38,164 nucleotides of DNA. Origin: Verrucomicrobiota bacterium. GTDB taxonomy: Bacteria; Verrucomicrobiota; Verrucomicrobiia; Chthoniobacterales; UBA10450. Positions 1 through 38,164 of the stretch are shown here, piece by piece. The notes under the pieces were generated by a model that was not told where the DNA came from, made no database searches, and saw nothing but the letters and a program-made list of their open reading frames with translations. The stretch covers positions 1 through 38,164 of the forward strand of contig QHQA01000028.1 of the NCBI GenBank assembly GCA_003219695.1. The letters run 5' to 3'. Every line of letters begins with the position of its first letter. Positions within the stretch are counted from its first letter, which is position 1. A program made the translations under genes and the position numbers.

Positions 1-276
1 GTTACCTCACCAACTAGCTGATAGGCCGCGGGCTCCTCAAAAAGCGGTAGCTTGCGCCACCTTTGATTTTGAATGGATGTCCACTCTAATCACATGCGGT
101 ATTAATTCGGCTTTCGCCGAGCTATCCCCCACTTTAAGGCAGATTGCCCACGTGTTAAGCACCCGTTCGCCGCTAGACCTTCCACTGTATTGCTACAGCG
201 GAAAATCTCGCTCGACTTGCATGTCTTATCCACGCCGCCAGCGTTCGTTCTGAGCCAGAATCAAACTCTCCGTTAA
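1..276 (-). rRNA. rrs: 16S ribosomal RNA, 5' end (partial)
   Basis: Read on the minus strand, positions 270 down to 251 give the universal 5' motif GAGAGTTTGATTCTGGCTCA, followed by the conserved GAACGCTGGCGGCGTGGATAAG block, the AAGTCGAGCG block and the GGCCTATCAGCTAGTTGG block near position 1. Aligning AGAGTTTGAT to E. coli position 8 puts the mature 5' end near 276. The gene runs out of the window at position 1, so only about the first 276 bases are present. The wording of the first helices is Verrucomicrobia-like; finer placement needs the full gene. Confidence 0.97.
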
Positions 277-615
277 AAACGACCCCCGAATTTCTTCGGG
301 GAAGTTTGAAGCCCCCGTGAGAACGGGGACCGATCTGACTTTCATTTAATCGCGTGGGAATCGGAAACCGATTCCCTTTACGCGAGTCCGATCTAAATCT
401 TTGATTTCAAAGAAGATCGACAGATAACGCACAATTCAATGTTTGCTGACTTGTTTCCACTCCGAAAGATTCGGAGCCATGCTGTCAAAGATCCACAATT
501 CTCTCCGGTACACGGCAAAGCCCGACACACGTCATTTAATCTGACCATGATCGGCTCGACCCTGAGCCCGGAAGAACATCCCGCGCCTGCGGGATCCGCT
601 TTTCGCGGGATATAA
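277..615 (-). other. 16S rRNA leader with three hairpins
   Basis: This stretch lies between the likely rRNA promoter and the mature 16S end and has no convincing gene. It holds three perfect stem-loops: 284-301 (7-bp stem CCCCGAA/TTCGGGG, 4-nt loop), 313-328 (6-bp stem CCCCGT/ACGGGG, loop GAGA) and 356-376 (9-bp stem GGGAATCGG/CCGATTCCC, 3-nt loop). Spacers of rRNA operons commonly carry processing and antitermination structures; that role here is inferred. None is followed by a T-tract on the minus strand, so they do not look like terminators. Confidence 0.6.
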
Positions 616-643
616 AACATAACGGATTCGCTAAATTCGTCAA
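616..643 (-). promoter_or_regulatory. Likely rRNA operon promoter
   Basis: On the minus strand there is a -35-like TTGACG (643-638), a 16-bp spacer and a -10-like TATGTT (621-616). An A/T run lies just upstream of the -35 box and resembles an UP element. It drives toward the 16S gene with a leader of about 330 nt. Five of six bases match the -35 consensus and four of six the -10. Confidence 0.55.
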
Positions 644-769
644 CAAAAAATCTGCGAGATTTTGCCCGCGTTCCGCGGTGCTGGCGAGCGCGCCTCGCGG
701 TCGCAAACTGGATAATCATGGTGCCTGTCTCAATCCTCACGGTCCGTCACAACTCTCAACCATCAACTA

Positions 770-1297
770 TCAATCCTTCCGCGGTTTCTTAATCACGTAC
801 TTTACGCTGACATGTGGCGGATGATTTCCGTACGCTCGTTTCACTAGACCGTTTCTGATTGCACCAATTTTTTCCATGGCCTTTTGTGACCGAATATTAT
901 TTTGTCCGACAAGAAAGAACACGGTCTCAACAAACTCGAACGCATGCGCCAGCAGTAACTCTTTCATCTCCAGGTTGTAACGCCCGCCCCAATATTTTCG
1001 CGCCAGAAACGTCCATCCAATTTCAATCTCCGATTTCACCGGATCGTATCCGTAAAACCGAGTCGATCCGATAATTTGCTGAGTCTTCTTATCAATGACA
1101 ACGAATGCCCCGCCGGATTCCAGTGCTTCTTTGAAGAAGGTTCTAAATACGTCTTCTTTGTAGCGATCGCTCTCCGGATGCTGTTCCCAGATGAACGGAT
1201 CAGACGCGACGGCAAACAGATCGTCCCAGTCTTCAGGCGTAAGCGGGCGCAGCTCGATGAGTTCGCCTTTCAGATGCGGTTGAAGATCGAATGACAT
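770..1297 (-). CDS. GNAT-family N-acetyltransferase (RimJ/RimL-like)
   Basis: A 175-residue protein starting at ATG 1297 (MSFDLQPHLKGELIELRPL). The frame is open further upstream to 1396, but that part resembles nothing. The order of motifs is that of RimJ/RimL-type acetyltransferases: an N-terminal strand with LRPLTPEDWDDLF, a central IGSTRFYGYD strand, EIEIGWTFLARKYWGG before the acetyl-CoA loop, and the C-terminal QNNIRSQKAMEKIGA segment typical of the family. Such enzymes move an acetyl group from acetyl-CoA to an amine, often a protein N-terminus or small molecule; the substrate here is unknown. It lies immediately downstream of a truncated GFA gene. No strong Shine-Dalgarno is visible. 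Confidence 0.85.
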   Translation of the reverse strand: MSFDLQPHLKGELIELRPLTPEDWDDLFAVASDPFIWEQHPESDRYKEDVFRTFFKEALESGGAFVVIDKKTQQIIGSTRFYGYDPVKSEIEIGWTFLARKYWGGRYNLEMKELLLAHAFEFVETVFFLVGQNNIRSQKAMEKIGAIRNGLVKRAYGNHPPHVSVKYVIKKPRKD

Positions 1298-1347
1298 GCG
1301 TGTTTTCTGCACTCTCAACACGCCACTATCAACTCTCAACCTGCTGC

Positions 1348-1600
1348 TTAGCCAGTCTTCGGGAAAGAGGGAAGCAACTCGTTGAGCGCAACCCACGGCA
1401 ATTTATCTTCACGAAAGATCGCTTCCTGTGGCGCAAACGCATCCGGATCATCGAGCGACGCGACCGTCACGTCGTTCATGTCGGAATCCTTGGTGTCCTC
1501 GAAAAACAAATGCGTGCCGCAACACGCAGCAAAAGAACGAATCCGATTCGATGCGCGATTCTGCGCGGTTCGCGGATGCACCCTACACCTTATTTAGCCC
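1348..1600 (-). pseudogene. Truncated GFA-family (CENP-V/GFA) gene remnant
   Basis: The frame encodes RIRSFAACCGTHLFFED followed by a DVTVASLDDPDAFAPQ segment. It closely matches the C-terminal half of the intact GFA protein encoded at 4200-4598, at both protein and DNA level. The N-terminal half, which would carry the CxC and CHCxxC zinc ligands, is missing. A strong ribosome-binding site followed by ATG (GGAGGTGATTATG, around 1602-1614) opens only a three-codon frame before TAA, so the original start may have been cut off by a deletion. The fragment reads in frame from GTG 1581. It is most likely a decayed paralogue and probably not functional. Confidence 0.7.
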
Positions 1601-1657
1601 GCCATAATCACCTCCCGTTACCTGCGGCGCTTGACCACGACCTGCCGGCATCCAGGA

Positions 1658-3874
1658 TTAATGTCTTAAGGGATCGAATGTGTATCCCTGGGCCACGTCA
1701 ATCAGGTTGAACAGCGAGCCGCCAATGCCAAAGACGGGAGGGACGGTGTTGGCAGGCTGCTGAAGCGTCATCGTGCTGGCGGTGACTTCGTGCAGGCGGT
1801 TATCAATCGCACCTGACTCATTTACGTTGGAGAGTGGCACGTCAACCGTGATCGTGCCGTTGCGGCCGGTCCTCGCCAGGCAGTTCGCGGCAGACAGTTG
1901 GGTCACGCCCGGATATGTCAGGGTCACGCCGCCGCCGACTGCCTGCGCGGCGTTTTCGCCAGCAAAGCACTGTAGCGCGCCGCCGTTGAACGACTCGCCA
2001 TAGACGAAGAAATTCTTTCCACCATTCGGATCGGTCGTGGATGGAACGAGCCATTGGGTCAGCCAGACCAAATCAAGGTCCGGATCTTGAGCGGTTGTGG
2101 GCGCGAGAGACAGGTTGTTTAGCTTCATCACTACCTGATAACAAGGGGCGGCGGCCGAACAAGGCGCCGTGGTGAGCAGGCTGACGCTCGAGTTGGTGAT
2201 GTCGAGCTGAGGCATATTGGCGCTGCTAAGACCGTTTACTTCATACTTGCCGTCGCCGCTCGGGTCGGACACGGCGTTGAAGGATGTCAGTCCCGCAACG
2301 TTCACGGGCGAGCTTGCCACTAATAACCCGTTGCCGCCGTTCTGCCGGACGAACATGCCGTGCGGGGCAAAGGGTTCGTCAACATTATTCGAGTCGGCGT
2401 AAGCGATTTCCGCCTCACCGTTTGCACCCATCCGCAGTTGCAGAAAATCGCCGAGCGTGCGGTCGCCGTTCTGACCGCCAATGAGTGTAAACATGCTGCC
2501 GCGATGGATAAAGTGCTCGCTGGCCAGGATTGGCGCGGTAAAGGTTGGAGTGGCAGCGTGCCCGTTCAATGTCTGCACCATCCACAGGCTCCAGTCGCAG
2601 CCAGTGCAGGAGTCGGGACCATTAGAAGGATTCGGGGCGACGCCGGGCGTGCCGTACCAGGCAATGTCCACACGTCCATCGTCTCCAGCTGCGGTCCAGG
2701 CAAACACGTTGTTGTGGAGGGTGCCCACGGGCGAACCCGATGTGTCAATTTGGATTGGAGCCGCCCAGGTGTTGCCTTGATCGGTGGAAAACGAGTACTT
2801 GAGCACGGTGTCACCGATCACCTGACCGCTGTCATTGATAGGCGCTTGCTCCCACACGGCGTAGAGATTGCCCGCCCTGTCAATCGCCATCGTCGGAAAG
2901 TTCGCGCCGGTCTTGTTCGTCGAGCCGAGATCCGCCACCGGCAGGTCAACGCAATTCAAGCCGCTTGGATCGCTTACATTGGGGATAGGCGGACCAAACG
3001 CCACCGGGAAGCAGCGGCCGATCAAAATCCTGTTCAGGAGCGCATCATCGTGGACGACGAAAACATGCTTAACCGGTGTCGGGAGGGTCACAAATCCGCC
3101 GGATCCGTCGGGCTGGCCCAATGTGGTTGCGACAGGGCTCACCTCGTTGTTGCCCATAATGCCTTCGTCGCAACCCAGCGGGTTACTGACTTTGTTTGCC
3201 GGACCAAATTCGATCCCAGCAGTCGCCTCCCCGCCTGGCAGCGGCGAACGATACATGACGACGATATTCTGACCGAAGTTAGTCGGCGAGCCGCACTGTG
3301 CGGGGGCCTGCGCGACTTCGTCATTCGTTAGATAGATGCTGCCGCCGTTGGTCGGGTCGCCGTCGAACGTGTACCATTGGCGATCAACGACTGCATCTGG
3401 GACGCCGGTGTTGCTGCAAGTGACCGTCGCGCCGTAGTCGTCCGAACGCGAGGTGCTGAAGTTCGCGAGCGTAAGGTCGGCAAAGTAGAGATGCCCCGCC
3501 GAGTCCACGCCAGTTTCGGTATCACCGCCGCCGGCGCAGGTGGTATACTTTCCTTCAAGAGCCGTGGCGGCGACGACCCATTTGAAGGTCTTTCCGCCGT
3601 CGAGGGAATGCCAGACCCAACTCGTGTCCGACGAGAGTGAGCCGGGCACGCTAGTGTAGAGGCGATTCGTATTTGAAGGATCGAGCCGCAGGCCTTGTTC
3701 GAAGCCAACTCCGCCAATGCCGCTGATGATCGGATGCCCGAAGCTGATCGGGGCGGGCCTGGGTTTTGCGGCGAAACTGGCCATAGCCAGCGAGACGCCA
3801 ACGCAACAAAGAGTAAACGCTACGAAGGCGCGCGGGTTAAAGAGACCGGACTGTGAAGAGGATTTTGTTTTCAT
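1658..3874 (-). CDS. Secreted BNR/sialidase-fold protein
   Basis: A 738-residue protein starting at ATG 3874, which sits behind an AAGGAA ribosome-binding site. The first ~34 residues form a Sec signal peptide (Lys-rich start, hydrophobic VAFTLCCVGVSLAMASFA), so it is exported. The body is rich in Gly, Asn and Asp and contains Asp-box-like BNR motifs (SLDGGKTFKW and STDQGNTW), the mark of sialidase/exo-alpha-sialidase-like beta-propellers. Catalytic residues of a true sialidase are not evident, so an enzymatic role is not claimed. It is larger than a minimal propeller, and the last ~180 residues may form a separate beta domain. No operon partner is seen; neighbours are small unrelated genes. 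Confidence 0.75.
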   Translation of the reverse strand: MKTKSSSQSGLFNPRAFVAFTLCCVGVSLAMASFAAKPRPAPISFGHPIISGIGGVGFEQGLRLDPSNTNRLYTSVPGSLSSDTSWVWHSLDGGKTFKWVVAATALEGKYTTCAGGGDTETGVDSAGHLYFADLTLANFSTSRSDDYGATVTCSNTGVPDAVVDRQWYTFDGDPTNGGSIYLTNDEVAQAPAQCGSPTNFGQNIVVMYRSPLPGGEATAGIEFGPANKVSNPLGCDEGIMGNNEVSPVATTLGQPDGSGGFVTLPTPVKHVFVVHDDALLNRILIGRCFPVAFGPPIPNVSDPSGLNCVDLPVADLGSTNKTGANFPTMAIDRAGNLYAVWEQAPINDSGQVIGDTVLKYSFSTDQGNTWAAPIQIDTSGSPVGTLHNNVFAWTAAGDDGRVDIAWYGTPGVAPNPSNGPDSCTGCDWSLWMVQTLNGHAATPTFTAPILASEHFIHRGSMFTLIGGQNGDRTLGDFLQLRMGANGEAEIAYADSNNVDEPFAPHGMFVRQNGGNGLLVASSPVNVAGLTSFNAVSDPSGDGKYEVNGLSSANMPQLDITNSSVSLLTTAPCSAAAPCYQVVMKLNNLSLAPTTAQDPDLDLVWLTQWLVPSTTDPNGGKNFFVYGESFNGGALQCFAGENAAQAVGGGVTLTYPGVTQLSAANCLARTGRNGTITVDVPLSNVNESGAIDNRLHEVTASTMTLQQPANTVPPVFGIGGSLFNLIDVAQGYTFDPLRH

Positions 3875-4107
3875 GAGATATTCCTTTGTTAGCTCCAGTG
3901 GAGATTGTCGCTGACAATTCGAAAACTTCGCCCCGACCGGATGCCTTCTTTTCAAATCACTCAAAAAAGAGCCGCCGAAATCGTCCCGCAGACGCGGATT
4001 CGTGCATGCGGCGCCGAAGTACTGCTGGGGGCGAATTCAAATACTCTGGGGAGCAGTCGCCGCGGCGACTTGGCGATCGCGCCTCACCGAGACGAACCTT
4101 TGCCGAA

Positions 4108-4215
4108 CCTAACCACTAATTCACACTAATGGACACCAATGCTCTTGCTGAAAATTCGTGTCTATTCGTGGAAACTTGTCCGCCGTGGCGGATTCGTGGT
4201 TACGAAATCTTCGGG
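4108..4215. repeat. Dispersed ATTCGTGTC/ATTCGTGG repeat cluster
   Basis: Short units such as attcgtgtctattcgtgg and ggattcgtggttacg are packed here, partly as near-inverted copies (aattcacactaatggacacc at 4117-4138). The same words recur at 5905-5945 (ttaaccacgcattcacacgaatgg), 6130-6172 (gtgtccattcgtggttacg) and 15987-16030. The block 4192-4222 shares tcttcggggttttcggga with 6157-6175. They do not encode anything recognisable. Confidence 0.55.
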
Positions 4216-4598
4216 GTTTTCGGGAACGACGGGATCGACTCGTCGATCACGACCCAGGGCAATTTATCTTCGAGCCAGATCGCCTTCTGCGGCGCAAATG
4301 GCGCCGGATCGTCGAGCGACGCGATGGTCACATCGATCGCGTCGGAATCTTTATTGTCCTCGAAAAACAAATGCGTGCCGCAACACGTGGCAAACGAACG
4401 AATCCGATTCGCATACGCAATCTTGCGCGGTTCACCCTTTGTGACGACCAAATCCTGGCGCGGCACTGATCCCCACGCCACATGGGGTGCACCGGCGCTT
4501 CGCCGGCAATCGATGCAATGACAATCGACCAAGGCAACTGGCCGACTCTTCAACATGTATCGTGTCCCGCCGCAAACGCATCCACCAGTGAACTCCAT
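4200..4598 (-). CDS. GFA-family (glutathione-dependent formaldehyde-activating-like) protein
   Basis: A 132-residue protein with the zinc-ligand pattern of the GFA/CENP-V family: Cys7-x-Cys9 (GGCVCGGTRY), Cys26-His-Cys28-x-x-Cys31 (CHCIDCRRSAGAP) and Cys72-Cys73 in FATCCGTHLFFED. Family length is usually 115-150 residues, so it appears complete. The name comes from an enzyme once thought to form S-hydroxymethylglutathione; most members have no proven reaction, and none is assigned here. It starts at ATG 4598. A C-terminal paralogue fragment lies at 1348-1600. The last codons sit next to an ATTCGTGG-type dispersed repeat, which may have changed the C-terminus. Confidence 0.85.
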   Translation of the reverse strand: MEFTGGCVCGGTRYMLKSRPVALVDCHCIDCRRSAGAPHVAWGSVPRQDLVVTKGEPRKIAYANRIRSFATCCGTHLFFEDNKDSDAIDVTIASLDDPAPFAPQKAIWLEDKLPWVVIDESIPSFPKTPKIS

Positions 4599-4688
4599 AT
4601 CATTTGTTTAACACGAAAAAGCTCAGCTACACAATTTATCCTTATTCCTTAGTTTTCGCCCGACCGGCTCGAACCACATGAGCTAATC

Positions 4689-4708
4689 CTTTTCTCTTTT
4701 GAGAAAAG
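4689..4708. promoter_or_regulatory. Perfect palindrome upstream of glsB-like gene
   Basis: CTTTTCTC-TTTT-GAGAAAAG forms an 8-bp perfect inverted repeat about 70 bp before the start of the GlsB-like gene. It could be an operator or a small hairpin. No clear -10/-35 pair could be assigned around it. Confidence 0.3.
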
Positions 4709-4776
4709 TCTGGTCAATTGTGAAAGCCCTGGCCATACTCGGCAACGTTCTGCAGGCAAACAACGGAGGAAAAATT

Positions 4777-5040
4777 ATGATTCACTTAATCTGGTACATT
4801 ATTGTCGGGTTGATCGCGGGGCTTATCGCGAAATCGGTGATGCACGTGCACATGACGATTTTCTGGACAATCGTGCTCGGCATCATCGGATCGATCATCG
4901 GCGGCGCGGTTACCCACATGTTTTCGCACCCGACAACCGGACGATTTCATCCCGCCGGTCTCATTTTCTCCACACTTGGCGCGATCCTGGTCCTCTACAT
5001 TTGCATTAAGCTGAACATCCGTTTTCCCCGCGTTCTCTAA
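4777..5040 (+). CDS. GlsB/YeaQ/YmgE-family stress membrane protein
   Basis: An 87-residue protein starting at ATG 4777, chosen because GGAGG lies six bases upstream; the frame is open to 4699, but the upstream part is not membrane-like. It has three hydrophobic segments: IWYIIVGLIAGLIAKSV, IFWTIVLGIIGSIIGGAV and LIFSTLGAILVLYICIKL. The GLIAGxIAK and GIIGSIIGG glycine motifs are those of the GlsB/YeaQ/YmgE (transglycosylase-associated) family of small inner-membrane proteins, often stress-induced. Molecular function is unknown in the family. A decayed copy of the last ~50 bases of this gene is found at 7615-7664. Confidence 0.88.
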   Translation: MIHLIWYIIVGLIAGLIAKSVMHVHMTIFWTIVLGIIGSIIGGAVTHMFSHPTTGRFHPAGLIFSTLGAILVLYICIKLNIRFPRVL

Positions 5041-5375
5041 TCAGGAAAGAGAAAAACTGTAGCGGCGGTCTGTCACCGTCGATCTTGAAACCGTTGGCGC
5101 AAGAAATCCGTGCCATCCGCGCAATGGAGCTGAAGGGATCAGCGACATAGAAGGCAAAGTCGCGAGGGTAAGCGGCGAGGGAGTTGGGGAATGACCGAGT
5201 TTCAACTCCGTGGTTAGCCTAGCCGAAAATTCGTGCCTGCCACGCCATCTTGTCGCGTCGTAGCTTCAGCGAAGATGGAAGCCTTGCACGAAGGCGGGAC
5301 CATTCGTGGCTGCCATTTTCCCAATGCAAGAAAGTCAGAAGACAAAATTAAGAATTAAGAATCTCAAAGCGGATC
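5041..5375. other. Intergenic stretch with a repeat-like hairpin
   Basis: No convincing gene. Around 5240-5290 the sequence gccacgccatcttgtcgcg...cgaagatgg can fold (CCATCTT/AAGATGG) and resembles the cgccgtagcc...gaaggcgg repeats at 33116-33139 and 35434-35458, so it is probably a degraded member of that family. It is followed by ccattcgtggc, a piece of the ATTCGTGG repeat. Otherwise I see nothing. Confidence 0.4.
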
Positions 5376-5882
5376 TTATGGGCTGATGACGTATTTTGAG
5401 AATCGGTGTCCCCAGAGCGTTACCGTCTCGACATAACGGAGTCCGGTTTTTTTCAGCACCCGTACCGAGGCGACGTTCTCTGGCATAACTAGGCCGATGA
5501 TCCGTTTGAGGCCGAGATCGGCGAACCCGAAACGGACCGAAGCAAGCGCAGCTTCAGTCGCCAGGCCCTGGCCCCAATGAGTCGGCATCAGGCGGTAGGC
5601 GACGTCGACTTCGCCCAGTTCTTCCAGATATTTCAATCCCGCGAAGCCGATCTGTTCGCCCGTGCTTTTGAGGATGCAGGCGCCACGGCCAAATCCGTGT
5701 TTTCGGTAATCGGCGATGGGATGATCGATCAACATCTGCCGGGCCTGTTCTATATTAAGCAACCGCTTATCGGGCACGAACCGTAACACGTCCGGATCGC
5801 TATTCAGTCGGAAGAGAGCCTCAGCGTCATCTTCCACATACTCCCGCAGGAGTAACCGGTCGGTCTCGAGAATCATCTTCAT
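5376..5882 (-). CDS. GNAT-family N-acetyltransferase (RimJ/RimL-like)
   Basis: A 168-residue protein when started at ATG 5882 (MKMILETDRLLLREY); an ATG two codons on is equally possible, and the extra ten upstream residues look non-coding. ETDRLLLREYVEDDAEALF is the typical opening of RimJ/RimL-type acetyltransferases, followed by IGFAGLKYLEELGEVDVAYRL. The acetyl-CoA loop region is HWGQGLATEAALASVRFGF, and the C-terminal VMPENVASVRVLKKTGLRYV is diagnostic of the family. The likely role is acetylation of a protein N-terminus or small amine; the substrate cannot be told. It is not closely similar to the GNAT at 770-1297. Confidence 0.88.
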   Translation of the reverse strand: MKMILETDRLLLREYVEDDAEALFRLNSDPDVLRFVPDKRLLNIEQARQMLIDHPIADYRKHGFGRGACILKSTGEQIGFAGLKYLEELGEVDVAYRLMPTHWGQGLATEAALASVRFGFADLGLKRIIGLVMPENVASVRVLKKTGLRYVETVTLWGHRFSKYVISP

Positions 5883-5998
5883 TGAACGTTTCTTTTTAAC
5901 GCAGTTAACCACGCATTCACACGAATGGTCTTGCTGAAATTCGTACCACTATCGATAAAAATCTTCGAAGCTTGCGCAAATTTTTCGCCTAGCCGCGT

Positions 5999-6112
5999 GG
6001 CGCGTAACACAGGCATCCTGCCTGTCTCGTCGAACGGGCATCTTGCCTGGTCGCACGCACACGAGCAGGCTGGGAAGCCTGCACGACCTGTCAGGCTGGA
6101 AGCCTAAGTTAC
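5999..6112 (+). repeat. Multi-hairpin dispersed repeat, copy 1
   Basis: About 114 bp built of consecutive small palindromes: acaggcatcctgcctgt, cgggcatcttgcctgg, gagcaggctgggaagcctgc and caggctggaagcct. The reverse complement of 28251-28362 matches it almost along its whole length, including the terminal aagttac. It lies between a GNAT gene and the end of the M20 gene and could terminate transcription from either side. No protein is encoded. The rest of 5883-6199 holds only ATTCGTGG-type repeat pieces. Confidence 0.8.
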
Positions 6113-6199
6113 TTTGGCTGCGGCTCCGCCGCTCTGTGTCCATTCGTGGTTACGCTGTCTTCGGGGTTTTCGGGAATGGCGGAAGCGACTCACGTGAAG

Positions 6200-7501
6200 C
6201 TACAAGCCATTTTCATCTACCTTCAAAATTGCTCGCATCAAAACACTGCCGCCGTTTGCCATATCCGAAGCGGTTGTAAATTCTTTTGGAGAATGGCTGA
6301 TTCCACCGACGCTTGGAACGAAGATCATTCCGATTGGAACGATTCGCGCAAGATTCTGAGCATCGTGCCCTGCGCCGCTTGGCATCAGCTTCGTTGTTAA
6401 CCCCAGACCTGTCGCTGCTTCTTGAATGACCTTACGAAGCCTTTGATCTGTGGGCGCTGGAACCGCAGTTACATCGAGCGCAGCGAAAGAAATTGTCGTG
6501 CCTGTATCCGCGGCGATTTTTTCCGCAGATTCTTTTACTTTTTCAAATACCAGATCGATTTTCGATTTCTCCAGATCTCGAATCTCCAAACTCATCACTA
6601 CTTTCCCAGGAATTACGTTCGGAGCGCCCGGCTCAGCTTGAATCGTTCCGACGGTAGCAACCTGACGGCCGGGAATGCTCCTTGCAATATGGTTGACTGA
6701 CTCAACTAATCTTGCTGCAGCCAGGAGCGCGTCTTTTCTCTGATTCATGGGCGTTGTTCCCGCGTGGTTGGCAAACCCAAGGACGGTAACATTCCACACG
6801 TTGATTCCCACGATTCCTTCTACCACACCGATGTTAATTTTTTCCGCTTCCAAGATTCCACCCTGCTCGATGTGCAATTCCAGATACGCCAGGATTTCAG
6901 AAGGATTTCGTTTGGCTGATTGCAGGTTGTCCCGATCGCCACCGATGAAGCGAATTCCTTCTCCGATCGTCTTTCCACTGTGACTCTTTATCTGAAGCGC
7001 TTCCTGACTAAGTTCGCCGGCAACTGCGTGGCTTCCGGTAAGTCCGCCTTCTTCATCGGAAAATACTACGACCTCCAGTGGGTGAGCGGTTAAAAAGTTT
7101 TGTTGATTCAGGATTTCGATGCATTCCAATGCGCCTAGAACTCCCACATCTCCGTCGTAGTTCCCGCCATGCGGAACAGAGTCAATGTGAGAACCGAACA
7201 AAATTACCGGAAGCTTCGGATTACGCCCTTCCCTGTGGCCCATGATGTTTCCCGCAGCATCGACACGGACTTTTAGTCCTGCCTTTTCCATCAAAGATCT
7301 TATGTATTTACGACCCGCAACGTCGGCATCGCTGAACGCAACGCGGCTCACTCCCCCTTCGCGATCTGCTCCGAATTGGGAAAGCTCTTTGATCCTCTCT
7401 TCCATTCGCTTCGCATCGGCGCGGAAATTCTTCCAATTGGCGCCCACACAGAAAACTGGGAGTAAAAGCAGCAAGGAAAAAATCCCTATTTCTTTCCGCA
7501 T
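6200..7501 (-). CDS. Exported M20-family Zn-dependent amidohydrolase (hydantoinase/carbamoylase type)
   Basis: A 433-residue protein with an N-terminal signal peptide (MRKEIGIFSLLLLLPVFCVGA), so it probably acts in the periplasm. It has the dinuclear-zinc pattern of the allantoate amidohydrolase/N-carbamoyl-L-amino-acid hydrolase group: His105 (GSHIDSV), Asp116 (NYDGDVGV), Glu150-Glu151 (FSDEEGG), His210 (LELHIEQG) and His403 (GISHSPKE). The dimerisation-domain motif NHAGTTPM is also present. Such enzymes hydrolyse N-carbamoyl amino acids or allantoate-like ureides; export is less usual, and the exact substrate is not determined. The length is normal for the family. The start codon coincides with a complete signal peptide. 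No partner genes are adjacent. Confidence 0.9.
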   Translation of the reverse strand: MRKEIGIFSLLLLLPVFCVGANWKNFRADAKRMEERIKELSQFGADREGGVSRVAFSDADVAGRKYIRSLMEKAGLKVRVDAAGNIMGHREGRNPKLPVILFGSHIDSVPHGGNYDGDVGVLGALECIEILNQQNFLTAHPLEVVVFSDEEGGLTGSHAVAGELSQEALQIKSHSGKTIGEGIRFIGGDRDNLQSAKRNPSEILAYLELHIEQGGILEAEKINIGVVEGIVGINVWNVTVLGFANHAGTTPMNQRKDALLAAARLVESVNHIARSIPGRQVATVGTIQAEPGAPNVIPGKVVMSLEIRDLEKSKIDLVFEKVKESAEKIAADTGTTISFAALDVTAVPAPTDQRLRKVIQEAATGLGLTTKLMPSGAGHDAQNLARIVPIGMIFVPSVGGISHSPKEFTTASDMANGGSVLMRAILKVDENGL

Positions 7502-7614
7502 GTAACAATTCTACAGGCGGCCAAAGCCAAATGAAAGCGAGCCTAGCGCGCGCTCGCCGGCGTGACGCTTCCACTCGTCAGGCAAGAGCGGAGCAGCTGA
7601 AAATGAATAATGCT

Positions 7615-7664
7615 GCGCGATCCTGGTTCTCTACATTTGCATTAGCTGAACATCCGTTTCCCCG
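7615..7664 (+). pseudogene. Fragment of the glsB-like gene 3' end
   Basis: Fifty bases match 4979-5030, the last part of the GlsB-like gene, with one substitution (ggttct for ggtcct) and two single-base deletions (attagc for attaagc, gtttcc for gttttcc). The deletions destroy the frame. The copy lies in the otherwise empty 7502-7710 gap, which also holds no gene. Confidence 0.75.
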
Positions 7665-7710
7665 TAACCAAGCCAAATGCGCTTATTTTTTGCACGCTTT
7701 TCCTGCGATT

Positions 7711-9585
7711 TTAAACACTCGGTGGTAGTTGAGCCCACGTCTGCAATTTTTGCCGTACGTCTTGGGGAATCTGGAGAGAAATAGCTGGCTCAACAGCAAG
7801 GAGAATTCGAGCAGGTTTTTGCATCCCCGGACATGCTTCGGAGCACGCTCTTTCGATTATTGGAACTGTTAAGCGTGGGCTCTTTAGCAAGCCAGTGAAT
7901 TTGATTTTTTCGGTCCATTGCTGGCTGAATTTGATTCCAAGTTCGACTCCCAAAAAACGTTGCAGGGGGTTATCAGCTAGGCCCCATAAGATCATCAACT
8001 GGCTGTAGAAGAGCTGCTCCGGCGAAACCGTTCTTGCAGACGCAACATTGATCGCGGCTAACGTTCTCCTCGCTGTGGTCTCATTGGCGTCGTAAAGAAC
8101 TTCTATTGCTTCGCTAACCGGAATCGAAATCAGGCGTTCGGCGTCATCCGCCCACGCTCTTATCTCTGACGCGGTCGCCAGCTTTTTCGACGACTTTTTC
8201 CAGCGTCGAACTCTTGAGATATCAACCGATGCCCGACAAAACCCGTACACAATCGCAGCGTAAAGGCCGTGAGCCGTTAATGCGAAATCGTCTGAAGTTG
8301 CAGGAACTTCGAATGCTGATGCTTCTAATGGAACCAGCGGCGGCTTGCCAGTAACGACGTTTGTTTTTGTAATACGAAAGACACGCGCGAACTCTTGTGC
8401 TGCAGCTGGAACAGCATCGGTGCTTGCTGATTCAATAGTGCGCATCAAGCCAACCTCGGCTAAGAACAGCCGCACGGCAGTGTTCTTAGAACATTCGAGT
8501 TTTGAACGCACCTTCTTGTAAACAACAGGCTCGAGCTGAGCGAGCGTTTCTATCCGAACTAGAAACATCCATAGCATTTCTGGCTCGGAGTCCGGCAGTT
8601 CTCGTAGCTTATCGGAAAGACCGGGATCGCTGCAGAAAGCGAGCGGCGGAACATACGCGTGAGCCTCGGGTTTTGTACCTTCTAGTGAGTTATGTATGTG
8701 TATTAGAGTCTGACCAAGGGTCTTCCTGATCTTGAAGGCCCTTAGCTCTTCCTTGGTGTTCGGAATTTTATCAAGTTGTTCAATTGCCGCCGCCAATTGC
8801 GAGATTGCGACTCTTATATCGCCCGCTTTCCAAAAGGCGTAGCCGCTGTCTGCAAGTAACGCCGCGCGAAGAGCGTCATCCTTTATTTCAGTGGCAGTGT
8901 CCGCACCGCGCAACAGCAATTGCCCAGCACGTTCCCACCGATTTGCTAGCCCGGCCGCGATTCCCGCCTTGCGCCAAGCGAAGGTTATAAGGGGGCTACC
9001 TTCAGCGTCAACGGGTAGCTTCCATTGTGGCAAAATTTCTTCCCAGATGCTCAAGGCTTCTTCGTATTGCTGTTGATTCAGCAAAAGCGTGGCTTCTTCA
9101 TCCCTCAGTAAATAAGAGGGAGTTTGAGGCCGGAACTTTTTAAGGCTCTCGCGAGCTCGACCTTGATCGTGCAAGTATTCATCGCAAATGACGACCAGTG
9201 CTCGCAGAGCAACGTCACTTAACTGCGGGATTTTGATTGTTCGCCCGAATTCAATGGCCCGCTCCATTGTTGCGGCGGTAGCCTTTGGATCAACTTTCTT
9301 GTCTTCATCGCCTAACCACGCATGATCTACCAAAATTCGAGACGCGGTCGGCAGATCCGCGAAAAATGCCCGAAAATATTCGATGATTTTAGCATCGGCT
9401 GCACCGATTGCTTTAAGTAGCTCTTCGAGGAACCTCGTGTCGTGGCAGCGATAAGCGATCAAAGCAAACGCATAAACTCCTAAGGGGTACTCTCGGCCAA
9501 ATGCTTTAAGTCGAAAGTTCGCCTTCTTGAATACATCTTGCACTTTCGGTTCAAGACTGCTGATCTCGCTCACTAAGTGTACCAA
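7711..9585 (-). CDS. Helical-repeat (TPR-like) solenoid; C-terminal part of a broken STAND-type gene
   Basis: A 624-residue, almost entirely alpha-helical protein with TPR-like helical pairs (for example LLLNQQQYEEALSIWEEILPQW and LADSGYAFWKAGDIRVAISQLAAAIEQLD). There is no ATG or GTG at its front: the first possible start is TTG 9585, while the same frame is open upstream to about 9728, overlapping the end of the NTPase frame. Read in that upstream part it gives ADYHAPRFTALVAVLGALN, which looks like genuine continuation. It is best viewed as the sensor/solenoid half of the NTPase gene, separated by a one-base frameshift at the CCCC run 9663-9666. In STAND defence proteins this part recognises the trigger; that role is inferred. 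Confidence 0.7.
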   Translation of the reverse strand: MVHLVSEISSLEPKVQDVFKKANFRLKAFGREYPLGVYAFALIAYRCHDTRFLEELLKAIGAADAKIIEYFRAFFADLPTASRILVDHAWLGDEDKKVDPKATAATMERAIEFGRTIKIPQLSDVALRALVVICDEYLHDQGRARESLKKFRPQTPSYLLRDEEATLLLNQQQYEEALSIWEEILPQWKLPVDAEGSPLITFAWRKAGIAAGLANRWERAGQLLLRGADTATEIKDDALRAALLADSGYAFWKAGDIRVAISQLAAAIEQLDKIPNTKEELRAFKIRKTLGQTLIHIHNSLEGTKPEAHAYVPPLAFCSDPGLSDKLRELPDSEPEMLWMFLVRIETLAQLEPVVYKKVRSKLECSKNTAVRLFLAEVGLMRTIESASTDAVPAAAQEFARVFRITKTNVVTGKPPLVPLEASAFEVPATSDDFALTAHGLYAAIVYGFCRASVDISRVRRWKKSSKKLATASEIRAWADDAERLISIPVSEAIEVLYDANETTARRTLAAINVASARTVSPEQLFYSQLMILWGLADNPLQRFLGVELGIKFSQQWTEKIKFTGLLKSPRLTVPIIERACSEACPGMQKPARILLAVEPAISLQIPQDVRQKLQTWAQLPPSV

Positions 9586-9608
9586 TTTACTTGGCGAAAT
9601 TTTGATGT

Positions 9609-11189
9609 TTAACGCGCCGAGAACCGCGACAAGGGCGGTAAAGCGAGGAGCATGATAATCCGCCCCATCAGTTGCAGAGTTCGCATTGTCCAGTTTGCTA
9701 GACCGCTGGCGGAAAAGATGGGCTTGTCACTCGGCAAGAATTCAAGCCAGGAAAGATGCTCGGCCATCTGCTTCTTAATCTTCGCCGATTGCCTAATGAC
9801 TATTGAACCGATGGTGATAGCTAATCCGGCAGATTGGCTTAGCAGCGCCAGCATCACGAGTCGACTGACTTCGAGCATGCTCAGTTTGCCACACGCAAGA
9901 ATGGCCCCACCAATCACCTCGCGTAATCGTTTAGCTTTCTCTGGGGGCCATACCTCGACCCCTGAGTTGTCCAGGAGGGGGGATAGTCGATAATAGCTTT
10001 CATTAATTTGCTCTATCCACGGCCCTACGAGATGATCGAAACAATCGGCTGATAAAGTTACTTCAGGTTTAAGCATGCCCACGCGAATGGCGTGATCTCG
10101 CCGGAAAGTTCCACCAATGAGGCTTAAACGGTATAATAGTTCGATCTCACCCGGCGAAAGATCACGAATTAGCTGACGCGCTTCTGTTTTGAGCTGTGCC
10201 AAGTCGTTCGATGGCAAAGCGAATGCAGTATTTGCAGCGTTGGGCCAGCCTGCTCGCGAAAGCGTCCGCAATCGCGCGTGAGCCAACTGAGGATGACCGT
10301 TTGTCTGAATTTCGACGAACGCGGCGTGTTGCTCAGCAGAAGAAGTCGGACAGCCCAGTTTTAGTGCGAGCTCTTGGAGCTCTTCACGTGTTAGGTTTGG
10401 CACGTTGAACTCGCAAGTCGGGTCAGCATCAAGCATTTGCGCGACGTTCGTGGGAATATGTCGCTGGCTCGTTACGAGCAATTGTCCGCGCCGAGCACGA
10501 ATCGTGTAGACTATTCCTGATAGGACATCTCGATAATGGCCCGCTGCGCCGGGGGAGAGATCGAGATCGTCCAGAACGATGAAATTCAATTTGGATTCGT
10601 GATCGATTAATTGCGACACTGTCTGCAAGAGGGTGCGGACTTCGCGACCGGACAAGCCGCGAAGCATCAGCCAGCCCAAGTTATTTTTGTCTTTGCCCAA
10701 CAGTGCGGCGAGAATGGTTTTTCCCATTCCGCTCGACCCCTGAAGGACGAGAAAACCTAGAGAGTTAAGCCGCCCCTGAAGCTCGCGAAGTAGAGCGTCG
10801 CGCGAAGCAATTGTAGGTAAAGGAGGGACAGCTTTTTGAATGACTGACGAAGCAACAAGTAGAACCTTGCTCTCCGGTAACGTGGTACCACCTACGAGTG
10901 TCGTCAGAGCGGTTAAGGCTGCTCGGTGCTGGGCGACAGGCATCGGTCGGTGCGTTTCTTCCTCGAAAATTTTAAGGAAATCTTCGCGCGTAAGTCGTCG
11001 AGACCCTTTCGAACTGGCGACTTCCGCGACCTCCTTGAATAGACGGTGAGAAACTTTTTCTGTTTCCGAAGGCAGGACTGAATATTTGTCGCCGTGACTT
11101 ACCAGCTTGCGCTTAATGGCGTCGACGACGCTGCCGTGTTCTGGTTGGGCTGCGTCCCACGAGATTCGTGAAATAAGCTTGTCAAACAA
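9609..11189 (-). CDS. P-loop STAND-like NTPase; middle part of a broken Cap4/DUF4297-type gene
   Basis: A 526-residue frame with Walker A GSSGMGKT, Walker B NFIVLDDLD, and a sensor-like LLVTSQRHIP. This order fits STAND/AP-ATPase-type NTPases. The first ~150 residues (e.g. RRLTREDFLKIFEEET) resemble the linker that follows DUF4297 (Cap4-like) nuclease domains. The only start in frame is TTG 11189, but the frame is open back to 11339 and reads FIEQARKFLLDRKYFDGSLG upstream, so the true protein began further upstream in the nuclease frame at 11340-11635. It ends at 9609, just after the shift into the solenoid frame. Likely a cytoplasmic defence NTPase, probably non-functional as sequenced. Confidence 0.7.
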   Translation of the reverse strand: MFDKLISRISWDAAQPEHGSVVDAIKRKLVSHGDKYSVLPSETEKVSHRLFKEVAEVASSKGSRRLTREDFLKIFEEETHRPMPVAQHRAALTALTTLVGGTTLPESKVLLVASSVIQKAVPPLPTIASRDALLRELQGRLNSLGFLVLQGSSGMGKTILAALLGKDKNNLGWLMLRGLSGREVRTLLQTVSQLIDHESKLNFIVLDDLDLSPGAAGHYRDVLSGIVYTIRARRGQLLVTSQRHIPTNVAQMLDADPTCEFNVPNLTREELQELALKLGCPTSSAEQHAAFVEIQTNGHPQLAHARLRTLSRAGWPNAANTAFALPSNDLAQLKTEARQLIRDLSPGEIELLYRLSLIGGTFRRDHAIRVGMLKPEVTLSADCFDHLVGPWIEQINESYYRLSPLLDNSGVEVWPPEKAKRLREVIGGAILACGKLSMLEVSRLVMLALLSQSAGLAITIGSIVIRQSAKIKKQMAEHLSWLEFLPSDKPIFSASGLANWTMRTLQLMGRIIMLLALPPLSRFSAR

Positions 11190-11265
11190 TTCCTGTTGAG
11201 ACGCCTGTTGGAGAAAACTCCCGAGAGAGCCATCGAAGTATTTCCTATCGAGGAGAAACTTCCGA

Positions 11266-11375
11266 GCTTGCTCAATAAATGGCGAATCAGCACCACATGG
11301 CGCGCCGTTCGGGGAGAATGCCGGTCTAACCTTGTGGAATCAATGTGGTGCTGATTCGCCATTTATTGAGCAAGC
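11266..11375. repeat. 33-bp perfect inverted repeat inside the broken NTPase gene
   Basis: Positions 11266-11298 are the exact reverse complement of 11343-11375, with a 44-bp spacer. Both arms lie in reading frames that look coding. It is flanked on one side by the GGTTAG frameshift. It could come from a template-switch event, or be an assembly artefact. Confidence 0.9.
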
Positions 11376-11635
11376 GCCAATAATTCCGGATTCCTTGCAG
11401 CGCTGAATCCGACCTAAGAGAGATGCTTGCCGCCGTCGCTTTGGTTTGACTCGCTGTCGCGGCAGAGGGACTGACTGTATCGAAGTCTTCGGCTCCCTCC
11501 AAAAACAGCTGCTCGTCTTTCGCCTAGCTCCAGCCATGCGTGAACGCTGTGCCACAATTGAAAGACAAATCCGCGAATCGTGCCTGCCGCTTGGCGGCTT
11601 GGATCGGCAACTAATCCCTTGGAGACCTCTGGCAC
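11326..11635 (-). pseudogene. Cap4/DUF4297-like nuclease domain, frameshifted 5' part of the NTPase gene
   Basis: From GTG 11635 one frame gives AGTIRGFVFQLWHSVHAWLE. After an extra A at the AAA run (plus-strand TTT, 11518-11520) the next frame continues with DEQLFLEGAEDFDT, then SQTKATAASISL and GIRNYWRLLNKW. The pattern Gly-Phe-x-x-Gln, then Glu-Gly-Ala-Glu-Asp, then Gln-x-Lys is that of the DUF4297/Cap4 dsDNA-nuclease domain (PD-(D/E)xK-like). Another one-base shift (GGTTAGA near 11329) joins it to the NTPase frame. In known systems this domain cuts DNA when the attached NTPase is triggered. Domain assignment is from motif reading, not a search. Confidence 0.65.
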
Positions 11636-11693
11636 ATCTTAAAAGAACACCAAAGTTAACCGGCTTCGAAAGTTTTTTTGGCAAGGGCGCTAT

Positions 11694-12005
11694 TTACCTC
11701 ACGCGATAGGTGAGAGTTGAGAGCTGATAGCGGCAACATATTTTACCTGCGATGAAACGAAGAACGTTTTCGGAGGTGATTTCTGCCGGTGCAGCTAATC
11801 TGCGGTCGAAGAATTCGGTGGCGGCGCGGTAGGCGCGGATCCAATCGCTCCAGCGAAGCAGGTCGTGAATTTCGTCGGGGATGATTAGCTCCTCGAACGC
11901 GACGTTTTGGGCGCGCAGTTTTTCGATCAGATCGATGGTTTGCTCGAACGGCACGTTGCGATCGTCGTCGCCATGGATCAGCAGCACGGGGGACCGCCAG
12001 TTCAC
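11694..12005 (-). pseudogene. S9-peptidase 3' fragment (duplicate)
   Basis: The frame gives NWRSPVLLIHGDDDRNVPFE, then EELIIPDEIHDLLRWSDW and EFFDRRLAAPAE, nearly the same as the C-terminus of the S9 peptidase at 12942-13797. It therefore holds the catalytic Asp and His segments but no Ser. The homology starts abruptly at 12005 and is followed downstream by unrelated residues (to 11694). At DNA level 11791-12000 aligns without gaps to 12961-13170. It cannot make a working peptidase. Confidence 0.85.
11791..12000. repeat. 210-bp direct repeat, copy A (with 12961-13170)
   Basis: Aligned to 12961-13170 it has no gaps and about 90% identity by eye. The copies are 1170 bp apart in the same orientation and flank the DUF433 and hicAB genes. 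The second copy is the true 3' end of the S9 peptidase gene. Confidence 0.85.
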
Positions 12006-12043
12006 AATACTATGAGGTTCTGGATTTATCGAACGTAAGCCGC

Positions 12044-12067
12044 TTATGATGCAAGCAGGACGTTCAC
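12044..12067 (-). pseudogene. Start of a lost toxin gene (DUF5615/PIN-like?)
   Basis: GTG at 12067 overlaps the TGA of the DUF433 gene (GTGA) and reads MNVLLAS before TAA. DUF433 antitoxins are usually followed, with such an overlap, by DUF5615 proteins that begin with M-x-V/I-L-L-D-E. Only six residues fit, then the frame breaks next to the S9 duplicate at 12005. It looks like a toxin gene cut off by the rearrangement. Based on a short match, so tentative. Confidence 0.4.
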
Positions 12068-12276
12068 ACAGTGCGCGCCAGAACGCTTTCTTTCGCCTCT
12101 TCCAAAAACGAAATCACCTGCTGACGAGAAACTGTTGGGAAATCCTCAAGAAACTCATCGATCGAATCGCCGCCCTCCAAGTAATCCATAAGATTCTGAA
12201 TAGGCACACGCGTCCCGGCAAAACACGGTGCGCCGCTCATAATCTCTGGATCGATTTTGACGACCGACTCGCTCAT
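12064..12276 (-). CDS. DUF433-family antitoxin-like protein
   Basis: A 70-residue protein from ATG 12276 (a TTG three codons upstream is less likely). It reads VKIDPEIMSGAPCFAGTRVP, then IQNLMDYLEGGDSIDEFLED and FPTVSRQQVISFLEEA: the complete DUF433 pattern (I-x-G-x-P-x-x-x-G-T-R-I/V-x-V, L-x-x-G-x-S-x-x-E, F-P-x-V/L). DUF433 proteins are small winged-helix-like antitoxins found upstream of PIN-like DUF5615 toxins. Here the toxin appears truncated right after its start, so the antitoxin is orphaned. It lies between the two copies of the S9 repeat. Confidence 0.85.
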   Translation of the reverse strand: MSESVVKIDPEIMSGAPCFAGTRVPIQNLMDYLEGGDSIDEFLEDFPTVSRQQVISFLEEAKESVLARTV

Positions 12277-12481
12277 GTTTCTCAATTTTCCTGTGAAACG
12301 GCACGGCGTGCAAGCCCTTCAAAAGAGGAACGCCTGTCCGCCATCGGCGAACAGTTCGATGCCCTGGTGAATTTCTTGATTTCTTGAGGGAGCACCGAAA
12401 TATCCACGAGTGCGGAAATTCATCGAACGTTAAATTAATTGAAGCTGGCATCGCCAGTTGTCGTCTGGCAAGCTTCAGTGT

Positions 12482-12682
12482 GTGGCGCGCAAGATTCGTC
12501 AATTGGTATCAGAATTGGAGAAGGCGGGTTTCACTCGCATCCAGGGAGGCAAAGGCAGCCATCGCAAATTTGTGCATCCAAAGTTTCGCGGATTTGTGCT
12601 AATTTCAGGGCGTGAGGGCGATGACGTGCGGCCGTATCAGGAGAAACAGGTGCGCAACGCGTTGAGGCTGGTGCAAGCATGA
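12482..12682 (+). CDS. hicA: HicA-type mRNA interferase toxin
   Basis: A 66-residue protein from GTG 12482 (MARKIRQLVSELEKAGF); TTG 12458 is a longer alternative. It carries the HicA fold sequence: L-x-x-x-G-F, then GGKGSHRKFVHP with the catalytic His27, and LISGREGDDVRPYQEKQVRN in place of the usual VPxHxxxELxxGTLxxILKQ. HicA is a double-stranded-RNA-binding-like toxin that cleaves mRNA. Its stop overlaps the start of the next gene by four bases (ATGA), the standard hicAB arrangement. The order and sizes are normal, so the pair may be active. Confidence 0.85.
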   Translation: MARKIRQLVSELEKAGFTRIQGGKGSHRKFVHPKFRGFVLISGREGDDVRPYQEKQVRNALRLVQA

Positions 12683-12918
12683 AAACGCAAGATCGATATT
12701 TAATGTTTGTCCGCTGGAGCGAGGAAGACCGAGGGTACGTCGGCTATTGTCCCGACTTGTTCCCCGCTGGTGGCGTTTGCCATGGGGCAACGCCTGTCGA
12801 AGCTTACGCGAAGCTGTGTGAAATCGTGGAGGACACAGTGGCAACGGCTGAGCAGAACGGGATTTCGCTTCCACCGCCGGCTACCCGACCTATGCGCGAG
12901 TTGGAGGCAGTTGGCTGA
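12679..12918 (+). CDS. hicB: HicB-type antitoxin
   Basis: A 79-residue protein that starts inside the stop of hicA (ATGA overlap). It reads FVRWSEEDRGYVGYCPDLFP then GVCHGATPVEAYAKLCEIVE, the partially decayed RNase-H-like domain of HicB (Y-x-a-x-x-P-E-L/D, then G-x-T-x-x-E-A). HicB binds and neutralises HicA. This version is short and has no C-terminal DNA-binding helix-turn-helix or ribbon-helix-helix, so self-repression of the operon would need another factor. The final codons run into the region just before the S9 repeat copy B. Confidence 0.85.
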   Translation: MKTQDRYLMFVRWSEEDRGYVGYCPDLFPAGGVCHGATPVEAYAKLCEIVEDTVATAEQNGISLPPPATRPMRELEAVG

Positions 12919-12941
12919 GCAGGGCTGGACCGCCGCAGAAC

Positions 12942-13797
12942 TTATTGCCGTTCGCCCGAGGCAGCTAATCTGCGGTCGAAGAATTCGGCGGTGGCGCGGT
13001 AGGCGCGGACCCAATCGCTCCAACGGAGCAGGTCGTGGATTTCGTCGGGGATGATTAGCTCCTCGAACGCGATGTTTTGGGCGCGCAGTTTTCCGACCAG
13101 ATCGGTGGTTTGCTGGAACGGCACGTTGCGATCGTCGTCTCCGTGGATGAACAGCACCGGAGAGCGCCAGTTTGCAGTGCTCGCGACAGGAGATGATTTG
13201 AACGCGAGCTCGCGCGCTTCTTTTGCGTCTGGCGCAAGGGCGGCGTTCTTGGCCTCTGCCTCCTCGGCCCACATTGGTAGGAAACTCGCCCAGTCATGCA
13301 CGCCGTGAAAATCGACGCCGGCTTTGAAAATATCGGAGTTGCGCGCCAGGCCCATGGCGGTAAGAAACCCGCCGTAGGATCCGCCCCAGAGACCGATCCG
13401 CTGCGGATCAACGTTGTCGAGCGTTTGCAAAAATTTCGCGCCTGCGACCACGTCCTGGTATTCGGATGCGCCGCGCCACACCGAGTGCGGCGGCTCGTGA
13501 AATGCGCGGCCGTACATGATGCCGAGCCGGTAATTCACCGAGAGCACGCTGTAACCTTTGCTCGCCAGATATTGATTCATCGCATAGGCGTTGTGGTAAT
13601 ACTCCATGTAATGAAAGCCGAGCAGCATCTGCCGGATTGGTCCGCCGTGCGTGAAGATGAGAGCGGGGCTGCGTTCCTTCTGGTTCTTTGGCGTGAACAG
13701 CTGGCCGTGAATTTCCAGGCCGTCGTCGCTTTTAAACACCACTTGCTTTGGCGTGACTAACTGCGCTTCCGGGAACTCAGCCGGAGCATATTCTTCG
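12942..13797 (-). CDS. S9 prolyl oligopeptidase, C-terminal catalytic part (frameshifted from N-terminal part)
   Basis: The homologous reading starts near 13797 (PEEYAPAEFPEAQLV) although the frame is open back to 13907; the residues before that point are meaningless. It contains the alpha/beta-hydrolase catalytic triad of S9 peptidases: Ser in GLWGGSYGGFLTA, Asp in FIHGDDDRNVPF and His in IPDEIHDLLRW. It is the direct continuation of the beta-propeller half at 13757-15070, lost from frame by one missing base at 13796-13797 (CCGAAG where CCGGAAG would keep the frame). Together they would form a secreted prolyl oligopeptidase/acylaminoacyl-peptidase-like enzyme of about 710 residues. Confidence 0.88.
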
Positions 13798-15070
13798 GGA
13801 TCAACTCGCGCCCGCTGTTCGTGACGCGATAAGGCATGGCGGGCGAAGTCGCGCTTGAGCCGAGACACAACAGCGCTTTTCCATCGCTCGTCTCGACCGG
13901 GCTCCACTCGATTGTCTCACCACTCGTTAGGGCCTTCGGTTCGCCGCCGGTCGCGCTGACGCGCCAAATGTGCCGGCGATCGATGTCGTTCTGATTCGAA
14001 GTGTAGAGGATGCTGCGCTTGTCTGCGCTCAATGCCACGTCTTCGACATCAAAATCGCCCGGCGTGAGGAGCTGAGGAGCTCCACCGGTAGTAGCGATCG
14101 AGTAGAGGTGGTTTCGACCGTCTTTCTCGCTTGCGAAGATGATGCGGCCTGCATTCGTGAACTGCAGCGATTGAAACGCGAACAGCGGCAGCGAATCTTC
14201 CATCGCATTGCCGCTGTGAAAGAGCTCGCGGCCTTCGCCGCTCTGCGCGTCTGCAATCCAAAGCGCCCATGGTCGTGGGAACTCAGGAATAAGCGGCCGT
14301 TTGAATTCGATTCCGGGCTGGCGAATAAACACGGCCTGTTTGCTGTCGGGTGACCAAACCGGGCCGGCATCACGATTCGTCGTCGGCGCGAGATAAGTTA
14401 TCTTTTTCGTTGCCAGATCGAGCACGGCGATGAAAGAGTGGTCCTTGCGGTTTGAGCGAAACCCGATCCGCTTTCCGTCTGGCGACCAGCGCGGTGTGTC
14501 GCTCTCGCCGAGTAAGTCCTCGAGCTGCTCTGCCTTTTTCTTGCCGTCGATCGGTGCGATCCAGAGATGTTTCTTCGCCGGCCAGACGACCTTTTTCCCG
14601 TCCGGCGAAACCCGCAGATCCTCGCATTCTTCCTCGTTGCAGCCAACGTCACCCAGCAACCGCGGCTCGTCACCGTTAACGTTTACCGCCCACGCCTGCT
14701 GCTTGGGCAGTTTCGCGAGACTCTGCGGATTTGCCGAGGTCCCTTCCTTGTTGACCTCGCTGCCGCGCGCGTACACGACCGTTTTGCCATCCGGCGTGAG
14801 CCGCACGCTCGCGATCTGCTGCCCATCGTCGCCTTTGTAATGCGTGACTTGGCGTGGCACGAAATCCGGCGCGTCTGCCACCCAAATGTTGCGCTCGCCT
14901 TTGTTGTCGAAGATCCAGGCCACGCGCGTTGCATGCGACGCGCCCGTCAGACCGTAGGGAAATGGTGCACTTAGCACCTGCTCAAGCGTGAAGCTTTCAC
15001 CGAAACAGACAACCGGCAGCAATGTGCTGCCGACAGTAACTACAAAAAAATGAAGCAATGTTTTCAACAC
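13757..15070 (-). CDS. S9 peptidase, signal peptide and beta-propeller N-terminal part
   Basis: From ATG 15070 the protein has a signal peptide (MLKTLLHFFVVTVGSTLLPV, cleaved near CFGES) and WD40/TolB-like propeller repeats marked by VSPDGKKVVW, WSPDGKRIGF, WSPDSKQAVF and LSADKRSILY. This is the regulatory propeller of S9 peptidases. Genuine sequence ends at about Pro in GRELIP; the last 13 residues (KNMLRLSSRKRS) are out of frame, after which the catalytic domain continues in the other frame (12942-13797). The enzyme would act in the periplasm or outside on oligopeptides. Either a recent pseudogene or a sequencing indel. Confidence 0.88.
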   Translation of the reverse strand: MLKTLLHFFVVTVGSTLLPVVCFGESFTLEQVLSAPFPYGLTGASHATRVAWIFDNKGERNIWVADAPDFVPRQVTHYKGDDGQQIASVRLTPDGKTVVYARGSEVNKEGTSANPQSLAKLPKQQAWAVNVNGDEPRLLGDVGCNEEECEDLRVSPDGKKVVWPAKKHLWIAPIDGKKKAEQLEDLLGESDTPRWSPDGKRIGFRSNRKDHSFIAVLDLATKKITYLAPTTNRDAGPVWSPDSKQAVFIRQPGIEFKRPLIPEFPRPWALWIADAQSGEGRELFHSGNAMEDSLPLFAFQSLQFTNAGRIIFASEKDGRNHLYSIATTGGAPQLLTPGDFDVEDVALSADKRSILYTSNQNDIDRRHIWRVSATGGEPKALTSGETIEWSPVETSDGKALLCLGSSATSPAMPYRVTNSGRELIPKNMLRLSSRKRS

Positions 15071-15578
15071 GATCCCGCATTATCATGGCCGACCAATGGC
15101 GCGTCGATCAGATTCGGCTGCGGGGTTGATGGTGTTGTGGTCCTAGCCTCAATCGCAATCAGCATCTACGGCAGAATTTAGAAAGTAGAAGAGTTTCGGG
15201 AGAAAAATGAAGCTGTCGCTTCTTTCCTGCGCTATATCGCGCCGCAAATTCGGCTGATTTCGTTCGGCAGGGCCTGCAGGAACAACACGTGATTCGCAAG
15301 CACATCTTCGGATTTGGCCTGACATCCGTGGTTCTCCCTGTTTTGCTTTCGTGTCCATTCTTGGTCAAAAATCCCCTACAACTCTTCCACCCCGTACGCC
15401 CTTTAGCCGTTCAACCGCGGCGAAGCCGCAATTCCCTAGGGAGATTTTTATCCAAAGATCAGGGATTCTTCCCGATGCACAATTGCTTTACATAGTTTGG
15501 CGACCATCGAGAATCGCTGTCAATTCGCCCCAGTTCTTGGGTTGACGGGTGAAAGAGGAAAAACAAACCAAGAGGAGA

Positions 15579-15669
15579 ACCAAAGATGTTTTCCGTGCGC
15601 GCTTCGCGGGTTGATCTGCCAGGAATGGCAAAATCCGCGGAGCCCCCCCGCGCCGGGAACATCTTTGGT
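15579..15669. repeat. MITE-like inverted repeat, 12-bp perfect ends
   Basis: ACCAAAGATGTT at 15579-15590 is the exact reverse complement of 15658-15669, and similarity continues inward through a CCG/GCGCG section. The ~91-bp unit has a run of seven C (15644-15650). It may be a miniature element or a structured RNA. No second copy was seen in the window. Confidence 0.5.
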
Positions 15670-15833
15670 ACGCAAATAAAAACCACTCTGGCAGTCGCAC
15701 AGTCGCGGCCGACCAGAAGAAGTGGCGGTGGTGGCGGAGTGACCGTCAACGGGTGCAGCCGTCGTGGGTGCGACATTCGTGATACTTGTCCCAGTTTCAG
15801 GGTTCGCTCGAAGAAATAAGCTGTTTAAGAATG

Positions 15834-15900
15834 AGCGCCGGGAGGCCAGCCACGCCGAAGGTCGCTGCGACCGAAGGCGGGTAAAAATCCTCCCGGCGCT
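15834..15900. terminator. Large stem-loop, possible terminator
   Basis: A 12-bp perfect stem AGCGCCGGGAGG/CCTCCCGGCGCT (15834-15845 and 15889-15900) encloses a second hairpin (GGTCGC/GCGACC). Four T follow on the plus strand. The loop contains gccgaag...cgaaggcggg, similar to the repeat family at 33116 and 35434, so it may be a repeat insertion that can act as a terminator. Confidence 0.45.
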
Positions 15901-16109
15901 TTTGATTCGCGATCTCCCGCTCAGCCTTTCGGGATTCCCGTCCACCCGATGGCGTCCCCGCACGTCGTGTTCTCTTGAGGGCGATTAACCACGAATTCGG
16001 CAGCTGCCGGACGAATAGACACAAATTGAAGCGAGACGAAGGCGGGTGGTTAGAAAGCCTGCAAAGTTTTTGCTTTCGTAAATCTGCCGACTCTGTTCTT
16101 TGTTCGCCG

Positions 16110-17705
16110 ATGGCTGAGGCGGACGACCGGCGAATGAGCACCCGCGCGACGGGCGTGGTGGGCATCGCCATTCTGTCGAGTCGCGTGCTGGGGCTGATTC
16201 GCGAGATGGTGTTTGCCGGGTTGTTCGGGGCCGGACGTAATCTCGACGCTTTTTTGATGGCATTTCGGTTGCCGAATTTGTTGCGCGATTTGTTTGCCGA
16301 GGGCGCGCTTTCAACGGCGTTCATCACGACGTTCTCGAAAAAGATCGCAGTCGAAGGCGACCCATCGGCGTGGCGCCTCGCGAACAAGGTCGCCACACTC
16401 ACGGCCGTGTTCATGAGCGCGGTGACGTTGCTGGGCATCGTGTTCGCACCGCAGTTGGTGGAGCTTTTGACTTGGGGCGCCTGGTCGCCGGACAAAACCG
16501 CGCTGACGATTTTGCTCACCCGGATTATGTGGCCGTTCATGCTGCTGGTGTCGCTGGCTGCACTGGTGATGGGCATGCTGAATGCCAAACACGTTTTCGG
16601 TCCGCCGGCGATGGCGTCGAGTTACTTCAATCTCGGCTCTATCATTGCCGGGGTGGGAATCGGTTACTGGCTCGATCCGCATTTCGGCGCGCGGTCGCTG
16701 GTGGGCCTGGCCATCGGAACGCTCATCGGCGGCGCGTGGCAATTGATCGGGCAATTCCCGTCGCTGTGGAAAGTCGGCTACAGATTTCACGCAGATTTTC
16801 ACTGGCGCGATGAAGGTGTGCGCACGGTGCTGACCTTGATGGGACCCGCGGTGATCGCTGCCAGCGCTGTGCAGGTGAATGTTTTGATCAACAGCGGATT
16901 TGCGGCCAGTCTCGGCAACGGGCCGGTGAGCTGGCTTAACATTGCGTTTCGCCTGATGCAGTTGCCGCTGGGAATTTTCGGAGTCGCCATCGGCACGGTG
17001 ACGCTTCCGCTGGTCTCAAAGAGCGCCGCGCTGGGAAACACGGCTGAATTCCGGGCGATTCTTGCGCGCGGAATGCGGCTGGGATTTTTGCTTACCATTC
17101 CATCTGCGATCGGTCTGGCGATGCTGGCGTCGCCGATCATCAGCGTGATCTATCAGCACGGCCGGTTTACCGCCGAAATGACGCGGCAGACTGCGGGCGC
17201 GCTGCAATTTTATGCGATCGGCCTCGTTTCCTATGCGGTGTTAAAAGTGCTGACGCCGGCGTTTTATGCGGTCGGCAAACGCAACACGCCGATGGTGGTG
17301 AGCTTTCTCGCCATCGGCGCGAACCTTTTTCTCAACTGGCTTTTCACGTTCCGGCTAGGCTGGGGACATCGCGGCCTTGCGTTTTCCACCAGCTTGGTTG
17401 CCACGATCAATTTCCTTTTGCTTTACGCTTTGATGCGGCGTCACATCCGCAGGCTGGAAACGCACCAGATGCTCGTGGCGCTAGGAAAACTGTGTGTCGC
17501 TGGCGGATTGCTGGCGCTGGTCTGCTGGGCGGCAAACTACTGGTGGCTCGGCGCGTGGGCAGACATGCGGTTCTTGCAAAAATTAATTGCGCTACTCGTT
17601 TCGATCGGATGCGGCGCGTCGGCGTTTTTCGGCGCGGCTTTTCTCTTGCGGGTAGGCGAGGTGCACGACATCATCGATATTTTCCGGCGGAGAATGGCAA
17701 GGTAG
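16110..17705 (+). CDS. murJ: Lipid II flippase MurJ (MviN family)
   Basis: A 531-residue polytopic membrane protein from ATG 16110 (MAEADDRRMSTRAT); an ATG eight codons on is also possible. The family opening GIAILSSRVLGLIREMVFAG is followed by DAFLMAFRLPNLLRDLFAEG, the signature of MviN/MurJ, and by MQLPLGIFGVAIGTVTLPLVS and ILSPAFYA-like VLTPAFYAVGKRNTPM. About 13-14 hydrophobic segments are present. MurJ moves lipid-linked peptidoglycan precursors across the inner membrane and is essential in most bacteria. The stop codon TAG (17703-17705) lies inside the arm of a palindrome that also ends the convergent gene. The upstream frame to 15975 is repeat-derived and not counted. Confidence 0.95.
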   Translation: MAEADDRRMSTRATGVVGIAILSSRVLGLIREMVFAGLFGAGRNLDAFLMAFRLPNLLRDLFAEGALSTAFITTFSKKIAVEGDPSAWRLANKVATLTAVFMSAVTLLGIVFAPQLVELLTWGAWSPDKTALTILLTRIMWPFMLLVSLAALVMGMLNAKHVFGPPAMASSYFNLGSIIAGVGIGYWLDPHFGARSLVGLAIGTLIGGAWQLIGQFPSLWKVGYRFHADFHWRDEGVRTVLTLMGPAVIAASAVQVNVLINSGFAASLGNGPVSWLNIAFRLMQLPLGIFGVAIGTVTLPLVSKSAALGNTAEFRAILARGMRLGFLLTIPSAIGLAMLASPIISVIYQHGRFTAEMTRQTAGALQFYAIGLVSYAVLKVLTPAFYAVGKRNTPMVVSFLAIGANLFLNWLFTFRLGWGHRGLAFSTSLVATINFLLLYALMRRHIRRLETHQMLVALGKLCVAGGLLALVCWAANYWWLGAWADMRFLQKLIALLVSIGCGASAFFGAAFLLRVGEVHDIIDIFRRRMAR

Positions 17706-17753
17706 GCCATGCCTCCGGCTTGCCCAGCGCAAGCGGGACGCATGCGCTACCTT
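17699..17753. repeat. 55-bp palindrome between convergent genes, contains both stop codons
   Basis: AAGGTAG at 17699-17705 pairs with CTACCTT at 17747-17753; CCATGC/GCATGCG and GGCTTG/CAAGC extend the fold. TAG of murJ is 17703-17705 and the TAG of the PLP-enzyme gene (minus strand) is 17749-17747. It probably serves as a bidirectional terminator. Part of the right arm, GCGGGACGCATGCGCTA, recurs at 19082-19098. Confidence 0.8.
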
Positions 17754-18862
17754 AAAGCGTGATCGAGATCCTCGATCAGGTCGTCGGCGTTTTCGAGGCC
17801 GATGGACAAGCGCAGCAAGCCTTCGGGTGAAGTTGTCCCCGGTCCTTCGATGGATGCGCGATGCTCGATTAAACTTTCCACGCCGCCCAAACTGGTCGCG
17901 CGAATAAAGATTTTCGTTTTGGCTACGACCGACATTGCCGCGTCGTATCCCTCTTTTACTTCCAACGAGAGCATTCCACCGAACAACGACATCTGTCTGG
18001 CTGCAATCTCGTGACCGGGATGTGATCGCAATCCCGGATAGTGGACGCGCGCCACTTTTCGATGGCGAGCGAGGAACTCCGCCACTTTCAGTGCGTTTTC
18101 GGAATGCGCGCGCATGCGCCATGGCAAGGTGCGCATGCCGCGCAGAATCAGCCAGCAATCAAAAGGCGAGGGGACCGCGCCGCCCTCATATTGAATGCCG
18201 CGGGTCCGCTGAAAAAGTTCGTTGTCTGTTTTTGTCACGACGATTCCGCCGGCCACGTCGCAGTGGCCGCCGAAATATTTCGTGGTCGAATAAAGAACGA
18301 GATCGGCCCCCAACTCGAAGGGGCGCTGGAGCACCGGCGCCCAGGTATTGTCGCAAACGAAGAGCACGCCGCTCTTGTGAACGATTTCCGCGACGGCGGC
18401 GAGATCGACAATTTTTAGCAACGGATTGGAGGGCGTTTCGGCCCAGGCTAGTTTTGTATTCGGTCGAAGGGCTTTTTCCACCGCTGCGAGATCGCTCATG
18501 TCCACGAAGTCTGCCTGAAGTCCCCAGCGCAGAAAAATTTCACGGATCAAGCGCGGCGTGCCGTAGTAGGCGTCGATGTGTGCGAGGATGTGATCGCCCG
18601 GTGTCAGCGCCTGCAAAATCGACATGGTCGCTCCGGTTCCAGAGGCGAAAGCGGCGGCAGCTTCCCCGCCTTCGAGCATGCTGACGCCGCGCTCCAGCGC
18701 TTGGCGATTCGGGTTATCGTTGCGCGTGTACATGAACCCGCGCGAGTAGGTGCCTTCGATGTCGCGTTCGAATGTTGTGGAAAGGTAAATCGGGGCGGCG
18801 ACCGCTCCGGTTGCGGGATCAACCGCGTGCCCCGCGTGAACAGCTACAGTTTCAATTTTCAT
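17747..18862 (-). CDS. PLP-dependent trans-sulfuration enzyme (cystathionine gamma-synthase/lyase type)
   Basis: A 371-residue protein from ATG 18862 (MKIETVAVHAG). It has the Cys/Met-metabolism family signature: TxxVHAG at the N-terminus, YTRNDNPNR (PLP phosphate and substrate contacts), FASGTGATM, Asp171 in FVCDNTWAPV, and the Schiff-base Lys195 in LVLYSTTKYFGGHCDVAGG. The C-terminal SLGGVESLIEHRASI is also typical. The family includes cystathionine gamma-synthase, cystathionine lyases and methionine gamma-lyase; sequence reading alone does not separate them, although SxGGxESLIxHPA-like endings are seen in both. Likely role: sulfur amino-acid metabolism in the cytoplasm. The last codon pair (Arg-stop) comes from the palindrome at 17699-17753. 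Confidence 0.92.
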   Translation of the reverse strand: MKIETVAVHAGHAVDPATGAVAAPIYLSTTFERDIEGTYSRGFMYTRNDNPNRQALERGVSMLEGGEAAAAFASGTGATMSILQALTPGDHILAHIDAYYGTPRLIREIFLRWGLQADFVDMSDLAAVEKALRPNTKLAWAETPSNPLLKIVDLAAVAEIVHKSGVLFVCDNTWAPVLQRPFELGADLVLYSTTKYFGGHCDVAGGIVVTKTDNELFQRTRGIQYEGGAVPSPFDCWLILRGMRTLPWRMRAHSENALKVAEFLARHRKVARVHYPGLRSHPGHEIAARQMSLFGGMLSLEVKEGYDAAMSVVAKTKIFIRATSLGGVESLIEHRASIEGPGTTSPEGLLRLSIGLENADDLIEDLDHALR

Positions 18863-19182
18863 GTCGCACGCGACGATACCGAATTTGAAACGCGCTTGTC
18901 GATGCTGCTCTTTAGTGTCCGCTAGTGGGTAGCGCACGCATCACGCGTGTTGGTGACCGCGTCCTCGCGATTACGGGCTTTTCTACTGAGATGGCTACTC
19001 TGTGCTAGTGGCGACCGTTCGAAAAAGATTGTTCCGGCGCGACGCCTCTTCGACTTCGCTCAGAGCAGGCTTCACCAGCACGCGGGACGCATGCGCTATC
19101 CCAGCCGCGAACATGTCCGCGCACTCGCGAAAGCTTTCTGAGTTGACGACGCCACTTCACCAGCGCAAATAGCAGCTTTCCC
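18863..19182. other. Divergent intergenic region with repeat remnants
   Basis: No gene. TAGCGCACGCATCACGC at about 18926-18942 and GCGGGACGCATGCGCTA at 19082-19098 form an imperfect inverted pair, the second identical over 17 bp to part of the palindrome at 17699-17753. The region should hold promoters for the PLP enzyme (minus) and glutamate dehydrogenase (plus), but I could not assign them. Confidence 0.45.
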
Positions 19183-20478
19183 ATGGACGATCGGTCTTGC
19201 GCTGATTCAGCGATACACACGATTTACGACGATGAAGTTTTCCAGATGGCTTGCGAGCAGTTTCGCGTTATCGCGGATTATTTGAACATCGACAAGGACG
19301 ACCGCGAATGGGCGACGTATCCGAAACGCGCCGTCGCCGTGACGTTGCCGGTGCACATGGACGACGGGAGCACCAAAGCTTTCCAGGGTTATCGGGTCCA
19401 ACATCACATCGCGCTCGGCCCGACCAAGGGCGGCACGCGTTTCGCGCCTTCGTTGTCGATGGGCGAAACTGCTGCGCTCGCGATGTGGATGAGCTGGAAA
19501 TGCGCGCTGGCCCAGTTGCCCTACGGTGGCGCCAAAGGCGGCGTGGCAGTCGATCCCAGCAAGCTCTCGCGCTCCGAGCTTGAGGCGGTCTCGCGCCGTT
19601 ACATGCAGGAAATGATCCCGTTCGTCGGGCCGCACACTGACATCATGGGGCCCGACATGGGCACGAACGAACAGATCATGGCGTGGTTCATGGATACCTA
19701 TTCCGTCTATATGGGCTACGCGGTGAATGAAATCGTCACCGGCAAACCGGTCGCCATCGGTGGGACCGAAGGCCGGCGCGAAGCCACCGGGCGCGGTGCA
19801 GTCTATCTGATCGAGCGGGCGATGAACATGCTGAAGATCGATCCCGAAAAATGCACCGCCATCGTGCAGGGATTCGGCAATGTCGGCTCGGTGGCCGCGC
19901 TTTCGCTCGCGTACAAGAGCGGCGTCAAAGTCATCGGCATCAGCGATCACACCGCGGCAATCTACAATCCGAAGGGCATTGACGTGAAAGCCGCGGAGGA
20001 GCACGTGCTAAAGAAAGGAACCCTCCGCGCGTTTGCTCAGGGCGACCACGTTGATCCAAGAGAATTTCTCACCCTGCCATGCGACATTCTCGTTCCTGCG
20101 GCGGTGGATCGGGTGATCACTGGGAAAAATGCCGGACAAATCAAGTGCCGCATCCTTGCCGAAGCCGCCAACGGCCCGACTACGCCCGACGCCGACCTGA
20201 TTCTCGAAAAGCGCTGGGACGAGATATTTGTGATCCCGGATATTCTGTGCAATGCCGGCGGCGTGATCGTGTCGTATTTCGAGTGGGTGCAGGGTTTGCA
20301 GGCATTTTTGTGGTCGGAAATGGAAGTGACCGACAAACTATTCCGCATCCTGGAGCATTCGTTTGCGCAGGTGATCAGGCGAGCGAAAGAGCACAAAATT
20401 TCGCATCGCACGGCGGCCATGGCCATCGGCGTCGAGCGCGTCATCAAAGCCAAACAAGTGCGCGGCTTGTTCCCATGA
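19183..20478 (+). CDS. Glutamate dehydrogenase (Glu/Leu/Phe/Val dehydrogenase family)
   Basis: A 431-residue protein from ATG 19183. It shows the family landmarks: the substrate-binding GPTKGGTRF (Lys82), Lys106 in MWMSWKCALA, catalytic Lys118 in LPYGGAKGGV, PDMGTNEQIMAWFMDTYS, and the Rossmann nucleotide-binding GFGNVGS. The C-terminal LxxRMxxAxxxV-like segment is RTAAMAIGVERVIKA. The ~430-residue size and overall wording fit the hexameric NAD-type glutamate dehydrogenases (GdhA/RocG/GudB class). It interconverts glutamate and 2-oxoglutarate plus ammonia. It is followed closely by the dispersed repeat at 20483-20550, likely ending its transcript. Confidence 0.95.
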   Translation: MDDRSCADSAIHTIYDDEVFQMACEQFRVIADYLNIDKDDREWATYPKRAVAVTLPVHMDDGSTKAFQGYRVQHHIALGPTKGGTRFAPSLSMGETAALAMWMSWKCALAQLPYGGAKGGVAVDPSKLSRSELEAVSRRYMQEMIPFVGPHTDIMGPDMGTNEQIMAWFMDTYSVYMGYAVNEIVTGKPVAIGGTEGRREATGRGAVYLIERAMNMLKIDPEKCTAIVQGFGNVGSVAALSLAYKSGVKVIGISDHTAAIYNPKGIDVKAAEEHVLKKGTLRAFAQGDHVDPREFLTLPCDILVPAAVDRVITGKNAGQIKCRILAEAANGPTTPDADLILEKRWDEIFVIPDILCNAGGVIVSYFEWVQGLQAFLWSEMEVTDKLFRILEHSFAQVIRRAKEHKISHRTAAMAIGVERVIKAKQVRGLFP

Positions 20479-20482
20479 GGCT

Positions 20483-20550
20483 TTTGGAGTGTGGTCCTGC
20501 CACCGCGGGATCGCCGCGTTCAAAGCGCGGACATGACCGCGCACTCCAAA
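20483..20550. repeat. TTTGGAGTG...CACTCCAAA palindromic repeat
   Basis: A 68-bp unit with perfect 9-bp terminal inverted repeats (20483-20491 and 20542-20550) and internal pairing of GCGG/CCGC groups. It begins four bases after the glutamate dehydrogenase stop codon and can fold into a long hairpin, so it may end transcription. The frame of the next gene is open through it. Confidence 0.7.
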
Positions 20551-20619
20551 TTTCAGGCATCCAGCTTTGCCGGCGCGAACGCTAAACAGGAAGCGCAAAA
20601 AGCGTTTCACCCACCAATT

Positions 20620-21567
20620 ATGACGAAGTTTTCGTGTGGTGAAGAAAAGCGCGACGATCAGCACCTGGACATTTTGACCGACGAGGAGAATGGCCTTCGC
20701 ATCATCGTCTCGCCTCTCGGCGCGGAGTTAGTCAGTCTGGCTCGAATCAATGAAGACGGGCAGTGGACCGGCTTTCTTTACCGCGACAACAATCTGTCGA
20801 AGCCGTCTCAGGGTTGGGGAAACCACGCCACAGTGATGGGCTATTATCTTCACCGGCTAAAAAACGGTTGCAGCTTTTATCGCGGCCACGAAATCAAAGG
20901 CGGGAATCACGGCTTTCTTCGCTCCAAGATATGGCGCCTCGTAAAATCGCCAGCCGATGAGAGTGCGTCGCTAAAGTACCAGATAACGCCGGATGATTTT
21001 TCGCCCAGCGAATATCCGCTGAAGGTGAGCTTGGAGCTGACGTATAAACTCGAGGGCGAAAACCTGATTGTGCTCTTCGAGTTTCAGAATCACGAACCGG
21101 AGCTAACTGCACATGTGGCTTTCGGACTACATCCCGGTTTTGCCGCGGCTTCATTCGAGAGTTTTCGTCTGCAAATGCCGCGTGGATTATATCGCCGGTA
21201 TTTTTCGCCCGGCAATTATCTATCAGGCGAAACGCGCGACATTGAATTCTGCGGTGGCGAAATGCCGTTTTCCAAAAGCGAATTGCCCGGCTCGATCATT
21301 CTCGAATTCGTGGACGTTCCGCGCCGGCGGTTTTGCTACGTTGATCCACCAAGTGGCCGCTGGGTCACATTAGACCTAACTGGTGTACCTTATCTGACGT
21401 TGTGGTGCGATGGCGGACCATTTTTGTGCATCGAGCCCTGCTGGGGCTTGACGGATCATCACGAACAGCGCGCGTTCGAGGACAAGCAGGGGATTGAGAC
21501 AATCCCGGCACGCGGCGAGTTGGGCGCGTCATTTACGATGGCACCACAACTCGCCTCGTGTGATTAA
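20620..21567 (+). CDS. Aldose 1-epimerase (galactose mutarotase)-like protein
   Basis: A 315-residue protein from ATG 20620 (MTKFSCGEEK); the frame is open to 20491, but that part is repeat sequence. The galactose-mutarotase-like beta-sandwich pattern is visible: IIVSPLGAELVSLARINEDG near the start, YYLHRLKNGC, GGNHGFLRSKIWRL with the catalytic-type His, HVAFGLHPGFAAA with the second His, and LWCDGGPFLCIEPCWG near the end, where the Glu is the usual catalytic base. Such proteins interconvert anomers of hexoses or related sugars, though many family members have unknown substrates. Cytoplasmic, no signal peptide. No sugar-metabolism genes flank it. Confidence 0.8.
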   Translation: MTKFSCGEEKRDDQHLDILTDEENGLRIIVSPLGAELVSLARINEDGQWTGFLYRDNNLSKPSQGWGNHATVMGYYLHRLKNGCSFYRGHEIKGGNHGFLRSKIWRLVKSPADESASLKYQITPDDFSPSEYPLKVSLELTYKLEGENLIVLFEFQNHEPELTAHVAFGLHPGFAAASFESFRLQMPRGLYRRYFSPGNYLSGETRDIEFCGGEMPFSKSELPGSIILEFVDVPRRRFCYVDPPSGRWVTLDLTGVPYLTLWCDGGPFLCIEPCWGLTDHHEQRAFEDKQGIETIPARGELGASFTMAPQLASCD

Positions 21568-21624
21568 GGCGAGCTGGCGGCAGCGCCGAATTGGGGGGAC
21601 TGGGGGGGAACAGCCGCTTTTCTG

Positions 21625-21804
21625 CTATTTCTCTTTGTCTTCAGTTGTAGTTGTGTCAGTCGAACCGAAGAATTGCTGGCCGGCTTTTACATCCTTTTTC
21701 GGGATCAAGTCATCCAAGCGAATCAACTTCTGCTTCTTGCGCTTGGACTTTTGACTTTCGGGCTCTCCGGCAGACGTGTTTTTTTTGTCCTTCGGCGTGC
21801 TCAC
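21625..21804 (-). CDS. Lys-rich 59-residue peptide, candidate substrate of the C39 ABC transporter
   Basis: From GTG 21804 to TAG 21625-21627; no ATG lies in frame upstream before the TAA near 21870. The N-terminal third is Lys/Arg/Ser-rich, followed by RLDDLIPKKDVKAG (residues 29-42) and a 17-residue polar tail QQFFGSTDTTTTEDKEK. A hydrophobic stretch ending in a small-residue pair (here Ala41-Gly42) is what C39 peptidases cut in double-glycine leader peptides; short proteins with D-L-x-P-x-K-D-x-K-G-G are known to me beside such transporters. It lies downstream of the activator and transporter genes on the same strand. A sigma-54-like site precedes it. No strong ribosome-binding site. Function as a secreted peptide is inferred. 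Confidence 0.6.
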   Translation of the reverse strand: MSTPKDKKNTSAGEPESQKSKRKKQKLIRLDDLIPKKDVKAGQQFFGSTDTTTTEDKEK

Positions 21805-21819
21805 GTTGACCGTTCTGTT

Positions 21820-21835
21820 ATCAGTATGCGTGCCA
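21820..21835 (-). promoter_or_regulatory. Possible sigma-54-type promoter before the small peptide gene
   Basis: On the minus strand TGGCACG-N4-CTGAT (21835-21820) matches the -24 element fully, but the -12 element has GA instead of the required GC. It lies only ~16 bases before the GTG, leaving almost no leader. Suggestive because a sigma-54 activator is encoded just upstream, but weak. Confidence 0.2.
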
Positions 21836-21981
21836 ATGTTCGGAAATGCTGAGGAGCAGCAACGTCGACCGATCGTTTGTCGTTAAGCGGCAAGGGTTTT
21901 CGCAGCACCTCGCCCCCATAAATTCTAACTCCATTGTGAAACCGGCAAAGTGCTTTGGTTTCATTTTGAGCCATGGTCGGC

Positions 21982-23007
21982 TCATTTTTCGGACTGTTTG
22001 GTCTCAGATTTGGGCAGGCTTTTTAGATACCGGGCAAGCGTGGAGCGCGAGATGCCAAGTAATTTCGCCGCGCGCCGCTGGTTGTGATTTGCCTGGGCGT
22101 ACACAGAGCGAACGTGTCTTTGAATGGCGCCGTCCAGCGACAGGTCAGTATCGCGATCCCGTTCTTCGCCGTTGTCGACGAGCGTCGAGGCCGCTTTGGG
22201 CACTGCCGCAGAATCGCGATCATTTTGGAGGTCGGGCGAGAAGATCACATGTTCCGGCAAAACCACCGAGCCGTTGCAAAACAGCGTCATTGTCCGCACA
22301 GTGTGGCTCAGTTCGCGCAGGTTCCCGCGCCACTGGTGACGCAGCAATCTGTCCATCGCTTCGGGATGAATTGAAGTGATCTTTTTGCCCTCACTTAATC
22401 CGGCAGCTTTCAGTTCTGCGGCGATCAGCGCCGGCAATTCCTCCAGGCGTTCGCGGAGTGGAGGAATGAGCAACGTAAGGCCATTTAATCGGTGATAAAG
22501 GTCTTCGCGAAATTTTGCCAATCGTACTCGTTCACGCAGCGAGCAGTTCGATGCGCAGATGATCCTTGCATTGGTCTTGAGCATTCTTTCCGAACCGAGC
22601 CGCTCAAATTCTCCGTATTCGAGCACACGCAGGATTTTTACCTGGGCGAGCGGACTCATTTCGGAAATTTCGTCCAGGAAAATCGTTCCCCCATGAGCGA
22701 GTTCGAATTTTCCCTTGAGACTTTGCTGCGCACCAGTGAACGCGCCGCGCTCGTGACCGAACAACTGGCTCTCAAGCAACGTGTCGCTAATTGCTGAAGC
22801 ATTGAATGCGATGAATGGCCGGCGAGCTCGCGCGGATGAATTGTGGATGGCGTGGGCAAGCAAAGTTTTGCCGGTGCCGGTTTCGCCAAGAAGTACGACC
22901 GGCACGTCTGATTTAGCGGCCAGCGCAGCAAGTTGCAGGCAACGCGCCATGGCTGGATTGCTCGTCGTCAGGTCTTCGAGTTTGAGCTTGGAAGGCGCTT
23001 CCTTCAT
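21982..23007 (-). CDS. Sigma-54-dependent AAA+ transcription activator without receiver domain
   Basis: A 341-residue protein from ATG 23007. It begins almost directly with the AAA+ domain: Walker A GETGTGKT (41-48), the sigma-54-contacting loop GAFTGA (88-93, intact), Walker B GTIFLDE (107-113), and the arginine-finger region FREDLYHRLN. The end is a Fis-type helix-turn-helix (NHNQRRAAKLLGISRSTLAR). There is no N-terminal response-regulator, GAF or PAS domain, so activity would be set by oligomerisation, partner proteins or expression. It starts 17 bp after the transporter stop on the same strand, so it is probably in the same transcript, and it may control the export locus through RpoN. Confidence 0.92.
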   Translation of the reverse strand: MKEAPSKLKLEDLTTSNPAMARCLQLAALAAKSDVPVVLLGETGTGKTLLAHAIHNSSARARRPFIAFNASAISDTLLESQLFGHERGAFTGAQQSLKGKFELAHGGTIFLDEISEMSPLAQVKILRVLEYGEFERLGSERMLKTNARIICASNCSLRERVRLAKFREDLYHRLNGLTLLIPPLRERLEELPALIAAELKAAGLSEGKKITSIHPEAMDRLLRHQWRGNLRELSHTVRTMTLFCNGSVVLPEHVIFSPDLQNDRDSAAVPKAASTLVDNGEERDRDTDLSLDGAIQRHVRSVYAQANHNQRRAAKLLGISRSTLARYLKSLPKSETKQSEK

Positions 23008-23024
23008 GCGTGCGCGAACCGTGT

Positions 23025-26000
23025 TTAGATTCCCAGCTGCTGACTGTAAAGGTAATAGTACAAACCGCGGACGGCCATTAGCTCATCATGTGTGCCAATC
23101 TCGGCGATGCTCCCTTTCTCCAGGACCACAATGCGATGGGCTTCACGGATCGTGCTCAAGCGATGTGCAATCACAATCGTTGTGCGGCCAGCCATTAGCC
23201 GCGCAAGGTTCTCCTGAATCGCGCGTTCGGATTCAGTATCAAGCGAGCTGGTCGCCTCGTCAAAAATCAAAACCGGCGGGTTGTTGTAGATTGCCCGGGC
23301 AATTGCGATGCGCTGTTTTTGCCCGCCTGAGAGAGATAACCCTGATTCACCGATCTTTGTCTCGTATCCCAGTGGGAGGCGGCTGATGAAGTCGTGCGCT
23401 GCTGCCGCCTCGGCTGACGAAAGTACACGGTCAAGGTCTGGCTCCGGATCGCCGAACGCGATATTGCGCGCAATCGTGTCGTTAAACATGTGGTTCTCCT
23501 GAAGAACAATTCCGACCTGCCGGCGGAGATCGCGATAATTTATGGTCTTTGAATCGACATGATCGAAATGAACGCTGCCTTCAGTAGGCTCTAGCAGGCC
23601 GGCAATCAATTTTATCAACGTGGTTTTGCCGGAGCCGCTGCGGCCCACGAGTGCAACCATGCGCCCGGGCACGAGATCCAGCGTAATATTTTTCAAAATG
23701 TCAGGGGATTCGGGCCCGCCATATTTGAAACTGACGCCGCGAAGCTCGATTCGACCTTCGAGACTGTGAACGGGGACTAGTCGGGAGCGATCATGACCTT
23801 GCTCGGGCTCCTGTTCGAAAATGTCGTTAAGCCGGTTCAGCAGGACAGCCGCTTGTTGCGTCTTCTCCCAAACACGAAGCACGCGCAGAATTGCCGCGTA
23901 TCCCATCGCGGTCAGAGAACTGAACGCAACAAAGCCGCCCAGGCTCAGGTGTCCTTTGATCACTTGCGTGGCGCCAACCCATAGAAAAATCGAAGTCGAG
24001 AGCAGCCCGATTGTCTGCAGGACGCGCTCCCAGGACATGACGATGAAGGTCACGTTGAAAAGTTTTTGTGAGAGCGACACAAATTCGTTCAGCATGGCGT
24101 CGCGAAAGGTGCTTTCGGCCGATGCGGCTTTAATCGCTTCAATACCTTTGATCGCGTCAATTTGCTGTGAACTGTACTTGCCCTGGCTTTCCTCTGCGCT
24201 GTGATAGAGCGGGCGGAGGATCTTCACCGAAAAAATCATCAGCCCCGCATATAGTGGCGTTGTGGCCAAAAACGCCAGCGTCAGTACCGAGCTATACATC
24301 GCCATCAAAACCAGTGCGCCGATGAGAAACAACAAAGCTAGCAAGGCACCGATTCCCTGTAGCACGAACTGTCGAAGCTGTCTGGCGCCTTCCAGCCGAC
24401 GCTGGATATCGCCTGTGCGGCGACTCGTAAAATAGGTCATCGGCAAAGCAAGAAGCTTCCGGCTCACGAAATCGAGAGCCACCGCATCGAAACGCACGGC
24501 TCCAAACGCCAGCAAATACTCCTGCGCGAAAGCGGAGAGTTGCACAAACACGATCGCGGCGAGCATGCCGAACAGGATCGTTTTCAGCAGACTGAGATCA
24601 TTCTCGACAATGACTTTGTCGACAACGACTTGGGTGAATATCGGAAAGAGGAGTTGAAGGAAACTGACCGCAATCGCCAAGCCGAGCACTTGAAAAAGAA
24701 TGCCTTTGAAGCGCGACAGAAATGGAACTACCCACGCCAGGCTTGGCTTGCTCTCCGGGGCTTGCTCGAACGCCGGGGTGTAATCGAATAGCGCCGCGTA
24801 GCCAGTCCATTTTGCTTCGAATTCGCGGCGGGGAAGTTTTCGCAATCCGCGCGCGGGATCAGCGACGCGTACGAACTGCTCATCGACATCGTACAGCACG
24901 ATCCAGTGATTGCCCTCCCAATGAACGATCGCTGGAAGCGGCATGAGCGGGAGATTGCGACCCGAGACTTTCAAAGCGCGAGCAGCCAGCCCCAGTTCTG
25001 TCGCAGCGTGAGACATCGCCTTGAGACTGGTGCCGTCAATTGCCGTGTGACAAAGCTGTCGAATCCGTGCCAGATTCACTTTGCGTCCGAAATGCCGGCA
25101 GATCATCCCGAGACACGCTGCGCCGCAGTCCATCTCGTCGATTTGCAGGATCTCATCGATTTTGCGTATCCGCTTACCGCGCTTGCGAAACAAACCGCGC
25201 TCGTCGGTGAATGGGTCTGCCCGTTCAGTGTCCCTGGGGGGCTGCCGATCATCCAACTCGACTTTGTCGTGCACCTGCGTCTCCGCGGGCAGCAACTCCG
25301 TCGTGAAATCAAGCGGGACCCGCGCTTCCGTTTTTGCCTGGTATAGCGCAAGGCGCTCGCTCAGAAGCTTGTCAAATTCGGGAAATTGTCGCCGCAACTC
25401 GCGGACGCCCGTGGCGCCCAGCGACAGAAGTTCGCAGTCGGTGAAAGCTTGTACTGACGCGGCTCGCGGCGAGCCGTTCAAGATCGATAATTCACCAAAA
25501 AAATCGCCTTCGCGGTAAAAGGCCAGATTTCGTTCCTTTCCATCCATTCCAGTGAAGGCGCGGGCTCTGCCCTTTTGCACAACGTAAAGAGGCCCGGCGT
25601 CGTCACCTTCGCGAATAATGAGGCTGTCCTTTGCAAACGCGGCGGGTTTCAATGTCTCGATCACGCTGCGCAACACGGGTGTCGGCAGTCGGCCGAAATT
25701 ACTGAATTGATAAAGGAAACTTTGGAGCGCGCGATTTCGACCGGTGGTGTCGACAAAGCGTTTTAGCTCCGGTTCCTGGCGTGCCAGCTCGAGAAAATCA
25801 TCGCGATCTATTCGCAAGACGTCGACTGCGGTGCTACAGCGTACTGTCGCCCGTCGAGTTCCACCCTCGGATAATGCAGCTTCCCCGAAGCAGTCGCCAG
25901 GCTTTAACACGCCCAGCGGGATTTCTTCGCCGTCGGGCTTAATTTTGATGGCGCGGGCACGTCCCCGGCTTACTACGTAAAAAGAGTCGGCGGGATGGCC

Positions 26001-26132
26001 TTGCGTGACGATTACATCGCCGAATTCGTAGTGTTCTTGCGCAAGCAGAGGCTCGATCGCCGCGAAGTGTTCATCGGAAATAAAGCGGAACACCGATGAG
26101 CGCCGGAGAATTTCGCTGTCCTGTGCTTTCAT
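23025..26132 (-). CDS. Peptidase-containing ABC exporter with two cyclic-nucleotide-binding domains
   Basis: A 1035-residue fused exporter. In order: cNMP-binding domain 1 (about 15-130; FGEAALSEGGTRRATV at 82-97), domain 2 (about 145-265; FFGELSILNGSPRAASV), a linker, a C39 peptidase domain (about 325-450) with catalytic Cys336 (QIDEMDCGAACL), His409 (GNHW) and Asp425 (VADPARG), a six-helix membrane domain (about 465-755), and the ATPase with Walker A GRSGSGKT (830-837), LSGGQ (934-938) and Walker B VLIFDEA (954-960). All catalytic residues are present. Such proteins remove the leader of a small peptide and export it. The start overlaps the extended reading of the foldase gene by ATGA. No membrane-fusion or outer-membrane partner is encoded nearby. 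Confidence 0.93.
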   Translation of the reverse strand: MKAQDSEILRRSSVFRFISDEHFAAIEPLLAQEHYEFGDVIVTQGHPADSFYVVSRGRARAIKIKPDGEEIPLGVLKPGDCFGEAALSEGGTRRATVRCSTAVDVLRIDRDDFLELARQEPELKRFVDTTGRNRALQSFLYQFSNFGRLPTPVLRSVIETLKPAAFAKDSLIIREGDDAGPLYVVQKGRARAFTGMDGKERNLAFYREGDFFGELSILNGSPRAASVQAFTDCELLSLGATGVRELRRQFPEFDKLLSERLALYQAKTEARVPLDFTTELLPAETQVHDKVELDDRQPPRDTERADPFTDERGLFRKRGKRIRKIDEILQIDEMDCGAACLGMICRHFGRKVNLARIRQLCHTAIDGTSLKAMSHAATELGLAARALKVSGRNLPLMPLPAIVHWEGNHWIVLYDVDEQFVRVADPARGLRKLPRREFEAKWTGYAALFDYTPAFEQAPESKPSLAWVVPFLSRFKGILFQVLGLAIAVSFLQLLFPIFTQVVVDKVIVENDLSLLKTILFGMLAAIVFVQLSAFAQEYLLAFGAVRFDAVALDFVSRKLLALPMTYFTSRRTGDIQRRLEGARQLRQFVLQGIGALLALLFLIGALVLMAMYSSVLTLAFLATTPLYAGLMIFSVKILRPLYHSAEESQGKYSSQQIDAIKGIEAIKAASAESTFRDAMLNEFVSLSQKLFNVTFIVMSWERVLQTIGLLSTSIFLWVGATQVIKGHLSLGGFVAFSSLTAMGYAAILRVLRVWEKTQQAAVLLNRLNDIFEQEPEQGHDRSRLVPVHSLEGRIELRGVSFKYGGPESPDILKNITLDLVPGRMVALVGRSGSGKTTLIKLIAGLLEPTEGSVHFDHVDSKTINYRDLRRQVGIVLQENHMFNDTIARNIAFGDPEPDLDRVLSSAEAAAAHDFISRLPLGYETKIGESGLSLSGGQKQRIAIARAIYNNPPVLIFDEATSSLDTESERAIQENLARLMAGRTTIVIAHRLSTIREAHRIVVLEKGSIAEIGTHDELMAVRGLYYYLYSQQLGI

Positions 26133-26240
26133 TCTGTCGAAATTGGCGCGCTGCCAAGCCGCCGCTGCGTGTATTTGCTCATAAGCTCGGAGAAATGCCG
26201 GTCGAGCAGTCGCTGATCGATTCGCGATTGAACGCTCGGG

Positions 26241-27182
26241 TCATCTACATCCGCCGCCGCGGGCGATCGGTTCGAGCACGTCCCCGGCCGAAGTGCTTAG
26301 GAATCTCTGCTGTGTGTCCGGGGGAAGGTCTTCTAGAAGAAAGTCTGAACGTCGAAAAGGGTAACGCCCATCGGCAGCGACTTCCTCCATTGACATCCCA
26401 TCCTCCCGCACACAAAACAGCGCTTCCCTGGCGGCATCGTGCGATTCCAACTCGATCACTTCGGTCTCAAATCGCGTCAGCGGCAATCGCAAAGCCGTCA
26501 ATTCATGTTGACGCGCCTCAGGGACAAGCAGCCTGTCGCAGTGGGCCCGGTATGCTGCCTCGATCGCAAGCATGTCATCCAACCACTTCGAATCGCGTCC
26601 CAATTTCTCCAGCCAATCCGCCCGTTGTGCCGATTTAATCCTGTTCCGATGCAAAAATCTGTGCTCTTCGGCCGCAATTGCCTCTGGGGCCGGTTCTTTT
26701 CCTGCGCAGCGTGCGGCGAGACGCGCCATTAAATCGCTTGTCATTCGATCCAAATCTCCGGATAAAATCAATTCCGTCAGGAACGACCGGCGCAGGTCGG
26801 ACGACGCGCACTGATATTCCACTTCATCTGGAAGGAGGTTTTCGCGAATCGCGGTGACAAAATATTGACGCGTAAAATAGTCGCTGAAGTCATCGAAAGT
26901 CAGACCCCGATTTGCCAACCATGCTTCCGTTTCCTCGGCAGTGATTAAATCGTATTCGTACCGAAATGCCTCCGCCGCACTGGAAATTGCGGACTCGTCC
27001 AAATCCAAGCCTAGTTCATCGGCGCGTTTTTCAGCTTCGATTTCATCAAGAAATTCTTTCCATTTTACTCGCAGTTCGCCTCTTAAAATGGCTGCGTCGA
27101 TTGCATCGCGCGCCGTATATTCCTGTTCTCCGCACGCGCACACCACAAGGTCAAAACCTGAAATTGACTCACTGCTCGCCAT
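26241..27182 (-). CDS. Parvulin/SurA-like peptidyl-prolyl isomerase or foldase (C-terminus frameshifted)
   Basis: A 313-residue reading from ATG 27182. The first two thirds are helical and acidic, like a SurA N-terminal chaperone domain (e.g. TAEETEAWLANRGLTFDDFS). Near the end FLLEDLPPDTQQRFLSTSAG followed by DVLEPIARG is the closing part of a parvulin (PpiC-type) domain. As read it stops at 26241 with GGGCR. In the shifted frame it continues as DDPSVQSRIDQRLLDRHFSE and ends at TGA overlapping the transporter ATG (ATGA), so a one-base error or mutation in the GCC-repeat at 26251-26263 is likely and the real end is about 26129. There is no signal peptide. PPIase-like proteins often accompany peptide exporters. 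Confidence 0.65.
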   Translation of the reverse strand: MASSESISGFDLVVCACGEQEYTARDAIDAAILRGELRVKWKEFLDEIEAEKRADELGLDLDESAISSAAEAFRYEYDLITAEETEAWLANRGLTFDDFSDYFTRQYFVTAIRENLLPDEVEYQCASSDLRRSFLTELILSGDLDRMTSDLMARLAARCAGKEPAPEAIAAEEHRFLHRNRIKSAQRADWLEKLGRDSKWLDDMLAIEAAYRAHCDRLLVPEARQHELTALRLPLTRFETEVIELESHDAAREALFCVREDGMSMEEVAADGRYPFRRSDFLLEDLPPDTQQRFLSTSAGDVLEPIARGGGCR

Positions 27183-27293
27183 TGAAGCCAACTTTCTACC
27201 GCATTCCGGGAAGAAAGTCGAGTCTCGTCGTTAAATATCGGCAACCAATGATTTGACCCCACAAGGGAGCAAACGGACGGTTCGCTTCGCATC

Positions 27294-28211
27294 ATGCCCG
27301 CCGCTTCACTTCAGGCTTTGCTCGCGAAGTCCATCGATTACGCGGGCATGTTCCCGCCATGCAGTCTTACGATCGAGCCAGCCTTGCAAAATCAGGCCGA
27401 ATACGTGCGCTCGCCCGACGCGTGGATGCTCAACACATTCGTCCTCCCCATCGGGCAGTTCGATGCGGCCAAGCAACTTCTTTCGCAGTTCGATCCTGTG
27501 CACCATCTGCTTCGTGTGGCCGCGCTCGGACCGAAAGCCCCGAACGCTGATGCCTTTCTTGATGCGCTCGATGAAGCGGAGGCGGCGATTCGTGCGTTCT
27601 CCAGATACGATGTCGATCTCATTTCGGTTAGTCATCTCGAAATGTCTTTACCGCACGACGCCGATGCTGCGTTGCTGAAAGAGGCGAGATCGATTGTCGG
27701 TGATCTGCCGGTTTTCTGGGAAGCGCCGCCGGAAAGAGCACAGCAAACCATCGCGTTGCTGGCGGAACATAATTCCGACGAGCACTCGGCAACGTTCGGT
27801 TACAAATTGCGGACCGGAGGAGTGACTGCGGAGGCGTTTCCAACTTCGGCGCAGATCGCCAGTGCGCTCATCACGCCTGCCACGCATCAGCTCTCCATCA
27901 AATTTACGGCGGGCCTGCATCATCCGATTCGGCAGTTCCGTGACGAAGTGAAAACAAAGATGCACGGATTTCTGAACGTGCTCGGAGCCGCGGTGCTCGC
28001 AGCGGAGCATCGCTGGGATGCGCATCAAGCCGCGATGATGCTCGAAGATGAAAACCCAGACTCGTTTTCGTTTACGGACGAATTTTTCGCATGGCGCGAA
28101 TGGAAGATCGGCGTAGAACGCCTGCGGTATCGGCGGAAATTCGTGGCGTCATTCGGCAGTTGCAGCTTCGATGAGCCGCGCGAAGATTTGCGCGCGCTCA
28201 GACTTCTTTGA
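27294..28211 (+). CDS. Conserved-looking protein of unknown function beside fumarylacetoacetase
   Basis: A 305-residue soluble protein from ATG 27294. I do not recognise the family. It has alternating strands and helices (for example YVRSPDAWMLNTFVLPIGQF, FGYKLRTGGVTAEAFPTSAQ and LSIKFTAGLHHPIRQFRD), compatible with a TIM-barrel-like enzyme, and a KxRTGG motif that could bind phosphate. Codon usage looks like that of its neighbours, with no signal peptide or membrane helix. It is 215 bp upstream of the fumarylacetoacetase gene on the same strand, but a large dispersed repeat lies between them, so co-transcription is uncertain. Confidence 0.75.
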   Translation: MPAASLQALLAKSIDYAGMFPPCSLTIEPALQNQAEYVRSPDAWMLNTFVLPIGQFDAAKQLLSQFDPVHHLLRVAALGPKAPNADAFLDALDEAEAAIRAFSRYDVDLISVSHLEMSLPHDADAALLKEARSIVGDLPVFWEAPPERAQQTIALLAEHNSDEHSATFGYKLRTGGVTAEAFPTSAQIASALITPATHQLSIKFTAGLHHPIRQFRDEVKTKMHGFLNVLGAAVLAAEHRWDAHQAAMMLEDENPDSFSFTDEFFAWREWKIGVERLRYRRKFVASFGSCSFDEPREDLRALRLL

Positions 28212-28250
28212 ATCGACGCGAAGGCACGGAGTGCGGCGAAGCCAAGCGGC

Positions 28251-28362
28251 GTAACTTAGGCTTCCCGCCTGATTGGTCGAGCAGGCTTCCTAGCCTGCTC
28301 TTTTCTGACCGGGCAAGATGCCCGTTCGACGTAACAGGCAGGGATGCCTGTGTTACGTGCCA
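28251..28362 (-). repeat. Multi-hairpin dispersed repeat, copy 2
   Basis: The reverse complement of this ~112-bp stretch matches 5999-6112 almost throughout (gtaacacaggcat, cgaacgggcatcttgcc, gagcaggct, aagcctaagttac). Each palindromic block is kept, with changes that often preserve pairing (e.g. ccctgcctgt against ctgcctgt). It fills most of the gap between the 305-residue protein gene and fumarylacetoacetase. Confidence 0.8.
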
Positions 28363-28425
28363 GGTCACTTGGAAGATTGAAAAGTCTTTGTGCGTGCTGT
28401 GATGCTTGGTAGTTAAATCATAAGC

Positions 28426-29688
28426 ATGGCTCTTCGTTCCTTCGTTGAAGTCCCACCGGATTCGCATTTTCCGCTGGAGAACCTTCCCTTCGGCGTGTTC
28501 CAGCCGAAACAGGGAAGGCCGCGCGTCGGAGTCGCGATTGGTGATTTGGTTGTCGATCTTTCAGTGCTTGAAGAGCTCGGCCACTTTCACTCACCGGAAT
28601 TTCAAGACCAAAGGGTCTTTTCCGAAGAGTCGCTGAATTCATTTCTCTCGCTCGGCCGCCCGGCGTGGCGCAAAACACGCGAGATTCTTCAACATCTTCT
28701 TTCAGCCGATACGCCAATGCTCCGCGATGACGCACGACTGCGCGAACGAGTTCTTCACGCGCAAAAAGACGTCGTGATGAGACTGCCTGCGCGCATCGGC
28801 AATTACACTGATTTTTATTCGTCGTATCATCACGCGCACAACGTCGGCACGATGTTACGCGGCGCTGAGAACGCGCTGATGCCGAACTGGAAATGGCTGC
28901 CGGTGGCGTACCACGGACGCGCCAGCTCGGTTGTTATGAGCGGGACTGATGTGCGCCGGCCATACGGGCAGACCAAGTCGCCGGATGCCGTCGTTCCAAC
29001 GTTTGGCCCGACGAAAAGTCTCGATTACGAACTGGAAATGGCATTCCTCGTCGGTCCCAGCAATTCGTTAGGCGAACCAGTGCCGATCGATCGCGCCGTC
29101 GATCACATTTTTGGTCTTGTCCTGATGAACGACTGGAGCGCGCGTGACATTCAGGCGTGGGAATACCAGCCGCTCGGCCCATTCCTGGCGAAAAACTTTT
29201 GCACGAGCATTTCGCCATGGGTGGTCACGCTCGAAGCGCTCGAACCTTTCCGGAAACCCCTGCCGCCGCAGGACCCCGAGCCGCTGACCTATTTACGCTG
29301 GGAAAATGATTTCACGTTCGACATTCAACTCGAGGCGCATTTGCAAACCTCAGCGATGAACGCGCCGCACGTCATCACTCGCACAAATTTCCAAAATCTT
29401 TACTGGAGCATTGCGCAACAGCTCGCCCACCACACGGCGAACGGCTGCAATTTGGAACCCGGCGATTTATTGGCGAGCGGCACCATCAGCGGTGCAACCG
29501 AAGAATCGCGCGGTTGCATGCTGGAATTAACCTGGCGCGGCGCCAATCCATTGAAGCTGTCCAACGGCGAAACACGGAAATGGCTAGAGGACGGCGACAT
29601 TCTCAATATTACTGGTTACTGCCAAGGCGATGGCTATCGCATCGGCTTCGGGGAAGTGAGCGGGCAACTTAGTGGAAGTGACGAGTGA
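28426..29688 (+). CDS. fahA: Fumarylacetoacetase
   Basis: A 420-residue protein of the normal length. It has the SH3-like N-terminal domain (PFGVFQPKQGRPRVGVAIGD) and the FAH catalytic domain: Asp129 and the catalytic His136 in YTDFYSSYHHAHNVG, the metal ligands Glu-x-Glu in DYELEMAFLVGP and Asp in LMNDWSARDIQAWEYQPLGP, and GSGTISG-like LASGTISGATEESRGCMLEL. It hydrolyses 4-fumarylacetoacetate to fumarate and acetoacetate, the last step of tyrosine/homogentisate breakdown. The other genes of that pathway are not in the window. Confidence 0.96.
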   Translation: MALRSFVEVPPDSHFPLENLPFGVFQPKQGRPRVGVAIGDLVVDLSVLEELGHFHSPEFQDQRVFSEESLNSFLSLGRPAWRKTREILQHLLSADTPMLRDDARLRERVLHAQKDVVMRLPARIGNYTDFYSSYHHAHNVGTMLRGAENALMPNWKWLPVAYHGRASSVVMSGTDVRRPYGQTKSPDAVVPTFGPTKSLDYELEMAFLVGPSNSLGEPVPIDRAVDHIFGLVLMNDWSARDIQAWEYQPLGPFLAKNFCTSISPWVVTLEALEPFRKPLPPQDPEPLTYLRWENDFTFDIQLEAHLQTSAMNAPHVITRTNFQNLYWSIAQQLAHHTANGCNLEPGDLLASGTISGATEESRGCMLELTWRGANPLKLSNGETRKWLEDGDILNITGYCQGDGYRIGFGEVSGQLSGSDE

Positions 29689-29778
29689 TAGGGGAACAGC
29701 GACAAGATCGAGCTCAAGCCGGCAGTCGTTTTTGCACGATGGGTTTCCCGGGTCGGGCATCCACTGGTTTTCATTAGT

Positions 29779-30285
29779 TTGTCGGTCGCCATTATCATTG
29801 CCTTGCGCTTGGCTAATCGCGCCGGGCTCGCAGTTTTATTGACTCTGCTGGCGACGGTGGTTGTGCCGATGGCGCTTTTGCTTTTTCGCGGGTCTCGATC
29901 AGGCCGATGGAGCGACCCGGACGTTTCGATTCGCGCAGAGCGTGTGCGATTTTATCCATGCGCGATTCCAATTTCGGTCATGGCCGTGATTGCGCTCTGG
30001 TTATTGCGCGCGCCGGCTTTCGCACTGCGCGGAGCCGTAGTGACGTTGCTTTTGTTAGTCGTAGCCGCGCTGGTCAATTTTCGCATCAAGTTGTCGCTGC
30101 ATGCGCTGTTCGCTTTCTATAGCGCGATCATTCTCTTTGTGGTCCAACCGCTTATCGGCGCGATTGCTTTCACGGTGGCGGTTCTCGTTTTCTGGTCGCG
30201 GCTATATCTGGGGCGCCATAATCTTCTGGAAATGCTCCTCGGCGCTTCACTCGGTTTGCTGGGCGGACTGGTCACGGCTTGGTAG
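29779..30285 (+). CDS. PAP2-like (phosphatase/vanadium-peroxidase fold) membrane protein
   Basis: At least 168 residues, with four to five hydrophobic helices. Near the end FWSRLYLGRHNLLEMLLGAS fits the third PAP2 motif (S-R-x5-H-x3-D/E), and IKLSLHALFA stands where PSGH normally is, so the second motif is degenerate. Start uncertain: the only accepted codon is TTG 29779, yet the frame is open back to 29692 and reads VGHPLVFIS upstream, probably a real first helix; no ATG or GTG serves it. It may be a lipid-phosphate phosphatase relative with altered catalysis. It follows the fumarylacetoacetase gene by 90 bp. Confidence 0.6.
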   Translation: MSVAIIIALRLANRAGLAVLLTLLATVVVPMALLLFRGSRSGRWSDPDVSIRAERVRFYPCAIPISVMAVIALWLLRAPAFALRGAVVTLLLLVVAALVNFRIKLSLHALFAFYSAIILFVVQPLIGAIAFTVAVLVFWSRLYLGRHNLLEMLLGASLGLLGGLVTAW

Positions 30286-30360
30286 AAGTGAGCCGTGGCG
30301 GGGGGATAACCTGAATGAGCCGGGGCAGCGACAACGGATCAGCCCTGAATGTTTTCGGGC

Positions 30361-31176
30361 TCAATAGCGCACGCGGATGAGAAATAATCCTTCGGCGGGA
30401 GCGGCCAAACGGGCCGAGCCAATTTCGCCGGAGTGCAAACGCGCGGTGATAGCTTCGATGCGCATTTTACCGAGCGCGCATCTCACAAGTGAGCCGACGA
30501 TTAATCGCACCATCTTGTAAAGAAAACCGTCGCCTTCGAATTCGATCGTCACACAAGGACCTTTTTGCTGAACGCGCACAGAATGAATTGTGCGGATGGT
30601 GTTCTTCTCGGGTTTGCCGCGATTAGCGGCGAAGCTGGCAAAATCATGGATGCCGATGAAACGTTTCGCTGCTGATTTCAGAATTTTGAGATCGAGTTCG
30701 TGCGGAATATGCCAAGCACGACGGTACTCGAACGGAGGCAACACAGGCGCGGACCAGATTCGGTAACGATAGATTTTTCCTTTTGCCGAAAGACGCGCGT
30801 GGAAATCTCTCGGCACATACCGGCACCGGAGGACACGAATTGCGGGAGGCAGCAGGGCGTTGAGCGCTTCGACCCAACGGGCAAGTGCTAAGAATTTACT
30901 AACATCAGTGTGCGCGCATTGCGCAAGCGCATGAACGCCTGCATCCGTTCGTCCGGCTCCCTGAACGCGCGCACGCACGCTGGTGACGCGCTCGAACGCG
31001 CGCTCCAGATGATCCTGAATCGTGTTGCCATGCGCCTGGCTCTGCCAGCCGGCGAACGGCGCGCCGTCGTACGCGACGATGAGTTTTAGTCTTCGCGCTT
31101 GGTAGGGATGCCGCGCTGCGGCGTCCGGTCGGCGTAGCGCGCCGACCCTACCTCGGGATTTTGGATCACTGATCAC
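30361..31176 (-). CDS. truA: tRNA pseudouridine synthase A
   Basis: A 271-residue protein. Start chosen at GTG 31176 because it overlaps the TGA of ruvX (GTGA), and no ATG, GTG or TTG lies closer to the conserved core LKLIVAYDGAPFAGWQSQ. The catalytic Asp is in GAGRTDAGVHA, followed by the family's ALNALLPP-like segment and the C-terminal FLYKMVRLIVGSLV. TruA makes pseudouridine at positions 38-40 of tRNA anticodon arms. Residues about 9-26 (GRVGALRRPDAAARHPYQ) are encoded by a palindromic dispersed repeat at 31101-31152, inserted in frame before the conserved domain. The longer open frame to 31347 is antisense-free overlap with ruvX and is rejected. Confidence 0.93.
   Translation of the reverse strand: MISDPKSRGRVGALRRPDAAARHPYQARRLKLIVAYDGAPFAGWQSQAHGNTIQDHLERAFERVTSVRARVQGAGRTDAGVHALAQCAHTDVSKFLALARWVEALNALLPPAIRVLRCRYVPRDFHARLSAKGKIYRYRIWSAPVLPPFEYRRAWHIPHELDLKILKSAAKRFIGIHDFASFAANRGKPEKNTIRTIHSVRVQQKGPCVTIEFEGDGFLYKMVRLIVGSLVRCALGKMRIEAITARLHSGEIGSARLAAPAEGLFLIRVRY
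31101..31152. repeat. GGTAGGG...CCCTACC palindromic repeat inside truA
   Basis: A 52-bp unit with 7-bp perfect ends (31101-31107 and 31146-31152) and inner pairing of GCCGCGC/GCGGC and GGTCGGCG/CGCCGACC. It is read as coding sequence at the TruA N-terminus. A related piece (CCCTACC with GCGCG-rich sequence) lies inside hemW at 34111-34142. Confidence 0.8.
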
Positions 31177-31601
31177 TTTCCGCTTACAGCGTTCCGCGCG
31201 CGGCGGTCGAGATAGCTTTGTAAAATCATTTGCGCGGCTACCTGGTCCACGTATCCACGTGTCTGCCGCGTGTTCTTGCCTGCGTCGCGGAGCGCGCGGT
31301 GCGCTGCAGCGGTCGTCAGCCGCTCGTCCCAACTGACGACCGGGCATGGCAAAATCGCGCGCAGCTTTTCCATAAACTGGAGGACTTCCGTCGCGGCCGG
31401 GCCCATTTTTCCATTCATCTGCCGGGGCATGCCTGCCACCACGTGATCGATTTTCCTTTCGCGAACGATTTCCGCGATCCGCAATGCTGCCTGCGCCTTT
31501 GTTGGAATGGTCTCCAGCGGATGCGCGAGCAACCGTAACTCATCAGAAATCGCCACGCCGATACGCGTCCGGCCAAAATCGAGAGCCAAAATCGGTTTCA
31601 T
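31173..31601 (-). CDS. ruvX: RuvX/YqgF, Holliday-junction resolvase-like / pre-16S processing nuclease
   Basis: A 142-residue protein of normal size. It opens with LALDFGRTRIGVAISDE (RNase-H-like fold, first catalytic Asp), then VVAGMPRQMNGKMGPAA for the G-x-P-x-x-x-x-G motif, VVSWDERLTTAAAHRAL with the second acidic residue, and YVDQVAAQMILQSYLD with the last Asp, all as in YqgF/RuvX. In E. coli YqgF trims the 5' end of pre-16S rRNA. Its stop codon overlaps the truA start by GTGA, so the two genes are translationally coupled. Confidence 0.94.
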   Translation of the reverse strand: MKPILALDFGRTRIGVAISDELRLLAHPLETIPTKAQAALRIAEIVRERKIDHVVAGMPRQMNGKMGPAATEVLQFMEKLRAILPCPVVSWDERLTTAAAHRALRDAGKNTRQTRGYVDQVAAQMILQSYLDRRARNAVSGK

Positions 31602-31638
31602 TTTAACGTTGTAACTCTTGTAACGTTTTTAACCTTTC

Positions 31639-32712
31639 CTATTGCAGCTCCGGCGGAAGTTTGCCGATCAAATCTTTGATCCTTTCAGCTTCGTGTTTGT
31701 GGCAGACCAAGAGCGCATCCCTTGTTCGCACCACAATGAGATCACGAACTCCAAGCAGCGCAATGGTTGTTCCATCCTCCTCGAAAACAATGTTATTACT
31801 GGAATCGACCGCGGTAATTGTGCGGTTCGCGGCGTTTCTCTGTTTGTCCTTCTCGAAATAATTTGCCACTGCCCGCCAGCTTCCGATGTCGTCCCAGTCG
31901 AAGTTCGCCTCGACGACGAGAACGCGGTCGGCTCTTTCCATGATTGCGTAATCGAATGATATGCGTGGCAGCTTGCTGAAACGTTCACGCAACGCCTTCT
32001 CGAAATTCTCCGGAGCCCGAACTTGGGAAATGAAATCAGCCAGCTCCGGCGCGTGACGGTTGAATTCGCGGAGCATTGTCGGCACGGACCAGACGAACAT
32101 TCCCGCGTTCCAGCGGAAATTTCCTTTTCGCAAAAACGATTCGGCCAGGTCCTGGTTTGGTTTTTCGCGAAAGCGCAGCACGCGATGGATCGAATCGATG
32201 TCGGGGCGCTTGCGCAAACGGACTGGCTTGCCTTGCTCGATGTAGCCGAATCCGGGACATGCCCAGCTTGGTTTGATGCCGATGGTTACAAGCCCGCTAG
32301 TCTCCTCGGCTGCGTCGGCAGCCAGGGCCAGCGTTTCCTGAAAAGCCTTTCGATTTACAATCACATGATCGGCGGGAAGAACGACCATGATTGCTGCGTG
32401 ATCGCGAACTGCTACCCAGCCGGTCCCAAGCGCGATCGCGGCAGCGGTATCGCGTTTGGCCGGCTCGGCGACAATATTTTCCTTTGGAAAATTCCCGAGC
32501 AATTTGCGGACTGCCATTTCCTGTTCCGCGTTTGTCAGGATCAAAATTCGCTCGGGCGGAATGAACCCTTCAAGGCGCGCCAGGGTTTCTTCGAGCAAAG
32601 TTTTGTCTGAGACCAGGCGCAGGAGTTGTTTCGGGCGCGCGCGCCTGCTCAGGGGCCAAAAGCGTTCGCCGCTGCCGCCTGCGAGAATCAGCGCGTAGAT
32701 CGAGTTGGGCAT
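31639..32712 (-). CDS. manC: Mannose-1-phosphate guanylyltransferase
   Basis: A 357-residue protein beginning YALILAGGSGERFWPLSRRA followed by RPKQLL, the nucleotidyltransferase signature loop of GDP-mannose pyrophosphorylases. PADHVI, FREKPNQDLAE, GNFRWNAGMFVW and SFDYAIMERA are all diagnostic of the family, as is the DWDDIGSW motif. It makes GDP-mannose from mannose-1-phosphate and GTP for surface polysaccharides and glycoproteins. It lacks the C-terminal phosphomannose-isomerase domain of long ManC proteins, which is usual for ~350-residue members. It lies 37 bp upstream of ruvX on the same strand, so the three genes manC-ruvX-truA may form one transcript. Confidence 0.94.
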   Translation of the reverse strand: MPNSIYALILAGGSGERFWPLSRRARPKQLLRLVSDKTLLEETLARLEGFIPPERILILTNAEQEMAVRKLLGNFPKENIVAEPAKRDTAAAIALGTGWVAVRDHAAIMVVLPADHVIVNRKAFQETLALAADAAEETSGLVTIGIKPSWACPGFGYIEQGKPVRLRKRPDIDSIHRVLRFREKPNQDLAESFLRKGNFRWNAGMFVWSVPTMLREFNRHAPELADFISQVRAPENFEKALRERFSKLPRISFDYAIMERADRVLVVEANFDWDDIGSWRAVANYFEKDKQRNAANRTITAVDSSNNIVFEEDGTTIALLGVRDLIVVRTRDALLVCHKHEAERIKDLIGKLPPELQ

Positions 32713-32790
32713 GGCGATGCAAAATGGGAGGATTTTCTGGTCGCGAAATTAGCGGTTTCCTTTTCCGAAACGCGCCGTATATGGTAGGCC

Positions 32791-33087
32791 ATGTCTTTCC
32801 CCATATCCATTTCAAAAACGTCCGAACAACTTCCCATTGATCCGCTGCTCGTGGTGACCCGCACCGCGATCGGACTCGGCTTGGGAATTTTGATGGCAGA
32901 TAAAATCAAGCCTCCGCTGCGTCAGACAGCGGCAATTGCGCTTGTTGCGATCGGCGCGTTGGCCGCGGCGCCGTGGCTGGTGAAAATTACAGTGGGCCAA
33001 ATTAATCGCTCGGAATGGGGGAGCCGCGCCCGTTTGCGTTCTATTCGTGGAGACGCCGGCTACACGTCGGACAACGACATTTACTAG
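32791..33087 (+). CDS. Small membrane-associated protein of unknown function
   Basis: A 98-residue protein from ATG 32791. Two hydrophobic stretches (VVTRTAIGLGLGILMADKI and TAAIALVAIGALAAAPWLVK) suggest two membrane helices linked by a short basic loop (KPPLRQ). The soluble tail is Arg-rich then acidic (RSEWGSRARLRSIRGDAGYT). I do not recognise the family. The pattern of helix plus repeated RTA/QTAA motif and normal codon usage favour a real gene. It is divergent from manC, with 78 bp between the two starts. Confidence 0.65.
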   Translation: MSFPISISKTSEQLPIDPLLVVTRTAIGLGLGILMADKIKPPLRQTAAIALVAIGALAAAPWLVKITVGQINRSEWGSRARLRSIRGDAGYTSDNDIY

Positions 33088-33115
33088 CTTGCCCATGGCC
33101 GGGATCGGCTTGTCA

Positions 33116-33139
33116 CGCCATAGCCGTAGGCGAAGGCGG
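33116..33139. repeat. cgccATAGCCGTAGGCGAAGGCGG repeat
   Basis: A short GC-rich unit in the gap between two convergent genes, followed by ataatcccggc. It matches 35434-35458 (cccgccgtagcctcaacgcaggcgg then atggtcccggc) in both the palindromic core and the flanking word, so it belongs to a small REP-like family. Degraded relatives occur at 5240-5290 and 15850-15880. Confidence 0.55.
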
Positions 33140-33166
33140 ATAATCCCGGCTTGTTATTCGCGCTGC

Positions 33167-34333
33167 CTACACAAACGCTTCGGCGACGGAATCCGCCAGG
33201 GCTTTGCCTTTTCTGGTCAGCACGAAATTGCTGTTCGATTTTTGAAGCAGTCCAAGCGCAATGAATTCACTCGATTGTTGCTCGAAATGTTTCAGGTCCG
33301 AAGCAGAGATTCCGTCGCGCGTGCGCAGCGACAACGCGATTCGTTCCGTGCGTTTCATTTCCGGCGTTAGATTTTCGCTCGACGCGCGCGGCGATTTGCC
33401 GGAAAAAACGCGATCGATGTAGACGCGGTAATCACAGATATTTTGCCAGCGCTGCATCCCGACAGTCGAAACCGCGCTGGGACCAATACCAACGTAATCT
33501 TTGCCGAGCCAGTAAGCCTGATTGTGGACCGACGAAAAACCGGGGCGCGTGTAATTTGAGATTTCGTAATGTTCGTAGCCGGCGTCTTCCAGGATCGCCA
33601 TTGCCATTTCGAACAACTGAGCGTCGGCATCGGCATCCTGTCGAAATTCGCCGCGGGCATGGCGCACAAAAAATTCCGTGTCTTCCTCGTAAGTGAGGCA
33701 ATAAGTGGAGATGTGCTCGGGTTCGAGCGCGATCGTTTTTTCCAGGGTCGAACGCCATTGCTTAGCAGTTTGCCCCGACAAACCAAACATGAGATCGATG
33801 TTGATGTTCGTAAACCCCGCCGCGCGCAGAATTCGAAACGATTCTTCCGCCTGCTGCGCGTTGTGTTCGCGCCCCAGTAATTTCAGCAATTGGTCGTCCC
33901 ACGATTGCACGCCGAGGCTGATCCGGTTGACTCCGAATTTCTTGAGGACGCCGGCTTTCCGGTGCGAAACGCTTCCGGGATTCGCTTCCATGGTCCACTC
34001 GATCAGTCGTGACAAGTCGAGCCTTTCGTGAAATCCGCGCAGCAACAGTTCCAGTTGCGCAATCGTGAGCGCTGTGGGTGTGCCGCCGCCAAAATAAATT
34101 GTGGACGGGCGAAGGCGGCGCGCCCGGCGGTCGCGCCCTACCAGTTCCCGCAAGATCGCTTCACAAAATCGCTGCGTCTGCGAACGATCGAGCAGATCCT
34201 TGTAAAACGCGCAGTACGGGCAGATGCGCGCGCAGAAAGGGATGTGAATGTAAAGGTGGCGAATTGAGGCTGCTGTAGTGGCAGTCGTGCCGCCTGCTAC
34301 AGCCGGAAAGTTGTGATTCGCACTCTTGGGCAT
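33167..34333 (-). CDS. hemW: HemW-like radical SAM protein (coproporphyrinogen III oxidase-like)
   Basis: A 388-residue protein from ATG 34333; the frame is open to 35281 but that part is antisense to a DUF362 gene. It has the radical SAM triad C34-x3-C38-x2-C41 in HIPFCARICPYCAFYK, then IYFGGGTPTALT, TMEANPGSV, RISLGVQSWDDQLLK and NIDLMFGLSGQT, the exact motif order of HemW, and QAYWLGKDYVGIGPSA near the end. HemW is an S-adenosylmethionine- and heme-binding protein thought to deliver heme, related to HemN but not an oxidase. Two repeat pieces are read as protein: residues 11-21 (palindrome at 34272-34303) and about 64-75 (34111-34142). Confidence 0.93.
   Translation of the reverse strand: MPKSANHNFPAVAGGTTATTAASIRHLYIHIPFCARICPYCAFYKDLLDRSQTQRFCEAILRELVGRDRRARRLRPSTIYFGGGTPTALTIAQLELLLRGFHERLDLSRLIEWTMEANPGSVSHRKAGVLKKFGVNRISLGVQSWDDQLLKLLGREHNAQQAEESFRILRAAGFTNINIDLMFGLSGQTAKQWRSTLEKTIALEPEHISTYCLTYEEDTEFFVRHARGEFRQDADADAQLFEMAMAILEDAGYEHYEISNYTRPGFSSVHNQAYWLGKDYVGIGPSAVSTVGMQRWQNICDYRVYIDRVFSGKSPRASSENLTPEMKRTERIALSLRTRDGISASDLKHFEQQSSEFIALGLLQKSNSNFVLTRKGKALADSVAEAFV
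34269..34305. repeat. GCTGTAG...CTACAGC palindrome inside hemW 5' end
   Basis: GCTGTAG (34272-34278) and CTACAGC (34297-34303) are perfect inverted ends with GGCA/TGCC inside. It shares the CTGTAG/CTACAG ends with the elements at 36533-36614 and 37233-37288. It encodes the Ala/Thr/Gly-rich stretch before the conserved HemW start. Confidence 0.6.
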
Positions 34334-34366
34334 AAAATCGGTTGCTGCCGCTAAGGCGCCTTGTCG

Positions 34367-35404
34367 ATGCGAAACGTAGCTCTCGTTTTCTTTTGCGCCA
34401 TTGTCTCTGTAAAGGCGCAGACGCCGCAGCCTGCTCCGACGCCATCGATCGTGTATGCGGTGCACAATCCCGCCTCCATTAAAGATTACAAGACCAATCC
34501 GCGCGTCGTGCATGAGATGGTGGATCGACTTGTTCTCGCCGCAACTGGCCAGCCTGATGTGGCGAAGGCGTGGGGGTCGCTCGTCTCTCCCAAAGACCGG
34601 GTTGGAATCAAAATCTCCGCGGCTGGCGGCGAACTTTTCACCACGCATCATGATGTGGTCAACGCGATCGTGGACGGCCTCGTCGCAGCGGGCCATCCCC
34701 GCAGTAGCATCATTGTTTGGGACCGTTCTCTCGGTGGAATCAAGGACGCGGGCTACCAGGCGGGAATTGATGCTTACCAGCTGCGGGCAATCACGCCGCG
34801 TGACGGCTACGACCCTAAAGCAATCGTGTCCGCGCCATTGATGGGACAACTGATCTGGGGCGATCTGGACTACCTCGAAGCGCGGAGAATCCCATTTCTT
34901 TTTGACACTGACAACACCAGCAATGTCAGTCATTTTTCGAAGATCGTTTCGACCGAAGTTAACAAGATCATCAATGTCCCAGTGATGAGCATCAGCGAAA
35001 CGAACGGCATCGCCGGTTGCATTTACAACATGACCATTCCCAACATCGATAACTGGCGTCGTTTCGCGCAGGGCTCTCGTTTTGGCGGCGAAAGCCTTGC
35101 GGAAATTTATGCTAATCCGCTGATCGCAAAGAAGGTCGTCTTCAATTTGATGGATGGCCTCATTGCGCAATATGCGGGCGGCCCGCAGTCGCAGCCGAAC
35201 TACGCCATGCATCATGCCACGCTGTACGCAAGCAAGGACCCTGTCGCCTTGGACGTCATCGCCTTGAAGCGTTTGGAACAATGGCGCGCACGTGCCAGTC
35301 TGCCTGTGATCGGCAACCTGGCCGCATATCTCGACTCTGCCGGCCAGCTCGGCCTCGGCAACTCAGCGTCCAACCGGATCGAGGTAAAAAACATTGGACG
35401 ATGA
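34367..35404 (+). CDS. DUF362-like secreted protein
   Basis: A 345-residue protein from ATG 34367 (a TTG two codons upstream is rejected). A signal peptide covers about residues 1-20 (MRNVALVFFCAIVSVKAQ), so it is exported. The motifs of the DUF362 family are visible: VGIKISAAGGELFTTHHDVV, NAIVDGLVAAGHPRSSIIVW, IINVPVMSISETNGIAGCIY and KKVVFNLMDGLIAQYAGGP. DUF362 proteins have no assigned reaction; some carry ferredoxin-like extensions, which are absent here. It is divergent from hemW, with only 33 bp between the starts, so the promoters must overlap. Confidence 0.8.
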   Translation: MRNVALVFFCAIVSVKAQTPQPAPTPSIVYAVHNPASIKDYKTNPRVVHEMVDRLVLAATGQPDVAKAWGSLVSPKDRVGIKISAAGGELFTTHHDVVNAIVDGLVAAGHPRSSIIVWDRSLGGIKDAGYQAGIDAYQLRAITPRDGYDPKAIVSAPLMGQLIWGDLDYLEARRIPFLFDTDNTSNVSHFSKIVSTEVNKIINVPVMSISETNGIAGCIYNMTIPNIDNWRRFAQGSRFGGESLAEIYANPLIAKKVVFNLMDGLIAQYAGGPQSQPNYAMHHATLYASKDPVALDVIALKRLEQWRARASLPVIGNLAAYLDSAGQLGLGNSASNRIEVKNIGR

Positions 35405-35433
35405 ACTTTCATGTTGTTGCCCGGGTCGGCCTG

Positions 35434-35458
35434 CCCGCCGTAGCCTCAACGCAGGCGG
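35434..35458. repeat. CCCGCCGTAGCCTCAACGCAGGCGG repeat
   Basis: Matches 33116-33139 in sequence and flanks (atggtcccggc after it). It lies between the DUF362 stop and the squalene/phytoene synthase gene, followed at 35507-35525 by a separate 8-bp hairpin CCGGCACC-ACC-GGTGCCGG. The pair could attenuate or end transcription from the upstream gene. Confidence 0.5.
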
Positions 35459-35533
35459 ATGGTCCCGGCCGACGACAATGATCGAGTCACTGCACCAAAT
35501 CTCCACCGGCACCACCGGTGCCGGCTACAGGTC

Positions 35534-36538
35534 ATGAGCGCGCATTCTACGCGACCGTTGCAGACGACACTTTTGCGCTCGGTCTCACGTTCATTTTATC
35601 TCTCGATCCGATTTTTGCCGGCGCAACTGCGCGAACCGATTGCGCTCGCGTACTTGCTTGCGCGGACCACTGACACCGTCGCCGACACAGGCGGAATTTC
35701 CACAGACGTAAGAACGGAGGCGTTGCGAATGTTATCGAACGGAATCCAAGGCAGAGCTTCGCGCGAAGTGGTGCTCGATCTGGTCGCCTCATTTGTCGCC
35801 ATGCAACAGAAAGTGAGTGAGCGACAATTGCTTGTGGCGTTACCTGATTGTCTTGATTGGCTCGACCATTTGGAGCAGGCGGATCGCACAGACATTCGCG
35901 TTGTCCTGGAGAAAATCACGCGTGGGCAGATGCTCGATCTGCAGCGCTTCGATGATCCGAAGGAAATTCACGCGCTCGGCCTCGCCGCTGATCTGGACGA
36001 ATACACTTATCTGGTTGCCGGTTGTGTCGGCGAATTTTGGACGCGACTCTGTTTCCGGCATGTTCGGAACTTCGCAAGTCTCAGCGAGGACGAGATGCTG
36101 GCGCTGGGCAAGCGCTACGGCATGGCGCTTCAGTTGATCAACGTGCTGCGCGATGCCGGCTCTGATCTTCGAGCGGGCAGATGTTATTTCCCGGAATACG
36201 AACTAAATGCGGCGCATCTGCCGGCGTCGCAGATTCTCTTCGAACCGGAGCGTTTCCAGCCGATTTATCGAACCTGGCTGGACAAAGCAAAGGCTGAGCT
36301 CGAGTGCGGCATGCAATATTCGCGAGCAATCGAAAATCGCCGCGTGCGCGCTGCCACAGTTCTGCCCGCTTTAATCGGAGGGCGCACGCTTGCGCTTTTG
36401 GATGAAGCTGGTCCGACGGCGTTGCAGCGCACAGTGAAAGTCCCGCGCCGCGAGGTACGGAAAATGATTTTATTGTTAGCGATTCACGTCGCATCGCCCG
36501 AGCAGATCGATGCGATTTTCAATCGCACTAGGCTGTAG
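35534..36538 (+). CDS. Squalene/phytoene synthase family protein
   Basis: A 334-residue protein from ATG 35534 (the frame is open to 35459, but that part is repeat-derived). Both aspartate-rich motifs of trans-head-to-head prenyl synthases are present: Asp47-x3-Asp51 in RTTDTVAD, and Asp207-x3-Asp211 in NVLRDAGSDLRAGRCYFP. SFYLSIRFLPAQLREPIALA is the usual opening. The family condenses two farnesyl or geranylgeranyl diphosphates, here likely toward squalene for hopanoids or toward carotenoids; the sequence alone does not settle which. The last residues RL and the TAG stop (36536-36538) come from the left end of a palindromic element. Confidence 0.9.
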   Translation: MSAHSTRPLQTTLLRSVSRSFYLSIRFLPAQLREPIALAYLLARTTDTVADTGGISTDVRTEALRMLSNGIQGRASREVVLDLVASFVAMQQKVSERQLLVALPDCLDWLDHLEQADRTDIRVVLEKITRGQMLDLQRFDDPKEIHALGLAADLDEYTYLVAGCVGEFWTRLCFRHVRNFASLSEDEMLALGKRYGMALQLINVLRDAGSDLRAGRCYFPEYELNAAHLPASQILFEPERFQPIYRTWLDKAKAELECGMQYSRAIENRRVRAATVLPALIGGRTLALLDEAGPTALQRTVKVPRREVRKMILLLAIHVASPEQIDAIFNRTRL

Positions 36539-36614
36539 CCGTTGCCCTGTGGGCAACGTAATCGTGCGCGTGCCGGTGCGTGGGGGCGCGCTTCGCACAG
36601 CGAAGCGGCTACAG
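36533..36614. repeat. CTGTAGCCG...CGGCTACAG element overlapping two gene ends
   Basis: An ~82-bp element with 9-bp perfect ends (36533-36541 and 36606-36614). Inside are GTTGCCC/GGGCAAC and GCGCTTCGC/GCGAAGC hairpins. Its right half is almost the same as that of the element at 37233-37288. Its left end gives the squalene/phytoene synthase stop codon, and its right end reaches the last codons of the uracil-DNA glycosylase (stop at 36609). Confidence 0.85.
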
Positions 36615-37403
36615 AAAATAATTTCGCTGCCTCTCGGTGATTGGTCGCTCGAGTCGCTCCAGCACTTGGAGCATGTCTTCCCAGACTTTGCGTTTTTCCG
36701 AAGGTGCCTGGTTACGGAGCAGATAAGCAGGGTGATACGTGATCATGAGCGGAATCCCGTTGCAACTGTGCCAGCGGCCGCGCAATTCCCGCATGGTTCC
36801 TCGCATCCCTAGGAGGCCTTCGACAGCGACTGCGCCGAGCGCGACCAACACTTTTGGCTGGATGATTTCGATCTGCTCCACGAGATAGGGCCGGCAGGTC
36901 TGCATCTCGATCGGCGTGGGCGCGCGATTGCCAAAACTTCCGGGCGGGGTGTCGGGGCGGCACTTCAGGATATTCGCGATATAGACGTCTTCGCGGGCGA
37001 ACCCCATGGCCTTTAGAATCTTGGTCAGCAATTGTCCGGCGCGTCCGACGAATGGTTCGCCCTGCTGGTCCTCGTCCACCCCGGGCGCTTCACCGACGAA
37101 CATTAAATCCGCGTCCGGATTTCCTACGCCGAACACCGTCTGCGTTCGCGAGGAGGCAAGATGCGCGCATTTCGTGCAAACGCGAACGCGTTCGCGTATC
37201 GGCTCAAGTAAGGCTGCTTTATTTGAGGCCGGCTGTAGCCGCCGCTCTACGAGCGACGCGGGCGCTTCGCGCAGCGAAGCGGCTACAGGACTAGCTGCTT
37301 GCAATTGCGTTAACACGCTTCTCGATGCGCGCGGCGAGCGACCAGTTGACTCTCGAATTTTCTCCAGAGTCGCGATAACGAAATCGAGAGCTGGCTGCGT
37401 CAT
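36609..37403 (-). CDS. Family 4 (4Fe-4S) uracil-DNA glycosylase
   Basis: A 264-residue protein from ATG 37403. Cluster ligands Cys76-x2-Cys79 (CTKC), Cys148 (ILKCRPDTPP) and Cys170 (QTCRPYL) match the iron-sulfur uracil-DNA glycosylases. The active-site motif GEAPGVDEDQQGEPFVGRAG and the C-terminal HPAYLLRN, with the HP-x-YLL-R loop, are also family-typical. It removes uracil from DNA to start base-excision repair. Residues 39-57 (PVAASLREAPASLVERRLQ) come from a palindromic repeat element at 37233-37288, in frame, in the linker before the first Cys pair. The N-terminal helix (about 1-30) is a common extension in the family. Confidence 0.93.
   Translation of the reverse strand: MTQPALDFVIATLEKIRESTGRSPRASRSVLTQLQAASPVAASLREAPASLVERRLQPASNKAALLEPIRERVRVCTKCAHLASSRTQTVFGVGNPDADLMFVGEAPGVDEDQQGEPFVGRAGQLLTKILKAMGFAREDVYIANILKCRPDTPPGSFGNRAPTPIEMQTCRPYLVEQIEIIQPKVLVALGAVAVEGLLGMRGTMRELRGRWHSCNGIPLMITYHPAYLLRNQAPSEKRKVWEDMLQVLERLERPITERQRNYFL
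37233..37288. repeat. CTGTAGCCGC...GCGGCTACAG element inside the uracil-DNA glycosylase gene
   Basis: A 56-bp element with 10-bp perfect inverted ends (37233-37242 and 37279-37288) and an inner GCTTCGC/GCGAAGC hairpin. Its right half (GCGCTTCGC through AAGCGGCTACAG) matches 36590-36614. It keeps the glycosylase frame open and adds about 19 residues. Confidence 0.88.
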
Positions 37404-37459
37404 TTGCGGCGATCATGCAAAATTTTGCGCTCGAACGCAATCACTTTGATCGTGCAACG

Positions 37460-38164
37460 ATGAGCGCGCGGCTCAGCGATTACGATTACGAGCTGCCACG
37501 CGAATTGATTGCGCAGCGGCCCCTGGAGCGGCGCGATGATTCTCGCATGATGGTGCTGCATCGCGCCGAGCAGACAATCGAGCATCGCGAATTTCGCGAA
37601 CTTAAAACCTTCATGCAGCCGGGTGACGTGCTGGTCTTAAACGACGCGCGCGTGCTCCCAGCGCGACGATTCTCGGACGATGGCGCTATTGAATTCTTGT
37701 TTCTCGAACGGCTCGGACCCACACGTTGGAAATGCTTGGTAAAGCCGGGGCGGAAAATGCGCGTCGGCGCAACGACCAAGATCGGCGGTTTCATTTTGCG
37801 TGTAGAGAGAATCATGCCCGATGGCGAGCGCATCATTGCACTCGATGAGGGTTTTGATCCTTATGCCGGCGGCTCCATGCCGTTGCCGCCATACATCGAC
37901 CGGCTGAGCGATGAAAGCGACACAGCGCGATACCAGACGGTTTTTGCTCGTACGGGCGGCGCGGTGGCTGCGCCTACGGCCAGCCTTCATTTCACTCGCG
38001 AAATTTTGCGCGCAATTCCGCACGCGTTCGTGACGCTGCACGTGGGGCCGGGAACATTTCTGCCAGTCCGATCGGAAAAAATCGCCGAGCATCGCATGTT
38101 TCCGGAGCGTTTCTCCATTCCGGCCGAAGCCGCAAACAAGATCAACGAAGCGCAGCGGATTATC
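37460..38164 (+). CDS. queA: S-adenosylmethionine:tRNA ribosyltransferase-isomerase (partial, runs off the end)
   Basis: 235 codons are present from ATG 37460; an in-frame ATG at 37415 is a possible longer start. The protein opens LSDYDYELPRELIAQRPLER, followed by DVLVLNDARVLPAR and the highly conserved ARYQTVFARTGGAVAAPTAS-LHFT stretch, then HVGPGTFLPV, all as in QueA. QueA makes epoxyqueuosine in the tRNA wobble position from 7-aminomethyl-7-deazaguanine. The 3' end, about 100 residues, lies beyond the window. It is divergent from the uracil-DNA glycosylase gene; starts are 11-56 bp apart. Confidence 0.95.
   Translation, partial: MSARLSDYDYELPRELIAQRPLERRDDSRMMVLHRAEQTIEHREFRELKTFMQPGDVLVLNDARVLPARRFSDDGAIEFLFLERLGPTRWKCLVKPGRKMRVGATTKIGGFILRVERIMPDGERIIALDEGFDPYAGGSMPLPPYIDRLSDESDTARYQTVFARTGGAVAAPTASLHFTREILRAIPHAFVTLHVGPGTFLPVRSEKIAEHRMFPERFSIPAEAANKINEAQRII

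Follow-up and report, generated by a model that had tools for sequence, protein, structure and literature searches.

We analysed a 38,164-nt stretch of DNA (hereafter the window) from the soil organism Verrucomicrobiota bacterium GCA_003219695.1 (contig QHQA01000028.1; lineage Verrucomicrobiia; Chthoniobacterales; UBA10450). Four packed genes lie between positions 21625 and 27182, each of them where the original prediction had placed it. The SurA/PrsA-like foldase or partner protein (26241..27182) is followed by a 1035-aa peptidase-containing (C39) ABC exporter (23025..26132), a sigma-54 activator (21982..23007) and a 59-aa peptide precursor, here called PEP1 (21625..21804), all on the minus strand. 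Three parts of the window locus are damaged or altered: an HlyD gene, the tail of the foldase and the double glycine of the peptide leader, which reads Ala-Gly.

Pfam, alignment and structural modelling together define the exporter as a C39 transporter with two N-terminal cNMP-binding domains, and the predicted domain composition was recovered in full as two cNMP stretches, Peptidase_C39, an ABC membrane domain and an ABC ATPase. The C39 domain (residues 328-450; 24783..25151, minus strand; Pfam and alignment) retains Q330, C336 and H409 in 74/74 aligned exporters and D425 in 73/74, and the catalytic Cys-His-Asp, membrane domain and ATPase are those of a peptidase-containing ABC transporter (PCAT). 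N-terminal to C39, where HetC-like cNMP-PCATs carry one cNMP domain, the window protein has two: the first spans residues 33-119 (25776..26036, minus strand; Pfam) and the second about residues 162-249 (25386..25649, minus strand; model and Pfam). The Glu and Arg of the phosphate-binding cassette are E84 and R93 in the first domain (65/74 and 67/74 aligned exporters) and E214 and R223 in the second (72/74 each), and these residues are absent in two of 80 loci (L182, L183). In a model of exporter residues 1-470 (pLDDT 73, pTM 0.46), the tandem cNMP region finds its best Foldseek matches in the cAMP-binding tandem domains of PKA regulatory subunits (E 4.9e-22), and the best matches include cAMP/cGMP-binding tandem domains of both PKA and PKG. 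The best NCBIfam match of the exporter is the TIGR01846 HlyB model at 534 bits, short of the 725.55 cut-off, and the TIGR03796 model of NHLP bacteriocin exporters gives 522.2 bits, below its cut-off of 853.3.

The predicted gating of export by a nucleotide finds support in the anatomy of the domains, in their conserved Glu/Arg pairs and the modelled PKA-like tandem fold. The tandem domains could instead sense ppGpp or serve only in structural dimerisation, a reading that we regard as possible and somewhat doubtful: the single cNMP domain of HetC is reported, in the available text, to bind ppGpp with a Kd of 59 uM (PMC10986499), whereas the conservation of the phosphate-binding Glu and Arg in both domains of most of the 74 exporters and the Foldseek matches to the cAMP/cGMP-binding tandem domains of PKA and PKG speak against it.

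The foldase assignment holds on the model of an intact relative (L118), which combines a SurA-like chaperone with a parvulin-like domain as in SurA/PrsA-type proteins (pLDDT 94, pTM 0.87; Foldseek matches 2pv3 at E 1.3e-6 and parvulin 3gpk at TMt 0.62). The window copy lacks the last strand and helix, its C-terminus being cut by a deletion of 38 bp that are present in four compared relatives, and its frame stops at 26241. Because these 38 bp are missing, the extended foldase frame that had been predicted to meet the exporter lies in another frame. We therefore rejected an overlap of the two genes, since the overlapping stretch (26129..26240, minus strand; …SVQSRIDQRLLDRHFSEL…), which runs into the exporter start as ATGA, is a remnant of the ancestral tail behind the out-of-frame deletion. 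An assembly error may lie behind the deletion. Pfam gave no match for the window foldase; against TIGR04500 of NCBIfam this protein scores 35 bits (44.9 for the intact relative), below the cut-off of 180, and by sequence it is related to that family without being a member. Of 80 exporter loci, 76 also carry a relative of the foldase, and these relatives occur, like those of the exporter, in Verrucomicrobia, Acidobacteria, Gemmatimonadetes and other phyla. No signal peptide was evident by eye on the foldase, and a cytoplasmic role of this SurA-like partner is therefore likely.

The PEP1 gene has a GTG start and encodes the predicted 59 residues, with a leader (residues 1-42; LIRLDDLIPKKDVKAG) that ends in DVKAG at the Ala-Gly site and a 17-residue core, QQFFGSTDTTTTEDKEK. 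A search with the single sequence detected PEP1 at E 0.01 or better in 48 of the family's 83 genomes. With a 22-row profile, 48 of the order's 213 genomes gave a match, namely 47 members of the family (47/83) and G159, which belongs to another family. PEP1 matched none of the Pfam and NCBIfam models. PEP1 is a real gene, its protein being conserved beyond chance in these 47 family genomes. In the alignment the leader reads KLIRLDDLIPKx(D/N)VxGG and is followed by the core (H/R)QLLFGATDT. All 22 rows keep the last Gly of the leader, and the residue before it is Gly in most relatives, Ala in the window and Asp in locus L048. The leader ends in GG in 40 of 46 parsed PEP1 ORFs, some of the AG counts being parsing artefacts, so that the double-glycine leader of a PCAT substrate is seen in the PEP1 and PEP2 relatives (PEP2 being the second peptide class described below), with AG in the window copy. 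PEP1 cores are hydrophilic (mean GRAVY -1.11) and contain no Cys. Beyond the phylum, peptides that resemble PEP1, with (L/F)FG or a similar motif in the core, lie downstream in one acidobacterial locus (L158), two gemmatimonad loci (L174 and L190) and one hydrogenedentote locus (L172).

Conservation of the peptide beside homologous exporters, on which the original prediction had staked itself, was borne out. At E 1e-100 or better, 46 of the 83 family genomes have an exporter match, and 43 of these 46 also hold PEP1; three genomes have the exporter only, five PEP1 only and 32 neither, in a set whose members are not independent lineages, whose associations carry no correction for shared ancestry, whose exceptions include several incomplete assemblies and in which short peptides can escape first-look searches. 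In loci of sufficient length PEP1 mostly follows directly after the activator. We scored 44 named loci in which the sequence continues for 4 kb or more past the exporter: activator and PEP1 occur together in 24 and are both missing in 15, three loci have the activator alone and two have PEP1 alone.

The activator comprises an AAA+ domain (Sigma54_activat) with the letters GAFTGA, an AAA lid and a Fis-type HTH, and no sensor domain was found in it, as originally described. The window's genome has one RpoN gene. Sigma-54 promoters have the consensus GG at -24 and GC at -12 with ten bases between. A -24/-12-like element, TTGGCACGCATACTGATAA (21818..21836, minus strand), lies about 31 nt before the peptide start, and the form TTGGCACGNATNCTGNTAA recurs ~30 nt upstream of PEP1 in 39 of 42 distinct upstream regions, several of its columns being fixed by the search pattern and the control being the 0 matches in 8155 upstream bases. 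Two of the three regions without it belong to second copies that lack the activator (L042, L046). The element keeps the GG and the spacing of sigma-54 promoters with the C at -12 replaced by A, G or T in 39/39, and a canonical GC at -12 is found in the more distant L156. In its own genome the pattern occurs once (0 when read backwards) against about 0.8 expected by a hand estimate, so only its conservation counts.

In relatives the cassette typically runs foldase, tandem-cNMP C39 exporter, HlyD, sigma-54 activator and peptide. Seventeen of 20 fetched regions hold both exporter and activator, and in 16 of these 17 an HlyD-family gene of ~395 aa lies between the two; across all loci with room for it, HlyD is present in 61 of 66, the five exceptions being four loci from Actinobacteria and L118 (sister genome). 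In G016, G048, G064 and G067 the exporters that lack HlyD end at contig edges, and a complete exporter without HlyD occurs only in G000 and G055. The gap between exporter and activator in the window is 17 nt long, a scar (23008..23024, minus strand) that is identical in the sister genome G055 and occupies the place of a ~1.2-kb HlyD gene in relatives. No HlyD was found elsewhere in the window's genome or in G055. HlyD is absent from the window because of a lineage-specific deletion common to its nearest relative, and we therefore rejected the idea that the locus, lacking HlyD, is of an unusual kind by origin. The predicted lack of a nearby HlyD is accordingly true of the window's lineage and not of the cassette in general. 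The HlyD beside the exporter that marks tripartite type I secretion is missing from the window and its own genome, TolC-type genes are present elsewhere in that genome, and the missing outer-membrane route of the original prediction is in part explained by the loss.

These losses bear on the possibility that the window copy is a dying remnant without function, which we hold to be a real though lesser chance. HlyD is deleted, the foldase is frameshifted, GG has become AG, no PEP2 gene was found beside PEP1, and in two related genomes (G071, G076) activator and PEP1 have decayed. The exporter and activator frames are intact, however, with dN/dS between the window and G055, which shares the HlyD deletion, of 0.100 and 0.114 (0.126 for the foldase up to its deletion). 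The promoter-like element is also intact, DG in place of GG occurs in L048, and the last Gly is invariant in all 22 rows. If the loss was shared, the exporter has, on these sequence comparisons, been under purifying selection after HlyD was lost, and its low dN/dS indicates that it stayed useful without HlyD or borrows an adaptor.

A scan of named genomes returned 91 exporter relatives, of which 80 were kept; by record title they come from Verrucomicrobia, Acidobacteria, Gemmatimonadetes, Hydrogenedentota, Planctomycetota, Lysobacterales and Actinobacteria, most of the genomes being fragmented MAGs with their own labels and some titles (Klebsiella, Akkermansia) looking wrong. A phylum-wide draw of 387 genomes gave 9 exporter matches at E 1e-130, three of them in the window's family. 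The genes that flank the cassette differ between genera, and those that are shared look like housekeeping genes.

Alongside PEP1 we identified a variable second class of peptides, PEP2, with leaders like IKVRDLKPKKDAKGG and very diverse cores that are often Gly/Thr/Ser-rich and repeated. Among 84 distinct PEP2 ORFs, 82 have the GG leader end, 26 have repeats and five contain Cys, and the cores have a mean GRAVY of -0.81. The leaders of both classes share (I/V)x(V/L)xDLxPxxD(A/V)xGG; this pattern is distinct from the ComA consensus, L-12/E-8/L-7, given in the part of the source available (PMC6363468). PEP2 profile matches occur in 50 of the 83 genomes, some of them being the PEP1 leader itself. 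In relatives PEP2 genes occur beside PEP1 as well as far away from it. Many are remote from the cassette, and the window's genome has one such gene, on contig C26; the profile matches in that genome are C26 and PEP1 itself, and no PEP2 gene was found beside PEP1 in the window. PEP1 had been called the only candidate substrate in reach, which is right for the window and wrong for the genome, where C26 carries a second-class Gly-Gly peptide. A different small substrate beside homologous exporters, named at the outset as an argument against PEP1, was in part what we found, in that many loci add other Gly-Gly peptides and Opitutaceae-type loci have only those. The -24/-12-like element precedes 6 of 35 distant PEP2 genes where 0.34 would be expected (binomial 1e-6); two related contigs account for three of the six matches, another match (L144) probably belongs to a main locus, and 29 of the 35 genes lack the element. 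Its presence before PEP1 and some distant PEP2 genes suggests a regulon at the level of sequence.

According to the available text of PMC6363468, bacteriocins classically have double-glycine leaders and C39 exporters, and the hypervariable PEP2 cores, several per genome, would suit a bacteriocin or microcin cassette in which PEP1 and PEP2 are antibacterial and immunity is encoded elsewhere or intrinsic. We consider this unlikely, since the cassette has no conserved immunity-like gene and its flanks vary by genus, the PEP1 core is conserved rather than diversifying, and the cores are hydrophilic, with Cys absent in PEP1 and confined to 5/84 PEP2. More improbable still is a modified-peptide, graspetide-like pathway, raised by the role of TIGR04500 proteins, MirC among them, as partners of an ATP-grasp ligase: the foldase weakly matches TIGR04500, the cores contain much Thr, Asp, Glu and Lys, and MirC and MirB are reported to be needed to modify MirA from a cluster with a C39-type exporter (PMC13097080, available text), but the TIGR04187 synthetase was found below cut-off in 2/83 genomes, both without the exporter, and not in the window's own genome, no modifying-enzyme gene is among those common to the fetched regions, and with no TIGR04187 ligase in any exporter-bearing family genome (the genome-wide search being for this ligase family) we rejected the pathway as a likely one.

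The nearest described exporter is HetC of Nostoc/Anabaena, by its description rather than by sequence, and it is the only link of a nucleotide-binding domain to a C39 exporter described in the literature that we searched. According to the available text of PMC10986499, HetC is needed for a developmental peptide signal, its cNMP domain binds ppGpp and is required in vivo, this domain precedes C39, transmembrane and ATPase domains, and no membrane-fusion gene is nearby, as in the window. By the same account HetC differs in having one cNMP domain described, against two PKA-like domains here, and an exported substrate that is not established, against a predicted cognate peptide family; unlike HetC, the present cassette also holds a SurA-like partner, a sigma-54 activator and, in relatives, HlyD. 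PteB of Synechococcus elongatus resembles the exporter as a C39 protein that releases several small GG-motif proteins (EbfG) acting in biofilm formation; the leader is different, and the part of the source available mentions neither a cNMP domain nor a SurA-like partner (PMC4997328). The rosaritide cluster MirA-D likewise places a TIGR04500 SurA-like partner beside a C39-type exporter, yet MirC acts for an ATP-grasp ligase and has, as reported in the available text, no PPIase-domain similarity (PMC13097080), whereas a parvulin-like domain is modelled here and no synthetase was found. TIGR04500 is listed beside ATP-grasp loci in what is available of PMC8939145. Type I secretion and class II microcin systems (HlyB, CvaB type) share the exporter with HlyD in diderm relatives and TIGR01846 as best match; they differ from the window protein in its score below the TIGR01846 cut-off, its tandem cNMP front end and the absence of HlyD. 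Searches of the open-access literature for the motif, TIGR04500, cNMP-C39 exporters and such systems in these phyla found no description of such a cassette.

The core idea of a peptide-export locus is supported, and we think it probable that the window holds a derived version of a cassette dedicated to processing and exporting double-glycine peptides, one conserved and possibly signalling and others variable, under second-messenger gating. The partner protein would keep the precursor unfolded and pass it to the exporter in the cytoplasm, a cyclic nucleotide (cAMP or cGMP, alternatively ppGpp) on the tandem sensor would switch export, C39 would cut after GG (AG in the window), and, in lineages that have HlyD, this adaptor and a TolC-type channel would let the peptide out. 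PEP1 and some PEP2 genes would be driven by the sigma-54 activator that lacks a sensor. HlyD is gone and the exporter is still selected, so that in the window's lineage export may end in the periplasm, as proposed for HetC, or borrow another adaptor. From its sequence, with an (L/F)FG core motif that recurs in other phyla, PEP1 is most likely the signal-like member and PEP2 the variable effectors.

How Verrucomicrobia and other dominant soil phyla secrete peptides or signal with them is a nearly blank field, and the cassette predicts dozens of small secreted peptides to which none of the Pfam and NCBIfam models that we tried gives a name. Because its loci combine a defined exporter, substrate family, leader and promoter-like element, purified parts would allow a direct test of whether a second messenger gates the export of peptides. 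More tentatively, the cassette may represent an undescribed form of cyclic-nucleotide-gated peptide communication in bacteria of several phyla, mostly uncultured and from soil and freshwater, with one conserved (L/F)FG signal under a sensorless activator, a hypervariable Gly-Gly regulon with a new type of leader, a cytoplasmic SurA-like delivery chaperone and, at the front of the exporter, a bacterial counterpart of the PKA regulatory subunit, from which the window's lineage would have turned HetC-like without HlyD.

The conserved double-glycine precursor gene PEP1 and the exporter cassette each occur in a second copy in some genomes. Second PEP1 copies are present in genomes G062 and G056 (loci L078 and L079), where no activator lies near them and the -24/-12-like element upstream of PEP1 is absent, and the single genome bin G049 holds two complete exporter cassettes (contigs C82 and C136). 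PEP1 is nearly identical between G055, the window's sister genome, and G063 (L064 8517-8705 versus L074 5783-5971; dS 0.023) although the exporters of these genomes are widely diverged (dS 0.99), suggesting either that the peptide gene was exchanged recently or that the assembly is mixed. In G071 and G076 (L072, L124 and L126), only fragments of the activator remain and the start of PEP1 is damaged while the foldase, HlyD and exporter appear intact, an independent erosion of the regulator-peptide half of the cassette.

The single genome G080 contains 15 matches to the profile of the variable second-class Gly-Gly peptides, a profile that also matches some PEP1 leaders, on contigs C100, C118, C160, C161, C206, C221, C228, C229 and C250. 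A third recognisable group of Gly-Gly peptides, distant from the cassette and conserved at the N-terminus, follows the pattern NINVVRSxWRR…IRDLxPxKDVKGGGG…SKPTTG…GTTGSH and includes a member in the window's own genome (L229 5027-5218, contig C26), with further members at L230-L232, L234, L248 and other loci.

Actinobacterial exporters of the tandem-cNMP C39 type (L186, L188, L189, L191 and L193) are accompanied by a foldase relative, and HlyD is absent from those of these loci long enough to show it, as expected for cells with a single membrane.
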